From positions 372,001-436,000 of the forward strand of contig NZ_JACJPP010000013.1 in the NCBI RefSeq assembly GCF_014696135.1: a DNA stretch of 64,000 nt. Reading direction: 5' to 3'. Within the stretch, counting starts at the first letter, position 1, and the number at the start of each line of letters is the position of its first letter. A program made the position numbers and the translations under genes. Under the pieces are notes generated by a model. That model saw only the letters and a list, made by a program, of their open reading frames with translations. It did not search any database and was not told the origin of the DNA. This document shows positions 1-64,000 of this stretch, in pieces. The DNA is from Nodosilinea sp. FACHB-141. Its GTDB lineage: Bacteria; Cyanobacteriota; Cyanobacteriia; Phormidesmidales; Phormidesmidaceae.

Positions 1-1
1 C

Positions 2-730
2 TACCCCAACGTAGACACCCTGCAGCCCCAGCGCACCGCTACCCGAGCTGATGTGGCGGCCTTTATCTACCAGGCACTAGTAGCCCAGGGCCGCGTGCCC
101 GCGCTGCAAGCTGGGCAAAACGCCAACAGCTATATCGTGGGAGTCGGCACCGGCACTGGCACTGGCACCGGCACCGGTACTGGTACCGGCACTGGAACTT
201 CCACCAGCTCGCCCCGCCTAGTACCCAGCGGCACTGAGCTAGCAGTGCGCTACCCCAACAGCAGCGCCGATGTGGATATTGTGGTAGCCCCTGGCCAAAC
301 CGTTGCCACTAGCCTGCAAACTACCGAGCCGATTCGCAATAGCCAGGGTCAGGTGCTGGTTCCTGCGGGCAGCACCATTGTGGGCCGCATCGTGCCGGTA
401 GAAATTCGTGGTTCCTCAATCACAGCGGCTAAGTTTGTCGCCGACAACCTCACGATCAACGGCCGCACCTACAGCCTCAACGCCGAGTCCAGCGCGATCG
501 CTGCCACCAACAGCGTCAGCGGCGGCACCCTGCAAGGGGCGCTAATTACCGGTGCAGCCGAGTCGATTTTGGGTAGGATTACTGGCAATAGCGGCCTGGG
601 CAGCGTGGTTGGGGCCGTCATCAACGGCGACAACCAGGTCACCTCTAACAGCGCAGTAGTGGTCATTAGCCCCAGCGATCTCGACCTCACCCTGCGCTCT
701 GACCTGACGGTAGACGCGATCGCCAACTAA
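2..730 (+). CDS. SLH-domain surface protein, 3' part only
   Basis: The reading frame is already open at base 2, so the real start lies outside the window; the GTG at 53 falls inside a domain. The first codons read YPNVDTLQPQRTATRADV followed by AAFIYQALV, which is the end of an S-layer homology repeat. SLH repeats in cyanobacteria anchor outer-membrane or surface proteins to peptidoglycan. A (Gly-Thr)9 linker follows, coded by nine near-identical hexamers (146-199). About 165 residues of Ser/Thr/Asn-rich, probably beta-structured sequence come next, containing a glycine-rich stretch (ITGAAESILGRITGNSGLG) that could sit in a membrane or oligomer. Exported location is inferred from the SLH repeat. 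The function of the C-terminal domain is unknown. Confidence 0.8.
   Translation, partial: YPNVDTLQPQRTATRADVAAFIYQALVAQGRVPALQAGQNANSYIVGVGTGTGTGTGTGTGTGTGTSTSSPRLVPSGTELAVRYPNSSADVDIVVAPGQTVATSLQTTEPIRNSQGQVLVPAGSTIVGRIVPVEIRGSSITAAKFVADNLTINGRTYSLNAESSAIAATNSVSGGTLQGALITGAAESILGRITGNSGLGSVVGAVINGDNQVTSNSAVVVISPSDLDLTLRSDLTVDAIAN
146..199 (+). repeat. Hexanucleotide repeat encoding (Gly-Thr)9
   Basis: Nine consecutive six-base units of the form GGNACN each encode Gly-Thr and form a flexible linker between the SLH repeat and the C-terminal domain. The third bases vary between C, T and A, so this is an aged repeat rather than a perfect microsatellite. Confidence 0.9.
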
Positions 731-749
731 TAGGCTTGAAAGCCTATTA
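728..749 (+). terminator. Perfect 10-bp hairpin overlapping the SLH gene stop codon
   Basis: TAATAGGCTT pairs with AAGCCTATTA across a two-base loop. The left arm starts on the TAA stop codon of the SLH gene. Only a short T/G-rich stretch follows, so it may terminate weakly or simply protect the 3' end. Confidence 0.55.
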
Positions 750-757
750 GTTGTTGG

Positions 758-938
758 CTCAGTAGATTACAAAGTCCCCGCAGCCCACCCTGCGGGAAGC
801 AAGCTACACCCCCAACCCCTCTCCTAGAGAGGAGAGGGGAGCCGGAAGCAAACTTCAAAGTCCCTCTCCCAGCTTGGGAGAGGGATTTAGGGCGAGGGCT
901 GGATTACGGCAAGAAAGGCGTGTTTGTGATCTACTGAG
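758..938. mobile_element. MITE-like 181-bp element with 16-bp terminal inverted repeats
   Basis: CTCAGTAGATTACAAA (758-773) matches the reverse complement of 923-938 at 15 of 16 positions. Between the ends are three further hairpins: 777-783 with 790-796, 816-824 with 831-839, and 861-871 with 875-885. There is no convincing ORF and I see no target-site duplication. The structure resembles a non-autonomous miniature element or a nested REP/BIME-type palindromic repeat. No second copy is obvious in this window. Confidence 0.5.
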
Positions 939-1018
939 GCTAGCGCGTCACCCAATCTATGAGAAACATTAACTTCCAGTCTTGACACTTTACTAGGATG
1001 ACTTCGCAGCTGGGCTGC

Positions 1019-1354
1019 TTACCCAAAACTGTGAATTGCCAGCCAAACGCAGGGCGGCTCGCTGCTAGTGAAATCGACCCGGTGACGCCTGTGTGCCGGT
1101 ATCAGCACATAATCTCCTGGCCCCAGCGCTAAAGAAGCGCCATCCTCGTAAGTGAGGGTGGCGCTTCCCTGTAGCAGGACAACCCACTCATCTTGGCTTT
1201 GGTCATACCACTCGTCGGGGGGCGTGGTTTGCCCGGTCGAGAGAATGCGCTCAATCCGTAGACGAGGTGTTTCGAACAGGACGGTAAACAATTCCGCCGC
1301 TGGTAGCGGATCGGGCAGCTGAAACAGATTGCCGGATTCTGGCACGGGGGGCAT
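1019..1354 (-). CDS. Small cupin-domain protein
   Basis: This 111-residue single-domain protein has a cupin pattern. A strand with DEWVVLLQGSATLTYEDG is followed by the second motif LGPGDYVLIPAHRRHRV. Cupins are beta-barrels that often bind a metal through His and Glu; the His residues near position 88-90 and the Glu of DEW fit that scheme, but the full metal set is not clear. The substrate cannot be told. It lies 18 bases downstream of the small gene at 1373-1588 on the same strand, so the two may be co-transcribed. Confidence 0.8.
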   Translation of the reverse strand: MPPVPESGNLFQLPDPLPAAELFTVLFETPRLRIERILSTGQTTPPDEWYDQSQDEWVVLLQGSATLTYEDGASLALGPGDYVLIPAHRRHRVDFTSSEPPCVWLAIHSFG

Positions 1355-1372
1355 GGCGGACCCGATATGGCC

Positions 1373-1588
1373 CTAGCTAACCGAACAGCTGTCTTGGTCG
1401 CAGGTGACTTTAGACGCCACCGCACTCTCGGGCACCACGGTGAACCCGCCCACGCTAACGCCCTCCACCCCGTACTGCTCTCGCAGTACCTGGTTAAAGC
1501 TGGCAATAATTTCTGGCAGCTGCTGCTCTAGCACAGAGCGCACCTGATCGGCCTCGGGGGGTGGGCTGCCAACGGTTTCTACAGGCAT
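1373..1588 (-). CDS. Small hypothetical protein with C-terminal CDQDSC
   Basis: This 71-residue protein is not one I recognise. The N-terminal half is predicted helical (EADQVRSVLEQQLPEIIASF), the middle is short strands, and it ends in CDQDSCSVS with two cysteines four residues apart. It lies just upstream of the cupin gene in the same direction. The paired C-terminal cysteines could bind a metal or form a disulfide; that is inference. Confidence 0.6.
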   Translation of the reverse strand: MPVETVGSPPPEADQVRSVLEQQLPEIIASFNQVLREQYGVEGVSVGGFTVVPESAVASKVTCDQDSCSVS

Positions 1589-1724
1589 AGGTTCAAACAG
1601 GTAAGGTATGGACTCATTGTAGGGTGACCAGAAATACCCAACCTCGTTTGCTTCACGGCTCTACATATAGAAGTGAATTTCCTCAGTTTGGCCTCCGCTA
1701 GGGCGCTGCGAATCCACCTATGTC

Positions 1725-2444
1725 TTACTCGTTGGGCACAAAGCTACAGGAGCCATTGGAACTTGTAGCTTGTGGCGATTGGCTGCAAAGCACTTCGTCG
1801 GGCGATCGCACATAGACCCACTGCCCCTCCAGCCTCAGCGCTACCTGGTTGGTTTCAGCATTAAACGTCAAAGCAGCCTCGCCCGCAGAACTGATATCGG
1901 TATAGCCGCGATAGACCGAATGGCACAGCCCCAGCGATCGACAGCTGAGCAGCATCAGATCGCCGTAGTTGTCATCTAGAGGAAAGGCCACATAAACCGT
2001 GCGATAGGTAATGCCCCAGAGGGCAATGTCCTGTTTAGCCTGGGGAGCATAGCCTGCTAACAGGGCCGGCAGCAAAGCCACCAGTAAAAGGACATCTGCG
2101 ACCAGCAGCCAGACCACTTTTGCTACGCCCCGTGGGGCGCTCTGTTGCCAGTTTAGGTAGAAGCTCAGGAGCAGCAGTAGACAGAGGATCAAGCCGCCTG
2201 CAAACCACAAAACAATTACCGGGAGCAGGGTCAGCAGAGCGATCGCAAAAAGTTTGCTGTAGGCCCAAGCTAACCCATGCACCCCAGGCACAGCCCCCCC
2301 GACAAAGGGTAAATACCCCAGCCATCCCAGAGCGGCCAAGATGGCCCAACCCAGCAGTAGAGTTCTCCGTCTGGGGCGACGGATGAAGCGCTGACTCTGG
2401 GTGGGGGACGCAGGATTTCTCGCGGGCGGTTTATGGCTAGACAT
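1725..2444 (-). CDS. Hypothetical multi-pass membrane protein
   Basis: The 239 residues begin with a basic, proline-rich cytoplasmic tail of about 30 residues. Four hydrophobic segments follow (roughly residues 30-45, 60-80, 80-98 and 108-130). The C-terminal soluble part of about 105 residues holds four cysteines (LLSCRSLGLCHSV, DEVLCSQ, NGSCSFV), which would fit disulfides in the periplasm. No family is recognised. It stands alone on the minus strand. Confidence 0.6.
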   Translation of the reverse strand: MSSHKPPARNPASPTQSQRFIRRPRRRTLLLGWAILAALGWLGYLPFVGGAVPGVHGLAWAYSKLFAIALLTLLPVIVLWFAGGLILCLLLLLSFYLNWQQSAPRGVAKVVWLLVADVLLLVALLPALLAGYAPQAKQDIALWGITYRTVYVAFPLDDNYGDLMLLSCRSLGLCHSVYRGYTDISSAGEAALTFNAETNQVALRLEGQWVYVRSPDEVLCSQSPQATSSNGSCSFVPNE

Positions 2445-2609
2445 GGAGCAGATGGCTAGAAGCTACCCCAGGGTGGCCTAACTTAGGCTCCGCTGTCATC
2501 AGCGGGGGAGAATTGCCCAGCAAAAACCCGCGTCTAAAAGTCCTGTGATATTCTCAGGGGAACAGTGACGCGATGCCAGAATTATCCAGTTTTCAGCCTT
2601 TTTAACCCT

Positions 2610-3524
2610 ATGACGTTAACTCGACGGTGGTTTAGCCAGGCCTGCCTGGGGGTAGCGACAGCGCTAGTGGCAGTGGCCTGCGGCGGTGGCGGCGATAGCG
2701 GCGGCGGTGACGTGGTCAGCGTTGGCTCAAAAGACTTTACCGAGCAGCTAATCATCGGCGAAATGTACGCCTTAGTGCTCGAAGAAAACGGCCTGACTGT
2801 CGAGCGCAAGCTCAACCTGGGGGGCACTCCGGTAGCCCAGGCCGCGATCGAGAGCGGCGAAATCGACCTCTACCCCGAGTACACCGGCACCGCGCTACTC
2901 ACCGTGCTCAAGCAGCCGGTCAGCAGCGACCAGCAAGAGGTTTTCAACACCGTCAAGCAGGCCTACCAGGAGCAATTTAACCTGGTGTGGCTCGACCCCT
3001 CGCCGATGAACAACACACAGGCCCTGGCAATGACCGAGGAACGAGCCGAGGCCCTGGGCATTCGCACGATCTCCGACTTCGCCGCCCAGGCCAGCAACCT
3101 CACCCTGATTGGGCCACCGGAGTTTGAGGCGCGCGAGGACGGTCTACCCGGTCTGCAAGAGGCCTACGGCGATTTTTCTGTCAAAGAATATAAGGCTGTA
3201 GATGCGGGTCTGCGCTACAAGGGGCTGGTGGATGGCGAGGCCGACGTGGCTGTGGCCTTTGGTACCGATGGCGAAATCAGTGCTTTCAACCTAGTGGTGC
3301 TCGAAGACGACAAAGGGCTGTTTCCGCCCTACCAGGTGGCACCCATTGTCAGCCAGGCAGCGTTGGATGCGAACCCTGCGATCGCTGAGGCCCTCAATCA
3401 GGTTTCGCCCCTACTCAACGATGAGGTCATGCGCCAGCTCAACTACGAGGTCAGCGGCAACCAGCGCGAACCGGCAGAGGTAGCGCGCGAATTTCTGGTC
3501 GATGCGGGTCTAGTTTCAGAGTAG
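2610..3524 (+). CDS. Glycine-betaine/choline-type ABC substrate-binding lipoprotein (OpuCC/OsmX family)
   Basis: This is the periplasmic binding protein of an osmoprotectant ABC importer. From the ATG at 2610 the product starts with MTLTRRWF, a hydrophobic stretch and VAVACGGGG, a signal peptide with a plausible lipobox cysteine. A longer in-frame start is GTG 2565, which has an AGGGG four bases upstream but would put 15 residues before the signal. The body matches the OpuAC/ProX fold: VGSKDFTEQLIIGEMYA near the N-terminus and IDLYPEYTGTALL about 60 residues on. The ATPase and permease follow directly. The exact ligand (betaine, choline or another quaternary amine) cannot be read from sequence. 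Confidence 0.85.
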   Translation: MTLTRRWFSQACLGVATALVAVACGGGGDSGGGDVVSVGSKDFTEQLIIGEMYALVLEENGLTVERKLNLGGTPVAQAAIESGEIDLYPEYTGTALLTVLKQPVSSDQQEVFNTVKQAYQEQFNLVWLDPSPMNNTQALAMTEERAEALGIRTISDFAAQASNLTLIGPPEFEAREDGLPGLQEAYGDFSVKEYKAVDAGLRYKGLVDGEADVAVAFGTDGEISAFNLVVLEDDKGLFPPYQVAPIVSQAALDANPAIAEALNQVSPLLNDEVMRQLNYEVSGNQREPAEVAREFLVDAGLVSE

Positions 3525-3555
3525 CTCCCTAACGAGAAGCCCCCCAAGAAAAGCC

Positions 3556-4515
3556 ATGAGCAACCTCCAGTTTGACGATGTTTCGCTGCGGTTTGCTGGG
3601 GGTGCCCGCCCGGCCGTAAACCGGGTGACCTGCCAGGTTAGCTCGGGCGAGATTGTGGTGATCTTGGGGCCTTCGGGCTGCGGCAAAACCACGCTGCTCA
3701 AGATGGTCAACCGCCTTTACGAACCCACTGGCGGCAACATCTTTCTAGATGGGACAAATATTCGCCAGCTGAAGGCGACTAAGCTGCGGCAGCAGATCGG
3801 CTACGTAATTCAGCAGTCGGGGCTGTTTCCCCACATGACGGTGGCCGACAATGTAGCGGTGGTGCCCAAGCTGCTGGGCTGGCCCAGACCCAAAATTCAG
3901 GCCCGCATCGATGAGCTGCTGGACTTGGTAAAGCTATCGCCGGGAGAATTTCGCGATCGCTACCCTGCTCAACTTTCGGGTGGACAACAGCAGCGGGTGG
4001 GCATTGCTCGGGCGCTAGCGGGCAACCCCGCCATCATGCTGATGGATGAGCCCTTTGGGGCGATCGATGCGATCACCCGCACGGCGTTGCAGGACGAGAT
4101 TTTGCGCCTCCAGGGCCAGCTTAAAAAGACGATTCTGTTTGTCTCCCACGATGTGGAAGAGGCCCTACGCCTGGCCGATCGCATCTTGATCATGCGCCTG
4201 GGCGAAGTGGTGCAGTTCGACACTCCCTTTAACCTGCTAACTAAACCCGCTGATGAGTTTGTGCACACTCTGCTGGGGGCCGACGACATGGTGCGCCAGC
4301 TGGGTCTGCTGCGAGTAAGTTCGGCGATGATGGCGCTGCCGCCCAACTATAGCAACGGCCACAACCCCACCCTCTCCCACCTAGACAGCCTGCGGGATGC
4401 GCTGTCGCTGATTCTGAAAACTGGGGCACCGGCCCTCACCGTGCTAGCAGAAGGCAACCCAGTGGGGCTGCTCACCCTCGACCACATTCGCGAGTCGGCG
4501 GTGAACGGGCGATGA
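3556..4515 (+). CDS. Osmoprotectant ABC transporter ATP-binding protein (OpuCA/OsmV-like)
   Basis: This ATPase energises the betaine-type importer at the inner face of the membrane. Walker A GPSGCGKTT is at residues 38-46, the signature LSGGQ at 140-144, and Walker B ends in MDEP with Asp164/Glu165. After the ATPase core, residues about 270-319 look like a single CBS-type repeat, where classical OpuCA carries two. That suggests reduced or altered osmotic or nucleotide sensing. It starts 31 bases after the binding-protein gene and overlaps the permease by four bases (ATGA), so it is translationally coupled. Confidence 0.9.
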   Translation: MSNLQFDDVSLRFAGGARPAVNRVTCQVSSGEIVVILGPSGCGKTTLLKMVNRLYEPTGGNIFLDGTNIRQLKATKLRQQIGYVIQQSGLFPHMTVADNVAVVPKLLGWPRPKIQARIDELLDLVKLSPGEFRDRYPAQLSGGQQQRVGIARALAGNPAIMLMDEPFGAIDAITRTALQDEILRLQGQLKKTILFVSHDVEEALRLADRILIMRLGEVVQFDTPFNLLTKPADEFVHTLLGADDMVRQLGLLRVSSAMMALPPNYSNGHNPTLSHLDSLRDALSLILKTGAPALTVLAEGNPVGLLTLDHIRESAVNGR

Positions 4516-5144
4516 GCTACCTACTGAGCAACCCCGGCGACGTGCTCACCCTGCTGCTGCAACACCTGCGGATGACGGGAATTGCCCTGGGCATTGCGAT
4601 CGCCCTATCGGTTCCCCTCGCTCTGCTGGTCTCGCGCCTGCGCTGGCTAGCGGTGCCCGTGCTTGGCGGGCTGGGGGTGCTTTACACCATCCCCAGCCTG
4701 GCGCTGATTATCTTTTTGGTGCCACTGTTTGGCCTCAACGCCACCTCGGTGATTGTGGCAATGGTGCTCTACACCCAGGTGATTTTGGTGCGCAACCTGA
4801 CGGTGGGGCTGGCGGGCATCAACCCGGCGGTGCTAGAGGCGGCGCGGGGCATGGGCATGAGCGTGGCCCAGCGCTGGTGGCGGGTGCAGGTGCCATTGGT
4901 GCTGCCAGTGTTTTTAGCCGGGGTGAGAATTGCGGCGATCGTTGCCATTGCGATCGCCACTATTGGGGCCAAGTTCAACGCTGGCGGTCTGGGCAAGCTG
5001 CTGTTTGATGGCATCCAAACCAATCGCTACGACAAGATTGTGGCGGGTGCGATCGCGGTAGCAGTTCTAGCACTGGTGATCAACGGGCTGCTGCTGGCCC
5101 TAGAGCACTACACCCAACCCCAGCAGCGACTAAAACTTAAGTAA
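4512..5144 (+). CDS. Osmoprotectant ABC transporter permease (OpuCB/OsmW-like)
   Basis: This 210-residue inner-membrane permease has about six hydrophobic helices and an EAA loop (EAARGMGMSVAQRWW) that docks on the ATPase. It overlaps the ATPase gene by four bases. OpuC/Osm systems normally have two permeases; the only other family member here is at 7145-7789 on the opposite strand, beyond an AT-rich island. Confidence 0.9.
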   Translation: MSYLLSNPGDVLTLLLQHLRMTGIALGIAIALSVPLALLVSRLRWLAVPVLGGLGVLYTIPSLALIIFLVPLFGLNATSVIVAMVLYTQVILVRNLTVGLAGINPAVLEAARGMGMSVAQRWWRVQVPLVLPVFLAGVRIAAIVAIAIATIGAKFNAGGLGKLLFDGIQTNRYDKIVAGAIAVAVLALVINGLLLALEHYTQPQQRLKLK

Positions 5145-5151
5145 GCAGCAG

Positions 5152-5178
5152 TTACGGCTTAGCCACCATCCGTATAAT
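5152..5178 (+). promoter_or_regulatory. Candidate promoter for the cysteine-rich ORF
   Basis: A perfect TATAAT lies at 5173-5178 with a weak TTACGG at 5152-5157, 15 bases upstream. A transcript from it would begin just before GAGAGG (5186-5191), a plausible ribosome binding site for the ATG at 5200. This is sequence resemblance only. Confidence 0.35.
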
Positions 5179-5229
5179 CCACCCTGAGAGGGCATTTATA
5201 TGAAAACTGTCGGCATAATAAGTTGTTGA

Positions 5230-5460
5230 GTGGAGCCTTACGACACATGTACTATGTCGAAAATAGAACCATCATTTTGCTCAAAACAGTGCGAGGAAAC
5301 GGAACCTAACCGCTCCTTTAAGGCCTGCGGCCTGTGCGGAAAGCGGTGGGATGGAAATGCTAACGATTTCTACTGCAATACAGCGTGGAAAAATTGCATA
5401 AACTGCTCAAATGAAAAGAAAATTTGTGTAGTTTGCGGAGGTAAAATCATCCCGACCTGA
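5230..5460 (+). CDS. Cysteine-rich small protein, possibly interrupted by an in-frame TGA
   Basis: I recognise no family. Between the ATG at 5254 and the stop there are 68 residues with nine cysteines, mostly in CxxC pairs (CGLC, CINC, CVVCGG, plus CSKQC), like a double zinc ribbon. Starting at GTG 5230 adds MEPYDTCT. The same frame continues upstream through TGA (5227-5229) to an ATG at 5200, which has the only good ribosome binding site (GAGAGG, 5186-5191). The gene may therefore be a pseudogene with one nonsense codon, or may start internally. Its base composition is AT-richer than the flanks. It precedes the LanC-like gene on the same strand. A RiPP precursor role is conceivable but a zinc-binding protein fits the CxxC spacing better. 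Confidence 0.5.
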   Translation: MEPYDTCTMSKIEPSFCSKQCEETEPNRSFKACGLCGKRWDGNANDFYCNTAWKNCINCSNEKKICVVCGGKIIPT

Positions 5461-5702
5461 CGAGGTCGGCATTGCAGCTGCCCAAAAGTCACTCACCAAA
5501 ACGCTGCTAGCTGCTTGATTGGGTTGCAAAGGTTATCTGCGTTCGGTGAACTTGGTCGTTAAACTTCAAAGCTGTTTACTTAAAAGTAGCTGGAAGGCAT
5601 TGGAATGAACTCATTGATTCTCCCAATCTGAAATCTAGTTTCAACAAGTGGTCGATAACAACGCGCAGATAACATGCGGTCGTAACTCATAAGCCAAGAA
5701 AA

Positions 5703-6905
5703 ATGACACTGTTTGATCCAGCTAGACACTATCCACTCTTGCAGCTCGATTGGGAGCCGAATGCGGTTCAAGAAGCAATTTGTGCGATCGCCCATGAAAC
5801 CATTACTCAACTGCAAACTGCGCCATTGTTGTCTGGGCACCCGATGGACGATCAAGCATTTGGCAGCGACCTATATTTTGGTAAAGCTGGCGTTCTATGG
5901 ACAATTCACTATCTGCAAACCGTTGGAGCAATTGACTCAACCATTGATGTAACGACTCATCTCAATGAGTCATTAGAACAAAATCAACAGCGTTATCCCA
6001 AGGTCAGTCCCTATCCCGAGCAGTCGTCTTATTTGTTTGGAGAACTGCCACTACTGCTGCTGCAATATAAGTTATCTCCCTCAGAAGACAAAGCTATTCA
6101 AATTTTGCAATCGATTCACAAGAATGACTCCCAGCCCGTTCGAGAGCTGATGTGGGGCATGGCCGGGTCGATGCTAGCGGCTTACTTTATGTATCAGTGG
6201 ACGCAAGAATCAAGATGGCAAGAGGTCTTCAAATTGCAAGCAAGTTTACTGCTACAGGAGTGGCAATCTGTTGGTAAAGTTGGATACCTGTGGACAATCG
6301 ACTTGTACGGTGGCCAACAACAGTGGTTGGGACCTGTACATGGCTTTGCCAGTAATTTAACGCCATTGCTTGTCGGACAGCCCCTATTAACCAATGAGGA
6401 ATTTCAAGACATCTCAAATAGAGCGATGATGACTGTAGTTCAAACCGCAGTGACGGAAGATGGCACAGCAAACTGGCCAGCTGTTTACGACAAAGCCCAT
6501 CCTCATCAAGCTCCAAACTTAGTGCAGTACTGCCATGGAGCACCCGGAATGGTGACGGCTTTGGCAACGCTGCCAAGAGGGGTCTATGAGCAATTTGATC
6601 GCATTTTGGAGCAAGGTGGAGAGCTGACTTGGCAAGCGGGTCCATTAAAGAAGGGATCAAATCTGTGTCATGGCACAGGGGGTAATGGCTATGCATTCCT
6701 CAAGCTGTTTAACCGAACTGGCAACCAGATGTGGCTCGATCGCGCTAAAGTCTTCGCGATGCATGCAATCGAGCAGTACCACCTGTCGCAACAACTCTAT
6801 CGACAGCTACGCTATCCGCTCTGGACAGGAGATCTCGGTCTAGCAATATATTTGTGGGACTGCTTGCAAGCACAATCGCAGTTTCCTACGATCGATATTT
6901 TCTAG
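5703..6905 (+). CDS. Free-standing LanC-like protein (lanthionine synthetase C family, LANCL-type)
   Basis: The 400-residue product has the three LanC zinc/active-site blocks: GPVHGFASN (His213), YCHGAPGM (Cys277) and LCHGTGGNGYAFL (Cys322-His323). The CHGAPG and LCHGxxGNxYAFL wording and the ~400 length resemble eukaryotic LANCL proteins more than lantibiotic cyclases. LanC cyclases add Cys thiols to dehydroamino acids; mammalian LANCLs add glutathione to dehydroamino acids in damaged proteins. No LanB/LanM dehydratase, protease or exporter gene is nearby, so a lantibiotic cluster is not supported. The gene is AT-rich relative to its neighbours but contains a HIP1 octamer, suggesting transfer from another cyanobacterium. 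The start ATG at 5703 has only a weak upstream purine stretch. Confidence 0.85.
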   Translation: MTLFDPARHYPLLQLDWEPNAVQEAICAIAHETITQLQTAPLLSGHPMDDQAFGSDLYFGKAGVLWTIHYLQTVGAIDSTIDVTTHLNESLEQNQQRYPKVSPYPEQSSYLFGELPLLLLQYKLSPSEDKAIQILQSIHKNDSQPVRELMWGMAGSMLAAYFMYQWTQESRWQEVFKLQASLLLQEWQSVGKVGYLWTIDLYGGQQQWLGPVHGFASNLTPLLVGQPLLTNEEFQDISNRAMMTVVQTAVTEDGTANWPAVYDKAHPHQAPNLVQYCHGAPGMVTALATLPRGVYEQFDRILEQGGELTWQAGPLKKGSNLCHGTGGNGYAFLKLFNRTGNQMWLDRAKVFAMHAIEQYHLSQQLYRQLRYPLWTGDLGLAIYLWDCLQAQSQFPTIDIF

Positions 6906-7144
6906 TGCTGTTTTAGTAATCCTATAATTTAAGGAAGCGTACTCCACAATTATTAAGTGCAGCTTGATCAGATCTAGAAAAGTAGCTTTACCTTTCAATT
7001 ATTGGGTAGTTTAATATGCAGAAACTTCATCAACACTGATAGCTAAACTTGTTATGCATTCGCTGCGTATCTGGTTGTGTGACTAGAAACGTTATCTAGG
7101 CAGAACTCACGTAGGACTGCTAAATCCGTAAAGCTAAATTAACC

Positions 7145-7789
7145 CTAAACCGATCGCACTCCCGGTGGCTGCGCAGCCCGCTGCACCGCGCTCAACCCTA
7201 CCTCCGCCAGCAGCGCCAGCAGTGCTACTGGCACTGCCCCCACCAGCAAAATCGCCGGGTCATAGGCGGCGAACCCCAGCACAATAAACGCCCCCAACCC
7301 GCCCGCCCCCACAAAGGCGGCTAGAGTAGCGCTGGCGATCACCTCCACCGCAGCAGTTTTGATGCCAGCGATCACCACTGGCAGCGCCAAGGGAATTTCG
7401 ACCGTTTTGAGAATGTCGCGGGGGGGCATTCCCATGCCCGTTGCCGCCTCGCGAATGGCGGGGCTGATATTGCGAAAGGCCACGTCGGTGCTGATCAGAA
7501 TGGGCGGCATCACCAGCAGCGTCAGGGCCAGCACCGCCGACCAAAAGCTCAGCCCCAGCACGGGCACCGCCAAAAACAGCACCGCCAGGCTGGGTATTAC
7601 CCGCAGAGCATTAAAGCTATTGAGCATGACCGTAGAGATGAGGCGCGATCGCGCACTCCACAACCCCAGCGGCAGCCCCACCAGTAGCCCAATCGTCAGA
7701 GGCACCGCCACCAGCAGCAGGTGCTGTTGCAGAGCGGTAAGGATGCGATCGCTATTATCTAGCGCATATTGGTAGGCGTTTTGCAGCAT
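7145..7789 (-). CDS. Second osmoprotectant ABC permease (OpuCD/OsmY-like), displaced
   Basis: This 214-residue permease has about five to six membrane helices and an EAA loop (REAATGMGMPPRDILK). It is of the same family as the permease at 4512-5144, so it is the likely second membrane subunit of that importer. It lies on the opposite strand, converging on it, with about 2 kb between. It sits 69 bases downstream of the sugar-type ATPase gene on the minus strand and may now be transcribed with that operon. Confidence 0.85.
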   Translation of the reverse strand: MLQNAYQYALDNSDRILTALQQHLLLVAVPLTIGLLVGLPLGLWSARSRLISTVMLNSFNALRVIPSLAVLFLAVPVLGLSFWSAVLALTLLVMPPILISTDVAFRNISPAIREAATGMGMPPRDILKTVEIPLALPVVIAGIKTAAVEVIASATLAAFVGAGGLGAFIVLGFAAYDPAILLVGAVPVALLALLAEVGLSAVQRAAQPPGVRSV

Positions 7790-7858
7790 AGGACAGACCT
7801 AGGGCATTACTGCCCCTACCTTACCCCGAGTTTGTGACCAAGAAAGTTTCGCCAAACA

Positions 7859-8923
7859 TCACCCAAGGCGCTGCTCGGTATTGCCGTCGAACCAGTGACT
7901 TGACTCGGGCGGCAACGCTAATTGCAGATTTTCCTTGCTCCAGGCGGCATCGGCGGGCAGCAACGCTCGCAGAGTCAGGGTGGGGTCGCCCTGCACCCGC
8001 AGACTGACTAGGTCATGCATGCCCAGGTTTTCGACCAGAAATACTTGCCCGCTAACGGTGTGGACATCGCCCTCGCGAGGCAGCCGCAGATGCTCGGGAC
8101 GAATGCCCATCACCACAGAAGCCGCCTGAATTCCAATCGGTAGCGGTATGGTGAAATCGCCCAGGGCCACACTGTTGCCGGCGCGGCTAAGGGTAACCAG
8201 GTTCATCTGAGGGCTGCCGATGAAGCTGGCCACAAACCGATTGGCTGGGGTTTTGTAGATGTCGTGGGGGTGGCCTAGCTGTTGCAGATAGCCATTGTTA
8301 AGCACCGCTACTTTAGTAGAAAGGGTCATGGCCTCGGTCTGGTCATGGGTGACGTAGACAATAGGTGATTTTTGGTCAGCAAAAATCTGCTTGAGGTCGG
8401 CCCGCACCTGCTCGCGCAGCAGGGCATCTAGGTTACTTAGGGGTTCGTCGAGCAAAAACACGTCCGGGTTGCGCACCAGGGCTCGGGCTAGAGCCACCCG
8501 CTGGCGCTGCCCACCCGAGAGTTTTGCAGGCTTGCGATCCAGCAGCGGGTCGAGGCCCAGCACCTCAGAGACTTCCTGCACCCGCTTTTGAATGTCGCCC
8601 GCTGGCAGATGGCGCAGCTTGAGCCCCGAAGCCACGTTGTCGCGCACCGTCATGTGAGGATAGAGAGCATAGCTCTGGAAAACCATAGCGATATTGCGAT
8701 CGCCCGGCGGCAGTCGGCTAACATCGCGATCGCCAATCATCACCCGCCCCTCCGTTGGCTGATCCAACCCCGCAATCAGCCTGAGAATAGTAGATTTACC
8801 ACAGCCCGACGGCCCCACCAGGGTCAAGAACTCGTTGTCTTCCACCACCAAATTGAGCTGCTTAACCGGCACAATGTCGCGGCTGTAGGCTTTGGCAAGG
8901 TTCTGGAGTTCGAGTTTAGCCAT
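7859..8923 (-). CDS. Sugar-type ABC transporter ATP-binding protein (MalK/UgpC/GgtA family)
   Basis: This 354-residue ATPase of the CUT1 importer class has Walker A GPSGCGKST at residues 37-45, signature LSGGQRQR, Walker B FLLDEPLSNLDA, and a C-terminal OB/TOBE regulatory domain of about 120 residues. It energises the two permeases encoded upstream on the same strand (9088-9972 and 10070-10969). The gap to the first permease gene holds a G-rich/C-rich inverted array. The substrate class is inferred from neighbours. Confidence 0.88.
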   Translation of the reverse strand: MAKLELQNLAKAYSRDIVPVKQLNLVVEDNEFLTLVGPSGCGKSTILRLIAGLDQPTEGRVMIGDRDVSRLPPGDRNIAMVFQSYALYPHMTVRDNVASGLKLRHLPAGDIQKRVQEVSEVLGLDPLLDRKPAKLSGGQRQRVALARALVRNPDVFLLDEPLSNLDALLREQVRADLKQIFADQKSPIVYVTHDQTEAMTLSTKVAVLNNGYLQQLGHPHDIYKTPANRFVASFIGSPQMNLVTLSRAGNSVALGDFTIPLPIGIQAASVVMGIRPEHLRLPREGDVHTVSGQVFLVENLGMHDLVSLRVQGDPTLTLRALLPADAAWSKENLQLALPPESSHWFDGNTEQRLG

Positions 8924-8930
8924 GATCGTA

Positions 8931-9090
8931 GAGGTAGGTGGGTGGGAGGGTGGATGGGTAGATGGGTGGGAGGGTGGATGAGTGGGAGAGTAGGAAGTGG
9001 GAGGGTGGATGGGTGGGAGGGTGAGGGGTTGGAGTTTTTAGGCTCGTCTACCCGCCTACTCGCTTACCCGCCTACCCGCCTACCCATCTA
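8931..9090. repeat. Degenerate heptad-like array arranged as an inverted repeat
   Basis: From 8931 to about 9032 the plus strand is a run of GGGTGGATGGGTAGA-like units. After a short spacer, 9046-9090 is the complementary type (CTACCCGCCTACCCAT units). The two halves could fold into a long imperfect hairpin between the ATPase and permease genes, and the array contains the permease stop codon. Short tandemly repeated heptamers (STRR) are known from cyanobacteria; assignment to that class is inference. Confidence 0.7.
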
Positions 9091-9972
9091 CCCCTTCACC
9101 GACCCCGAGGTCAGGCCTTGCACAATGCGGCGTTGGAAGAACAGCACTAGCAAAACCAGGGGTAGGGTGCCAACCACTGTGGCGGCGGCCAGGGGGCCGT
9201 AGGGCACTTCAAACAGCGTGGTGCCGCCGAGCTGGGCGGCGGCGACGGGGATGGTTTTCATGCTCTCACGGGTCATAAAGGTGAGGGCAAACAGGTACTC
9301 ATTCCAGGCAAAGATGAAGGCCAGAATGCCGGTGGTGACTAGGGCGGGCAGGGTCATGGGTAGCACGATGCGCCAGAGCATTTGCACCGTGTTGTAGCCA
9401 TCCACGCGGGCCGAGTCTTCCAGGTCTTTGGGCAACTGCTGAAAAAAGCTGCGCATGACCAAAATCGTCAGGGGCAAATTGATGGCGGTGTAGGGAACGA
9501 TCAGCGCCAGGTAGTTGTTGGCGAGGCCAAAGGCGCGTACCAGTTCGAGCAGGCCCAGGAACAACAGAATGTAGGGAAACAGGGTCACCACCAGCACGAG
9601 CGCCAAGATTACTTGCTCTCCTGGAATCCGCAGGCGGGCCAGGGCGTAGGCCGCCGGCGACCCCAACGCCAGGCACAGCACCGTGGAGACGATCGCCACC
9701 AGCGCGCTGTTAAACATATAGACGTGGAACTGATTGAGCCGAAACAGGTCCACATAGTGAGCGAAGGTGAGCTGGTCGAACCCCGGCAGGTAGACCACCG
9801 GCGTTTGGGTGATGGCCGCATTGGTTTTGAACGAGGTCAGCACCTGCCACAGCACCGGAGCGAGGCTAAAGATGACGGTGAATGCGATCGCTAGCCACAG
9901 CAGCACCCGCATCCAGGGAATGCCGCGATCGGGGGTCTGGGGTGGGGCGGTAGTTTGAGAAACGGTGGTCAT
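9088..9972 (-). CDS. Sugar-type ABC permease (MalG/GgtD-like)
   Basis: This inner-membrane permease of about 294 residues starts MTTVSQTTAPP. A longer in-frame start at 10038 would only translate a repeat array into a PTHPP-type tail, so 9972 is preferred. It has about six helices and an EAA-type loop (DLEDSARVDGYNTVQMLWRI), typical of MalG-like subunits, and a C-terminal VQGLTSGSVKG motif common in this class. It works with the 10070-10969 permease. Confidence 0.88.
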   Translation of the reverse strand: MTTVSQTTAPPQTPDRGIPWMRVLLWLAIAFTVIFSLAPVLWQVLTSFKTNAAITQTPVVYLPGFDQLTFAHYVDLFRLNQFHVYMFNSALVAIVSTVLCLALGSPAAYALARLRIPGEQVILALVLVVTLFPYILLFLGLLELVRAFGLANNYLALIVPYTAINLPLTILVMRSFFQQLPKDLEDSARVDGYNTVQMLWRIVLPMTLPALVTTGILAFIFAWNEYLFALTFMTRESMKTIPVAAAQLGGTTLFEVPYGPLAAATVVGTLPLVLLVLFFQRRIVQGLTSGSVKG

Positions 9973-10032
9973 GGGGAGTGGGTGGGTAGGCGGGTAGGCG
10001 GGTGGATGGGTAGGGGGTGGATGGGTAGGGCA
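9973..10032. repeat. G-rich heptad-like array upstream of the permease gene
   Basis: The plus strand reads as successive GGGTGGGTAGGCGGGTAG-like units directly before the permease start codon. Same sequence style as the arrays at 8931, 10985, 20897 and 61669. Confidence 0.7.
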
Positions 10033-10069
10033 AACCAACGGGTCTGCCGCTGGAGGAAATTCACCAGAG

Positions 10070-10969
10070 TTACTCTGTCTTGGCTCGGAGGCGGGAGATG
10101 TAGAGCCAGCTCAGTCCCACTACCGCCACCAGCACCAAAAATGTCACCGTCACGAGGGCGGCCCCGTAGCCAAAGTCCAAATACCGCATGACAGCGGCGT
10201 AGATGTAGATCGACACCGTCTCTGTGGCTCCGCCGGGGCCGCCGCCGGTCATCACCTGAATCAGGTCAAAAATGCCAAAGGACTGGGCAAAGCGAAACAG
10301 CATGGCAATCACAATCTGCGGCGCAATTAGCGGCAGGGTAATTTGCCGAAAGCTTTGCCAGGGGCTGGCTCCATCCAGAGCGTGGGCCTCATACAGATCC
10401 TGGGAAACCGACTGCAGCCCCGCCAGCAGCAAAATCGCCACAAAAGAGGTCGTCTTCCAGACATCGGCAGCAATCACCGCCACCATGGCCCAAAAGGGTT
10501 CTCCCAGCCAGTTCACCGGGTTGTCGATCAGATGCAATCGCATCAGCATGTCGTTCCAGACGCCAAACTCGGTATTAAAAATCCAGCGCCAGGCCAGGGC
10601 AATTAAGGCGGTGGGCAGCGCCCAGGGCAGAATGGCGATCGTCCGCGCTAGGCCCCGACCGCGAAAGGCCTGATCGAGGGCCAGGGCAATGATCAATCCC
10701 AGCCCCAGCTCAAAGAACAGCGTGAACAGGGTAAAAACAACCGTATTCCGCAGACTCTGCCAAAAGCGGCCATCCCCCACCATCAACCCATAGTTGTCTA
10801 AGCCGCTAAACACTGGCTCTAGGTTGGTGCTGAGGTTCTCAGTAAAAAAGCCCAGCCAAAAGGCCCGCAAAATCGGAAATGCATAGACCAGCAGCAGCAC
10901 CAGCAGCGCCGGCAACATTAGCAGCCACCCTGTCCGCCGTTCCCGCTGCCGAATATAGTCCTTAGCCAT
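10070..10969 (-). CDS. Sugar-type ABC permease (MalF/GgtC-like)
   Basis: The 299-residue permease starts with a basic tail (MAKDYIRQRERRTGW), then about six helices and the EAA loop (DLYEAHALDGASPWQSFRQI) of MalF/UgpA-type subunits. It is co-directional with the binding-protein, second permease and ATPase genes. Confidence 0.88.
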   Translation of the reverse strand: MAKDYIRQRERRTGWLLMLPALLVLLLVYAFPILRAFWLGFFTENLSTNLEPVFSGLDNYGLMVGDGRFWQSLRNTVVFTLFTLFFELGLGLIIALALDQAFRGRGLARTIAILPWALPTALIALAWRWIFNTEFGVWNDMLMRLHLIDNPVNWLGEPFWAMVAVIAADVWKTTSFVAILLLAGLQSVSQDLYEAHALDGASPWQSFRQITLPLIAPQIVIAMLFRFAQSFGIFDLIQVMTGGGPGGATETVSIYIYAAVMRYLDFGYGAALVTVTFLVLVAVVGLSWLYISRLRAKTE

Positions 10970-10984
10970 TAGCCCTCGTCCCCA

Positions 10985-11040
10985 TACTCATTCACCCATC
11001 CACCCCCTACCCATCCACCCTTCTACCCCTCTACCCCCAA
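10985..11040. repeat. C-rich heptad-like array at the end of the binding-protein gene
   Basis: Plus-strand CATCCACCCCCTACC-like units fill the gap and run across the stop codon (11023-11025), so the last residues of the binding protein are encoded by the array. It is the complement of the G-rich array at 9973-10032. Confidence 0.65.
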
Positions 11041-12324
11041 CACCCGCCGACTCTCGCCCGCCGCGGCCCGCATGGCATCTTCGGCCGTCATTTGGTCGCT
11101 GATAGCCGCGCTTAGATAGCGTTGCAGAATGTCTGAAACCTGGGCGTATTGACCGACAGGAGGGCGAGGCACCGCCGTTTCTGCCACTTCTAACAGCTGC
11201 TCGTAGTGGGGGAACGTCGCCAGCACGTCTGGATCGGTGAACAGGGCGCGGCGGCTAGGCACGTAAGCAAATTCGGTGATGAAATCTTTCATCGGACCAG
11301 GGCTGGTGAAAAATTCCACCACCCGCCAGGCTTCCTCAGGGTGGGGAGTGGTCGATGAAATCCCAAAGCCCCAGCCTCCGAGGCAGGCGGCGGGCTGCTG
11401 GCCTGCGGCATGCACCATAGGCTTGAGGGCAATTTTACCGGCCACCGGAGTGCCATCGCGGTTGGCCTCAGCCCAGGCGTAGGGCCAGTTGCGCAAAAAG
11501 GCCACATTACCGTTCTGAAACTGGCGGAGCGAATCTTCCTCAATGTAGTTGGTCACACCGGGGGGAGAAATGCGTTGGTCAATCAGGCCCTTCATAAACT
11601 CCACGGCCTGAACCCCAGCGGGCTGATCTAAGCCCACTTCCAGGGTGGTGGGGTCGATCCAAAAACCGCCGTAGCCAGCGATAATTTCGACAAAGTTGGT
11701 GACTAAACCCTCGTACTGCAAGCCTTGCCACGTAAACCCCCAGTCCACGTCGGTCTGAGCTTGGATAGCCTCAGCGGCGGCAATCAAATCGTCAAAGGTC
11801 TCGGGCGGTTCGAGCCCAACCTGGTCGAGCAGGTCGGTGCGGTAGTAAAGCATGCCCATATCGGAGCGAAATGGCATGCGGTAGAGGCCACCTTGGTAGA
11901 GGCCAGCGGCCACGTCGGCCGGCAAAAAGTCGGACAGATCGGCTTCACTCACACGGTCTGACAGGTCTATTAGCCACCCGGCAGCAGCAAATTTGGGAAT
12001 CCAAACGACGTCTGAGAAGAGGATGTCGTAGGGCGAGTCACCCAGCAAGAAGGACGTGGTGTAGAGGTTTTCGACGGCATCGGCAGCGTTAGGGCCGCGC
12101 ACCATCTCAATGCGAATATCGGGGTTTTCGGCCATAAACTGCTCGGCCAAGCCCTGCATTTGGTCGGCTTCCACAGCTCGCAGTAGAAAGGAGATGGTGA
12201 CCGGCTGCTGTGACCAGACATGGGCACCGACCAGCACCGTAGCGGCGATCGCAACCAACGCCAACAAAAATCGGCTAAGACGCACCCGACCGCGTCTCAG
12301 AAAGGAAAACCGGTATTCACGCAA
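11023..12324 (-). CDS. Extracellular sugar/osmolyte-binding protein of ABC importer (family 1, GgtB-like)
   Basis: The product is about 430 residues. A basic start and a hydrophobic segment (RFLLALVAIAATVLVGA) form a signal or anchor, followed by a family 1 solute-binding fold with FLGDSPYDILFSDVVW-like and PFRSDMGMLYYRTDLL segments. The start is TTG 12324 or, more conservatively, GTG 12285. In cyanobacteria, binding proteins with this operon order serve glucosylglycerol, sucrose or trehalose import (Ggt system). That assignment is inferred from the adjacent betaine importer, not from ligand residues. Confidence 0.82.
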   Translation of the reverse strand: MREYRFSFLRRGRVRLSRFLLALVAIAATVLVGAHVWSQQPVTISFLLRAVEADQMQGLAEQFMAENPDIRIEMVRGPNAADAVENLYTTSFLLGDSPYDILFSDVVWIPKFAAAGWLIDLSDRVSEADLSDFLPADVAAGLYQGGLYRMPFRSDMGMLYYRTDLLDQVGLEPPETFDDLIAAAEAIQAQTDVDWGFTWQGLQYEGLVTNFVEIIAGYGGFWIDPTTLEVGLDQPAGVQAVEFMKGLIDQRISPPGVTNYIEEDSLRQFQNGNVAFLRNWPYAWAEANRDGTPVAGKIALKPMVHAAGQQPAACLGGWGFGISSTTPHPEEAWRVVEFFTSPGPMKDFITEFAYVPSRRALFTDPDVLATFPHYEQLLEVAETAVPRPPVGQYAQVSDILQRYLSAAISDQMTAEDAMRAAAGESRRVLGVEG

Positions 12325-12330
12325 AATTTA

Positions 12331-12357
12331 AGCCCGGAAATCGAACGTTCCCGGGCT
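12331..12357 (-). terminator. Hairpin between exbD and the binding-protein gene
   Basis: On the minus strand AGCCCGG pairs with CCGGGCT around a 13-base loop and is followed by TTAAATTTT. This fits termination of the exbB-exbD transcript. It also lies immediately before the start region of the binding-protein gene, so it could act as an attenuator in its leader. Confidence 0.5.
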
Positions 12358-12489
12358 ACCCAACTAATATTCCACTGATTCAAAGTCGAAGCTGAAGTTT
12401 CGACGGCGGCTAACCCAGGTTCCCTCATAAAACCGGAATGCTAGCGACCCAGCCTCTACCTAGGGAAAGATTTTTCCTTTAGGTATGAC

Positions 12490-13143
12490 CTAAGGCCGCG
12501 CCGGACTGGGCTGAGGTGCAGGCTGGAGCGGCGAAGCCGGTTCTTGGGACGGCACAGTCGGCTCACTGGGAAACAGTGGCGAGGTCGGCGATTGGGGCTG
12601 GCTGCCGGGTTGACCAAAACCAGGCGGTAGCTGACCCTCGGGAGTCTGCTGAGGAAACCCTTCAGGGAGTTGAGCTGGATCATCACCGGGAGCGGCGTCC
12701 TCTGGCCCAAGGGTGGTATCGGCAGGCAGAGTGGCGAGGGCGACGCGATCGCCCCCTACAGCCCGCAGCTCGTCAAGCACCACCACCACATCTTCGTAGC
12801 GCGCATCGCGAGCGGCATAGAGCACAATCAGCCCGCCAGGATTGACCTGGTTAAACTGACCCAGCACATCTCTGAGCAGCTCGATAGGCACGGGCTGCTG
12901 GTCAAGGTACACCTGGCCAAAGCCATCGATGCTGACGTAGAGGCGATCGGCCCCCTGACCGACCTGTCCGGGCAGGGCTTGCCCCGTTTGGGCCGTAGGC
13001 AAGTCCAAGTCGATAGCCTGCTGCCGAGTTAGACCCACCGCCGCCAAAATGAAGAACGTCAGAATGCAGAAAATCACGTCGATCAGCGGCACAATCTCGA
13101 TGTGCACATCCTTGGAGGGGTGGTCGAGCAGATCTATTTTCAT
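12490..13143 (-). CDS. exbD: ExbD/TolR-family biopolymer transport protein
   Basis: This is the proton-channel partner of ExbB. After a short cytoplasmic start there is one membrane helix with the conserved acidic residue in [19 protein letters not shown], then a periplasmic domain to about residue 140. The last 75 residues are a Pro/Gln-rich tail not usual in ExbD. Its ATG overlaps the stop of exbB by four bases. TonB is not in the window, so whether it powers TonB-type transport or a Tol-like function is open. Confidence 0.88.
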
Positions 13144-13877
13144 AGCGAGGGGTTCTCCGCAGAGGGCGTAGCATCGAGCACAGAGGAATTGGGCTCAACC
13201 AGGGCGTCAGCGGGCACCGGTACCGGCACCGGCATGGGCGACATCCCGTGGAGCTGAGCCCAGCTCTGTCGGTAGAGCAGCTCTAGCTCGCTACCCGCTT
13301 GGCGAAACATTTTAGCCTGGCCAAACACAAACCCCTGAAACAATCGATAAAAGGCCAGGGCAGTAATAGCAATAATCAGGCCCGTAGCGGTGCTAATCAG
13401 CGCCTCGCTGATACCCAACGAGGTGCCCGCCGTAGCATCGCCACTGCCCAGGTCGGTAATTTGAATGGAACTCAGGGAGTTGATCAGACCCAACACCGTG
13501 CCCAACAGACCCAGCAAAGGGGCCAGGGTGGCGACCGCCTCAAGAATTTTTTCGCCCCGGCTCATGGCCGTCAGCTCTTCGTTGGCCGAGGTTTCTAAGG
13601 CCAGACGAAACACCTCTGGATCGGGGGATTGCAGTTTGAGAGGGGCCGACAAGAACCGCCCCATGGGCAGTGCCGCCGAGCGGTAGGCAATGTCGGCGGC
13701 GGCCGACCAATCGCGACGGGCGGCCTCTAGCACCCGCCCAGACACCTCGCGCTCGCGGGTCAAAATGCGCGACCAAAACCAGATGCGCTCCAAAATGGTG
13801 CCCACAGCCAAGATTGAAAGTAGGAGCAGCGGCCACATGGCAAGGCCGCCACGGGCAAATAGCTCAGGTATGTTCAC
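13140..13877 (-). CDS. exbB: MotA/TolQ/ExbB-family proton channel protein
   Basis: The 245-residue protein has an N-terminal helix ([21 protein letters not shown]), a cytoplasmic stretch, and two C-terminal helices including [17 protein letters not shown] and [14 protein letters not shown], the conserved MotA/TolQ/ExbB region. It forms the channel that uses the proton gradient with ExbD. A Pro-Val repeat ([12 protein letters not shown]) is near the C-terminus. It follows lpxB after a 17-bp inverted repeat. Confidence 0.9.
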
Positions 13878-13953
13878 TCAAGATCCTCCTGTCACCACCG
13901 GGCCGGGCTGTCAAACGAGACAGAGCGACCCTTTTCCGGCAAAGCATAACAAT

Positions 13954-14023
13954 TGTAGTGACTTTGGGGACGCTTCAACAGTTTCAGGTCGATTCTACGG
14001 AAGGCATCCCCAAAGTCACTACA
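13954..14023 (-). terminator. Perfect 17-bp inverted repeat overlapping the lpxB stop
   Basis: TGTAGTGACTTTGGGGA (13954-13970) is the exact reverse complement of 14007-14023, with a 36-base loop. The right arm includes the lpxB TAG (14019-14021). No T tract follows on either strand, so it is not a standard intrinsic terminator. It could stabilise the lpx mRNA or be a small palindromic repeat element. Confidence 0.5.
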
Positions 14024-15200
14024 TCTCTGGCAGAGCGTCTAAGATCAAATCTGCGGTGCGCTGACAAACGCCGGGTGGCCCTAGCGCTTCGCGCATTTTG
14101 GCGTAGCCCGCCCGCATGGCCTGGCGCGCGGTTTCGCTGTGCAGCAGCTTTAGGGCCGCAGCGGCAATCGCCTCGGGGGTCGCCTGCCACTGCAAAAACT
14201 CAGGCACAATGGGCTGGTTGACCACCAAGTTGACCGGCGACACATAGGGCACATCGAACTTCAGCAGGTAGTGGGCAATGCGAGCACTGAGGGGGTGAAT
14301 GCGGTAGGCCACTACCTGGGGCACGTCCATCAGGGCAATTTCAAGGTTGGCGGTGCCCGACTTGGTGATAGCAACATCGGCAGCAGCGATCGCCCCCTGG
14401 CTACCCTCGCTCACCACTCGACCGTTGAGCCCATGGGCGGCTAGCCCCTGCTCAAAACTGGCCTGCAATGCCGGAATCGACACCGGCAGCAAGAACGTGA
14501 CCTTGGGGCACTGGGCCTGGATGATCTGCGCCGCCTTGAGCAGCACCGGCATCAGGTACTTCACCTCTTGCTGCCGGGACGCGGGCAGCAGCGTCACCAC
14601 CGGAGTATCCAGCGGTAGACCTAACTGCTGACGAGCGGCGGCCTGGTCGGCGGGGCCGGGATAGCGATCAACTAGGGGGTGGCCGACCCAGGTAGTGTCA
14701 GCCCCAAATCGTTGAAAGTAGTCGGCCTCGGCTTTGAAGATAGCCAGCATGCGATCGCTGCACTGCACCAGCTTGCGGGTGTCATTTTCAGAAAAGGCCC
14801 ACACCCACTGCTGCGGGGCAATGTAGTAGATTACCGGCACCTGGGGATGATGGGTTTTGATGTAGCCGCCCATCACCAGGTTGGGGTTCATGTAGTCGAT
14901 CAGCACGGCAATATCAGGCGGCTGGGCATCGAGCGCCGCCTTGGCCACCCGCTGCAGACGCAGGGTCGGCACCAGGTAGGGCAGCGCCTCAAAAATACCC
15001 ACCGAGCCAATGCCTGTGGTTTCGCCCACTAGCTTGGCCCCCGCCTTTGCCATGCGGGGGCCACCCAGGGCTGAGATCTCTAGGGTGAGGTGGCGATCGC
15101 GCGCCCGTTGCACCAGCGCCTCAATCAATAGCGCCCCCTGCAAATCGCCCGACACCTCGCCGGTGCTGATAAAAATCCGTCGCCGAGTGAGGTCAGCCAT
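14019..15200 (-). CDS. lpxB: Lipid-A-disaccharide synthase LpxB
   Basis: LpxB joins UDP-2,3-diacylglucosamine and lipid X to give the lipid A disaccharide at the inner membrane. The 393-residue product has the N-terminal ISTGEVSGDLQGALL and the family blocks VLIDYMNPNLVMG, YYIAPQQWVWAF and KSGTANLEIALMDVPQVVAY, at the usual length. It is the last gene of the bamA-lpxC-fabZ-lpxA-lpxB run. In many bacteria YIxPQxWAW is the pattern; here it is YIAPQQWVW, typical of the family. Confidence 0.95.
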   Translation of the reverse strand: MADLTRRRIFISTGEVSGDLQGALLIEALVQRARDRHLTLEISALGGPRMAKAGAKLVGETTGIGSVGIFEALPYLVPTLRLQRVAKAALDAQPPDIAVLIDYMNPNLVMGGYIKTHHPQVPVIYYIAPQQWVWAFSENDTRKLVQCSDRMLAIFKAEADYFQRFGADTTWVGHPLVDRYPGPADQAAARQQLGLPLDTPVVTLLPASRQQEVKYLMPVLLKAAQIIQAQCPKVTFLLPVSIPALQASFEQGLAAHGLNGRVVSEGSQGAIAAADVAITKSGTANLEIALMDVPQVVAYRIHPLSARIAHYLLKFDVPYVSPVNLVVNQPIVPEFLQWQATPEAIAAAALKLLHSETARQAMRAGYAKMREALGPPGVCQRTADLILDALPEM

Positions 15201-15219
15201 TCCCTACGCGGCTCCCCAG

Positions 15220-16083
15220 CTACTCATCATCGGTGTGCTTGTTGCGGCGGCGGCCGGGGGTCAATCCGCGGCGATCGGGCTGCTGAGCCGCCCGCAAAAA
15301 CTCGCTAAAGTGCCGCACCAAGTCGTTCGACTCATCCTGATTGAGCTTGCTCACCGCTTCACTGAGCGATATGCCCGAACGATAGACCAACCGATAGGCC
15401 TGCTTCAGTTCACGATAGGCCTGGGGGTCAGCGGTGAGACCCGCTCGCTGCAAGCCGATCTGATTGAGCCCCCGCACCTCAGCCGGATTGCCATTGACCA
15501 GGGTAAAGGGCGGCACGTCGCGATCGATGCGGCTGAGCCCGCCAATCATCACCAGCCGCCCAACCCGCACAAACTGGTGAACGCCTACCATGCCGCTAAT
15601 CCGCGCACCCGACTCCACGTAGACGTGGCCCGCTAGCGCCACTGAGTTGGCGAGAATGACGTGATCCTCAACCACGCAATTGTGGGCCACGTGGGAGTAG
15701 GCCATCAGCAGGCAATTGCTGCCCACTAAAGTTACTGCCCCGGCATCGGTGGCCCGGTTAATGGTGACGTACTCCCGAATTAGGTTGTTGTCGCCAACAA
15801 CCACCCGACTCATCGAGCCGTCGTACTTGAGATCCTGCGACTCCAAACCAATAGCCGCCCCAGGAAAAATTCGGTTTTGGGACCCAATCGTTGTTTGGCC
15901 ATCAATCACTGCGTGAGCGCCAATTTCGGTGCCAGGGCCAATGCTTACCTGCTCACCGATCACCGCATAAGGGCCGATCTTGACGCTAGGGTGCACCTGA
16001 GCACCCTCGTGAACCACTGCTGTGGGATGAATCAGGGTAGTCAATGGCCCGCCTCCAAAACCCAGAGATTGCAACGTAGACAC
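15220..16083 (-). CDS. lpxA: UDP-N-acetylglucosamine acyltransferase LpxA
   Basis: LpxA catalyses the first acylation of UDP-GlcNAc in lipid A synthesis. The 287-residue protein opens with about 15 extra residues, then IHPTAVVHEGAQVHPSVKIG and many hexapeptide repeats of the left-handed beta-helix. AYSHVAHNCVV contains the catalytic His region. The C-terminal helical domain is followed by a charged tail (RRGLTPGRRRNKHTDDE) beyond the usual end. It lies 9 bases after fabZ and 19 before lpxB. Confidence 0.95.
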   Translation of the reverse strand: MSTLQSLGFGGGPLTTLIHPTAVVHEGAQVHPSVKIGPYAVIGEQVSIGPGTEIGAHAVIDGQTTIGSQNRIFPGAAIGLESQDLKYDGSMSRVVVGDNNLIREYVTINRATDAGAVTLVGSNCLLMAYSHVAHNCVVEDHVILANSVALAGHVYVESGARISGMVGVHQFVRVGRLVMIGGLSRIDRDVPPFTLVNGNPAEVRGLNQIGLQRAGLTADPQAYRELKQAYRLVYRSGISLSEAVSKLNQDESNDLVRHFSEFLRAAQQPDRRGLTPGRRRNKHTDDE

Positions 16084-16092
16084 ATGGTTTTC

Positions 16093-16671
16093 CTATTTCC
16101 CCTGGGGAGTTGTTGCCGGCTCCACCACAGAGAACATTAGCTCACCTTCGCAGACCAGTTGCCCATCGACCTCAGCTCGACCCCGCATTTTGCCAAACCG
16201 CTGCCGCTTTAGGGCCAACAGTTCTACGGTCATTACCAACTGATCCCCAGGCACGACAGGGCGACGAAACCGAACCTTGTCGATGCCGGCAAACACGCAC
16301 AACCCCTGAACTCCTGGGATCTGCATCAGCACAATGCCCCCCACTTGGGCCATGGCCTCGACAATCAACACCCCCGGCATAATCGGGTGCCCCGGAAAAT
16401 GTCCCTGAAAGTGAGGCTCGTTGAACGTGACATTTTTGATGCCAATGGCATGCTTAGCTGGAACATAGTCGATGATGCGATCGACTAGGGCAAACGGATA
16501 GCGGTGAGGCAGCAGGGCATGGATCTCTTCAGCGCTATAGCTAGTCTTGGGAACCGCCATCGGTTCCGCAGCTGAAGCGGCTTCAACGCCGTCCAAGGCC
16601 GTGGTCAGGGGGCTCGATGCAGTTGCGTCAATCACAATAGGTGAGTCAGTACAGTAAGGTGCAGCAGGCAA
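16093..16671 (-). CDS. fabZ: (3R)-hydroxyacyl-ACP dehydratase FabZ
   Basis: FabZ dehydrates 3-hydroxyacyl-ACP in fatty-acid elongation, competing with LpxA and LpxC for the same acyl-ACP pool. The hot-dog core begins at [14 protein letters not shown], with the catalytic [19 protein letters not shown]. The stretch before the core is about 45 residues and Ala/Ser/Thr-rich. The first start is TTG 16671; GTG 16635 or ATG 16560 are alternatives. It sits between lpxC and lpxA. Confidence 0.93.
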
Positions 16672-16694
16672 ATATGCCTAGATTGATTTTGCCA

Positions 16695-17606
16695 CTAGAG
16701 GGTGCCATAAACGAGAGCCGGTACCAGCGCCGCCGCTAACTCACCGTGGAGATGGTGGCTTGCCTTGTAGGCCACAATATGGGCCGTGGGCAAACTGCCC
16801 AACAGGCTCAGATCACCAATCAAGTCCAGCATTTTGTGGCGAGCCGGTTCGTTCTCAAACCGCAGGGGTGGATTCAGCCAGCCCTCTTCACCGCACACTA
16901 GAGCATTGTCAAGGCTACCCCCCTGGATCAAACCGCTGGCGCGCAGCTGCTCAATTTGGTGGGCCAAGCCAAAGGTGCGGGCCGGGGCAACGGTGGTGGC
17001 AAACCCCTCCAGGCCAAAGGGTTCGGCACTGGGTGACCAGCTAAACCACTGATTGCCAATCGCCGCCACCTCAAAGTCAATGCCGTAGGTAAACCGTGCT
17101 ACTGAAGCCGGAAAAGCGGCGACAAAGGCATCACCCTGGTGAATTGTCACCGGCTGCTCTAAATGCGCTACAGTGCGAGGTGCCTCAAGCTCTTGCCGCC
17201 CCGCCTGGCGAATCGCCTCTACCCATCCCAGGGCTGACCCATCCAGCAAGGGCACCTCTGGGCCAGTAATATCAATGCGAACGTTGTCAATGCCCAACCC
17301 CACTAGGGCCGCCAACAGGTGCTCGACCGTGCGTACCGAGGCCTCCCCTTGGCAAAGCTCTGTCGATAGCACAGTTGGGTTTACCGCGGCGAGGCTAGCA
17401 GCCACCGAGGGTTGGCTCGGCAGATCGGTGCGAACAAAGAAACGCCCTTGGTCGGGTGCCGCTGGCCTCAAGGTGACCGTGGTTGCAAGGCCCGAATGGA
17501 GCCCTATACCCTGCCGGTCTACCACAGTGGCCAAGGTAGTTTGCCTGGCGGCTATGCCCCAGCTTGACTGGGTCGATCGCTCGAAGTCAAGACCTGTTTG
17601 CACCAT
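16695..17606 (-). CDS. lpxC: UDP-3-O-acyl-GlcNAc deacetylase LpxC
   Basis: LpxC is the zinc deacetylase and committed step of lipid A synthesis. The 303 residues show [18 protein letters not shown], the zinc-binding [21 protein letters not shown], and the second metal/catalytic regions [11 protein letters not shown] and [13 protein letters not shown]. The start ATG overlaps the bamA stop as TAATG, so the two are translationally coupled. Confidence 0.95.
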
Positions 17607-19981
17607 TAAAAGCGCTCTCCAAACCCGAAGTGGATGCGGCCCTCGCCCTGATTGCTAAAGCCGTAGTCAACCCGCAGAGGACCCAGGGGAGTCGAAACCC
17701 GTACCCCAGCTCCATAGCCAATGCCGCTGCCGGGCTTACCCCGTGACGGACCAGGGGCACCGGGTACGGCATTGCCGCTGCCCAGGTCACTGCCAACATC
17801 TAGGAATAAAGCACCGCCCAAAAACGAAAACAGCGGAAAGCGATATTCGGCGGTGAATTGAGCATAGCTACGTCCACTCCCCACTTCGCCTTCGTCATAA
17901 CCGCGAATGGAGTTGGTGCCGCCTAGAGTAAACGCCTCATAGGGGGGTAATTCGCCAACAATGGTGCCCGCCTGAAAGTTGAGGGCCAATGCCTGGGGGC
18001 CTTCAGCAAAGTTCAGCAGTCTGAGGGGAATGTAGTAGCTGTAGCTTCCCCGCAGCCGATTCATCAAGATGCTGCCCCGTCCTAGGGGCACCGACTGCTC
18101 GGTGTTGAGCCGCAGAACGCTGCCGCTGGTGGGGTTGAAGGCATCATTGCGGCGATCGAGAGTAGCACTGACAGGGAATGTCCAGAGGTCATCAACCCCA
18201 CGACTGCTTGCCGTCAGGGGGTTGCCAGCGGCGTCTACAGCATTGACCCTACCATCGGCATCGCGAGCCGACACGTTTTGAATCAAAGTGCCTACCGCCA
18301 CCGTCCAACCATTGTCAAAGGGACGACTAAAGGTAATGCCGGTGCCCAGGCGGCGAATGCGCACCTGATCGCCGTTAGCTAGGTTGATGGGGTTAGGGCC
18401 GTCCTCAAAATTGAGGTTGTTGGCTGAACGAGCAAAGGCGTTAACAGTGTAGGAAGTCCGGAAAGGATCACCCGCAATCCAAGGGTCCGTAAAGGACACG
18501 TCAAACAGAATGTCTCGGGTGCTGAGCTGAGCCTCAGCGCTGAATTTTTGGTTGTTGCCGCCAAAGTTGTCCTGGCGGAAGCTGACTGTGCCGAAGAGAT
18601 CGCCAGTAAAGTTAAAGCCTAGACCAGCCGCTACAGAACCTGTGTTGCGCTCAGATACGTTGACGATCAGCTTAACTTTGCGAGGGTCGTCTTCGGCAGG
18701 TTCTAGCCCGGGTACCACATCCTCAAAAATTCCCAGGCCAAACACCCGCTGAAAATCTTGCTCAATGCGGGCCTGGTTGAACACTTCGCCGGGCTCGGTC
18801 TCAAACTCGCGGGTAATGATAAAAGGCCGAGTTCGTCCCCGGACTGGGTTGCCCTCCTCGTCAACAGCCTGACCAAGGTCGTTGATATAACGCACCTCGA
18901 TGCTTTCAATTACCCCTTCTGCTACCTCTAGGGTGACGACCCCGTCGGGTGAGACCTGGGGAGCAGCAACCACCTGGGCTAGCACGTAACCCTGGTCTTG
19001 GTACCACTGGTTGAGCTCTAGAATTCCTTCTTGAAAGTCAATCAGGTTGATGATCTCACCCTTCTGTTCGTCGAAGATATCATCGACGATGGTTTGGGGC
19101 AGGACTTCGTTACCCTCCAGCCGCACGTCGGTGAGCACCGGGTTGGGCTGCACCAAGAAGGTGACTCGCACCCCTAAATCAGTGTCTTCGGGCTGGGCAT
19201 CGACATCGGCGAAGTAACCGGTGGCAAAAATGCTGTTGATGTCTTGCTGAAGCTGGGTACGGGTAGTTGTGCGCCCGGCTTGGGTTTCAATTACGCTGTA
19301 GATCAAGTTCTCAAGGGACGGATCGAGTTCGCCTTGATTGGGTTGCACCTGAACTTCGGCGACTAGAACTCGGGGCTCTTCAACCTCTGCGGCTGGTTCT
19401 TCAGGAGCTTCTTCAGCAGGCTCGTCGGCTTCCTCATCGGCGGGTGTGGCTTCAGGAGTCTCGGGTTGCTCTTGCGTGGGGGCTGGCTGGGGCTGGCTAC
19501 GGCGCTGCACGGCTCCATCTAGGATGCGCTGGGCCTCTTCGGGGCTGATTTCGCGCTGGGTGCTCGGAGTTTGAGCCAGCTGAGCACTCTCTAGCTGGGC
19601 CCTCTGTTCAACACTAGACTCTGAGCTAGTGGCGGGCGAGAGGGCAGTGGCAGCATCTGCGGCGGCCTCACCTTCAATAGAACGGTAGCCGTCGATCGCA
19701 CTCTGGAGGTTTTCGGCGACTGGGCTAGGGCCGAGGTCGGGCTGAACCTGGTCAAAGTCGATAGTGCTGGCGGGATCGGAGATACCTATAACAGGCTCAG
19801 CCAGGGCATCAGCACTTTGGCTATAGCCTGGTTCGAGGGTCTCCGAGGGTTCAGCTGCGGAGGAATCTGCCTGCACGACAAATTCTGGGGCGACTGGATC
19901 GGCGTGGGCCGGGGCAGCAATCAGCCCTACCAGCCCAGAGGTGGCCAACACGGCCAATAAATAATTAGGAGAAACCCGCAT
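17606..19981 (-). CDS. bamA: BamA/Omp85-family outer-membrane assembly protein
   Basis: The product inserts beta-barrel proteins into the outer membrane. It is 791 residues. A signal peptide ([20 protein letters not shown]) precedes an acidic, Pro/Glu-rich region to about residue 205. POTRA domains follow ([20 protein letters not shown], then [20 protein letters not shown] and onward), and then a barrel from about residue 450. The conserved [18 protein letters not shown] and a C-terminal aromatic (HFGFGERF) are present. The long N-terminal spacer and the three-POTRA layout fit cyanobacterial Omp85. It is the first gene of the lipid A run. Confidence 0.93.
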
Positions 19982-20108
19982 CTAAACACACCTGCTAAAC
20001 ACGTCCACACACCAATCAAGGACCCTCTCCCGGGCTGAGAGCCAGGGAAAACTGCCCTGGGCGGGCCACTGCCCCCACAATCGGACAAATTCTACCGCAT
20101 TGATGGTG

Positions 20109-20855
20109 CTAATTCTTGGCCGATTGTGCCGCCACCTTTTCTAGCACACGCTGGTAAGCTGCTTCGACTTGGCCCAGATCTTGCCGAAAGCGATCTTTGT
20201 CGAGCACCCGTTGAGCTTCGTCGTCGGTGGTTTGATCCCATAGACGGCAGGTGTCAGGGCTAATTTCGTCGCCCAGCAAAATCTGCTGTTGGGTATCGAG
20301 GCCAAACTCCAGCTTGAAGTCAACCAGGGTGATAGCGCAACCCATGAAGAAATCCGTCAGGATTTGATTGATTCTGAGGGCAAGACGGCGCAGAGTGGCG
20401 ATCTGTTCCTCACTGGCGATTGCCATGGCGCGAATGCGATCGCCCGTCAGCAGCGGATCACCCAGTGCGTCGTCCTTATAATAGAACTCCACCAGCGGCG
20501 GATCGAGGCGCTGGCCTAGGGGCAGACCGGTCTGCTTGCAGAGGCTGCCCGCCGCCAAATTTCTAACGACGACTTCGAGGGGAATGATCTGGAGGGCTTT
20601 GACCCGCATGGTGCGATCGCCCGTCGTTTCTAACCAGTGGGTCTCAATGCCTGCTGCCTCAAGCTGCTTAAACAGATAGGTGGAGATAGCGCAGTTGATC
20701 TGCCCCTTACCGACTATCTGGCCCTTCTTTTGGGCATTAAAAGCGGTAGCGTCGTCTTTAAAGTAGGTCAGCATCACTGCCGGGTCGTCGGTGGCGTAGA
20801 TAATTTTGGCCTTGCCTTCGTAGAGTTTTTCGCCAAAAGATTCACCAGGGGCCAT
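20109..20855 (-). CDS. purC: Phosphoribosylaminoimidazole-succinocarboxamide synthase PurC
   Basis: PurC ligates aspartate to CAIR in de novo purine synthesis in the cytosol. The 248-residue product has KLYEGKAKIIYATDD, DATAFNAQKKG, VVVRNLAAGSLCKQTG and TLVDFKLEFGLD, all family blocks, at standard length. It lies upstream of bamA on the same strand with about 127 bases between. Confidence 0.95.
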   Translation of the reverse strand: MAPGESFGEKLYEGKAKIIYATDDPAVMLTYFKDDATAFNAQKKGQIVGKGQINCAISTYLFKQLEAAGIETHWLETTGDRTMRVKALQIIPLEVVVRNLAAGSLCKQTGLPLGQRLDPPLVEFYYKDDALGDPLLTGDRIRAMAIASEEQIATLRRLALRINQILTDFFMGCAITLVDFKLEFGLDTQQQILLGDEISPDTCRLWDQTTDDEAQRVLDKDRFRQDLGQVEAAYQRVLEKVAAQSAKN

Positions 20856-20896
20856 AGTCGTGGGGCGGTATCAGGGACATCCCATACTAGCGTCCT

Positions 20897-20996
20897 CGGG
20901 GGTGGATAGGTGGATGGGTAGATGGGTGAATGAGCTAGTTCTACTTTCTACTCATCCACTCCCCTACTCGCTACCCATCCACTCCCTTACTCCCCC
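20897..20996. repeat. Heptad-like array, inverted (G-rich then C-rich)
   Basis: GGGGGTGGATAGGTGG-type units (20897-20931) are followed, after a 10-base spacer, by CTACTCATCCACTCCC-type units (20941-20996). The halves are imperfectly complementary. It fills most of the divergent gap between purC and dapL, so it sits next to two promoters. Confidence 0.65.
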
Positions 20997-21045
20997 GTCG
21001 CGCTGTACCCTTAGTTAAGTAACTGTCACCATCGCGCAACGCTCC

Positions 21046-22281
21046 ATGGCCACCATCAACGACAACTATCTCAAGCTTAAAGCGGGCTACCTATTCCCCG
21101 AAATTGCTCGCCGGGTCAGCGCCTTTGCCGAGGCCAACCCCGACGCTCCGATTATTAAGCTGGGCATTGGCGATGTGACTGAGCCCCTGCCCGAAGCCTG
21201 CCGCACCGCCATGGTCAAAGCGGTGGAAGACATGGGCGATCGCACCTCCTTCCACGGCTACGGCCCTGAGCAGGGCTATCTCTGGCTGCGCGAAAAAATT
21301 GCCCAGCACGACTTTCAAAGCCGAGGCTGCGACATTGATGCCAGCGAAATCTTTATCTCCGACGGCTCCAAGTGCGACTGCGGAAATATTCTCGATATTT
21401 TTGGCAGCAACAACTCCATCGCCGTCACCGACCCGGTCTACCCCGTCTATGTCGACACTAATGTGATGGCAGGCCACACCGGCCCCGCCAACGAAAACGG
21501 CGAGTACGGCGGCCTCACCTACCTGCCGATCAGCGCCGCCAATGCCTTCACCGCCAGCATCCCCCACGAAAAAGTAGATCTGATCTACCTTTGCTTCCCC
21601 AACAACCCCACCGGGGCGGTCGCCAGCAAAGAGCATTTGCAAGCCTGGGTCAACTACGCCCGCGCCCACGGCTCAATCATTCTGTTTGATGCTGCCTACG
21701 AAGGCTTTATCACCGACCCCACCATTCCCCACTCCATCTATGAGATTGAGGGAGCGCGAGAATGTGCGATCGAATTTCGCTCTTTCTCTAAGAATGCAGG
21801 CTTCACCGGCACCCGCTGCGCTCTGACGGTAGTGCCCAAAACCCTGATGGGCAAAGCCGACGACGGCACCGAAGTTGCCCTCCACGGCCTGTGGAACCGC
21901 CGCCAATCCACCAAGTTCAATGGCGTCTCCTACATCGTGCAGCGCGGGGCCGAGGCGGTTTACTCTCCTGAAGGTCAGGCTCAAACCAAAGCCCTAATCG
22001 ACTTTTATATGGAGAACGCTCGCATTATTCGCGAGCAGCTCACCGCCGCGGGCATTGCCGTCTACGGCGGCGTCAACGCTCCCTATGTATGGGTGAAAAC
22101 CCCCAACGACCTGAGCAGCTGGGACTTTTTCGATAAGCTGCTGCACACCTGCCATGTAGTCGGCACCCCTGGCTCGGGCTTTGGGGCCGCAGGCGAAGGT
22201 TACTTCCGCATCTCAGCCTTCAACAGCCGCGACAACGTGAACGAAGCCATGCGCCGCGTCACTGAGAAATTCCGAGTGTAG
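21046..22281 (+). CDS. dapL: LL-diaminopimelate aminotransferase DapL
   Basis: DapL converts tetrahydrodipicolinate to LL-diaminopimelate in one step for lysine and peptidoglycan, the route used by cyanobacteria, plants and Chlamydia. The 411-residue fold-type I aminotransferase has Lys249 for PLP in [13 protein letters not shown], the diagnostic [11 protein letters not shown] and [15 protein letters not shown], and FPNNPTGAV. The start follows the heptad array by about 50 bases. Confidence 0.95.
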
Positions 22282-22306
22282 GACAAATCAATGAGGCTTC
22301 TGTCGG

Positions 22307-22321
22307 GTGGGCAGTGCCCAC
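22307..22321 (+). terminator. Small 6-bp hairpin in the dapL-hisG gap
   Basis: GTGGGC pairs with GCCCAC across AGT. No T run follows closely. Weak signal, possibly an mRNA processing structure between two co-directional genes. Confidence 0.25.
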
Positions 22322-22378
22322 TAGCTAGCCTTTTGACCCAATCAAACCTCCTTTAGAGCACCGCTAAGGAAAACTTCC

Positions 22379-23026
22379 ATGCTCACCATCGCGCTACCTA
22401 AGGGCGGCATGCTCAAAGACAGCATTCGCCTACTACAAGCTGTTGGCCTCGACTTTAGCCTGTTCCTCGACAGCGCTAATCGCCAGCTGCAAATTACCGA
22501 CGCCTCGGGCCAGGCGACAGGGCTACTGGTGCGCGCCCAGGATGTGCCCGTCTATGTGGAATACGGTCAAGCGCAGCTCGGCATGGTCGGCTACGACGTA
22601 CTGCGCGAGAAAAAGCCCGCTGTAGCCCACTTGGCTGACTTAGGTTTTGGCGGCTGTCGTCTGTCGGTGGCCGTCAAAACCACCAGCCCCTATCGCTCGG
22701 CCCTAGATTTGCCCGCCCACAGCCGAGTCGCCTCTAAGTACGTCAACTGCGCCCGCGACTACTTTCAAAGCCTGGATCTACCGGTGGAAATTGTGCCCCT
22801 CTACGGCTCGGTGGAGCTGGGACCTATTACGGGCATGTCCGAGGCGATCGTCGATCTAGTTTCGACGGGCAAAACCCTGAAGGAAAACAACCTGATGGAG
22901 CTAGAGGTGCTCTACCACAGCACTGCCCGACTGATTGCCCACCCGCTAAGCTATCGGGTCAACCCCTACGGTCTAAAGGATTTGATCGATCGGGTGCGCA
23001 CCCAGGCAGAGGCGGTGACCGTGTAG
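22379..23026 (+). CDS. hisG: ATP phosphoribosyltransferase catalytic subunit HisG (short form)
   Basis: HisG condenses ATP and PRPP in the first step of histidine synthesis. At 215 residues it lacks the C-terminal regulatory domain, so it is the short form that needs HisZ, which is not in this window. It shows [34 protein letters not shown] and the PRPP-binding [16 protein letters not shown]. It is followed by a clear terminator. Confidence 0.95.
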
Positions 23027-23061
23027 GAAGTCTCGCTTGATAGGTTAGTTTCAAAAACCGC

Positions 23062-23092
23062 AAAGCCCTCTGTCTTTTCGACAGAGGGCTTT
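23062..23092 (+). terminator. Rho-independent terminator after hisG
   Basis: AAAGCCCTCTGTC (23062-23074) pairs perfectly with GACAGAGGGCTTT (23080-23092) around a five-base loop. The trailing TTT is part of the stem and TTGTGTAA follows. Strong hairpin 36 bases after the hisG stop. Confidence 0.85.
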
Positions 23093-23304
23093 GTGTAATG
23101 CAACGAGCGATGGAAACCTGACCGGCGATCGCACCTCATTCAGCTGAGCGGCTTGTAGGTTAGCAGCGATACTACAACAAAGGCCATTAGCCCCAACAGC
23201 GGCCTAGTCAGGCTATTATCAACCCCAAATATCGTCGGCATCAGCGTAAACATCAAGCGATCGCCCGGTAGGATGTAAAACATCGCACTCTAAAAGCTGC
23301 CGTC

Positions 23305-23889
23305 ATGTTTATCGACTACATCACCCTCATGCTGATCAACATGGTGGCCGGGCTGGTGCTGCTAGCCGACTTTGTCTATCACGGGCTAGATGGGGCCAAC
23401 CTGAAACGGTGGATACCAGGCTTTGGGCTGGTGGGGGCGATCGCCCTAGTCACTGGCCTGCACATGGTCTTAACCTGGCCCGTGCCGAGCAGCTTCAACA
23501 TTTCCTTTGGCGAAACCACAGTGCTGTTTGGGGGGCTTTATTTGGCCACTGCGATCGCGATCGCTCAGGGCTGGGATTTGCTTTCGCTGGCAGTCTACGC
23601 TTTTTTTGCCGGCCTTACCGCAGTCGTCATAGGGGCACGCATCATTAATCTGGGTCAAACCCAACAGCCATTAGTAGCTGGGCTAGGCTTTATTCTGACA
23701 GGATTAGGCGGGGTACTGGCAGCCCCTACCCTGGTGTACCTGCGTGGCAACAAAGGCTGGCGCATCCTGGGGACTGTAGTCCTGCTGGTGGCAGCGCTGG
23801 TATGGGCATTTGTTGGCTTTCTAGGCTACTGGGGCCATCTAGACGTTTTCAGCGATTGGCAGCCTCCCCTGATGCGAGGCGAGCCTTAG
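23305..23889 (+). CDS. DUF981-like six- to seven-helix membrane protein
   Basis: The 194-residue protein is almost entirely hydrophobic with about six to seven helices and very short loops. The pattern of FGETTVLFGGLYLATAIAIA and GLGFILTGLGGVLAAPTLV agrees with the DUF981 family of integral membrane proteins. No function is known for the family. It stands alone between a terminator and the methyltransferase gene. Confidence 0.6.
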   Translation: MFIDYITLMLINMVAGLVLLADFVYHGLDGANLKRWIPGFGLVGAIALVTGLHMVLTWPVPSSFNISFGETTVLFGGLYLATAIAIAQGWDLLSLAVYAFFAGLTAVVIGARIINLGQTQQPLVAGLGFILTGLGGVLAAPTLVYLRGNKGWRILGTVVLLVAALVWAFVGFLGYWGHLDVFSDWQPPLMRGEP

Positions 23890-24080
23890 CAATCTTGCAA
23901 ACCGCAGCTCTAGCTACCAGAACGACTTTAAAAGAAAGCTTTGCCTAAGCTGTGGGCAAAGCAGCGAAAGAGAGCGGCAAAAGCGCCTCCATCCCAGGAA
24001 CAGCAAGTCCAGGGTAGACTTTCATGGCTCTAGGCTTAATCTTTGTTTACAATCAAGACAAGCCCTTAGCCCATCCTGCC

Positions 24081-24737
24081 ATGCTGCTTCAGCCCAATCA
24101 GCGCACTAAGCTCGACGAGTCTAGCGACACCGCTTTCTACGATGCGCCCCGCTTCGTAACCCATGTAGACGATGGCTTCATTCAGCAGCTCACGGATCTC
24201 TACCGTGAACGTTTGACCCCCAACAGCCGTGTCTTCGACATGATGAGCAGCTGGGTCTCACACCTGCCCAAAGATATGGTTTTTGAGTGGGTTGAAGGCC
24301 ATGGCCTAAACGCCGAAGAGCTGGCCAAAAATCCCCGCCTCAACCACTATTTCGTGCAAAATCTCAACGAAAACCCAAAGCTGCCGCTGGATGACCAGTC
24401 CTTTGATGCAGTGCTCAATACGGTGTCGGTGCAGTATCTCCAGCAGCCTGAGGTGGTGTTTGGCGAAATCTACCGCATTCTCAAGCCGGGCGGCGTTGCC
24501 ATTGTTAGCTTCTCAAACCGCATGTTTTACCAGAAGGCGATCGCCGCCTGGCGCGACGGCAGCGAAACCCGTCGGGTCAATCTGGTCAAAGGTTATTTTG
24601 GCTCTGTACCCGGCTTTAGCAACCCAGAAGTAGTGACTCACACCCCCAGCGTTCCCGCCATTCTGCAAATGCTCGGTATGCCCGGCGGTGACCCCTTCTA
24701 TGCCGTCATTGCCGAACGGATGGAACCGCTGGTCTAG
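24081..24737 (+). CDS. Class I SAM-dependent methyltransferase of cyanobacterial type
   Basis: From ATG 24081 the product begins MLLQPNQRTKLDES, as conserved cyanobacterial members do; an in-frame ATG at 24024 would add 19 residues. The fold has an N-terminal region ending in RVFDMMSSWVSHLP in place of the usual glycine-rich motif I, then LPLDDQSFDAVLNTVSVQYL (motif II/post-II) and EIYRILKPGGVAIVSFSNRM (motif III). The weak glycine loop means substrate and even SAM use are inferred from the fold. Confidence 0.8.
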   Translation: MLLQPNQRTKLDESSDTAFYDAPRFVTHVDDGFIQQLTDLYRERLTPNSRVFDMMSSWVSHLPKDMVFEWVEGHGLNAEELAKNPRLNHYFVQNLNENPKLPLDDQSFDAVLNTVSVQYLQQPEVVFGEIYRILKPGGVAIVSFSNRMFYQKAIAAWRDGSETRRVNLVKGYFGSVPGFSNPEVVTHTPSVPAILQMLGMPGGDPFYAVIAERMEPLV

Positions 24738-24769
24738 CTAGCCCTGGACTCGGTGTCAAAGGTTTCAGA

Positions 24770-25336
24770 CTAAGCGCCAAACAGCACGAGGGTGCGATCG
24801 CTAATTGCTTGCAGATTGCGGCTCAGGTCGTTGCGGATATGCCGCTCGATCAGTGCCACTGGCATCGCCCGGGGAGGCCGAATCACCAGATCATAGCCTA
24901 GGCAAACTGCCTCACCAGCGGCATCTTTCACTGGTTCTAGCGTCCACTTGCCCTCAAACTGGCGAAAGTCACCCTCCACCATAGTAAAGCGCAGTTCCTT
25001 CGGGAAGGCCTCGACCATATCCAGCACCACACGGGCGCAAAACTTGATGTTGAGAAAGCACTGGGAGCCGATCTGCTCCAGTCGAATGCCACCGTTAGGA
25101 TGGCTCAACCGCTGACTGTGGGAGAGATTGGGGATAAAGCTCGACAGGTTGTTGTAGTCTGTCAGCACCTGCCAAACCTGATCGGCCGTAGCAGGAATCT
25201 GGGTTGACGCCAAAATACGGCGCTGCTGTCCCTCCAGCTTCTCGGTGTGGATGGTGACACCTGGTGCCTGCGCAGAAACCTCAGCACCTAGGAGCGCTGG
25301 TTCAAAGTTGGGGATTTCGGGGGTTGTCGCAGTCAT
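24770..25336 (-). CDS. SRPBCC-family (START/cyclase-like) protein
   Basis: The 188-residue product has the helix-grip fold of polyketide cyclase/COQ10-type lipid-binding proteins: RILASTQIPATADQVWQVLT, YNNLSSFIPNLSHSQ and the C-terminal helix ALIERHIRNDLSRNLQAI. Cyanobacterial relatives are thought to bind hydrophobic ligands; the ligand here is unknown. It is convergent with the methyltransferase gene. Confidence 0.8.
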   Translation of the reverse strand: MTATTPEIPNFEPALLGAEVSAQAPGVTIHTEKLEGQQRRILASTQIPATADQVWQVLTDYNNLSSFIPNLSHSQRLSHPNGGIRLEQIGSQCFLNIKFCARVVLDMVEAFPKELRFTMVEGDFRQFEGKWTLEPVKDAAGEAVCLGYDLVIRPPRAMPVALIERHIRNDLSRNLQAISDRTLVLFGA

Positions 25337-25442
25337 GGGTCAAAACCAGCCGTTAAGGGTGTAGTTTGGCCAGGCCACCACGCCTGTGCCCAGAATACCA
25401 GCAAAATTTACTGGCATGGTGTTGCCCCGATGAATTGTTGCC

Positions 25443-26798
25443 CTATGAATTAGGGATAGATTTGTCATGGCGTTCAAACTCAAGGGTAAAACAGGTTTGC
25501 CAGAGTTGGGCGTCGATTGGCTGGCTCGACACCTTTATAGTGCCCCCCAGTTGCTCCACAAGCCCACGGGCTAGGGCAAGGCCGGTACCGGTACCAGCAA
25601 TGCCATCTTTGGTGGCCTTGGAACCTCGCCGAAACTTGTCAAAAACATGGGGCAAGTCCTCTGCCTCAATGGCCGCCCCCAAATTACTAACTTGCAGAGT
25701 GACCCGTCCCTCTTGGGCCTGGTTGTCAGCTAGGGCAAAGGTCACAACCGTTTTTGGGGTTGAATACTTGCGGGCGTTGCTCACCAGCTCTTTCAACACT
25801 TTGGTCAGCCGCTCTGGGTCGGTGGCTAGCAATACCGGCTTAGACGGTAGCTGTAGTGCCAGCGTTAGCTGAGCCTGGTGAAACTGTTCCTGAGACTGTT
25901 TGGCCAAATCCGTGAGCAACTGCCCTAAATCTGTAGATTGGCGAACTTCTGCAGGGGCCTTAGACTCCAGAGTTTGCAGCATCAGCAGGTCGTTCACCAA
26001 GTTGATTTCGCGGGTGCACTGCTGTTCCAAAATATCCAAATACATGGCCGATCGCTCCGGGGTGAGATCGGGGCGGCGCAGCATGCGAATAGCCAACATC
26101 ATGCTGGTGAGGGGGGTGCGTAGCTCGTGGTTAAGGGTGCTGAGAAAGTCTTCTTTGAGGTAGTTGAGATAGCGCAGCTGCTCGGTGTTGCGCTGGGCTT
26201 GCCCTTGAAGGTAATGCTGATGGAAAGCGATCGCGCCTATGCTGGCCAAGTTAGCTTGGGCGGTAGGCTCCACGCTCTGCCCCCCAGCTCCCAGCAGTAG
26301 CATCGCGCCCTGCAGCCCTGCCCCATCCACGGCAATGGCGGTGCAGTGCGCAATGGTGCGTAGCCAGGTAGGTGTCTCTGCTTCATTCCGCAACAGCGCT
26401 GCCAGCCCCTTCTGCCAAGACAGCCGAGCTTTGCCTGCCGCTTGGTCAATGGTTTGTTGAATGAGTTCTGATGCCACTTGGCGCTGCCGATCTGGGGTCG
26501 AGCCGCTTTTGGCATCACCAAGTTGGTGGTTAACAGAGGTTCTCCCCTGGCGCCAACAGGTGTAAGTCAGCCCGTGGTCAGGATAGTGGCAGAGCAGTAG
26601 GCAAGCCCCTGCTCCCAAATGGGTGCCCAGCACCTCCGCCAAAGACGGCAAGATGTCGGGCTCGTTGAGCGTAGCAGCTAGGGCGTGAACCAAGGGCCAG
26701 GTTTCGCGCCCTTCACAAAGATGGGTAGAGGTAGACGCTAACCCCTCGGGAGGGCGAGCCTGGAACAAAACTGTCGGATTTTCCGAAGCCATGGGCAA
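25443..26798 (-). CDS. Soluble sensor histidine kinase with GAF-like input
   Basis: The 451-residue protein has no membrane segment. Residues about 35-200 look like a GAF sensor domain. HisKA follows with phosphoacceptor His224 in TLNHELRTPL, then the ATPase domain with ELVSNARKYS (N box), VFDKFRRG and GTGTGLALARGLVEQLGG. No response regulator is adjacent, so the partner is elsewhere. It is transcribed divergently from the HerA-like gene. Confidence 0.9.
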   Translation of the reverse strand: MPMASENPTVLFQARPPEGLASTSTHLCEGRETWPLVHALAATLNEPDILPSLAEVLGTHLGAGACLLLCHYPDHGLTYTCWRQGRTSVNHQLGDAKSGSTPDRQRQVASELIQQTIDQAAGKARLSWQKGLAALLRNEAETPTWLRTIAHCTAIAVDGAGLQGAMLLLGAGGQSVEPTAQANLASIGAIAFHQHYLQGQAQRNTEQLRYLNYLKEDFLSTLNHELRTPLTSMMLAIRMLRRPDLTPERSAMYLDILEQQCTREINLVNDLLMLQTLESKAPAEVRQSTDLGQLLTDLAKQSQEQFHQAQLTLALQLPSKPVLLATDPERLTKVLKELVSNARKYSTPKTVVTFALADNQAQEGRVTLQVSNLGAAIEAEDLPHVFDKFRRGSKATKDGIAGTGTGLALARGLVEQLGGTIKVSSQPIDAQLWQTCFTLEFERHDKSIPNS

Positions 26799-27139
26799 TC
26801 GTCCAGCGAAGTATTCCTAACCTCCTGAGTCGGGGGTGGGGCTTGGGCTAGCCTGACCTCACCCTCGACTACTCCTAGCCTATCTACTAGCCTGCAAGGC
26901 AGTATCCGTGAATACGCCAATTTTTTGATCGCCTTCGCTCCGTAAGATCCGCAATCTCTACCGCGATGGCCGAAGGCTGGTCCTTGATCATCGCAAGGTT
27001 CAGCGCTACATCTTCTTCACAGGCCGATGACGTTGCCTCTACCCTAATCGTCAGCAGGACATTAGTATTAATGAAGTCAACGCTGGGGATGGCTAGACTT
27101 TTGCTACCCTGGCAAAAATTCCTTTCCTAGCGGGTTCCT
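26799..27139. other. Divergent intergenic region, 341 bp
   Basis: Gap between the divergent histidine-kinase and HerA-like genes. I see no convincing ORF, RNA or repeat. It must hold both promoters, but no clear -35/-10 pair stands out. Confidence 0.5.
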
Positions 27140-28828
27140 ATGGCACGGTCAAAGCAACCTTCGGCTTCTCCAGTAATTGGCACCGTTAAGGGGCCGGGGG
27201 AAAACGGCAACCAGTATGTGTTCATTACCGCCGACAACCGTCAGGTCAAAATCGGTGAGTTTGTCTACTACACCGTCGATCTAGCGGATATCCCCAGCGC
27301 CCAGATTCTAGGAAAGATCTCCGATCGCCGCCTGATCGACCACCTGCCCGATCGCATCTTTGCTGACCCTGATATCAACCCTGAGGCGATCGCGGCCCTG
27401 GTTGGCTTCGCCCATCCCAATCCTGAAATCTACGAGGTCACTGTCGATGTGGTGGGTCATTTTCACCCTGCCCTAGGCTTTATGAACCCTCGCATCGCCC
27501 CCGATCCAGGGGCCAAGGTCTGTCTAGCCGACGACGAAAGCCTGCGCCAGATTATTAATAAGAAACAACCCAAAGAGGTGGGCTCTGCCGAAATCGGCTC
27601 CTTACTGCTGCGTCCCGGCGGGCGGGTGCCCGTAACGCTGGATGTGAAAGAGCTGGTGAGTACCCACATGGCGATCTTGGCGGGCACTGGCTCGGGCAAA
27701 AGCTACACGGCGGGGGTACTGATTGAAGAATTGCTCAGCCCCTACAACCGGGCGGCGGTGCTGATCTTTGACCCCCACGGCGAGTATGGCACCCTAGCCG
27801 ACATGCGCGGCCACCCCAGCTTTGCCAGCGACGACGGCTACAGCCCTGAGGTCAAGCTGCTTACCCCTGACGACATTCGCATTCGAATGTCGTCACTGGA
27901 TTACTACGACATTCTCACCCTGCTGCCCGATATGAGCGATCGCCAGCAGGCAATTCTCAACAAAGCCTTTAGCCTGTTGGGCAAGCACAAATTTGGCGAA
28001 CACCGCTGGGATGTGCAGGATCTGATCTCGGCTTGCTACGAGTCAGACCGCACCACCGACGACGAGGGCAACGAGAAAACCGGCTCGTCGGCTCCAGCCC
28101 TGGAGTGGAAGCTGGGCAAACTGGAGCGATCGGACTACTTCCACCGCATGGAGCACCTGGCCCCAAAGGATCTGTTCGCCCCCGGCCAAGTTACCGTGCT
28201 GCAAATGAACGAGATCAGCCAAGAGGAGCAGCAGGTGATCTGCGCTGCTGTACTGCGCCAAAGCTACCAGGCTCGCATCAACACCGCCAAAGATAAAATT
28301 TCTGCTGATGACGAAAATTACCTGCCCTACCCAGTGTTCATTTTGATCGAAGAGGCCCACCGCTTTGCCCCAGCCAATGAACCGGCCCGTTGCAAACAGG
28401 TGCTGCGCACCATTCTCAGCGAGGGCCGCAAGTTTGGTATGGGCGTAGGGTTAATTACCCAGCGCCCCGGCAAGCTCGACTCCGACGTGCTCAGCCAGTG
28501 CATGAGCCAGTTCCTCATGCGTATCGTCAACCCAGTGGATCAGGACAGCCTCAAGTATGGGGTTGAAGCCGCTGGGCGCGATCTATTAAAAGAATTGCCG
28601 TCCCTGACCAAGGGCCAGGTGATTGTCTCGGGAGCCTGCGTCAATACTCCGGTGCTCTGCCAGGTGCGCAAGCGATTGACCAAGCACGGCGGCGAAACTA
28701 TGAATGCTCCAGAGGCCTGGCTCAGCCACTTTCAAGGCCACCGTCAGCAGGCCCGCCAGCTAGAAAAAGCCGCTCCTGCTAGCACTGGCAAAAAGGCCGA
28801 AACCTTCAGTGGTGTGAGTATTGAGTAG
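27140..28828 (+). CDS. HerA-like DNA translocase/ATPase (DUF87)
   Basis: The 562-residue protein starts with a HAS-type beta-barrel (GTVKGPGENGNQYVFITAD), then an FtsK-HerA ATPase core with Walker A LAGTGSGKSYTAGVL, Walker B VFILIEEAHRF, and an arginine/sensor block GLITQRPGKLDSDVLSQ. HerA proteins are hexameric DNA pumps that often work with the nuclease NurA in end resection, and many relatives belong to defence systems. No nuclease gene is adjacent; the nearest RecB-like nuclease is 25 kb away. It ends in a low-complexity tail. Confidence 0.88.
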   Translation: MARSKQPSASPVIGTVKGPGENGNQYVFITADNRQVKIGEFVYYTVDLADIPSAQILGKISDRRLIDHLPDRIFADPDINPEAIAALVGFAHPNPEIYEVTVDVVGHFHPALGFMNPRIAPDPGAKVCLADDESLRQIINKKQPKEVGSAEIGSLLLRPGGRVPVTLDVKELVSTHMAILAGTGSGKSYTAGVLIEELLSPYNRAAVLIFDPHGEYGTLADMRGHPSFASDDGYSPEVKLLTPDDIRIRMSSLDYYDILTLLPDMSDRQQAILNKAFSLLGKHKFGEHRWDVQDLISACYESDRTTDDEGNEKTGSSAPALEWKLGKLERSDYFHRMEHLAPKDLFAPGQVTVLQMNEISQEEQQVICAAVLRQSYQARINTAKDKISADDENYLPYPVFILIEEAHRFAPANEPARCKQVLRTILSEGRKFGMGVGLITQRPGKLDSDVLSQCMSQFLMRIVNPVDQDSLKYGVEAAGRDLLKELPSLTKGQVIVSGACVNTPVLCQVRKRLTKHGGETMNAPEAWLSHFQGHRQQARQLEKAAPASTGKKAETFSGVSIE

Positions 28829-28839
28829 ACATTAGCCAG

Positions 28840-28870
28840 CAACCTAGGTGTTAAGCAAACGCTTAGGTTG
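28840..28870. terminator. Hairpin between convergent herA-like gene and smpB
   Basis: CAACCTA (28840-28846) pairs with TAGGTTG (28864-28870), and an inner TAAGC/GCTTA stem overlaps it. It is placed between the two convergent stops. It lacks a strong T run. Confidence 0.35.
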
Positions 28871-28879
28871 TGAACTGAA

Positions 28880-29350
28880 TCAATCCCGCCCACTGAGGGC
28901 GCGGGCAGTTTCGCGGGATTCTTGCTTGCGCTTGAGGCTTTCGCGCTTGTCGTGGAGCTTTTTACCCTTGGCTAGGGCGATGGTAGCTTTGACCCACCCC
29001 CGCTGGAGATAGAGCTTAAGCGGCACCAGGGTAAGCCCCTTTTGCTCGACTTTACCGATCAGCTTGCGAATTTCATCGCGGTGCAGCAGCAGTTTGCGGG
29101 TGCGCTTGGCCTCGTGGTTGTAGGCCTTGTTGGTCATGGTGTGGGGCGAAATATGCACGTTGTGCAGCCACAGCTCCCCGTCTTTGATTAGGGCATAGCC
29201 ATCGCGCAGGTTAACCTTACCCTGGCGAATTGACTTTACCTCTGAACCCATCAGCTCTAATCCAGCTTCATAGGTTTCAAGAATTTCGTACTCATGACGG
29301 GCCTGGCGGTTGTCGCTAACAATTTTGTATCCATCACTTGAATCGGCCAC
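28880..29350 (-). CDS. smpB: SsrA-binding protein SmpB
   Basis: SmpB brings tmRNA to stalled ribosomes. From GTG 29350 the product (156 residues) begins [14 protein letters not shown], with AGGAGG (29358-29363 on the plus strand as CCTCCT) seven bases before it; a longer ATG at 29383 would overlap the preceding gene, so the GTG is preferred. [31 protein letters not shown]-like and [12 protein letters not shown]-like blocks are conserved, followed by the basic C-terminal tail. Its ribosome binding site touches the stop of the YciI gene. Confidence 0.95.
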
Positions 29351-29361
29351 GGTGTGTCCTC

Positions 29362-29628
29362 CTATTCCACCACCACCCGCCATTCGTGCAGTTCATACTC
29401 GACACAGTGATGCTGAATCAGTGGGTCGGCAGCCACAATGGCGCGGGCTTCATCGATAGAATTGGCCCGAAATAACAGCATACCACCCCCATATTCGGCC
29501 CAGTAACCGCTCTTAGCGGCATGGCCTTGGGAAATAAGACCTTTGACGTAGGCTACGTGGGCTGGTACATGCTGGTCAAAGATGGCTTTGTTAACGACAC
29601 CTTTTTCGATTTTAACGAACCAGGGCAT
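29362..29628 (-). CDS. YciI-family protein
   Basis: This 88-residue ferredoxin-like-fold protein has [18 protein letters not shown] and [17 protein letters not shown], the layout of the YciI/YCII family. Some relatives have proposed lactone-hydrolase or dehydrohalogenase-like chemistry through a His-Asp pair. The function is not known here. It is followed 12 bases later by the smpB start. Confidence 0.85.
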
Positions 29629-29654
29629 AGCAGAAAGTTTGTCTTACAGCTGGC

Positions 29655-31094
29655 CTAGGGTAGATCGACTTGGAGATCGTCATCGCTACCCAGATGGATA
29701 GTTTTTACCCAACGCAGTCGCTTGGGCCGTACCGACAGGCGCATCGTCATGGTAGCGATGACCAGTAGCCAGTGCAGCATGTACAGGTTACCCCACAAGG
29801 TTTGTAGACCACTCACCCAAACGGGCTGTTGCCGAATACGTCGCAACCCGCAAAACATACCCACTATGGACAGCGTCAGCACCAGGCTCGATACGGGCAA
29901 GAACAGCGGCATGCGGTGGCGCAGCATGGCCATGGCAAAGTCGGGCAGAGCCACCGCAGGCAGGCCGTACTGAATCACCCAAAAGGCTGCCATGTCAAAG
30001 GTTTTGGCCGGAGGCAAGCGGTGCTGGGTAATTAGCCGCCAGTAGTCAAGGTAGCGCTGGTAGCCCCCTTCAGCCCAGCGGTTGCGCTGGTGCCAGAGGG
30101 CCAGAGGTCGCTCAACCCCCTCTTCGCCCACGGCGGGATGCAGCAAAAACTGAATCTCCCAACCGCTGAAGTGCAGGCGTAGGGTTAAATCGAGGTCGTC
30201 GGTAATGGTTTCTTCGTTCCAGCCACCGCACTGAGCTAGGGCAGCCCGCCGCACAAACTGGCCGTTACCCCGCAGTTCGCCGATACCGCCGAGGCTAATG
30301 CGCTGCTGCTGAAAATAGCTATCAAGGGCCATTTCGGCTTGCTGACCACGGGTCCAAAGATTTTTAGCTCGGTTGACCACAGCTTTCTGTAGCTGCACAG
30401 CACCAACCTCAGCTTGGTCAAACAAGGGTACTAGGTGGCGCAGTAGGTCTTTGGGCACACGGGCATCGGCATCAAATACGCCAATGATGTCGCCTTTGGT
30501 ATTAGGCCATACCTGGTTAAGTGCCCCTGACTTACCCCCGCTGGACCCAGCGGGGCGGCGCAGTATCCGCAGCTGGGGATAACGGGTGGTGAGTTTTTGC
30601 AGACGCTGATGGGTGCCGTCGGTGCTGTTGTCGTCGATGATCCAGACCTCATATCGGCAGGCGGGATACTCCAGCTGGCAAAGGGCTGCAACCAAGGGTT
30701 CTATGACGGTTTCTTCGTTTTTAGCAGCCACCAGAAGAGAGACGTAGGGCCAAGCGTCCCAGGGGGAGCTTGCGATCGCCGCAGATCGACCTTCAACAAT
30801 CGCATCACCACCGTGAGAGACCTCTTGGGTGATCGAGGGCAGCGGCGGCGGCGGCAGCAAAGGTCTGCCCCACAAAATTCGCAGCGCGTGGGTGATGAGA
30901 ATGGCCGTTAACCCTAGCACTACCCAACTGCCCCAAGAGACTAGGTGCAGCACAACGGTAAGGCCCCACAGCACACTCAAGGTCAGAGCCGCCTTGGAAC
31001 GCCGACCGGCAAATCCCGGAAAATCTTCGATTTCCAAATCTTTGATCGGAGTGTGGAAGCGCCTAGGGGAAGAGCGTCCGGGAAAATCAACCAT
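29655..31094 (-). CDS. Membrane family 2 (processive-type) glycosyltransferase
   Basis: The 479-residue protein has two N-terminal helices (about 40-80), a GT-A catalytic domain and three to four C-terminal helices. The motifs are VWIIDDNSTDGT, IGVFDADARV, TITDDLDLTLRL and QRNRWAEGG. This D, DxD, D, Q(Q/R)xRW pattern is of cellulose/hyaluronan-synthase-like enzymes that make polysaccharide at the inner membrane. The sugar is unknown. No PilZ domain is visible. Confidence 0.88.
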   Translation of the reverse strand: MVDFPGRSSPRRFHTPIKDLEIEDFPGFAGRRSKAALTLSVLWGLTVVLHLVSWGSWVVLGLTAILITHALRILWGRPLLPPPPLPSITQEVSHGGDAIVEGRSAAIASSPWDAWPYVSLLVAAKNEETVIEPLVAALCQLEYPACRYEVWIIDDNSTDGTHQRLQKLTTRYPQLRILRRPAGSSGGKSGALNQVWPNTKGDIIGVFDADARVPKDLLRHLVPLFDQAEVGAVQLQKAVVNRAKNLWTRGQQAEMALDSYFQQQRISLGGIGELRGNGQFVRRAALAQCGGWNEETITDDLDLTLRLHFSGWEIQFLLHPAVGEEGVERPLALWHQRNRWAEGGYQRYLDYWRLITQHRLPPAKTFDMAAFWVIQYGLPAVALPDFAMAMLRHRMPLFLPVSSLVLTLSIVGMFCGLRRIRQQPVWVSGLQTLWGNLYMLHWLLVIATMTMRLSVRPKRLRWVKTIHLGSDDDLQVDLP

Positions 31095-31359
31095 GAACTC
31101 AGAGTAGGGATCACAACAAAAAACGACGGTGGCTAGACCACATCACGGATCAGCACCTCATGCCAAGTACGGCCTAGGTCTATCATCCTCGATTTTGCGG
31201 AAAATTTTAGTGATACACCCAATACCATCCTGGGGAATGCTAGTTCTAGGTCGCGTCATCGTTAGCAACCCGGCAAGGTAAGTATCCAGTATCCTAAGCA
31301 TCTAACCTCGATGACCGTCCGAATATTCGTTTGTTGAAATTTGACCTAAGGCCAGACCC

Positions 31360-31740
31360 ATGAGTTTGACGTTTGAGGCAATTCAGCCCGCAGGCAAGCA
31401 GGATATCAGCGTTTACATGCCCTATTACCAGGGCAATAAGCGTAACGCGCTGCCTTACGCCATTTCTCTATATAAACAGGGCAATCTGGAGGGGGAGCGA
31501 CAAATTGAGGGGAGCGATAGTATTGCCTTTGTAGCTACCTGGAATGTGTCTGTACTACCGGCAGACTTGACCCGTTGTCGCATGCAGTTTGAAGGTGATA
31601 GCGATCTCAGCTACGAAATTACGATGGCGACCTTTGAGTTTGTGGATTTTTTGTTTGACGTGATTGTGGCGCTGCGCCAAAAGCGCCCAGCAGATTTTTC
31701 CCAAGGGTTTTATCGCAAGCTGTTGCGATTGGATGAGTAG
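31360..31740 (+). CDS. ebsA: EbsA-like type IV pilus/biofilm protein
   Basis: The 126-residue protein has PYYQGNKRNALPYAISLYKQG, GSDSIAFVATWNVS and LPADLTRCRMQFEGD, a pattern I associate with cyanobacterial EbsA, a small protein linked to pilus assembly and biofilm self-suppression in Synechococcus. It ends in a helical QGFYRKLLRLDE. The next gene encodes a BioD/DRTGG protein. The assignment is by recall of the family pattern. Confidence 0.65.
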   Translation: MSLTFEAIQPAGKQDISVYMPYYQGNKRNALPYAISLYKQGNLEGERQIEGSDSIAFVATWNVSVLPADLTRCRMQFEGDSDLSYEITMATFEFVDFLFDVIVALRQKRPADFSQGFYRKLLRLDE

Positions 31741-31926
31741 GGTAACCGCAAGGCCAGTGAGGTTCTAGGGATAGGTTGAGCGGAGGGGCAGTGAGATGCC
31801 TAACGCTGACATCCCTATAAGGTGGCAGAATGGGGGTGGTGCTGTGCCCACTGGCCTGGTTGACTAGGGTGCTCTGTAGTCGTTGGGGTCGGGGAGCAGT
31901 GCATTACCCCATGGAGGACTTGTGGC

Positions 31927-33009
31927 GTGCCCAGTTCAGCAAAGCGTTTGGTGATTGGTTCAACCGAGTCGTATAGCGGCAAATCGGCAATTTTACTGGG
32001 TGTTGGGCTCCAGCTTCAGGGGTTGGGCATGGATGTTGGGTTTGGTAAACCCATGGGCAACTCGACCAACGGGGATGGAAAGGATCCGGATCTAGACTTC
32101 ATTGTTGACACGCTAGGGCTGTCAGCGGCGCGATTTTACCCTCCGGCTATTTCGTTGACCGAAGCTACTGTGGCCGATCGCCTAGCGCTGAACGGTCAGC
32201 CTCCAGCAAGCTACAGCTTGCTGGACTATACCGAGCAGCGGGGCGAAGACTTACTGCTGCTGGAAGGGCCTGGCAATCTCACTGAGGGGACGCTGCTGAA
32301 CCTGTCTGTGGCCCACATTGCTGCCGATATTGACGCCGCGGTGCTGTTAGTGACGCGCTACGATTCGCTGCTGCTGGTCGATCGCCTGCTGGCTGCTAAG
32401 GCTCAGCTGGGGTCGCACCTGATTGGAGTGATTATTAACGATGTGCCTACGGATGCGGTAAAGGCCTGCGCTGAGCTGGCCCGTCCCTTCTTAGAAAACC
32501 AGGGAATTCCGGTGCTGGCGGTGCTGCCGCGCTCGCCCATTATGCGCAGCATTACCGTGCGCGAGATTGTCGCTCGGCTTGATGCTGAGGTGCTGTGCTG
32601 CTCTAACCGCCTTGACCTAATGGTGGAGACTCTCACCATCGGAGCCATGAACGTGAACTCAGCCCTGCGGTATTTCCGCAAAGCCACCAACATGGCGGTG
32701 GTGACCGGGGGCGATCGCACCGACATCCAGTTTGCGGCGTTGGAAACCTCTACCCAGTGTTTGGTGCTAACGGGCCAAATTCCCCCTTCCCGGGAGATCT
32801 TAGAGCGCGCCTCAGACTTGGAAGTACCGATTGTCTCCGTTGACTCTGACACCTTGTCTACGGTGGAGCGCATTGACGAGCTGTTTGGCCAAGTGCGCCT
32901 GCATGAGCCTATTAAGGTACAGTGCATTCAAGAGTTGGTAGCTACCAACTTTGACCTAGACCGTCTGCTGCACTTGCTCGAGCTCAAACTGCCGGTTTCG
33001 GCCACCTGA
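31927..33009 (+). CDS. BioD-like/DRTGG-domain protein (phosphotransacetylase N-terminal type)
   Basis: The 360-residue product begins at GTG 31927 with GGAGG nine bases before. The N-terminal half is a dethiobiotin-synthetase-like P-loop domain (GSTESYSGKSAILLGVGL, LLLLEGPGNLTEGTLLNLS). The C-terminal part is a DRTGG domain (VVTGGDRTDIQFAALETST). These domains form the regulatory N-terminus of some phosphotransacetylases, but no acetyl-transferase domain follows, so it is a regulatory or nucleotide-binding protein, not the enzyme. Confidence 0.85.
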   Translation: MPSSAKRLVIGSTESYSGKSAILLGVGLQLQGLGMDVGFGKPMGNSTNGDGKDPDLDFIVDTLGLSAARFYPPAISLTEATVADRLALNGQPPASYSLLDYTEQRGEDLLLLEGPGNLTEGTLLNLSVAHIAADIDAAVLLVTRYDSLLLVDRLLAAKAQLGSHLIGVIINDVPTDAVKACAELARPFLENQGIPVLAVLPRSPIMRSITVREIVARLDAEVLCCSNRLDLMVETLTIGAMNVNSALRYFRKATNMAVVTGGDRTDIQFAALETSTQCLVLTGQIPPSREILERASDLEVPIVSVDSDTLSTVERIDELFGQVRLHEPIKVQCIQELVATNFDLDRLLHLLELKLPVSAT

Positions 33010-33056
33010 GGTCTGCTGACCTGGGGACAGAGTGTAGCCTAACCCGGTTGGTCTGA

Positions 33057-33062
33057 TACAAT
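33057..33062 (+). promoter_or_regulatory. Possible -10 box upstream of the DprA-like gene
   Basis: TACAAT lies about 24 bases before the GTG at 33086 and 45 before the ATG at 33107. No good -35 hexamer is placed upstream. Cyanobacterial type 2 promoters can lack one. Confidence 0.3.
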
Positions 33063-33085
33063 GAAGCGCGTTATTCTCGCATTCG

Positions 33086-33610
33086 GTGCAGCCTTTGAGT
33101 CAGTCCATGGAAGCGTCGCTCGAATCCGCTAAAGTCGACACGTTTTTGCAGGAACTTGCGGCTATTCAACAGTCAGGTTCCAAGCGGGTGGCTATTTTGG
33201 GGTCGCGCCATGTGCCGATTACCCACCAGCAACTCATCGAGCTGATGACCTATGCGCTGGCCCTCGGGGGTAATCGCATCATCACCTCGGGGGCGACTGG
33301 CACCAACTCCGCCGCCATTAAGGGAGCAATGCAGGCCGATCCCAACCTGCTCACTGTAATTTTGCCCCAGAGCCTAGAACGCCAGCCTCGCGAGTCGCGC
33401 GATCAGCTAGAGCAGGTCATGCACCTGGTCGAGAACCCGGCCAACGATGCCATGTCTCTGGCAGAGGCGAGTTCGCTGTGCAACCAGGAGATTATTTCTC
33501 GCTGTCAACAGCTAGTCTGCTTTGCCTTTCACGACAGCCATACTCTGCTGAAAACCTGCCAGGATGCGGAAGACCAGCGCAAGATTGTGACGCTGTTTTA
33601 CTTCGACTAA
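33086..33610 (+). CDS. DprA/SLOG-like Rossmann-fold protein
   Basis: The 174-residue protein (from GTG 33086; ATG 33107 gives 167) has KRVAILGSRHVPITHQ, GGNRIITSGATGTNSAAI and an acidic C-terminal tail. This matches the SLOG/Rossmann core of DprA-like proteins, and cyanobacterial members are often named DNA recombination-mediator protein A. The core lacks any second DprA domain. It is a nucleotide-binding protein of unknown role, next to the BioD/DRTGG gene. Confidence 0.75.
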   Translation: MQPLSQSMEASLESAKVDTFLQELAAIQQSGSKRVAILGSRHVPITHQQLIELMTYALALGGNRIITSGATGTNSAAIKGAMQADPNLLTVILPQSLERQPRESRDQLEQVMHLVENPANDAMSLAEASSLCNQEIISRCQQLVCFAFHDSHTLLKTCQDAEDQRKIVTLFYFD

Positions 33611-33652
33611 CGATTGGAGTTACAGCAAAAAAGTTATTGAGGACAATAATTC

Positions 33653-34069
33653 ATGGCATCTTTGCTGTCTATGCCGGGGTTTTTGCTGGTTAGCATTGGG
33701 CTGGCAGCTTTGCTAGTCTATCTACCCTTTCTAGTCGTGGGCTACGGGCGGTTTGCGGTGGGCTACGACCAGACCGCCCCTCGGACCATGCTGGCCAAGT
33801 TGCCCCCCTATGCACAGCGGGCTACCTGGGCCCACGAAAATGCCTTTGAATCAATGATTTTATTTGCCCCGGCGGCGCTGATGGCCTATGTCACCCAACA
33901 GCAGTCAGGGCTGGCGTTGGGGGCCGCGATCGCCTACCTCGCTGCCCGCACTCTGTACCCGGTGGCCTACATTGCGAATGTGCCGCTCGGGCGATCGCTG
34001 ATGTTTGGGGTCGCCAACCTGAGCACCTTCACCCTCTATGTCTTGAGCTGTCGGTCGGCCTTGATGTAG
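33653..34069 (+). CDS. MAPEG-family membrane protein
   Basis: The 138-residue product has about four helices and the MAPEG pattern ([20 protein letters not shown], followed by [20 protein letters not shown]). MAPEG proteins handle eicosanoids and glutathione in eukaryotes; bacterial members are poorly understood. It lies directly upstream of the yajQ-like gene. Confidence 0.85.
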
Positions 34070-34100
34070 TCTGTTGGTGCGCAGATACTCAACGGTACCT

Positions 34101-34592
34101 ATGGCTTCTAGCTTTTCCTTTGATATCGTCAGCGATTTCGACCGCCAAGAACTGGTCAACGCCCTTGACCAAACCCGGCGGGATGTGATCAGTCGTTACG
34201 ACCTGAAAGACACTAAAACCTCCATTGAGTTGGCGGACAGCACCATCACCATCGAAACCGCCAGCGACATGACCCTGGACGCGGTCAAAGATTTGTTGTA
34301 TCAGAAAGCAGCCAAGCGCAATCTTTCCCTCAAGATCTTTGAGTTCGGTGATGTGGAAGCAGCCAGCGGCACCCGCGTACGCCAGACCATCACCCTCAAA
34401 AAGGGCATCGAGCAGGAGATGGGTAAGCAGATTACTAAGCTGATCCGCGACAACCTCAAAAAGGTGACCGCTGCGATTCAAGGGGATGCGGTGCGGGTTA
34501 CTGGCAAGTCTAAGGATGACCTGCAACAGGCGATGCAGCTAGTAAAGCAGGAAGACTGGCCCGTGGCGGTGCAGTTTACCAACTATCGGTAG
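34101..34592 (+). CDS. YajQ-family nucleotide-binding protein
   Basis: From ATG 34101 the protein is 163 residues and begins [20 protein letters not shown], the exact family start. The track to ATG 34074 would add nine residues. YajQ proteins have two ferredoxin-like domains and some bind cyclic di-GMP or [21 protein letters not shown] and [15 protein letters not shown] complete the pattern. It is co-directional with MAPEG. Confidence 0.93.
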
Positions 34593-34664
34593 AAACCATT
34601 GGTAGGGCGATCGCCCCGCACCCCCTGGGCACGCTAAAGAATGCTGCCCAGGGAGCATCCTGCC

Positions 34665-35117
34665 ATGACCGCCGAACTTACCAAGACCGAACTGGGCACC
34701 CTGGGTGAAACCCTAGTGGCCAACTGGCTAACGACCCAGGGCTGGCGACAGTGCGATCGCCAGTGGCACTGTCCCTGGGGCGAGCTCGATCTGGTAATGG
34801 CCTGGGGATCCGCTAACCCCAGCGGTCAGCTCACCTTTGTCGAAGTCAAAACTCGCAGCCAGGGCAACTGGGATGCCTACGGCCTGATGGCAATTACCCG
34901 CAGTAAGCAGGCCAAACTTTGGAGAGCTGCCCAGCTCTACTTGCTCAAGCATCCCCAGTGGGCCGAGGCCACCTGCCGATTTGACGTGGCCCTGGTGGCC
35001 TGCCGCCGTGGTCAGCAACCGCCAACCAACCCTGCCAAGCACCTTTCAGTGGATGATGTTCGCTATCTAACGCTGCAAGACTACATCGAAAATGCCTTTG
35101 ACGTGCCCAGTTGCTAA
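34665..35117 (+). CDS. YraN/UPF0102-family endonuclease-like protein
   Basis: From ATG 34665 (150 residues) the product reads MTAELTKTELGTLGETLVANW and has the PD-(D/E)XK-like core CPWGELDLVM and TFVEVKTRSQG. YraN proteins resemble Holliday-junction resolvase folds but their activity is unproven. An in-frame start at 34641 would add eight residues. Confidence 0.9.
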   Translation: MTAELTKTELGTLGETLVANWLTTQGWRQCDRQWHCPWGELDLVMAWGSANPSGQLTFVEVKTRSQGNWDAYGLMAITRSKQAKLWRAAQLYLLKHPQWAEATCRFDVALVACRRGQQPPTNPAKHLSVDDVRYLTLQDYIENAFDVPSC

Positions 35118-35317
35118 AGACCGTAGGATTAGCAAAACCGGGATTCTTAAGTAAATAATAATGCCCCATTAACAGCATTCGAGCATTCATAGTCTAAGCT
35201 GCTATATAGAGGTATAGTCGTTGTCCTGCCTCTATCCCTAGCGTCTGCATCCAGCCAGTGGGCTAGAGCAGGCTGCCTACCGTACTTCCCAGTTCGCTGT
35301 TTCTCTGGGAATGCCCT

Positions 35318-35887
35318 ATGACCAAGTTTGCAATTTACGTCTGCCCGACCGGAAGCCTAGCCGAGCAGATCAAGCGGTTCTTAGCCGAGCACAGAGAGAC
35401 AGCAGCCCCCCTTCAGCAAGGCCCAGATGCCTGCTGCTTGCTAATTGAAGGCTTTGAAGAACAGTCTGGTGCGGCCCCGATCTATACCCGCAGCCTCGAT
35501 CGCGCCTACAACCGCGGCCTAAAAGCGCGCCCCACTCCGGTGGTGACCCTAGAAGGTCTAGTAGTCAAACCCGACTGGAGTGGTCTGGCGATTACCTCTC
35601 CTTGGCTGAAGCAGGTGATGGTGAATTTTGCCTGCACCGTGAAGTCGCCCACCCGCAAAATGCCTCTCCGCATTCAGGATGAGCTGGGTTTACCCCTGGC
35701 CTATGGCTCTAACCGCAAAGACAATAAGGCCATAGTTACCCAGGCAAAAGCAGCCATTGACTGGAAAACTCCCACCCAGTGGGAAATGCGGTTTTACCAG
35801 CAGCTGACCAATCAAAGCTGGAAATGCCATAGCAGCTGGGATCTAGGTGAAAGCCAGCCTGCGGTTCTAGAAGCCTCGGTAAACTAG
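35318..35887 (+). CDS. Conserved hypothetical protein of cyanobacterial type
   Basis: The 189-residue product starts MTKFAIYVCPTGSLAEQI and has LDRAYNRGLKARPTPVVTL and SPWLKQVMVNFACTVKSPT. No family function is known to me. It has a mixed alpha/beta composition, no signal peptide and no membrane helix, with a moderate number of cysteines. It starts about 200 bases after yraN, in a stretch with one TATATAGAGG-like AT-rich sequence that may be its promoter. Confidence 0.6.
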   Translation: MTKFAIYVCPTGSLAEQIKRFLAEHRETAAPLQQGPDACCLLIEGFEEQSGAAPIYTRSLDRAYNRGLKARPTPVVTLEGLVVKPDWSGLAITSPWLKQVMVNFACTVKSPTRKMPLRIQDELGLPLAYGSNRKDNKAIVTQAKAAIDWKTPTQWEMRFYQQLTNQSWKCHSSWDLGESQPAVLEASVN

Positions 35888-35910
35888 AGAAGAGATACGC
35901 TCCATAGCCC

Positions 35911-36678
35911 TTGCCCTTGGCGATCGCCCCCGACCCAACCCTGCCTCACATCACCCTGGTGCTGGCCATGAGCCTGGACGGCAAAATTGCCGATGCCCAG
36001 CGCGGTGCCGCCCGGTTTTCTTCAGCGGCTGACCTGGCTCACCTGGAGGAAAAAGTGGCAGCGGCGGACGGGGTGCTGTTTGGGGGGGGCACCCTGCGGG
36101 CCTACGGCACCACCTTGAGCGTACGCAACCCAGACCTCTTGGCCCAGCGGCGACAGCGGCACCAAACCAACCAACCTGTGCAGATTGTCTGGTCGCCCTC
36201 GGGCAATCTCGACCCCAAGTTTCGGTACTTTCAGCAGCCGGTACCTAGAGGGCTTGTCACCACTGCAGATGGGGCTCAGCACTGGACAGAAACGGGACTG
36301 TTCGAGCACATTTGGATAGTGCCTGAAGCCAAAACCCAGCCCTGGGATTGGCCCTGGATTTTAGCCCAGTTGAAAGCGGCAGGCATCGACCATCTGGCCC
36401 TCCTAGGCGGGGGCGGGCTGGTGGCAGAGCTACTGAGCCACCACTGCGTCCACGACATCTTTATAACGGTGTGCCCGCTGATTTTAGGAGGCACAACGGC
36501 CCCGACCCCGGTAGAGGGAGCAGGTTTTTTGGCGGCGATGGCTCCCCGGCTACAGTTGCTCTCCCATGAAGCGATAGGGGGGGAGGTGTTTTTGCACTAT
36601 CGGGTCCTGCCCCCACCTCTGCAAGGGTCTGGAAATTCCTTTACCCTGGAGAATAACCAACCCTCTCCTACTGACTAA
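35911..36678 (+). CDS. RibD C-terminal/dihydrofolate-reductase-like protein
   Basis: The 255-residue product has the RibD-C fold: LVLAMSLDGKIADAQRGAARF, VLFGGGTLRAYGTTLSV and LALLGGGGLVAELLSHHCV, then VCPLILGGTTAPTPVEG. This domain reduces the ribosylaminopyrimidine in riboflavin synthesis. The deaminase domain of bifunctional RibD is absent, so this is a stand-alone reductase-like paralogue. The first start is TTG 35911; a later start is possible. Confidence 0.85.
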   Translation: MPLAIAPDPTLPHITLVLAMSLDGKIADAQRGAARFSSAADLAHLEEKVAAADGVLFGGGTLRAYGTTLSVRNPDLLAQRRQRHQTNQPVQIVWSPSGNLDPKFRYFQQPVPRGLVTTADGAQHWTETGLFEHIWIVPEAKTQPWDWPWILAQLKAAGIDHLALLGGGGLVAELLSHHCVHDIFITVCPLILGGTTAPTPVEGAGFLAAMAPRLQLLSHEAIGGEVFLHYRVLPPPLQGSGNSFTLENNQPSPTD

Positions 36679-36684
36679 TCTTCC

Positions 36685-37884
36685 ATGGGCTATCCCTCTG
36701 TGCCGTCGCTGACCGCCACCTGGCTGCGCTCCATTGATGAGATTCCCGAGGCCGTGTGGGACGAACTGGCCCAGCCCCTAGTTACACCGTTTCTGGAGTG
36801 GAGCTGGCTGCACAATATGGAGCGATCGGGCAGTGTAGGAGCGAATGCGGGCTGGTTGCCCTGTCATCTGGCTCTCTGGCAGGGGACAACCCTGGTCGGG
36901 GCAGCCCCCATGTACCTGAAGGGCCACAGCCGGGGCGAATTTGTATTTGACCACCAGTGGGCCGATTTGGCTGAGCGTCTAGGGGTAGAGTATTATCCCA
37001 AGCTGCTGGGCATGGCGCCGTTTACCCCAACGGAGGGCTATCGATTTTTGATTGCCCCCGACGCCGATGAAGCGATCGTCACTCGGGCCATGGTGGAGGT
37101 GATTGACGGGTTTTGCGATCGCAACAACATCTCTGGCTGCCACTTTCTCTACGTCGACCCCGAGTGGCGGGCCACCATGACCCAGCTAGGCTTTGCTGAA
37201 TGGTTGCACCACAGCTACGTGTGGCAAAACCATGGGTTTAAAGACTTTGACGACTACCTGGGCATGTTTAACGCCAACCAACGGCGCAACATCAAGCGCG
37301 AGCGCAAGTCGATGGCGACGGCGGGCCTACGTCTAGAGGCGATCGCCGGAGATGCCATCAGTAAAACCCTGTGCGACCAGATGTACGATTTCTATGCCGA
37401 CACCTGCGACAAGTTTGGCTGGTGGGGCAGCAAGTACCTGAGCCGCAAATTCTTTCACCTGCTGCACCACGACTACCGCCACCGCATGGTGTTTTTTGCC
37501 GCCTATAGCGAAGACGACAGCGACCCGATGGGCATGTCGTTCTGCCTGACCAAGGGCGATCGCCTCTACGGCCGCTACTGGGGCTCAACGATGGAGATGA
37601 ACAATCTGCACTTCAATGCTTGTTACTACGCGCCGATCGAGTGGGCGATCGCTAACAACATTACCCTGTTCGATCCTGGGGCGGGGGGACGCCACAAAAA
37701 ACGAAGGGGCTTTCCAGCCCTGGGTAACTACAGCCTGCATCGGTTCTATTCGCCTCGCATGAAAACCCTCCTGACCCGCTACATCGCTGAGGTCAACGAA
37801 CTCGAGCAGCAGGAAATTGACGCTATCAATGCCGAGCTACCCCTTAAACTACCTCCAGGGGATAGCCTCTGCCCTCAGACTTAG
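36685..37884 (+). CDS. DUF482/GNAT-type peptidoglycan-associated acyltransferase
   Basis: The 399-residue protein belongs to the FemAB-like/GNAT group labelled peptidogalycan biosynthesis (DUF482). The blocks are VTPFLEWSWLHNMERSGSVG, FDHQWADLAERLGVEYYPKL, MFNANQRRNIKRERKSMA, and the C-terminal FDPGAGGRHKKRRGFP. The acceptor and donor are unknown. It is co-directional with the RibD-like gene, only 6 bases apart. Confidence 0.88.
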   Translation: MGYPSVPSLTATWLRSIDEIPEAVWDELAQPLVTPFLEWSWLHNMERSGSVGANAGWLPCHLALWQGTTLVGAAPMYLKGHSRGEFVFDHQWADLAERLGVEYYPKLLGMAPFTPTEGYRFLIAPDADEAIVTRAMVEVIDGFCDRNNISGCHFLYVDPEWRATMTQLGFAEWLHHSYVWQNHGFKDFDDYLGMFNANQRRNIKRERKSMATAGLRLEAIAGDAISKTLCDQMYDFYADTCDKFGWWGSKYLSRKFFHLLHHDYRHRMVFFAAYSEDDSDPMGMSFCLTKGDRLYGRYWGSTMEMNNLHFNACYYAPIEWAIANNITLFDPGAGGRHKKRRGFPALGNYSLHRFYSPRMKTLLTRYIAEVNELEQQEIDAINAELPLKLPPGDSLCPQT

Positions 37885-37971
37885 GCCTAAACAGCTCGGG
37901 TATAGCAACAGCACAGGCGGGCACCCTAGAAGAGCAGATTTGTTCGGCTGAGTAAGCAATGGATAGGGTCA

Positions 37972-39522
37972 GTGGCAGAACTGGATAGCATTGAGCGCAG
38001 CCTGCGAGACCTAGCCCCTGCTGACCTATACGCGGCCCTATGGGTTGACCCTTCTGCGCAAACCCTGGTCAAGGTGTTTGACCATCTGCGCACCCTACAG
38101 CATATTTTGATCGACTACCTGCCTCGCGACGTAGCCCATCAGCCACCCCTTAGTCCTCAGATACGCCATTGCTGGCATCGCGGCACCTTATTATTTACTG
38201 ATTTAGCTGGGTTTACCCCGCTATTTGCGGCCAGTGCGGCGGCAGGACAAGCTGGGGCCGAGACTCTGCTCACCTTAATCAACGACTACTTTGCCCGGAT
38301 GGTAGAGCTGGTTAGCAAAGCTGGCGGCAACCTGCTGGAGTTTACCGGAGATGCCATACTGGTGCAGTTTCGCCACGAGACCTATCAGTCTGGCGGCGAC
38401 AACGCTGAGATAATGCAGGCCGTCTATGCCGGTCTGCGAATGCAGCGAGCCATGGAGAATTTTTCTGCCATTGAAACCGCTCAGGGCCCTCTATCGTTGC
38501 GCATGCGGCTAGGCATTCATCCGGGGCAGTTTGTAGCGGCAGATATTGGTACCCCTTTGCGCCGAGCCCACGTGCTGTTGGGACAGCCGGTGCTGGTGGC
38601 CAAGCAGACCGAAGGGGCCGGGGTAGTGGGCCGAGTATGCCTTAGCCAGGCTGGGTATGACTGCCTTCAACCTGCGGCCCACCACCTGAGTCTAGAACCT
38701 AACCCTGGGCCTAGCTGGCTGGTGGTCGACGACCTGAATGCTAAAACCCTGGGAGAGTACGACCTCACTCTAAGCCGCCGCCGCACAGCCAGCTCAATGT
38801 TGTTTGACCGCAGCGTGCCCGGCCTAATCGGTGAAATTCAGGCTAGCCTCGCCACCGTTGAGCCCTTGGCTAGCTATTTGCCTCGCCCAGTGCTCCAGTT
38901 GCTTGTCAATACCGCTGCCGCTCGCCGTATTCCCCCGGCTTTTCCTACGGCGGCAGTAGCCTTTGTTAATTTAATGGGTCTGCCAGAGGCAGTAGATACC
39001 GCTTATCCCAACGATACTGACGGCATTGTCACCTGCTTCTCCCATGCCTTTGCCCTCATCAACGGCGCAGTAGAACGGCGGCGCGGCATTTTGCAAAAGG
39101 TGACCTACCACTCAGTAGGCTCAGAGCTGCTAATTCATTTTGGCGTGCTCGCCCCCGATCCTGAGGCTCCCCTGCGGGCCGCCGAAACCCTGCTGGCAAT
39201 TCGTACGTTGGTGAGCCAGTTGTGGCAGCCCATGCGGCTGGGCCAGCCCTTACCCATTAGCTGCCGCATGGGGTTGACCTACGGCCCAGTGTTTGCGGCA
39301 GAGATTGGTGAGCCCCGAGGCCGACGCGAGTTTAATGTGCTGGGGGATACGGTCAACACCGCCGCCCGGCTGATGAGTCAGGCCAGCCAAAATCAAATCT
39401 TGCTCGATGCCGCTACCCATCACGTGCTTGAGTTCGATTCCGATTATCGCTGTAGGTTTTTAGGGGAACTACCGCTCAAGGGCAAAGCCACTCCTCAAGC
39501 GATTTATAGCCTCGAAGGTTGA
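37972..39522 (+). CDS. Double-domain class III adenylyl/guanylyl cyclase (sAC-like layout)
   Basis: The 516-residue protein (GTG 37972) has two cyclase homology domains. C1 (about 60-235) holds both metal-binding Asp: LLFTDLAGFT (Asp77) and EFTGDAILVQF (Asp127). C2 (about 315-515) lacks them (AVAFVNLMGLP, SVGSELLIHFG) but has the transition-state Asn462/Arg466 in NVLGDTVNTAARLM and Lys376 where the purine-selecting lysine aligns. One active site at the C1/C2 interface is expected, as in mammalian sAC. cAMP is more likely than cGMP as product. It has no obvious sensor or membrane domain. Confidence 0.85.
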   Translation: MAELDSIERSLRDLAPADLYAALWVDPSAQTLVKVFDHLRTLQHILIDYLPRDVAHQPPLSPQIRHCWHRGTLLFTDLAGFTPLFAASAAAGQAGAETLLTLINDYFARMVELVSKAGGNLLEFTGDAILVQFRHETYQSGGDNAEIMQAVYAGLRMQRAMENFSAIETAQGPLSLRMRLGIHPGQFVAADIGTPLRRAHVLLGQPVLVAKQTEGAGVVGRVCLSQAGYDCLQPAAHHLSLEPNPGPSWLVVDDLNAKTLGEYDLTLSRRRTASSMLFDRSVPGLIGEIQASLATVEPLASYLPRPVLQLLVNTAAARRIPPAFPTAAVAFVNLMGLPEAVDTAYPNDTDGIVTCFSHAFALINGAVERRRGILQKVTYHSVGSELLIHFGVLAPDPEAPLRAAETLLAIRTLVSQLWQPMRLGQPLPISCRMGLTYGPVFAAEIGEPRGRREFNVLGDTVNTAARLMSQASQNQILLDAATHHVLEFDSDYRCRFLGELPLKGKATPQAIYSLEG

Positions 39523-39618
39523 CCTATCATCAGAAAATTGAGGCGGCAGCTCGGCGCGTTACCATAGAGAATCCTAACGTTGTATTACCAGGCCGCGATC
39601 GCGGTGGCCTAACCTGCG

Positions 39619-40026
39619 ATGACTCTACCTTCTAGCATCCAGCCCATCGACAAAGCCCAGCGCCAGGCCCTCGATGACCAGCTCTCGAAGCGCTACATTG
39701 AGCTGGACCCAGCGGGCTATTTTTTAATCTATTTAGACGTAGAGCTGGGGCTGATTTGCGCTAAGCACTTTGCCAATATCATTAACGACAAAGGGTTGGC
39801 CTGTGATCCCGCTACCGGCAAACCCCTACCCGTGCGTGGCACTATAGAGCGTGTGCCCACCTGCACTTATAGCGGTCGCACAGCCAAAGAACTCTGTATC
39901 GCTATTTTTGAAGATCCAGAGCGTCCCTGCCCTATCAGCTATCTCGATCATGCGGCCTACTTAGGGCGCGAATTTATGCGGGCCGAAGCTGCTCTCAGCG
40001 CTGGCGAACCCTACATTCAAGATTGA
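39619..40026 (+). CDS. DUF4346-family protein
   Basis: The 135-residue product is the conserved cyanobacterial type with YFLIYLDVELGLICAKHF, GTIERVPTCTYSGRTAKEL and DHAAYLGREFMRAEAAL. The family function is unknown. It has no signal peptide or membrane helix. It is convergent with the coiled-coil protein gene at 40089. Confidence 0.8.
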   Translation: MTLPSSIQPIDKAQRQALDDQLSKRYIELDPAGYFLIYLDVELGLICAKHFANIINDKGLACDPATGKPLPVRGTIERVPTCTYSGRTAKELCIAIFEDPERPCPISYLDHAAYLGREFMRAEAALSAGEPYIQD

Positions 40027-40088
40027 GTTTATCCACTGGCGGGCATCAGTTCTATACCTGAATTGCCCTTGCCATTTGATGGGTTTGG

Positions 40089-40460
40089 CTAATGGACTCG
40101 GGAAGCCAATAGCTGCTCTTCTAGCGCGGCAATGCGGTTGTACGCCGCTGTGAGCTGGGCCGTTAGTCGCTGAATTTGTACGTCCTGGGAAAAATTGGTT
40201 TCGGTGCTCTGGCGGTCTAAATCGAGATAGCTGCTGTCGAGCAAAATATCTTTGTGCTCGCAAACGCTGTCCAACATACTGGGGCTGTGGCGGGGGGCGT
40301 TGCCGTAGGCAAAGCGACTGATACCTGGCTCGCCGGGGGTAACCGAACAGGCCTGAGTCGCGATTAAGGCTGCAACCTGATCGTTGACCTGATCAATCAT
40401 GTGATGCAGGGCGTCAATCTTATTTGTCAAAAGACTGACCTGGGTTTGCATAGAGTCCAT
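40089..40460 (-). CDS. Small hypothetical protein with two coiled-coil segments
   Basis: The 123-residue protein has an N-terminal amphipathic helix (LLTNKIDALHHMIDQVNDQV), a middle stretch rich in Ser/Pro/Asn, and a C-terminal coiled coil (QIQRLTAQLTAAYNRIAALEEQ). No family is recognised. It looks like a dimerising adaptor. Its promoter should lie in the AT-rich gap 40461-40801. Confidence 0.6.
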   Translation of the reverse strand: MDSMQTQVSLLTNKIDALHHMIDQVNDQVAALIATQACSVTPGEPGISRFAYGNAPRHSPSMLDSVCEHKDILLDSSYLDLDRQSTETNFSQDVQIQRLTAQLTAAYNRIAALEEQLLASRVH

Positions 40461-40801
40461 GTGACGCCTGGTTTTTAAATTTCCCTTCTCATCCTAGACT
40501 CAAGGTAATAAATCACATTGGGTCTCCTGAATCATTTAACCTTTATTCGCAGGGGTTGCTGTGATATTTACACCCGCTCTAAGGCAGCCTTAGTAATCTG
40601 AAAAGCGGCTAAGAAATGTCTGGCTTTGTAAACATATTTGCCGAGATTGTTACACCTTGCCCCTAAATGATTTGGGCAAATAGACGGCTTTTCTATTCAG
40701 GGAAAAAATGGTTTTTTGAACCGTCTCGCGCTTCTTGACGGTGGTTTATTGTTGTCAGACGGTTGGGTTTGTGGCCGTGCGCTAAGTAGCCTAGGTTACC
40801 G
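40461..40801. other. AT-rich intergenic region, 341 bp
   Basis: No ORF of credible length on either strand. It is AT-richer than flanking genes and contains one loose inverted pair (AGACGG near 40681 with CCGTCT near 40724). It carries upstream regulatory DNA of the 40089-40460 gene and the 3' flank of the first DUF202 gene. Confidence 0.45.
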
Positions 40802-41227
40802 TTAAGGCACTAAGGGACTAATTAAAATGCCTACAAAGGCGATCGCCCCTAGCCCAGCCAAAATGTAGGCCACCACCAGGGCCGGAGACCGCCGCGATCG
40901 GTAGACCAGATCGTTGCGCTGAATGCGCTGGAGCTGATGGTTGTGATCGAGGGCGGCACCTAACAGCGCCAAGGTACCTAAGGCCACAAAGGATAGGCCT
41001 AAAATTCGAGTCAACCGCAGGGGGTTCACCCCGTCTCCTAAGGTTTGGTGAATGGCTGCCACAATGCGTTCAATCCCAAAGCCAAAGCCAATCAAGGCCA
41101 GGGCCGTGCGAATCCAGGCCATCAAGGTGCGCTCTTCAGCGGCGCGATTGCGCTCTTTGGCCAATTCTGTTGCTGGGTTAGGCTCTGGGTCAGATAGGCT
41201 CATGGCAGCACCAGCAATGGTAGACAA
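40802..41227 (-). CDS. DUF202-family membrane protein (1 of 3)
   Basis: The 141-residue product has NRAAEERTLMAWIRTALALIG and a GFGFGIERIVAAI helix, the DUF202/YidH family signature, with three membrane helices in all. Translation may start at ATG 41203 (MSLSDPEP). It is the first of three such genes in a row. The role of the family is unknown. Confidence 0.85.
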   Translation of the reverse strand: MSTIAGAAMSLSDPEPNPATELAKERNRAAEERTLMAWIRTALALIGFGFGIERIVAAIHQTLGDGVNPLRLTRILGLSFVALGTLALLGAALDHNHQLQRIQRNDLVYRSRRSPALVVAYILAGLGAIAFVGILISPLVP

Positions 41228-41422
41228 ACAAGCGGCTCAGCGAAACTATCCTACGCTCAGGTTGGCTCAATGTTGAGCCCGAGTCACTTTTTAGTGCTGC
41301 GTGGTTGACCCTAATTTAGGGGTTAAAATCAGCGGCGAGCATGGTTCTGCCATTTGCATTGCCTGTCTCAAACTATCAACCTTTCAACCCGCCAACGATC
41401 GCTTCAATCGGCAATTTTACCC

Positions 41423-41824
41423 ATGAGTGATGCCCCTCCATCTCCTTTGATGAACATCACCAACGAGCTAGCTCGGGAACGCAACCGCGCTGCTGCCGAA
41501 CGTACCCTAAACGCCTGGAGTAGAATTTGCCTGGGCTTGATTGGGTTTGGCGTGGCCTATGAACAAGTTACGCGCAGCCTGCGGCGGCACGCTGCATCAG
41601 CAGCCATCATAGCGAACCCAAATCCGACCCTGGTGGGTCTGGGGTTCGTGGGCATGGGTTTATTGCTGCTGGGGCTGGCGCTGGTGCAGCACCGACTAAC
41701 TCTCAACGCCCTTGAGCAGCAGGGCAATGTGCTGCTGTCGATCAAAACGCTGAATCATTGGGCGGTGGTTGCCATTGTGCTAGCAGGAATAGCCGGGTTA
41801 GGGGTAACGCTGGTGCTGCCGTAG
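41423..41824 (+). CDS. DUF202-family membrane protein (2 of 3)
   Basis: From ATG 41423 the product is 133 residues, begins MSDAPPSP and contains RERNRAAAERTLNAWSRICL, then two further helices. It faces both neighbours, being divergent from the first DUF202 gene and convergent with the third. Earlier in-frame codons (from TTG 41354) are an unlikely extension. Confidence 0.85.
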   Translation: MSDAPPSPLMNITNELARERNRAAAERTLNAWSRICLGLIGFGVAYEQVTRSLRRHAASAAIIANPNPTLVGLGFVGMGLLLLGLALVQHRLTLNALEQQGNVLLSIKTLNHWAVVAIVLAGIAGLGVTLVLP

Positions 41825-41831
41825 TTGTTTC

Positions 41832-42257
41832 TTACCCCAGCAGGTTAAACCCTAACCAGCCCAAAGCCACGGCACCGGTCGCAAAAATTGCTAGTCCCGT
41901 AGCTTCCGCCACAGACCAGCGGGGCCGGTATCGATAGTGGGGCGATCGCAGGTGCGCCCTTTCAGCTTGATAGTCGGCGATCGCAAACCCCAGGCTCAGC
42001 ACCCCCAGACCGCCATACACCAGGCTCAGCCCATAGGCCCATCCATCAATGCCACGGTCACCGTAGTGGGCACCAAGCGCCACCAAGATTTGCTCAAGAC
42101 CCAGGCCCAGACCAATTAGCGTGAGGCTGTTGCGCACAAAGGATAGGAGGGAGCGATCGGCGGCGAGGCGGTTGCGATCGCGGGCCAGCTCATCCTGGGC
42201 TTGCAGTGGATAAAGGCTCGACATAGATGGGCCAGAGCTGAAGATGCTGGGCAACAC
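41832..42257 (-). CDS. DUF202-family membrane protein (3 of 3)
   Basis: The 141-residue product has LARDRNRLAADRSLLSFVRN and the helix LTLIGLGLGLEQILVALG, followed by two more helices. It may start at MSSLYPLQ (42224). It converges on the second copy with 7 bases between stops. It is separated from the LCP gene by only 5 bases on the same strand and may share its transcript. Confidence 0.85.
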   Translation of the reverse strand: MLPSIFSSGPSMSSLYPLQAQDELARDRNRLAADRSLLSFVRNSLTLIGLGLGLEQILVALGAHYGDRGIDGWAYGLSLVYGGLGVLSLGFAIADYQAERAHLRSPHYRYRPRWSVAEATGLAIFATGAVALGWLGFNLLG

Positions 42258-42262
42258 CTAGT

Positions 42263-43702
42263 CTATTCCTGAGGCTCGGTCTCTAATGTTTGAGTGGCCT
42301 GTTCAACCCAGTCTTGCCCGACCCGAATTGTAATGTCGGAGTCGAGGTCACCGGTTGACTCCGACAGGGCCAGCCCTACTCCTAGCAATGACTCGACCGT
42401 ACGGGCACTCTCGACATCGCCGCGCTGAGCCACAACTTCGGTGCGGGCCATGGTGGTTGATAAGTCATCAATGATGTAGACATTGCTAAAGCCGTTCTCG
42501 CGCAGGTAGTTGGCTACCGAGGCAGCCTGATCGGGCTGGCCAGAGGCATTTTGCACTGCAATAGACAGATCGGCCACATAGTTGCCCTGGGAGTTGTCGG
42601 CGTAAATGCTCACCCCTTCGGCCTGAAAAAAGTTTTGCATGACGGTGGCCGAGGCTTCCCAGTTGGGGAGCCAGTAGCTGGCGTTAAACTCAGCTGGGGT
42701 GCTAAATCGACCGGGCAGCATCACCATTTGCAGCTGGTCAGACTCCATTTCGAGGCCAAAGTTGGCGATCGCCAGCATTTCCTCCAGGGTGAGGTTAGTG
42801 TCGACGTAACGCTCCACCACCCGCAGCGCCTGGGGCAGCTTGGGCAGCACAGCGGGGTTAGTCAACCGCTCGCGCAGAGCCTTTAGCAGCATTTGCTGGC
42901 GTTGCACACGGCCTATATCGCCGCTGTCTTTGCGGTAGCGAGCAAACTGCTCGGCTTGGTCGCCGTTGAGGGTTTGCCAGCCGGGATACAGATCTATATA
43001 GAGGCCCTGAGTGCGATCGGTGTACTCCATGCGGGTGGGCACATTAACCTCAATGCCCCCTACCAGGTCAACCATTTCTCGAAAAGCGCTGGTGTTGATC
43101 CGCACGTAGCGATCAATTTGAATGTTGCCCAGGTTGTAGCCCACGGTTTGAGCGACCAGTTCTGGGCCACCTAGTACGTTGGCCTGATTGATTTTATCCA
43201 TCCCAAAGCCTGGAATTTGCACGCGAGTATCGCGAGGGATAGACATGACGTTGAGGGTACCGGATTCGGCATCGACCCGCACGAGCAACAGGGTGTCGGT
43301 ACGACCAGCAAACACGGCGTCCGAGTTGGGCTGGGCATCGGGAACTTCGTCAATGCCCATCACCAAAATGTTGACCGGACGCGTCACCTGGTAGCGAAAG
43401 CCCGCCTGCCATAGATCGCCAAAGCTGGCGGCGCGGTTGGTGTTGCCACCCATAAAGTCAGGCAATGGTACCGTGAGGGAAATCACCGCCCCAACCGCAG
43501 CCGAAACCGCAGCCGTACCGACAAATAGGCTACCCCACAGCAGCGATTTAACCAGACGTCGGGCCATCCCGGGGGGGTGGGATGATTGGTCAGCAGAGGA
43601 GGCTGGTGCAGATGGTTGACCGTCTAAAGCTACAAGCTCGGCCTGCTCAGGGTCGGTAGAGCGGCTTTCTTTAGGGTCGACATTCTGCAAAGGGGTTGTC
43701 AT
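42263..43702 (-). CDS. LytR-CpsA-Psr (LCP) family ligase with LytR_C domain
   Basis: LCP enzymes transfer polyprenyl-linked polymers to the cell wall. From ATG 43702 the protein is 479 residues. A cytoplasmic tail is followed by a membrane helix near residue 60-90, and then the LCP core VNILVMGIDEV, RTDTLLLVRVD, SIPRDTRVQIPGFGMDKI, DLVGGIEVNVP and RYRKDSGDIGRVQRQQ with the conserved Arg and Asp residues. A LytR_C domain follows near residues 375-460. The upstream TTG-type extension to 43762 is a less likely start. Confidence 0.9.
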   Translation of the reverse strand: MTTPLQNVDPKESRSTDPEQAELVALDGQPSAPASSADQSSHPPGMARRLVKSLLWGSLFVGTAAVSAAVGAVISLTVPLPDFMGGNTNRAASFGDLWQAGFRYQVTRPVNILVMGIDEVPDAQPNSDAVFAGRTDTLLLVRVDAESGTLNVMSIPRDTRVQIPGFGMDKINQANVLGGPELVAQTVGYNLGNIQIDRYVRINTSAFREMVDLVGGIEVNVPTRMEYTDRTQGLYIDLYPGWQTLNGDQAEQFARYRKDSGDIGRVQRQQMLLKALRERLTNPAVLPKLPQALRVVERYVDTNLTLEEMLAIANFGLEMESDQLQMVMLPGRFSTPAEFNASYWLPNWEASATVMQNFFQAEGVSIYADNSQGNYVADLSIAVQNASGQPDQAASVANYLRENGFSNVYIIDDLSTTMARTEVVAQRGDVESARTVESLLGVGLALSESTGDLDSDITIRVGQDWVEQATQTLETEPQE

Positions 43703-43986
43703 GAATACCTGCTTGACTTGCTGCGACGCCCTACCACCATAGCCCCTGCCACGATTGGCCAATGTAGCCTCAGCATGGTTTTAGACCCAAATTTTAACGC
43801 TCAAAGACAGGATCAGGGACACCCCCTAACACCCTATTAAAACTTTGCAGCAGGTTAATGTGTTAATCAATATTAAGCGAATTTTGCCCTGAAATCTCAT
43901 TCCAAAGGATAGGATTGAGCCACTTATGCAGGTGGTTGTGAGGCCGCCGTTATGACTTAATGACTTAAAAGTCCAGGGGAAATTTT

Positions 43987-45048
43987 ATGGCGGCGTTAAT
44001 TCCTATTATTTTGGCAGGGGGGAAGGGCGAGCGGTTTTGGCCGGTGAGCCGCTTGGCCCGTCCTAAACAGTTTTTGTGTCTAGACGGCAGCGATCGCAGC
44101 CTGCTGCAAGCCACCGCCGATCGCCTGCTGCCCCTGGCCAACGGCTGGGAAAATATGTGGGTGATTACCGCCGCTCACTTGGCCGATCGGGTGCGTGAAC
44201 AGCTGCCTGAACTGCCCGAAGCCAACCTGCTGGTCGAGCCAGTAGGTCGCGATACCGCTCCGGCAGTGGCCTGGGGCACCCTGGAGGTCGCCCAGCGCTA
44301 CGGCGATGACGCTTTGGTGGGTTTTTTCCCGGCCGACCACTGGATTGCTGACGAAGCGGCGTTTTGCCAAACCCTAACGGCGGCGGCTGAGCTAGCCGTT
44401 AGTCAGGGGGCGATCGCCACCCTGGGCATTACCCCTACCTACCCCGCCACCGGCTACGGCTACATCGAGCAGGGGGAGGCCACCGGCACCTACGGCAGCC
44501 TCAGCGCCTATACCGTCAGCCGTTTTACCGAAAAGCCCGACGCCCCCACCGCCCAAACCTTCATCGACAGCGGTCGCTTCAGCTGGAACAGCGGTATGTT
44601 CATTTTCCCCGCCAGGGTGATGGTCAACGAGCTGAAAACCCACGCCCCCGCTCTGATGCAGGCCCTGATCGCGGAAGGGGTTGACGCCTACCCCGGCCTA
44701 GACAAGCTCAGCATTGACTACGCTGTCATGGAGCACACCGATCGCGCCTACGTCATGCCCGTCACCTTTGGCTGGGATGACCTGGGCGACTGGAACGCGG
44801 TGGAGCGCCTGCTAAAGCAGCCCGGCGAGAAAAATGTCGATTTAGCCACCCACGTCGCTCTTGATACCGAAGGCAGCATTGTTTACTCCGCCGACCCCGA
44901 TGAGGTCATCGTCACCATTGGCCTAGAGGATGTGGTGATTGTGCGCGACGGCAATGCCACTTTAATTGTGCGCAAAGACCGTACCCAAGATATCAAGGCG
45001 GCGGTGAAGCAGATCGGTGCAGAAGACCGCTTTCAGCACCTGCTATAA
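43987..45048 (+). CDS. manC: Mannose-1-phosphate guanylyltransferase (monofunctional type)
   Basis: This enzyme makes GDP-mannose for surface polysaccharides. The 353-residue protein has LAGGKGERFWPVSRLARPKQF near the N-terminus and the nucleotidyltransferase blocks ERFTEKPDAPTA-like, SFNSGMFIF-like, and MPVTFGWDDLGDW. The C-terminal isomerase domain of bifunctional ManC-ManA is missing. AGGGGA lies upstream of the ATG. Confidence 0.92.
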   Translation: MAALIPIILAGGKGERFWPVSRLARPKQFLCLDGSDRSLLQATADRLLPLANGWENMWVITAAHLADRVREQLPELPEANLLVEPVGRDTAPAVAWGTLEVAQRYGDDALVGFFPADHWIADEAAFCQTLTAAAELAVSQGAIATLGITPTYPATGYGYIEQGEATGTYGSLSAYTVSRFTEKPDAPTAQTFIDSGRFSWNSGMFIFPARVMVNELKTHAPALMQALIAEGVDAYPGLDKLSIDYAVMEHTDRAYVMPVTFGWDDLGDWNAVERLLKQPGEKNVDLATHVALDTEGSIVYSADPDEVIVTIGLEDVVIVRDGNATLIVRKDRTQDIKAAVKQIGAEDRFQHLL

Positions 45049-45158
45049 CCCTGGTTGCCAGCCGCCGCTGGACTTCCCTAAGCTGGATGCAGCAGGGAGG
45101 AAGGCGCCCAGGGATCTTGTGCCTCAAGAGAGAACGTTCCAGGTTGGACAGCGGTTGA

Positions 45159-45164
45159 TATAAT
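45159..45164 (+). promoter_or_regulatory. Perfect -10 box upstream of the 45213 gene
   Basis: TATAAT about 50 bases before the first ATG of the next gene. TTGGAC at 45144-45149 is too close to be its -35. The gap between manC and this gene (164 bases) fits an independent promoter. Confidence 0.4.
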
Positions 45165-45212
45165 TTCGGGATCAGCCGTTTATACCTGCGCTATGCTGCG
45201 GAACTCCGTGGC

Positions 45213-46070
45213 ATGCAGCAGCTTGGAACCATGCATCCAACCATTGACGACATCGACTTTCAGGCCCGCCAGGGGAGTGTAGCCGCCATCATTCAAATTT
45301 TGAATGAGCACTTCGCTGACGAGGGCATTCGCACCCGCGCCATTCAAGACAGCGGCATTTTGCAGCTGCTGGTCGAGGCCCCCAGCGCCGATGCCCTGCC
45401 TCGGGAGACGGTAGTTGACCAGGTGCGCAACGTGCTGGAGTCGATTAGCCCACGGGGCATTAACAAGGTCAATATCAACAGCCGCATTGTGCAAGAGCAG
45501 CAGCTGCTGTGGCTCGATGAAATTAAGCGTGACCCCAAAAACAGCCTGCTCTGGTCAGAGCCGATTGTGCTCAAACAGCCCAACCCGATAGCCCGGCTGT
45601 GGCGTGACCTGCGCGCTCCTCGCCAGCGCAACCCGTTTTTAGATGATGTGTATAAAAAAAAGCCGGCCTCGAGCCGCAGCGCCTTCTGGCGCGGGTTAGT
45701 TGGCGGTGCCAGTTTGGCACTGCTGCTGCTGCTAGTGGGATGGGCGACTAAAGACTGGCTGGGCGTTGAGCTGCCGTTGGGGTCGCAGGTTGCCCCCACT
45801 ACCGAACCGCCTCCCACCCCAGCTCCAGAGGTGCCCACGGGGCAGGATCCCTTCGTGTTGGCGGTGCGCATTGCTCAGCAGTCGGTGGAAGACGGTAAGT
45901 CGGCTGCCACTGCTGCCGCCTGGCTAGATCTAGCGGTGCGCTGGCAGCGGGCAGCCGATCTAATGTCCGAGGTGCCACCTGGGGACGAGCGCTACCCCGT
46001 TGCTCAAGATCGAGTGCAGATCTACACCGCCAACAAAGCCAAGGCCCTGGCCGAAGCCGAGAAATTTTAG
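45213..46070 (+). CDS. Conserved cyanobacterial single-helix membrane protein
   Basis: The 285-residue product has an N-terminal soluble domain with IDDIDFQARQGSVAAIIQIL and VQEQQLLWLDEIKRD, a membrane helix near residue 165-185 (GGASLALLLLLVGWA), a Pro-rich linker and a C-terminal TPR-like helical region (TAAAWLDLAVRWQRAADLM). ATG 45213 and ATG 45231 are both possible starts. The family function is not known to me; topology suggests a cytoplasmic N-domain and a periplasmic C-domain. Confidence 0.7.
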   Translation: MQQLGTMHPTIDDIDFQARQGSVAAIIQILNEHFADEGIRTRAIQDSGILQLLVEAPSADALPRETVVDQVRNVLESISPRGINKVNINSRIVQEQQLLWLDEIKRDPKNSLLWSEPIVLKQPNPIARLWRDLRAPRQRNPFLDDVYKKKPASSRSAFWRGLVGGASLALLLLLVGWATKDWLGVELPLGSQVAPTTEPPPTPAPEVPTGQDPFVLAVRIAQQSVEDGKSAATAAAWLDLAVRWQRAADLMSEVPPGDERYPVAQDRVQIYTANKAKALAEAEKF

Positions 46071-46206
46071 GAAATCAACACAAACCTAGGGAATTTCCAA
46101 GCGCTATGCAGGTCTCAGCCAGGCCAATGCAAGGGGCGCATAATGGCACGGCTAGCACCCTGGTAGATTTGCTATATCAGAAATATTAGCAACTCTGTAC
46201 AGCGCC

Positions 46207-46353
46207 ATGACCACCTTGAAAACATCGCAATCGGCCTCTGCCTCTTCTTCAGCTCGCAACGCTTTAGAAAACCGAGAAGACTTCAGCCTCTGGGCTGAAG
46301 CCGTCAAGCAGCAGATGCTGGAGGCGCTGCAAAAGCGTCAGCGCACCAACTAA
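46207..46353 (+). CDS. Small 48-residue helical protein, below usual gene-calling length
   Basis: The ATG at 46207 opens a 48-codon frame with a Ser/Ala-rich start and an amphipathic C-terminal helix (SLWAEAVKQQMLEALQKRQR). Codon use matches the neighbouring genes and the frame ends just before a likely bidirectional terminator. I believe short conserved proteins of this style occur in other cyanobacteria, but I cannot confirm it here. Confidence 0.65.
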   Translation: MTTLKTSQSASASSSARNALENREDFSLWAEAVKQQMLEALQKRQRTN

Positions 46354-46470
46354 GGGGTTTGCCTGACCGAGAGCTAAAGCCACTAGGGCTAAGGTTGGGC
46401 AAATTGCTTGAGGCTGCGATCGCGCCAGTATCTGCTCCTTCAACTGCTTAAAAGCTAGCTAAATTCCATT

Positions 46471-46516
46471 AAAATCCCCTGGGGCTTTTACGAAAGCATT
46501 TACCCAGGGGATTTTT
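46471..46516. terminator. Bidirectional terminator between convergent genes
   Basis: AAAATCCCCTGGG (46471-46483) pairs with CCCAGGGGATTTT (46503-46515) around a 19-base loop, with A and T tracts at the two ends so it can serve both strands. It lies between the 48-residue gene and the EF-G paralogue, which run toward each other. Confidence 0.75.
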
Positions 46517-46531
46517 AAGTGGAGTTAGGGT

Positions 46532-48562
46532 TTAGCGATCGCCCCCCGTACTCGACAAGATCCGCTCGGTGAGTTTCTCCGGCACCGGGTCAAGGTGGTC
46601 GTAGGTCCACTTGAAGAAGCCTACGCCCATGGTCAGTGACCGCAGCTCCAAGATCATGGTTTGCATTTCGGCCTGGGGCAGGTGGCCAGTGACCACATCC
46701 CAACCGGGCCAGTCGGCCTTGCCCTCATAGCCAAAGATTTGCCCACGCCTGCCGGTGATCAGCTTCAGCACGTTAGAGGTATAGCTGCTGGGCACCGAAA
46801 TTTCTACTAGGTCAATGGGTTCGAGCAGGGTGGGGGTGCAGGCCGCCAGGCCCTCCTGCATAGCGATGCGGGCCGCCTGTTTGAAGGCATTGTCGGAGCT
46901 GTCGACGTTGTGGTAGGAGCCATTAGTCAGCGTCACCGCCACATCCACTACCGGAAAGCCCAACGGCCCGTGGTCGAGGTATTCGCGCACGCCGGTTTCG
47001 ACACTGGGAATATACTGCTTGGGCACGACGCCGCCCACAATGGTGTCGCTAAAGGCAAAGCCGTCGCCGCGCGGCAGCGGCTGAATGGACAGATAGACAT
47101 CGCCAAACTGACCGTGACCGCCGCTCTGGTGTTTATAGCGCCCGTGGACGGCCTCTTTGGCCTGACGGATGGTTTCTTTGTAGGGCACCTGGGGCAGGTG
47201 GGTGCTCATAGGCAAGTTGTACTTGCGGCTGAGGCGATCGATCGCCAAATTTAGATGCACATCCCCCTGTCCCCAGAGAATCACCTCGTGGGTGTCGCCG
47301 TGCTGCTCCCAAAAGAGCGAGGGGTCTTCTTCGAGCAGCTTGGTCAGGGCAGCGCTGAGCTTAACCTCATCGCTGCGCTTGACGGAAGTGATGGCCAGGG
47401 CGTAGACCGGCTCAATCACCGGAGCCTTGGGCAGCAGGGTGTCGAGATTGCCGCTGTGGGTCAAGGTGTCGCCGGTTTGGGCACCTTCCAAACGGGCTAC
47501 GGCAACAATGCGACCGGCCTCCGCTCGGGTGAGGCTGGTTTGTTGGGTGCCCATCAGGTCATAGAGACCGCCCATGCGATCGCCGTTCAGGCTATCCCCA
47601 TCCTTGAGTTCGCCACACCAGACCCGCACCAGGGAAAGCTTGCCGCCCTGAGGCGTGTAATAGGTTTTGAGCACCTGGGCTAGGGTATCAGTCTCGCACG
47701 TGATGCCCCGCTTCTCGCAGGTGACCTCTGGGGCCGGGGCTTCCTTCACCAGAGCATCGAGCAGGGGGCGCACGCCGTAATCGTTGAGGGCCACACCGAT
47801 AAACACTGGCACAATCAAATCGGCTCCCAGCTCCATTTTGAGGTCATGGACGATTTCTTCTTCAGGGGGGGCGATATCCTCCAGCAGTTCTTCTAATAGA
47901 TGGTCGTCATAGTCAGCTAAGGCTTCCAGCATCTCAGCGCGGGCGGTCTGTTCTTCGACCTGAAGTGCGGCGGGCAGCGGCACCGGATCAGCGGGAGCGC
48001 CAGGATGGTAGTGGAAGGCTTGTTCTGTAACAAGATCAATAAAGCCTACTAACTCGTGGTTTTGGCGAATTGGGTACTGCTGGGGAATCACTGGTCGAGA
48101 GGAGATCTGACGCAGGGCCGCTAGCACCTCAGCAAAGGTGCCGTTGGCGCGATCGAGCTTGTTAATCCAGATCAGGTGGGGAATTTCCCAAGCGTCTAAA
48201 AATTGCAGCAGGGGCGAGAGGGTGAGCACTTTGTTGGGGTCAGCTTCGCAGACCACGATCGCCGCATCAACCCCCATCAGCGCATGGTTAGTCTCCTGCT
48301 GCAGTTCCACCGAGCCGGGACAATCGACAAACGTAAAACAAATGCCGCCGTACTGAGTACTGGCGGCATTGAGTTCTACGGTCATGTGGCGGGTGCGGGC
48401 CTCCGGGGAGCTATCGCCGAGGGTGTTGCCCTCATCGACGCTGCCCTTGCGAGTGGTGGCCCCTGTGACAGACAAAATGCTCTCTAAAAGAGTTGTTTTG
48501 CCGCTGGAATAGGTGCCGACCAGCGCTACATTACGTCGGCCTGAAAGGACGTTTTGAGCCAT
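46532..48562 (-). CDS. Elongation factor G-like paralogue
   Basis: The 676-residue translational GTPase starts at ATG 48562 (MAQNVLSG) with AAGGAG six bases upstream. The G1 loop is VGTYSSGKTTLLES, followed by FTFVDCPGSVELQQE (G3) and LIWINKLDRA (G4), then EF-G domains II-V with HGRYKHQSGGHGQFGDVYL (domain IV tip) and the C-terminal SLTMGVGFFKWTYDHLDPV. Its G1 has SSGKT where EF-G has AHIDAGKT, marking it as the accessory EF-G/TetM-like paralogue. Cellular role is unknown. Confidence 0.9.
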   Translation of the reverse strand: MAQNVLSGRRNVALVGTYSSGKTTLLESILSVTGATTRKGSVDEGNTLGDSSPEARTRHMTVELNAASTQYGGICFTFVDCPGSVELQQETNHALMGVDAAIVVCEADPNKVLTLSPLLQFLDAWEIPHLIWINKLDRANGTFAEVLAALRQISSRPVIPQQYPIRQNHELVGFIDLVTEQAFHYHPGAPADPVPLPAALQVEEQTARAEMLEALADYDDHLLEELLEDIAPPEEEIVHDLKMELGADLIVPVFIGVALNDYGVRPLLDALVKEAPAPEVTCEKRGITCETDTLAQVLKTYYTPQGGKLSLVRVWCGELKDGDSLNGDRMGGLYDLMGTQQTSLTRAEAGRIVAVARLEGAQTGDTLTHSGNLDTLLPKAPVIEPVYALAITSVKRSDEVKLSAALTKLLEEDPSLFWEQHGDTHEVILWGQGDVHLNLAIDRLSRKYNLPMSTHLPQVPYKETIRQAKEAVHGRYKHQSGGHGQFGDVYLSIQPLPRGDGFAFSDTIVGGVVPKQYIPSVETGVREYLDHGPLGFPVVDVAVTLTNGSYHNVDSSDNAFKQAARIAMQEGLAACTPTLLEPIDLVEISVPSSYTSNVLKLITGRRGQIFGYEGKADWPGWDVVTGHLPQAEMQTMILELRSLTMGVGFFKWTYDHLDPVPEKLTERILSSTGGDR

Positions 48563-48784
48563 AATAAACTCCTTGCCATGGTGCGATGGCATGTAGAGAA
48601 AAGCCTATAGCTTGAAGGCGTGACGAGCTTGATGTGAAGTGACTCAGCTGTGTCTAACCCCAGATTAACGCGACCTTAACCCCCTGCTTGATCAGGTTCT
48701 AGAAAGTTCACCTATTGAAGTTTTGTACCTGGTTTTGTCAATCTGTAACAGAAGATCCTGAAGATTTGAAGCCCTAGGTAAACA

Positions 48785-48815
48785 ACTGGTCCCTAGACCT
48801 TAAACCCTAGACCCT
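48785..48815. repeat. Short CCTTAAACCCTAGACC-type repeat at a gene 3' end
   Basis: TCCCTAGACCTTAAACCCTAGA spans the stop codon of the hybrid kinase. Similar units occur at 55026-55095. Low complexity, gene-end associated. Confidence 0.5.
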
Positions 48816-50863
48816 GCCTCCCCATCCAACACTTGCCGCACTTTTTGGGCCAGCGCCGACGGGGTAAAGGGCTTTTGCAAAAAGGCGACATCGGCCTTCG
48901 AAACGCCGTGGTGAATTACGGCATCGTCGGTGTAGCCAGAGAGAAACAGCACCTTGCATTGGGGTTGGGTGCGAGTCACCTGGGCGGCCAGTTCGCGCCC
49001 CCCCAGATGGGGCATCACCACATCGGACAGCAGCAGGTGAATGGGGCCCGGCTCATGCTCCATCAGGTGCAGAGCATCTTGGCCGTTGGTGGCCTCTAAC
49101 ACCTGGTAGCCACACCGCCGCAAAATGTGAATTTCTAAGGCGCGCACGGCATCTTCATCTTCGACTACCAGGATGGTTTCAGTGCCCTGGGGCAGAGTGG
49201 ACGATCGCCCCTGCGATCGCCCCTCAGACACCGGCTCAGCCACCAGCGGCAGGTAGATTTGAAACCTCGTGCCTTGGCCCACCGCACTCTCTACCGCAAT
49301 GTAGCCGCCCGACTGCTTGACAATGCCGTGCACCGTGGCCAGCCCCAAACCGGTGCCCTTACCCACCGGCTTGGTGGTAAAGAAGGGCTCAAACATTTTG
49401 ACCTGGGTGGCAGCGTCGATGCCGCAGCCCGTGTCGCTCACCGTCAGCAGCACGTAGTCGCCGGGGCTCAGGTCAGCCACCGTTCGGCAGAAGGCTTCGT
49501 CCAGCTGCACGGTCTGAGTAGCCAGGGTCAGGGTGCCGCCCTGGGGCATGGCGTCGCGAGCGTTGACCGCCAGGTTCATCAACACCTGCTCGATCTGGCC
49601 AGGGTCAGCTTTAATTGGGCCGAGGGTAGGGCTCAGGGTGGTGGCTAAAATCACGTCTTCGCCAATCAGACGGCGCAGCATAGTTTCGGTATTGCTGACC
49701 ACGGTGTTGAGGTTGAGCGCCTGAGGGGCTAGCACCTGCTGACGACTAAAGGCCAGCAGTTGGCTGGTCAGCGCGCCCGCCCGTTCGCCCGCCTGGTAGA
49801 TTTCGCCCAGCAGCTGGGCAGCGGAGTCATCGCCGGCCATGCGGCTCTGCAAAAGCTCGCTGTAGCCCTTAATCACGGTAATTAGGTTGTTAAAGTCGTG
49901 GGCAATACCTCCCGCCAACCGACCGATGGCCTCCATCTTTTGGGCCTGGCGAAACTGTTCTTCGAGTCGCTGCTGTTCGGTTATGTTGCGGGCCTGCACC
50001 AGGCAGGCAGAGTGATTGGCGAACGTTAGACCGTAGGCCGAGATTTCGACATTGATAATCTCGCCGGTTTTCCTTTGGTGTCGCCAGACACCACGACGTT
50101 CAAGGGATGAGCCCGACTGAGCTAACCGCGCCATCAAAGCGGGCACATCCTCGGCGTGATAAAGGTCTCGAATGGTCATAGTCAAAAACTGGTCGCGGCT
50201 ATAGCCATACTCAGCTACGGCAGCATCGTTGACGGCCAGGCAGATCAGGGTGGTGCGATCGTAGACCAACAGCGGATCAGTGATGGCTTGAAACAGCTGA
50301 CGGTAGCGGACTTCGCTGGCACGCAGGGCAGCCTCAGTGCGCTCGCGTTCAGCAATTTCGGCCTCCAGTCGCCGGTTGGTCTGCTGCAACCCCTCGACCT
50401 TTTGCTCTAGCTTGCGAAACAGGGCCTCGCTGTAGTCTTTAAGCAGAGCATTTTCTTCGATCTGCGGCTGGCGCACCGAAGACTGGGCGGGGTCAAGGTT
50501 GGCCAGTAGAGCCGTGATGCTGGCCATCAACGCCTCTGGTTCAGCCGGCTTGACTAAAAAGGCGTCGGCCCCCAGGTCAAAGGCCAGGCGCTCATCTTTA
50601 AGGTCGGTATAGGTGGCGGTGTAGACCATAAAGGGAATGGCCTTGAGCTGGTCGTCGGCCTTCCACTGGCGCAGCAGGGTGTAGCCATCCATCACCGGCA
50701 TCAGCAGGTCAGAGATGATCAGGATAGGGAGCTGCTGGCGGGCTTTGGCTAAAGCTTCGACGCCGTGGTGAGCTTCCTCCACGCTGTAACCGTGGCCTTG
50801 AAGCAGCATGCGCAGCAGGTAGAGATTTTCGAGGTTGTCGTCAACGATCAGCACCGGGCTCAT
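48800..50863 (-). CDS. Hybrid histidine kinase with N- and C-terminal receiver domains
   Basis: The 687-residue protein is built as REC, coiled coil, PAS, HisKA/HATPase, REC. The first receiver has Asp52 in [16 protein letters not shown] lies about 185-300. The kinase motif is [21 protein letters not shown], with N and G boxes [17 protein letters not shown]-like and [17 protein letters not shown]. The last receiver has [13 protein letters not shown]. It overlaps the response regulator gene upstream by four bases, so phosphate may pass between the three proteins. Confidence 0.92.
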
Positions 50864-51249
50864 GGAGCGATACCTCCTAGGGCAGCGGGCAAAAACCGTT
50901 CCACTTCATCGCCAAAGGACTCGGGGTCGATGGGTTTTTCGATGTAGCCTTCGGCTCCGGCGGCCAGGCATTTCTCGCGATCGCCCACCATGGCATAGGA
51001 GGTCACCGCCACAATGGGAATTAGTTTGAGCTGCGGATCGCTCTTGAGGGCGCGGGCTACGGCATGACCATCCATACCGGGCAGCTGAATGTCGAGCAAA
51101 ATCAGGTCGGGGCGGGCGATCGCCGCTAGCTTCAGCCCTTCGGGGCCGGTTTCTGCCTGAAGAACTTTGTGGCCCCGATGCTCCAGCAAAAACTGCGCCA
51201 AATAGCGATTTTGAGGATTGTCTTCAATTAACAGAATGGTCTTTGTCAT
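50860..51249 (-). CDS. Single-domain response regulator (receiver only)
   Basis: The 129-residue CheY/DivK-like receiver has acidic pocket IEDN at the N-terminus, phosphoacceptor Asp53 in LILLDIQLPGMDG, the switch VAVTSYAM and Lys in GYIEKP. There is no output domain. The four-base overlaps with both flanking kinase genes fit a coupled signalling operon. Confidence 0.93.
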   Translation of the reverse strand: MTKTILLIEDNPQNRYLAQFLLEHRGHKVLQAETGPEGLKLAAIARPDLILLDIQLPGMDGHAVARALKSDPQLKLIPIVAVTSYAMVGDREKCLAAGAEGYIEKPIDPESFGDEVERFLPAALGGIAP

Positions 51250-54089
51250 GGTGTCTCCGGTGCTTGCAGCGGCAGCGTCACGGTAAAGGTGCTGCCCTTA
51301 CCCCAGGTGCTCCCGGCCTGAATAGCGCCCCCCATTAGGTCAATCAGGCGACGGCAGATTGCCAGACCCAGCCCTGTACCCTCGTGGTTGCGCGCCAGCC
51401 CCGAGTCGATCTGCTGAAAGGGCTGAAATAGGGTGGGCAAATCCTCGGCTTTAATTCCTATGCCCGTATCAGATACCCGCAACCGCAGCGTCGCTGGGGC
51501 AGCGCTAGTCCTAGGGAGTTCATGAACCAATTCTGCCGTCAGGGCGACTTCGCCGCGATCGGTAAATTTAATCGCATTGCTCAGCAGGTTGAGCAAAACC
51601 TGCTCAAACCGCCGCTGATCGGCCAAGGCTTCACCCAGGTTGGGAGCCACCTCAACGCGCAGATTTAGCGCTTTAGCCTCGGCCTGGGGCTGCACGATCG
51701 CCAGCACCTTGGCAATCGACTGGTGCAGGTCAAAGGGCTCGCGGGCCACCTCTAGCTGCCCAGCTTCGATTTTAGAAATATCGAGCACGTCGTTGACCAG
51801 GGCCAGCAAGTGGCGGGCGCTGGTGCGCACCATGGTCAGCTGCTTGCTCTGCTCCTGGTTGAGAGGCCCGGCCAACCCCTGCAAAATAATGCCCGTAAAG
51901 CCAATAATCGAGTTTAGCGGGGTACGCAGCTCGTGGCTCATGGTGGCCAAAAAGGCCGATTTGATACGATCGGCCGCCTCAGCCCGATGCCGCTTTTCGC
52001 GCTCGGCCTCGGCCTGCTGGCGGGCGGTCATGTCGGTGCCGATGCTGAGAATTTCGACCACCCGCCCCTCGGCATCAAACTCAACGCGGTTGGTCCAAGC
52101 AACCCAGACGCGCTGGCCATCGCGACGCACATTCTCGTTAATGTTTTGCTCAAAGGCGCTGGGGTCGGCGCAAATGTCGGCGATCAGCTGCTGTAGGTCG
52201 CGGCCGCTGCTTTCGGTGGGCGGCACGATGGTTGCCATCACGTGGCGACCGAGAATTTCGGCCTCGCTATAGCCAAAAAAGCGCTGGCCATACTCGTTGA
52301 GAAAGGTAATGTACCCACCGGAGTTCCAGCGCAAAATAATGCTGTTGGCATGCTCAACCAGCTCGCGGTATTTGCGCTCGCTTTCGGCCAAACGGGTTTC
52401 TGCTCGCCGGCGCTCCGAAATGTCGATGCCGACCCCCACTAAGCACCAAGTGTTGTCAAACTGCACGCGCTGCCCGGTAAAAAAGTAGGGGGTAGCGGTG
52501 CCGTCTTTAGCGACAAAGTTGGCTTCAACGGACGATTTGCCGTCCCTTAGGACCTGTTCAATGCGCTGTTCTAGCCACCCTTTGTCGTCGCCTGCGAAGA
52601 AGTCGAGCGGGTGCATCTGGGCGATTTCATCGGCAGAGTAGCCCGAAACTCGTTCAAAGGTTTCGTTCCAGCGCAAGAAGCGCCCCTCGGCGTCGTAGAA
52701 GTAGAGCAGGCCAGGCATGCTCTCGATCATAATGTCGGCAAACCGCTTTTCGTCGCGGAGGGCCTGCTCGGCCTGACGGCGGGCAGCGTCGCGAGTAAAG
52801 GTTTTGAGGGCAAAGGAGAGATCGCCAGCGGCTTCTTGAAGCAGGGCGGTCTCTTTGTCGTGAAACACATTAGGCTGCTCGGCGTAGACGTTGAGCACTC
52901 CCGCTACAGCCCCATCTGCCCAGATCGGAAAGTGGGCTGAGGCTCGAAACTTGCCGTGGGCGATCGCGCCGCGCCAGGCGCTGGTTGCCGGGTCATTGAG
53001 GGCATCGTTGCAGATGTAGGGCTGCTGCGATCGCAGGGCTATAGCAGCCAAGCCAACCGACCGATCAGAGACTGGCGACTGGCTATCATCGACGGCTAGC
53101 AGGCTAGGCACCCGGCTGCCGTCGTCGCCGTAGGCCGCCATCAGCTCTAGCCCATCGGGGTCTAGGCGGTGCCACCCGATCCAGGCCATGCAGAAGCCGC
53201 CGTCGTCTACCAGCACCTGGCACACCTTTTGAAAAAGCTGGTCGCGATCGGTCGCCCAGACAATCGCTTGGTTGATCTGGCTTAGGGCCGCGTAGAGTCT
53301 CGACATGCGCATAATCTCGCGCTCACGCGCTTTTAGCACGGTAATGTCGCGAGCAATTTTTGCGGCGCCAATGATCGTCCCGCTGGCGCTGCGCACTGGC
53401 CATACGGTAATGGAGACATCAATCAAGCGCCCGTCTTTGGCCTGCCGCTGGGTCTCTAGCTGCTCTACCCGTTTGCCCCGACGGAGCCGTTCTAGGATAA
53501 AAACTTCTTCCTGGTGTCGATACGTTGGAATGATCTGGATAATCGAGTTGCCGACCATTTCGGCGGCGGTGTAGCCGAACAGGTTCTCTGCCCCCCCATT
53601 CCAGCTGGTGACGATGCCATTCAAGTCTTTGCTGACAATGGCGTCGGGAGACGTCTCAATCAGGGTAGTTAGATACTGGCGGTCGGTTTGAGCCTGATTG
53701 CGATCGCTCAGATCGCGAATCAGCCCCAGTAGCGTCCCGTCGGGCATTGGAGCAGCAATCACCTCCGCCGCAAACAGAGTGCCGTCTGGGCGGCGAAGCT
53801 GCCATTCTTGCTGGTAGTCAGCTCCACTGTGAATGGCCTCTAGAGCGGCTTCGACGGTTTGCCCCTCGCTTTGCACCACCAGATCAGAGGCGTGCAACCC
53901 TACAAATTCCTCGTGGCTGTAGCCAAACATCTTGCATGCGGCAGGGTTGGCGTCAAGGCAATAGCTCTCAGCATTGGCCAACACGATGCCGAGCTGAGCG
54001 TAGTCAAACAGGGTGCGACAACGGGCTTCGCAAACCTGCAACTGCTGGGCCAAAGCCGCCATAGACTGCAAAGAAAAGGGCTGCGTCAT
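51246..54089 (-). CDS. Multi-PAS/GAF sensor histidine kinase
   Basis: The 947-residue protein is soluble with domains in order: PAS (about 15-130), PAS (137-255), GAF (268-440), PAS (446-565), PAS (570-690), HisKA with MSHELRTPLNSIIGFTG, and HATPase ending in GTGLGLAICRRLIDLMGG. Each PAS is an S-box type. Input ligands are unknown; a redox or light cue is possible but there is no phytochrome-type Cys visible in the GAF. It is the first gene of a three-gene operon. Confidence 0.92.
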   Translation of the reverse strand: MTQPFSLQSMAALAQQLQVCEARCRTLFDYAQLGIVLANAESYCLDANPAACKMFGYSHEEFVGLHASDLVVQSEGQTVEAALEAIHSGADYQQEWQLRRPDGTLFAAEVIAAPMPDGTLLGLIRDLSDRNQAQTDRQYLTTLIETSPDAIVSKDLNGIVTSWNGGAENLFGYTAAEMVGNSIIQIIPTYRHQEEVFILERLRRGKRVEQLETQRQAKDGRLIDVSITVWPVRSASGTIIGAAKIARDITVLKAREREIMRMSRLYAALSQINQAIVWATDRDQLFQKVCQVLVDDGGFCMAWIGWHRLDPDGLELMAAYGDDGSRVPSLLAVDDSQSPVSDRSVGLAAIALRSQQPYICNDALNDPATSAWRGAIAHGKFRASAHFPIWADGAVAGVLNVYAEQPNVFHDKETALLQEAAGDLSFALKTFTRDAARRQAEQALRDEKRFADIMIESMPGLLYFYDAEGRFLRWNETFERVSGYSADEIAQMHPLDFFAGDDKGWLEQRIEQVLRDGKSSVEANFVAKDGTATPYFFTGQRVQFDNTWCLVGVGIDISERRRAETRLAESERKYRELVEHANSIILRWNSGGYITFLNEYGQRFFGYSEAEILGRHVMATIVPPTESSGRDLQQLIADICADPSAFEQNINENVRRDGQRVWVAWTNRVEFDAEGRVVEILSIGTDMTARQQAEAEREKRHRAEAADRIKSAFLATMSHELRTPLNSIIGFTGIILQGLAGPLNQEQSKQLTMVRTSARHLLALVNDVLDISKIEAGQLEVAREPFDLHQSIAKVLAIVQPQAEAKALNLRVEVAPNLGEALADQRRFEQVLLNLLSNAIKFTDRGEVALTAELVHELPRTSAAPATLRLRVSDTGIGIKAEDLPTLFQPFQQIDSGLARNHEGTGLGLAICRRLIDLMGGAIQAGSTWGKGSTFTVTLPLQAPETP

Positions 54090-54226
54090 AAAGAAAACGC
54101 CCTGAAAGATAAGTTGGACCAGATCTGGTCGTCAGCCTGCCTATAACTCCGATATTAACCGCTGCATTGCGGTGAAAACGAGGGCAATTGTAGTCTCACC
54201 GCGACCTTATATCCTCAGAGGGAGGC

Positions 54227-55012
54227 TCACAGAGGCACCTCGGCAATATCTGCGATCGCAGGCAAGGTCATCACCCCCTCCTGGCCAAAGCGCTCCGACC
54301 ACCGCTGGCAGCGCACCGCAAACGGGCACTGAGCACAGTAGCCCAGGGCTGGGTCGACCTTGGGCAAATCGGCCTCGGTGGCCAGCAAGGCGGTCAAAGT
54401 GTCGGTCAGTCCTTGCAGGTCAGTCTCGGTGCGGCAGTGCTGGGCGGCATCGTAGGCAATGGTGATACTGCTGGGTGGCTTAGGCTCGGCCTGAGCCGTT
54501 GGAGGGGCCACAAACCAGTAGGTCATCGTCACCTGCTTTGGGGTCAGGTGGCTAGTTTCGACCAACAGATAGAGGTACAGGCGGGTCTGCCAATCCTGGG
54601 TTAGCTGGGCCAGCTGCGGCGGGTTTTGGTAAGTCTTCCAGTCGACAATTTGGCCGCTGGTCGGCCCCATTACCAGCAGGTCGTAAATGGCAGTGAGGGT
54701 GTAGCCATTAAAGGCCAAGGTGCGACGATGCTCGCTTTGGCGAAAGCCATCGACCTGGGGCAAAAACAGCTCTGGCGCAGCAGCCAGCAAGCTATGCACC
54801 GCCGCATCCAGGGCAGCGTCTTCTTTGAGCAAGTCATCGACGGGCAGGCCCAAATCTCGCTGCTGCATCACCCGGTGAAACTCCGTGCCCCACCGCTGCC
54901 GCTCTGCCACAGCCGGATCCATAGGGGCTGTGTGGTGCTCCAGGTAGGTGTATTGGTAGCGCCGGGGGCAAATTTCCAGCAGGCGTAAATGGCCCTGAGT
55001 AAGGGAGAGCAT
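54227..55012 (-). CDS. RecB/Cas4-like PD-(D/E)XK nuclease with predicted 4Fe-4S site
   Basis: The 261-residue single-domain nuclease has the catalytic QIVDWKTY (Asp and Lys of the PD-(D/E)XK motif) and helix LAQLTQDWQTRLYLYLLVE. Cys15 in LEICPRRY together with Cys226, Cys229 and Cys235 in YCAQCPFAVRC forms the classical pattern of Cas4/AddB-type iron-sulfur nucleases. There is no CRISPR array or helicase nearby. A role in DNA repair is most likely. Confidence 0.85.
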   Translation of the reverse strand: MLSLTQGHLRLLEICPRRYQYTYLEHHTAPMDPAVAERQRWGTEFHRVMQQRDLGLPVDDLLKEDAALDAAVHSLLAAAPELFLPQVDGFRQSEHRRTLAFNGYTLTAIYDLLVMGPTSGQIVDWKTYQNPPQLAQLTQDWQTRLYLYLLVETSHLTPKQVTMTYWFVAPPTAQAEPKPPSSITIAYDAAQHCRTETDLQGLTDTLTALLATEADLPKVDPALGYCAQCPFAVRCQRWSERFGQEGVMTLPAIADIAEVPL

Positions 55013-55025
55013 AGGAAAAGGGGCT

Positions 55026-55095
55026 CAAGGTTCAAGGTTTAGGGTTCAAGGCCTTGTTTCAGACCTTGTACCTTAAACCTTAAACCCTGCACCCC
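55026..55095. repeat. Degenerate AAGGTTTAGGGTTCAAGG-type array, partly inverted
   Basis: Plus strand AGGTTTAGGGTTCAAGG-like units are followed by CCTTGTACCTTAAACC-like units. It fills the gap between the nuclease and hemE genes. Related units occur at 48785-48815. Confidence 0.55.
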
Positions 55096-55123
55096 TTCTC
55101 CAAAAGTCTTCTATGGCGTTGCT

Positions 55124-56200
55124 CTAAACAGTCGCCAGCAGCTTGTCGATGTTTTTGGCAGTTTCAAAGAAGTAGGCAGCGTTCTCTTCAGGGGTACCGG
55201 GCAAAATGCCGTGGCCCAGGTTGAGAATGTGGCCGCGATTGCCAGCTTTCTTAATGGTGTCGAGGATGCGATCGCGAATCAGATCCTGGGAGCCAAACAA
55301 AATTGCCGGGTCGATATTGCCCTGCACCCCAATATTGGGACCCAGACGGCGGCGAGCTTCGGCCATGTCCATCGTCCAGTCGACGCTGACGATATCGACG
55401 CCCGACTCACCCATCAGGTCAAACACACCGGCGCTACCGCTGATATAGAGAATCAGGGGAGTATCTGGATGGGTCTGCTTCACCTGCTGCACCACCCGCT
55501 GCTGGTAGGGCAGAGCAAAGGTGCGGTAGTCCATCGGACTAAGCTGCCCAGCCCAGGAGTCAAACAGCTGCACCACCTGAGCACCGCAGTCAATTTGGTA
55601 GCGTACGTAGGTGGCGATGTTGTCGGCCAGCTTGCCCAGCAGGGTGTGCAGCATGGCGGGTTCGCTGAAGGCCATGCCCTTGATATTGGTGTAGCTCTTG
55701 GAGGTCTTGCCCTCCACCGCGTAGGCCGCCAGCGTCCAGGGAGAGCCCACAAAGCCCAGCACGGCAGCGTCGTTGCCGACTTCCTGGCGCAGGGTTTGCA
55801 GGATGGTGCGAATGTAGGGCAGCGCCGTTTCGGGGTCCAGCTGGTGCACCGCGTCGATCTGAGCCTGGGTACGAATGGGCGGCTCGATGATTGGCCCCTT
55901 GCTCTCGATAATGTCAAAGGGAATGCCCATGCCCGGCAGCGGCGTCAGAATATCGGAGAACATAATCACGCCGTCGGGGCGAAAGGCGCGCCAGGGTTGG
56001 AGCGAGATCTCAATGGCCAAGTCGGCGTTTTCAGAGCGATCGCGAAAGGACGGATATTTATCGCGCAGGTCGCGGTACACCTGCATGTAGCGACCCGCCT
56101 GACGCATCATCCACACCGGCGGGCGCTCTAGCGCTTCGTGGCGAGCAGCGCGGAGCAACAAAGGTACCTGGTTCACTGCGGTCATGGAAGGCGTCACCAA
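55124..56200 (-). CDS. hemE: Uroporphyrinogen decarboxylase HemE
   Basis: HemE removes four carboxyl groups from uroporphyrinogen III on the way to haem and chlorophyll. The 358-residue product has [14 protein letters not shown] near the N-terminus, [26 protein letters not shown] and [14 protein letters not shown], with conserved Arg/Asp/His residues, at standard length. It starts at ATG 56200, divergent from the kinase-like gene. Confidence 0.95.
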
Positions 56201-56500
56201 TTTACAAGAACAGCGTTACAAAACAGTTTTCAGCGTAACCGTTAGCTTATCACTCTGTGATGCTTCTAAATTCTTACGGGAAAAGGGGTTCAGCACTTTT
56301 TGTATCGCAACATTTGTACACAATTCGAAGGTTACCGGTAGGGCAGTACCCATTGAGCGCGGCTACTCTGGGGCACAGCCTCCACTCTCGTGTATTTGCT
56401 TCCGCCATCGTCTCCGTTGATGGTCTAACAAAAAATTATAAGAAAAATGCTTTTTTGGCTTTGAACTAACGTAGTTTCGAGTGCTGTGGTAGGGGAAAAG

Positions 56501-57613
56501 ATGTCAAACAATTCTGTGGGCGATCGCTTAGAAAAATATTTTGAGCTAAGCGCAAAAATTGCCCAACTCGACAGCCAAAAGTTGCACGCCTTGCTAAGTG
56601 ATAGTAAATCGAAGCTTGGGTGGGGTTTGACCCAGACGATCACCGTTGGGCAATCTCAAGTTTTTGTCAAACGTATTCCCGTCACCCAATTGGAATATGA
56701 CAATCTATTTTCTACCAAAAATCTCTACGACTTGCCTACTTATTTTAACTACGGCCTTGGCTCTGCGGGGCTAGGCGTCGCCGGGTTGAATGTCTTTCGT
56801 GAGCTTATTACCCATATCAAAACCAGCCAATGGGTGTTGGAGGGGGCGATCGCCGCTTTTCCTTTGGTGTACCACTATCGAATCTTGCCTTATTTAGGTT
56901 TACCCACAGAGGTTGACAAAGATTGCCTCAAAGAATTTGTAGCGTATTGGGGCAACCATGAAAACACTGGCACCTATATGTTAGAGCGGGCAAACGCCCG
57001 ATATGAGCTAGTTTTGTTTTTAGAATACCTGCCGCAGACGCTGGCAACTTGGCTCCAGCACCATCCACACACACTACCAAAAGTCCTAGACAGTCTACGC
57101 GAGATTATTACTTTTTTGGGTGCTAAAGGAGTTATTCATTTCGATGCCCATTTTCGTAATATTCTTACCGACGGCAAACAACTATATCTAACCGATTTTG
57201 GCCTAGCCCTCGATCAGAGCTTTGCGTTATCAGATCATGAACGCGCTTTTTTTGAGACCCATAGGCTCTACGACTATGGTGAAGTTTTTCGCAATGTCGG
57301 CCATATGGTGCAGTGGCACTACGATTCGTGCTCACAGCAGGCCAAGCGCAGCATTAGGATCATGTGCGGCATAAAAGACAACACCAAGCGCTATGAGTTA
57401 GCTACCCTACTGCTCGCAAACCTAGGGCAAATTCATACTAATAACACAATGGATTTCGGTGCATCCTGGGTGGCTGTTGTTGTCAAATACTGCAGTGTGA
57501 TTTTGCTCATGCGGGATTTCTTTTTTGATATTTGGGGAAATACCAAAAAGAATACTGAATTTCCCCATAAAACCTTACAGCAGCTGCTTACAGAGACCGG
57601 ATTTTTAAATTAA
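56501..57613 (+). CDS. Orphan protein-kinase-fold protein, AT-rich
   Basis: From ATG 56501 (370 residues, AGGGGA five bases before) the product has a kinase-like catalytic region: VIHFDAHFRNILTDGKQLYL with His213, Asp215 and Asn220, and TDFGLAL with Asp232 for metal. Upstream, FVKRIPVTQLEYDN places the ATP lysine near residue 55-60. Family members in this group include small-molecule and protein kinases; the substrate cannot be told. The gene is visibly AT-richer than hemE and the lyase gene, so it may be acquired. No toxin or phosphatase partner is adjacent. Confidence 0.8.
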   Translation: MSNNSVGDRLEKYFELSAKIAQLDSQKLHALLSDSKSKLGWGLTQTITVGQSQVFVKRIPVTQLEYDNLFSTKNLYDLPTYFNYGLGSAGLGVAGLNVFRELITHIKTSQWVLEGAIAAFPLVYHYRILPYLGLPTEVDKDCLKEFVAYWGNHENTGTYMLERANARYELVLFLEYLPQTLATWLQHHPHTLPKVLDSLREIITFLGAKGVIHFDAHFRNILTDGKQLYLTDFGLALDQSFALSDHERAFFETHRLYDYGEVFRNVGHMVQWHYDSCSQQAKRSIRIMCGIKDNTKRYELATLLLANLGQIHTNNTMDFGASWVAVVVKYCSVILLMRDFFFDIWGNTKKNTEFPHKTLQQLLTETGFLN

Positions 57614-57868
57614 ACAGTGGGTTCATATCGCTAGCTCTCAGCAACAATTCTCTGCGGACAGGCCGAACTACCTGTCGCCCCACGCCTCAAACAGCCCACG
57701 CTGTCAGCACCGCTAATCTCTAAACAGCTTTCCTTGAGCTGTTGCAGCTCCGGCGTTGAACCCTTGAACAGACAGACACCACAGTCGCCCATTGCCTAGG
57801 CGGGAAAAGGGAGCGCTTCGCTTTAGAATTAAAGACTGTGACTGTTTGTCGAGACGCAGATTATCCCC

Positions 57869-58390
57869 ATGGAAATTGTGAACTTTTTTGAAACCCTGGC
57901 CGGCAAGTGGTTTTCTCAGCGCACCATTCACAACCTGGCTGGTCAGAGTTCCCAAGCGGGGCAGTCTAATCTGCTAATTGAGTTTCTGCCTGCCACCGAT
58001 ACCGACCTAGCTCAGGTTTGCACCACCCTTGGCCACGACCCTAGCCAGATTGCTTGTGGCCTGCGGGTTCACCAAGACAGCCAGCTTGAGGGCGACAACC
58101 AAAAAATTCAGAGCAGTGCCCTGATGGTGATTATGACTCCCACCGATGCAGGGGACGGGGTGCTGGTGCAAGCGCCGACGGCCTCACCGGCGCTCCAGGG
58201 CAGCTACCGGGTTGAGGATGAAGTGTTAACCATTGTTACCCCCACCGACGCGGGGCAGGTAGAAGAACGCCTGTGGTTTGTAAACCCCAACCTGCGCATG
58301 CGCACCAGCGTGCTTAAAACTGGAGAGGATGTGCAAACGGCATCGTTTTGCTCAGAAATTCGCATGGGCGTAGCCAAACCTGCTGACTGA
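57869..58390 (+). CDS. CpcS/CpeS-family phycobiliprotein lyase
   Basis: The 173-residue lipocalin-like protein starts MEIVNFFETLAGKWFSQRTIHN, the lyase family signature, and has ALMVIMTPTDAGDGVLVQAP-like and MRTSVLK segments. These enzymes attach phycocyanobilin or phycoerythrobilin to a phycobiliprotein cysteine. Which subunit it serves cannot be told. It ends near a hairpin serving the opposite strand. Confidence 0.9.
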   Translation: MEIVNFFETLAGKWFSQRTIHNLAGQSSQAGQSNLLIEFLPATDTDLAQVCTTLGHDPSQIACGLRVHQDSQLEGDNQKIQSSALMVIMTPTDAGDGVLVQAPTASPALQGSYRVEDEVLTIVTPTDAGQVEERLWFVNPNLRMRTSVLKTGEDVQTASFCSEIRMGVAKPAD

Positions 58391-58401
58391 GCATATCTTT
58401 C

Positions 58402-58437
58402 AAAAAATCCAAAAATCCCCCGACTAAAGCCGAGGGA
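58402..58437 (-). terminator. Minus-strand intrinsic terminator
   Basis: On the minus strand TCCCTCGGCT pairs (with two G-U) with AGTCGGGGGA around a short TT loop, followed by TTTTTTGGATTTTTTG. It lies about 195 bases after the stop of the 58632-58994 gene, so that mRNA would have a long 3' end, or another transcript ends here. Confidence 0.7.
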
Positions 58438-58631
58438 TAAGAGTAACTGGTGTTGAACGCTGTTGAAACAATTAAGCGCGTCTGCTGTGGCTAGCGTGTG
58501 GGGGTGTAGCCTAAAAACCTCTGTCTTTTGAGGACCCTCTTCTCATCGCCCTCTTTGGACAGGGATAGTCACGCTCGGTCTTGGCGACCTCAACTAGGTT
58601 TGCCGTCAGGACAAGCACCGCTGGGGATGAT

Positions 58632-58994
58632 TTAAATCAGGGGGTCTGACAGGGGCGCTTGACCCTCGGAGCCGACTGCAACATTAGGCAGCTGAAGATC
58701 GGGTTGGTCCTCGGGCAGCTTTTGCACAATTAGTTCGTTGCCGTCGCGACCCAGAACAGCCACGGTGTCGCCAGGCACCAGCGGTACTGCGGCGGAGGCT
58801 GCGATCGCAGTCCAGTAGACCCCTTCAAACTTAACCTGGTACTTGCGGCCCTCCAGAAGGTCTTGAACTATAGCTGTTTTATCTGTCCAAGCTCCCTCTG
58901 GAAATGTAGGTTCATCAGCCGAGTCAGCGGCCCACTGAATATCTTGGGGTGAATCAGCTTCAGGAAAGACATCTTCTATTAGATCGTCTGACAT
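58632..58994 (-). CDS. NfeD-like OB-fold protein
   Basis: The 120-residue soluble protein has a disordered acidic start and an OB domain with YQVKFEGVYWTAIAAS and VPGDTVAVLGRDGNELIVQ, the C-terminal NfeD pattern. NfeD proteins partner stomatin/SPFH membrane proteins; here there is no membrane segment and no SPFH gene, so it is a free OB-domain paralogue. Confidence 0.75.
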   Translation of the reverse strand: MSDDLIEDVFPEADSPQDIQWAADSADEPTFPEGAWTDKTAIVQDLLEGRKYQVKFEGVYWTAIAASAAVPLVPGDTVAVLGRDGNELIVQKLPEDQPDLQLPNVAVGSEGQAPLSDPLI

Positions 58995-59197
58995 GGCTCA
59001 AACCTTTTGTAGGATAAGGACTAGTTTCGATGGGTTCTAGGGTTTAGAACTCATCCTTGAGATAGATAGCAGCTCGAAAGAGATAGCAGCGCGTGATAGA
59101 TAGAATGTCACCATTAGAGCATTGGTGAGTCGAGGTGGTTGGCAGGGGCACCGCTAAGTCGCTATGCTGCCCTGGAATGTGAGGACAAACAACGGCT

Positions 59198-60688
59198 ATG
59201 GCAGGGTCTCAAATCGAACAGTGGCACGAGCCAGAACTCAAAAACGACCCAGCGGTGGAGAGCGCAGCGACGGCAGCGGCTATCACCCTAGCGCCGTTGC
59301 CCGCGCCGCGGCCGCGCCCTCGGTGGCAGAGAAGACTGGCGATCGCCGCTGGGGTAGGAGCCCTGGGCGGTCTCGGCGGTCTGCTGTGGTGGGCTTTGCG
59401 CACGCCGTCGCATCCCTACGTGATGGATATTTTGCCCTCCCAGAGTGAGTATGCGATCGCTCGTGGGGAAAGCCCGCTCCTGAGCTGGCAGGTGAGCAAC
59501 CCTCGCCAAGTGCAGACCATCCTGCTGCGCGGTTACGCCCCAGACGGCACCCTAGTATTTGGCCCAGAAACCTACGACCTATCGGAGGGACTGCCGGTTG
59601 GTCTGCTGCCGTACTGCGACCAGACCAGACAGCTGCTCACCTGTCGCGAAGTGCCCCTCGAACTGCGTGAGCCGGGCCAATACCGCTTTGAGCTCACTCT
59701 GCTGCCCGATATGGATCTGAACTTAGCCCCTATCCAGGCCGAGAGCAGTCTAGTCACCGTAGCCGACCTGCCCCAGCCCACCGTGGTCGAACTCGCCCCC
59801 GATCAGGTGATTTACTCTGAGGCCGGCACCCAGGTTTCGGCCAACATGCCAACTCTGGCCCCGCCCGTTACTGATGCTGGCATTCGCGTCAGCTGGATTG
59901 TCACCAACCCCGCAAGCCTGCAAGACCTACTGCTGGTGGTCAAGCGGCCCGATGGCACGACCATAGGGGGGCGGCGGTTTGCCCTGCGCAAACCAAATAG
60001 CCCCCAGGTGGCCCTGCCCGAAGAGCTTCAGCCCTTTTGCAAACTTGAAGACCGGCTAATTTGCCAGGGGGTGCCCAGCGGCATGATGGAGGTGGGGCAG
60101 TACCAGTTTGAGCTCACCCCGGTACCGGCTAACTTGGGCGATCGCGAGCTGCCAGCGGCCAAACAAAGCGAAGTGGTGAATATTCAGCCCCGCCCGGTGC
60201 GCATTGCCTCGTTCACCATCAATGGACGTGAGGCTCAGCCCAAATATTTAGTGCCGGTGGAGCCGGGTCAGCAAATCCCTGGGTTCCAGGTGGCCTGGCG
60301 AGTAGAGGGCGGCTCAACGGCCAAAGTTGAACTGCTGCCTTCACCGGGAACGGTGGGCCTTCAAGGGGCGCTGTCGATGCCCCTCAGCCCAGCGGGCACT
60401 ACCACCGTGACCCTACGGGTCACAGATGGCCAAAACCCGCCCCTGGTGCGTGCCGTTACCTTTGAGACCTTCAACCCTCGACCCAATCAGCCCGTAATCA
60501 TTAATCAGGGGGGCGGCACCTCCAGCGGCAGTAGCCAAACTGCCCCAGCGCCTCGGCCTACAACCCCGCCGGCAACTCGCCCCCGCGATCCGCTGGGCGA
60601 AGGCATGCGCGACCAAGAGCCAACCACTGGCAGCAATCTCCCCGACCTGCAAAACCGCCCGCCGGAAGAGTTAGACCTCAATTTTTAG
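59198..60688 (+). CDS. Membrane-anchored protein with repeated beta-sandwich domains
   Basis: The 496-residue protein has a cytoplasmic Ala/Pro-rich start, one helix at about 49-68 (AIAAGVGALGGLGGLLWWAL), and then three related domains. The first two share LSWQVSN/VSWIVTN starts, a pair of cysteines 7-8 apart (PYCDQTRQLLTC, PFCKLEDRLIC) and YRFELT/YQFELT ends. The third is FQVAWRVEGG. A Pro-rich tail follows. The fold is likely Ig-like in the periplasm with disulfides. It is upstream of the HTH-GrpE gene by 27 bases and likely co-transcribed. Function unknown. Confidence 0.7.
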   Translation: MAGSQIEQWHEPELKNDPAVESAATAAAITLAPLPAPRPRPRWQRRLAIAAGVGALGGLGGLLWWALRTPSHPYVMDILPSQSEYAIARGESPLLSWQVSNPRQVQTILLRGYAPDGTLVFGPETYDLSEGLPVGLLPYCDQTRQLLTCREVPLELREPGQYRFELTLLPDMDLNLAPIQAESSLVTVADLPQPTVVELAPDQVIYSEAGTQVSANMPTLAPPVTDAGIRVSWIVTNPASLQDLLLVVKRPDGTTIGGRRFALRKPNSPQVALPEELQPFCKLEDRLICQGVPSGMMEVGQYQFELTPVPANLGDRELPAAKQSEVVNIQPRPVRIASFTINGREAQPKYLVPVEPGQQIPGFQVAWRVEGGSTAKVELLPSPGTVGLQGALSMPLSPAGTTTVTLRVTDGQNPPLVRAVTFETFNPRPNQPVIINQGGGTSSGSSQTAPAPRPTTPPATRPRDPLGEGMRDQEPTTGSNLPDLQNRPPEELDLNF

Positions 60689-60715
60689 GGAAGCACCAAC
60701 CGTTGGCGGAGGGCT

Positions 60716-61387
60716 ATGGCAAGTTCTAGTTCTGACCGGGTAGACCACAGCCCAGTGCTGCAATCGCTGATGGCCGAGGCAAATATTGCCAGCTACCGTG
60801 CCCTCAGCCAGACCAGCGGCGTGCCTCGTTCAGCGATCGACAGCCTGCGCCAGGGACAGGTTGGGCGACTGCGGGTGGACGTGCTGCAACGCCTCAGCCA
60901 AGCTCTAGGATTGTCGCTAGAGGATTTGGTGAATAGGTTTAGCTCGCTCAATGTGTCCCAGCTTAGAGGAGGCTCTGAGAATGAGGCGATGGATCAAATT
61001 CAGATCCTGCGGCAGGAGTGCGATCGCCTCCAAACTCAGCTCGTCACCCAAGCCGACACCGTGCGCCAGCAGGTGCAGCAGGAGGCGATTGCCCAGCTAG
61101 AGCCTTGGTTGGTGCAGTGGCCCACCGCCGCCCACGCCGCCCAGCAAAAGGCCGATCTTCCCGCCCAAAAACTGCTCCCCTTGGTGCGCCCCGTAGAAAC
61201 CCTCGTACAAAGTTGGGGGGTCACCCCTATAGAAACGGTCGGGGCCGAAGTGTCCTACGACCCGCAGATTCATCAACCCAAGGCCGGCGTTTTATCGCCA
61301 GGCCAGCCAGCGAGGGTGAGCCATGTGGGCTACCGTCAAGGCGATCGCCTGCTGTACCGCGCCAAAGTCACACCGATCCAAGCCTAG
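60716..61387 (+). CDS. HTH-GrpE fusion protein
   Basis: The 223-residue product has an XRE-type helix-turn-helix (about residues 15-75, ASYRALSQTSGVPRSAIDSL and LRVDVLQRLSQALGLSLEDL), a coiled coil (about 90-135), and a C-terminal beta domain matching GrpE (VSYDPQIHQPKAGVL, VGYRQGDRLLYRAKV). GrpE is the DnaK nucleotide-exchange factor; the wing domain contacts DnaK. This could be a regulator that senses or recruits DnaK. Confidence 0.8.
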   Translation: MASSSSDRVDHSPVLQSLMAEANIASYRALSQTSGVPRSAIDSLRQGQVGRLRVDVLQRLSQALGLSLEDLVNRFSSLNVSQLRGGSENEAMDQIQILRQECDRLQTQLVTQADTVRQQVQQEAIAQLEPWLVQWPTAAHAAQQKADLPAQKLLPLVRPVETLVQSWGVTPIETVGAEVSYDPQIHQPKAGVLSPGQPARVSHVGYRQGDRLLYRAKVTPIQA

Positions 61388-61593
61388 ACGCCGTTGCCTT
61401 GAGCTTGGTGCCAGCCCCAGCAAAATTTTTACCCTGCCTATAAATACCCGATGAAGTTAGAGATTTTTTTGCAGTTCTTTACGAAATTTGGGCCCCAGCA
61501 TGGGAATCTTATGCGTGGGTAGGTCATAACCGGGCAAACCCACTGCACCCTTACTATACAGAACCCCACTTTCTAGCTGAACTCCCTATATTT

Positions 61594-61625
61594 GAAAAGC
61601 TCCCCGCCTAGGCGGGGAGCTTTTC
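61594..61625. terminator. Near-perfect palindromic terminator
   Basis: GAAAAGCTCCCCGCC (61594-61608) pairs exactly with GGCGGGGAGCTTTTC (61611-61625) with a two-base loop, giving A/T ends on both strands. It lies between convergent HTH-GrpE and lysS and can serve both. Confidence 0.85.
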
Positions 61626-61668
61626 GTTAAGCCAAGCAATTTTGGACTGGCGATTTCGGGATTTCCCC

Positions 61669-61724
61669 GCTCCTCACCTCATCCACCGTCCCACCCATCC
61701 ACCCGCCTATCTGCCTACTCCTCC
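61669..61724. repeat. C-rich heptad-like array over the lysS stop
   Basis: CATCCACCGTCCCACCC-like units run into the last codons of lysS (stop near 61715), as the arrays at 8931 and 10985 do with their genes. Confidence 0.6.
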
Positions 61725-63256
61725 CGCTCCGGCTTCAGCAGCGGAAAGGCGATCACATCACGAATACTGGGACTATCGGTGAGCAGCATCACCAGGCGAT
61801 CGATGCCGATGCCCTCACCGCAGGTGGGCGGCATACCGTGCTCCAGAGCCGTCAAAAAGTCTTCATCTACCCCAGTAGCCTCCAGATCGCCCGCCGCCTT
61901 GCGTGCCGCCTGCAGCTCAAACCGGTGGCGCTGGTCGATGGGGTCGGTCAACTCCGAAAAGCCGTTGGCAGTTTCTCGGCCCACCACAAATAGCTCAAAT
62001 CGTTCCACCACCTCGGGTTGGCTGCGGTGGGGCTTCGACAGAGGCGAGATCTCGACTGGGTGGTCGATCAAGAACGTCGGCTGAATCAGAGTTTCTTCAA
62101 TTTTTTGCTCAAAGACTTCATTCAGCAGTTTGCCGACCGAGTCACAGTCTTCGACACCATGCAGCTTGAGATCCTTAACCGCCGCTTTGGCCTCATCTAA
62201 GGTGGTGAACTGGCGAAAATCTAGCCCAGTGTGCTCCTGCACTAGATCATGCATCGTCACCCGTCTCCAGGGCGGAGTCAGATTAATGTCTACACCCTGA
62301 TAGGTGATCTTGAGCGTGCCCAGAATGTCTTTGGCTAGAGTAGCAATTAGGTCTTCGGTAAGATTCATCAGGTCGTGGTAGTCGGCGTAGGCCTGGTAAA
62401 ACTCTACGCTGGTGAACTCGGGGTTGTGGCGAGTTGACACGCCCTCGTTGCGAAAGATGCGGCCAATCTCAAACACCCGCTCAAAGCCGCCCACCACCAG
62501 CCGCTTCAGGTGCAGTTCAGTAGCGATACGCAGGTAGAGATCCATCTCCAGAGTGTTGTGGTAGGTGACGAAGGGGCGCGCCTCGGCCCCCCCGGCCTCG
62601 CTTTGCAGCACTGGGGTTTCAATCTCTAAGAAGCCCCGATCTTCTAAATAACGACGAATGCCGGAGGTAATTAGTGCCCGCTTGCGAAAGGTGTCGCGCA
62701 CGGTGGGGTTGACGATTAAATCGACGTAGCGCTGGCGGTAGCGCTTGGCCACATCCGTCAAGCCGTGCCACTTGTCGGGCAGAGGCAGCAGCGCCTTAGT
62801 CAGCAGGGCATACTCCTGCACTTTGACCGAGAGTTCGCCCTTCTCGGTACGCTTGATAGTGCCGCGCACGCCGAGGATGTCGCCTACGTCGGTGAGCTGC
62901 TTCAGGTGTTCAAAGGCCTGCTCATCCGCAGTGCCCATGTTCTCTTGAATTGTGGCTTTTTCCAGGTAGAGCTGAATGATGCCACTCTCATCTTGCAAGG
63001 TAAAGAAGGCCAGCTTGCCAAACACCCGCCGCGCCAAAATTCTCCCAGCGAGGGAAACAGGGGCATCCACTTCGGCTCCAGCTTCTAAATCAGCATATTT
63101 GGCCTGTAAATCGGCGGTATGGTCAGTGACATCCCACCGATAGGCAAAGGGATTTTGGCCTAGCTGCTTGAGGTCTTCTACCTTTTGCAGCCGCGCCGCA
63201 CGAATTTCTTCAAGGCTAGAAGCACTTTGGCCTGGGCGGTTAGAGTCAGACGACAT
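61715..63256 (-). CDS. lysS: Lysyl-tRNA synthetase (class II)
   Basis: LysRS charges tRNA-Lys in the cytosol. The 513-residue protein has an N-terminal OB anticodon domain ([22 protein letters not shown]) and class II motifs 1-3: [41 protein letters not shown]-like and [15 protein letters not shown]-terminal PLLKPEREE end is normal. The start is ATG 63256. Confidence 0.95.
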
Positions 63257-63425
63257 AGCTAGGGGCAGGTGAATGGCAAAACGTCACAAGCCCCCATTAT
63301 AGGGAACCCTGGCCCCCGGACTACGACGAGCGGCAATCCTTTAAAGCAGTTAAGCCTGACCGCTAGCTCCTCTCCAAACGGGAGAGTCCAGCGGTCAGGC
63401 TTGAGTTAAATCTGGCAGTAGGAGC

Positions 63426-63710
63426 CTAGAAGTAGGCGTAGGATGATGCCGTGGCGGCGGCGATCGCAACCAGCCCCTGCCGCACAAACGACAGCAGCAA
63501 AAAGGCCAGAATTGGCGAGATATCAATGCCGCCCAGGGGAGGAATAATCGAGCGGAATAGGTTCAAGTAGGGGTCGGTTAGCTGGCTCAGCACCGAGAAA
63601 GGCGGGCTAAACCAATCCACATTGGGAAACCAGCTCAGAAGAATACGTACGATCAGCAAGATCGTATAGATCGATAAAAACGTGGTGAGGGTTTGTACCA
63701 ATATGTCCAT
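63426..63710 (-). CDS. YggT-family membrane protein
   Basis: The 94-residue two- to three-helix protein has LLSWFPNVDWFSPPFSVLSQ and LTDPYLNLFRSIIPPLGGID, the YggT (CCB3/YlmG-like) signature. In cyanobacteria and chloroplasts relatives help cytochrome b6 haem attachment or nucleoid and cell-division organisation. Which role applies here is not visible. Confidence 0.88.
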   Translation of the reverse strand: MDILVQTLTTFLSIYTILLIVRILLSWFPNVDWFSPPFSVLSQLTDPYLNLFRSIIPPLGGIDISPILAFLLLSFVRQGLVAIAAATASSYAYF

Positions 63711-63818
63711 TTGAGAACCTCGGCAGTAGTCGTTATCAACAATACACGGAGCGTCTAAGTCTGTCAGTTAGTGTAACGGTTTGCTTCGTCCAGCACGGGA
63801 CGAACCCGGTAGATTTGC

Positions 63819-64000
63819 TTAAGAGTCTATACGGGATGGGCTTTCCCAAGGGCGCTCAGAGTGGCCGTTGATGCCGCCGAGCTGCTGCCGCACATCATCG
63901 ATCGCATCGTTGAGCTGGGCAATTTTGTCTTCTAGGCCGAGGCGGGCAGCTTCAATGCTCTCTTCGTCGGGGTCGTCAAACTCGCCGAAGGCCAGGCTAC
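63819..64000 (-). CDS. 3' end of a hypothetical gene
   Basis: An open frame enters from the right edge and ends at TAA (63819-63821). The last 60 residues read AARLGLEDKIAQLNDAIDDV with a helical, acidic character, then GHSERPWESPSRIDS. No family is recognised from this part. The remainder lies outside the window. Confidence 0.6.
   Translation of the reverse strand, partial: SLAFGEFDDPDEESIEAARLGLEDKIAQLNDAIDDVRQQLGGINGHSERPWESPSRIDS

Follow-up and report, generated by a model that had tools for sequence, protein, structure and literature searches.

Introduction

Genome-mining pipelines read bacterial LanC-type enzymes as antibiotic makers. Human LANCL enzymes cap damaged amino acids with glutathione.

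The active site of the human protein has been described from structures of LANCL1 with glutathione and peptide (PMC9934072). The zinc ligands are C276, C322 and H323, the enolate is protonated by H219, and H277 contacts the substrate carbonyl. Glutathione is held at its glycine end by R4 and K317, at the cysteine carbonyl by H274, and at its glutamate end by H323, R364, D367 and E374. According to the same report, position 277 is always His in the eukaryotic LanCLs, predominantly Tyr in class I LanCs, and His, Lys or Asn in LanMs, and glutathione is not bound by NisC or HalM2 (PMC9934072).

Earlier surveys set the LanC proteins without dehydratases aside. A NisC-driven screen of 2010 gave 11 such orphan homologues (PMC3091789), and the 2020 survey of Walker et al. 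put aside the 1392 unclassified LanC proteins left after exclusions (PMC7268733). The latter, as far as their description allows a comparison, resemble the gene studied here in having no LanB, LanM or kinase in the neighbourhood, and differ from it in being a leftover bin that was discarded. The same survey groups the human LanCLs with the class IV enzymes in one clade (PMC7268733). Among the open-access matches listed, no title or abstract opening announces a bacterial LANCL-like family.

Here we describe one gene of such a family in a 64,000-nucleotide stretch of the genome of Nodosilinea sp. FACHB-141, called the window below. It probably encodes a protein-repair or detoxification enzyme, not an antibiotic-making one.

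Results and Discussion

The gene and its protein

The gene lies at positions 5703..6905 on the forward strand, begins with ATG and encodes 400 amino acids. Its description as a solitary LANCL-like gene is based on the open reading frame, the Pfam match, an AlphaFold2 model and dN/dS values. LANC_like (PF05147) is the sole Pfam domain found; it covers residues 56-396 (77.3 bits, E = 1.1e-21), and there is no fused dehydration domain. NCBIfam has no family of its own for this protein. The best NCBIfam matches were the LanM (74.5 bits against a cut-off of 304) and LanL (63.9 against 650) models, both far under the cut-off, as was the LanKC model (33.5 against 575). The cyclase domains of LanM, LanL and LanKC share the fold of the window protein, but they are parts of much larger synthetases that carry their own dehydration domains. 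No signal peptide was apparent by eye, and the protein is probably cytosolic. Identity as a defence gene was rejected, since no anti-phage family known to PADLOC matched the protein at E<=1.

Catalytic and glutathione-pocket residues

We compared the window protein with its relatives in a 77-member alignment, from which 5 duplicates, one locus without an ORF match and 4 broken or fragmentary copies had been excluded. The aligned members are 34-94% identical to the window protein and share 25 invariant positions. Invariant are H213, C277, H278, C322, H323, K317, Q275, N257, W258, W374, G376 and D377. The initial annotation had recognized a complete LanC site in His213, Cys277 and Cys322-His323. 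These residues indeed stand at the positions named, in 77 of 77 relatives. Cys277 and the pair Cys322-His323 (6666..6671, forward strand, as are all codons given here) are the predicted zinc ligands. Cys277 is encoded together with His278, the counterpart of LANCL1 His277, at 6531..6536. His213 (6339..6341) corresponds to LANCL1 His219, for which the role of enolate-protonating acid has been described (PMC9934072). Outside the 77-member set, one locus (L151; G694:C118), from a genome of 8.8 Mb that belongs to the Colwellia phylum, has lost a zinc ligand by the replacement C277Y.

Lys317 (6651..6653), also found in all 77 members, corresponds to the LANCL1 residue of the same number, which contacts the glycine end of glutathione. 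In a comparison across the superfamily, Lys occupied this position in 73/73 rows of the family and in all three LANCL/GCL proteins (LANCL1, LANCL2 and GCL2), against 1 of 39 LanM domains, none of three LanCs encoded beside LanB and neither of two LanLs; it is also absent from NisC. The position of His278 is Tyr in NisC and in 3/3 class I controls. It is His in 26 of the 39 LanM domains as well, so this residue alone is not specific with respect to LanM, and Lys317 separates the groups much better.

The second contact to the glycine end is probably Arg8 (5724..5726), which is Arg in all 73 ungapped rows that reach this position; the adjoining His9 is His in 74 of 74 such rows. The structural alignments start at residue 8 of the model against residue 4 of GCR2 and residue 22 of LANCL2. 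With the LANCL1 chains 8d0v and 3e6u_D the alignment begins at the same offset of four; with chains 8czk and 3e73 it begins earlier, at an offset of 2-3. Because these starting points coincide, Arg8 probably takes the place of LANCL1 Arg4, as far as the end points of structural alignments can indicate. Thus, the glycine-end clamp of glutathione, made of Arg8 and Lys317, appears to be kept.

The other contacts of LANCL1 are not kept in the sequence alignment. At the glutamate end, E374 is replaced by Thr375, D367 by Gln or Arg368, and R364 has no conserved counterpart; H274 is replaced by Gln275. The family has its own invariant W374 and D377 at the glutamate end, and R370 in 75 of the 77 members. 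It is therefore possible that the thiol, or the way in which it is gripped, differs from that of LANCL1. The motifs N257-W258, W374-x-G-D and R8-H9 likewise set the family apart from LANCL and GCL2.

Fold and descent

The AlphaFold2 model, built on the 77-row alignment, had a pLDDT of 94.6 and a pTM of 0.94. Its best structural matches were plant GCR2 (3t33, Z 39.2), LANCL2 (6wq1, 39.0) and LANCL1 (8czk, 38.7), with an rmsd of 2.8-2.9 over 354-357 residues, and LANCL/GCR2 chains filled the first nine rows of a Foldseek search. The lanthipeptide enzymes followed with lower Z scores: 32.3 for the class IV enzyme CuvL, 30.0 for ThurKC, 29.9 for MadC, 28.2 for NisC, 27.4 for LicM2 and 23.6 for CylM. 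Comparison of the predicted structure with LANCL1 and NisC, the check proposed in the initial annotation, thus gave a Z score of 38-39 for LANCL/GCR2 against 28 for NisC.

Sequence searches agreed with the model. The motifs had been described as closer in wording to LANCL proteins than to lantibiotic cyclases, and this held: against the PDB at E<=1, phmmer matched the window protein to LANCL2, GCL2/GCR2 and LANCL1 (E 5e-18 to 2e-16) and to no other protein, NisC being absent. A control LanC of Nannocystis, encoded beside LanB, behaved in the opposite way in the same run, with MadC (3e-42) and NisC (2e-17) first and the LANCL-type chains at 0.01-0.04. A profile of nine family members scored LANCL1/2 at 89-93 bits, GCL2 at 69 and the class IV synthetase CuvL at 15; NisC and CylM were not matched at E<=10.

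A maximum-likelihood tree was built from 75 sequences and 245 alignment columns. Left out were 4 truncated members and several reference domains, as well as rows shorter than 120 residues or at least 70% identical to a kept row. The bacterial family is monophyletic (aLRT/UFB 99.8/100). It forms a sister group to LANCL1/2 and GCL2 (73.4/96, a modest aLRT), and class I LanC is a separate clade (98.4/99) that excludes the window protein. Phylogeny, also named as a check, therefore put the window protein beside the eukaryotic LANCLs, with no clustering among the classical LanCs. Since the references of this tree include only two LanLs, and no confirmed LanKC, the sister relation may refine the class IV placement of Walker et al. 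and does not contradict it.

The window family and LANCL1/LANCL2 with plant GCL2/GCR2 thus have in common the fold over the whole length, the zinc ligands, the acid His, the enolate His, Lys317, a probable Arg4 counterpart, their stand-alone form and their adjacent place in the tree; the window family is bacterial and is about 26% identical to them in the aligned part. Class I LanCs such as NisC and MadC also share the fold and the zinc site and are stand-alone proteins, but they have Tyr at 278, have no Lys at 317, are located beside LanB and form a clade of their own. NisC and the three LanCs beside LanB are 13-16% identical to the window protein, and the Z scores of NisC and MadC are 28-30.

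The clade of the family and the LANCLs is joined in the tree by two kinase-LanC fusions (96.9/100), then by LanL, class I and LanM. These fusions (L155 1973-4375 and L156 1874-4435; 800-854 amino acids) come from Paenibacillus and Cupriavidus plasmids and have Cys-Cys in place of Cys-His. Two stand-alone LanC frames of 446 and 498 amino acids from two genomes of the Colwellia phylum (L163 5186-6523, reverse strand, and L164 5002-6495; tree labels L142 and L143) grouped with the LanM cyclase domains and not with the LANCL-like family.

Distribution of relatives

The relatives are lone genes from Cyanobacteria, Pseudomonadota, Myxococcota and related groups. The 63 genomes of the family-level group contain a match in 12. 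Seven of these carry a full-length copy that is 76-100% identical, the window's own included, and in one of them there is, in addition, a 43% identical paralogue. An eighth genome has the paralogue only, and the remaining four have partial or broken copies, of which one remnant was inspected.

When one genome of each species was scanned, 74 loci emerged: 13 in Cyanobacteria, one in a Saprospiraceae bin and 60 in Pseudomonadota, Myxococcota and other 'Deltaproteobacteria'. None was in Actinomycetota or Bacillota, although the scan used just two peptide patterns, and absence from a taxon is thus weak evidence. The family is rare in samples of whole phyla. In the Colwellia phylum, PF05147 was found in 10 of 299 genomes; four of these, the centre genome among them, have the signature residues of the family, five do not, and one partial match was left unassigned. 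In Cyanobacteria, 46 of 386 genomes passed the PF05147 cut-off: among the frames listed, 35 with LanM-sized proteins, 7 with marginal matches in frames of about 630 amino acids, and 4 others, which include the window gene and that of G094 (the family locus L091). In the phylum to which the Saprospiraceae bin belongs, 296 genomes were sampled; the bin was the only one with a full-length member, and one other genome had a partial match of 96 positions. The gene is rare and in some relatives partial or broken, and thus it is not essential.

We rejected a phage or plasmid origin. With the two patterns used, no relative was found in IMG/VR, and a single plasmid relative covered most of the query (Microvirga lotononidis, 40%).

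Solitary context

PF05147 matches once in the window assembly, which comprises 5.9 Mb in 31 contigs and is 99.98% complete. Family searches of this genome found no LanM dehydratase (PF13575), no LanB (PF04738) and no second LanC. The adjacent ABC transporters are solute importers of the glycine-betaine type (OpuAC, BPD_transp_1) and not lanthipeptide exporters. The view that neither LanB or LanM nor an exporter accompanies the gene was thus borne out.

The same holds for most relatives. Neither LanM nor LanB was found in 45 of 53 family-bearing genomes; the 53 represent 50 of the 74 loci plus 4 further genomes, minus L036, with 24 loci left out. The other 8 have LanB and/or LanM matches, none of them within 10 kb of the family gene. 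In G459, the family gene is some 40 kb from a partial LanB match (95 bits) and some 850 kb from a LanM, if contigs of equal length are taken to be the same contig. In G460, the distance to LanB is about 6 Mb; in the remaining six genomes, the matches are on contigs that differ in length from that of the family gene. A lanthipeptide dehydratase in a conserved neighbourhood, which would have spoken for lantibiotic synthesis, was therefore not found: no flank recurs, and the nearest case is about 40 kb away.

The 14 cyanobacterial copies lie in 11 unrelated contexts. Sharing of DNA within 3 kb and of small ORFs within 1.5 kb was confined to three pairs of close relatives; some of the flanks are short at contig ends (204 bp upstream in L028). 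The ORFs of the loci were called mechanically as the longest ones, so some neighbours or start codons may be wrong. Clustering of these ORFs across loci gave no partner at a recurring place, the one exception being a kinase that accompanies the paralogue in a single lineage. We also rejected a recurrent neighbour at the level of domains: in 145 of the 147 nearest neighbours (2 were excluded for their length), the commonest Pfam family among the best 25 of 162 was TetR_N, with 4 occurrences.

The kinase belongs to the 42-45% identical paralogue (L022 7524-10602 and L027 9535-12497, reverse strand), which lies about 60-70 bp behind a Hanks-type Ser/Thr kinase on the same strand. The kinase has an apparent membrane helix, as judged by eye. 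In L024 and L025 the kinase is kept and the LanC gene is broken. A conserved kinase partner was rejected, since the kinase adjoins only the paralogue in one small lineage.

Searches for HopA1 and VRP3 linked no producer of dehydroamino acids to the family. Of the family-level genomes, 8 carry at least one of the two paralogues at full length, and because none of these has the HopA1 lyase, this enzyme was rejected as a partner. It occurs in 5 of the 63 family-level genomes overall, and one of these, G011, has a partial LanC copy. A phosphothreonine lyase of the VRP3 type was found in 0 of the 53 family-bearing genomes by a search that had no positive control.

A strong match to glutathione synthetase (E<=1e-50) was present in 50 of the 53 family-bearing genomes and absent from three. 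As a discriminating test this co-occurrence was rejected, since 161 of 188 Myxococcota have the synthetase anyway; it is expected in these phyla and is thus weak evidence.

The locus and selection on the gene

The gene lies in a low-GC segment (5145..7144) between two convergent genes for ABC permeases of the OpuC/ProW type (PF00528), at 4512..5144 on the forward strand and 7145..7789 on the reverse strand; these borders stand outside the proposed function. The GC content is 44% in the left spacer, 48% in the gene and 36% in the right spacer, and the GC3 of the gene is 47% against 68-77% in nine nearby genes. The right permease is found in 17 of 26 genomes of the genus at E<=1e-40; the left one falls outside the examined stretch in several of them. 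In other members of the genus, the same spot holds a pentapeptide-repeat protein, an Exo_endo_phos protein of the nuclease/phosphatase family, or unannotated or small ORFs (L174, L176, L180, L183, L185), including a 224-amino-acid protein without a Pfam match. A PIN-domain ORF adjoins the right permease in one relative. Because its contents differ within the genus, the segment looks like a variable insertion spot. By its GC3, the window gene looks acquired from elsewhere. At the other cyanobacterial loci, except in the closest relative (L016), the gene has a GC content close to or higher than the local value.

Eight pairs of family genes, 4 of which involve the window gene, gave dN/dS values of 0.08-0.21; one pair is saturated at synonymous sites. 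These values indicate that the protein is maintained by purifying selection.

Two other genes of the window may be mentioned. At 1019-1354 on the reverse strand, there is a cupin that lacks a Nif11 leader and resembles Nif11/cupin proteins in their C-terminal part (TIGR03890, 95 bits against 159). The protein encoded by an ORF at 53-730 on the forward strand carries, close to its N-terminus, a long run of Gly-Thr dipeptides.

Proposed function and alternatives

We propose that the window protein works on its own as a LANCL-type zinc enzyme, which adds a small thiol, most likely glutathione, intermolecularly to dehydroamino acids or similar electrophiles. We put the probability of this reading at about 0.55. 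Cys277, Cys322 and His323 would hold the zinc, which would bind the small thiol and activate its thiolate. The thiol would most probably be glutathione, with Arg8 and Lys317 as the clamp for its glycine end. In a damaged protein or peptide, the thiolate would then attack the double bond of dehydroalanine, dehydrobutyrine or a similar Michael acceptor; His278 may steady the enolate and His213 may protonate it. No dedicated partner gene would be required, and in this proposal that is why the gene occurs alone. We infer zinc binding, the reaction itself, glutathione as the thiol, dehydroamino acids as the substrate and the repair role. The thiol-quenching function would fit the conserved pocket of R8 and K317. 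The retained glycine-end clamp and the glutathione synthetase in 50 of 53 genomes favour glutathione, but with its altered glutamate end the pocket might accept another thiol.

A broader proposal is more tentative. The family may consist of previously undescribed bacterial stand-alone C-thiolation enzymes that, as in animals and plants, cap dehydroamino acids of the cell's own proteome; the low-molecular thiol would sit in a pocket that differs from that of LANCL1 at the glutamate end, and the family would have an ancestor shared with LANCL apart from the lanthipeptide cyclases. The place of this solitary family beside the eukaryotic LANCLs suggests that protein or metabolite damage control is an older or parallel role of LanC, and these small stand-alone enzymes would lend themselves to asking where LANCL comes from and which thiols can be used.

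The initial annotation had held quenching of dehydroamino acids by a thiol, or an undescribed modification, to be more likely than lantibiotic synthesis. Our results support that judgement: the relatives have no dehydratase in a conserved neighbourhood, and the protein does not cluster with classical LanCs. LanC-fold proteins mostly serve RiPP pathways, and some of the unclassified ones may mark an uncharacterised RiPP class according to Walker et al. (PMC7268733). Nevertheless, we find it improbable that the protein cyclises a precursor encoded elsewhere, as part of a RiPP pathway that is undescribed or unlinked. The window genome has no known dehydratase family, the 14 cyanobacterial copies share no flank or small ORF beyond the three close pairs, the class I Tyr is absent, few of the compared cyclases have K317, and the tree points the same way. 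Selection maintains the gene, which is solitary and occurs in unrelated contexts; this pattern is easier to reconcile with an enzyme whose co-substrates are general constituents of the cell than with a RiPP cyclase. It is rather unlikely that the chemistry is the same and the partners are different, i.e., that glutathione or another thiol is added to small electrophiles, as by a glutathione S-transferase, or that thiol adducts are removed by the reverse reaction, with no protein repair. The glutamate end of the pocket is unlike that of LANCL1, human LANCLs also take off glutathione adducts (PMC9993889), and Glyoxalase_6 and Glyoxalase domains each occur in 3 of the 145 nearest neighbours, although this is not an enrichment test. 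On the other hand, the peptide-facing His278 and the acid His213 are invariant, as in enzymes acting on dehydroamino acids, and no neighbour recurs.

The paralogue behind a Hanks-type kinase in two genomes of the genus brings to mind a phospho-signalling route, in which a kinase and a lyase yet to be named yield dehydroamino acids that the LANCL-like protein caps; in class IV synthetases, kinase, lyase and LanC are parts of one protein (PMC2843593). We give such a route hardly any weight for the window gene, which has no adjoining kinase. Pkinase occurs in 2 of the 145 nearest neighbours, one being the kinase of the paralogue lineage and the other a relative of this same gene, and the kinase survives beside a broken LanC gene in two relatives. 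It is also very improbable that the gene is a passenger without useful activity, horizontally acquired and now being lost. The atypical GC, the broken remnant and the patchy distribution (12 of 63 family-level genomes, 4 with only partial or broken copies) would agree with a passenger. Against it stand the low dN/dS in all 8 pairs, the saturated one included, and the 25 positions that stay invariant over the 34-94% range of identity.
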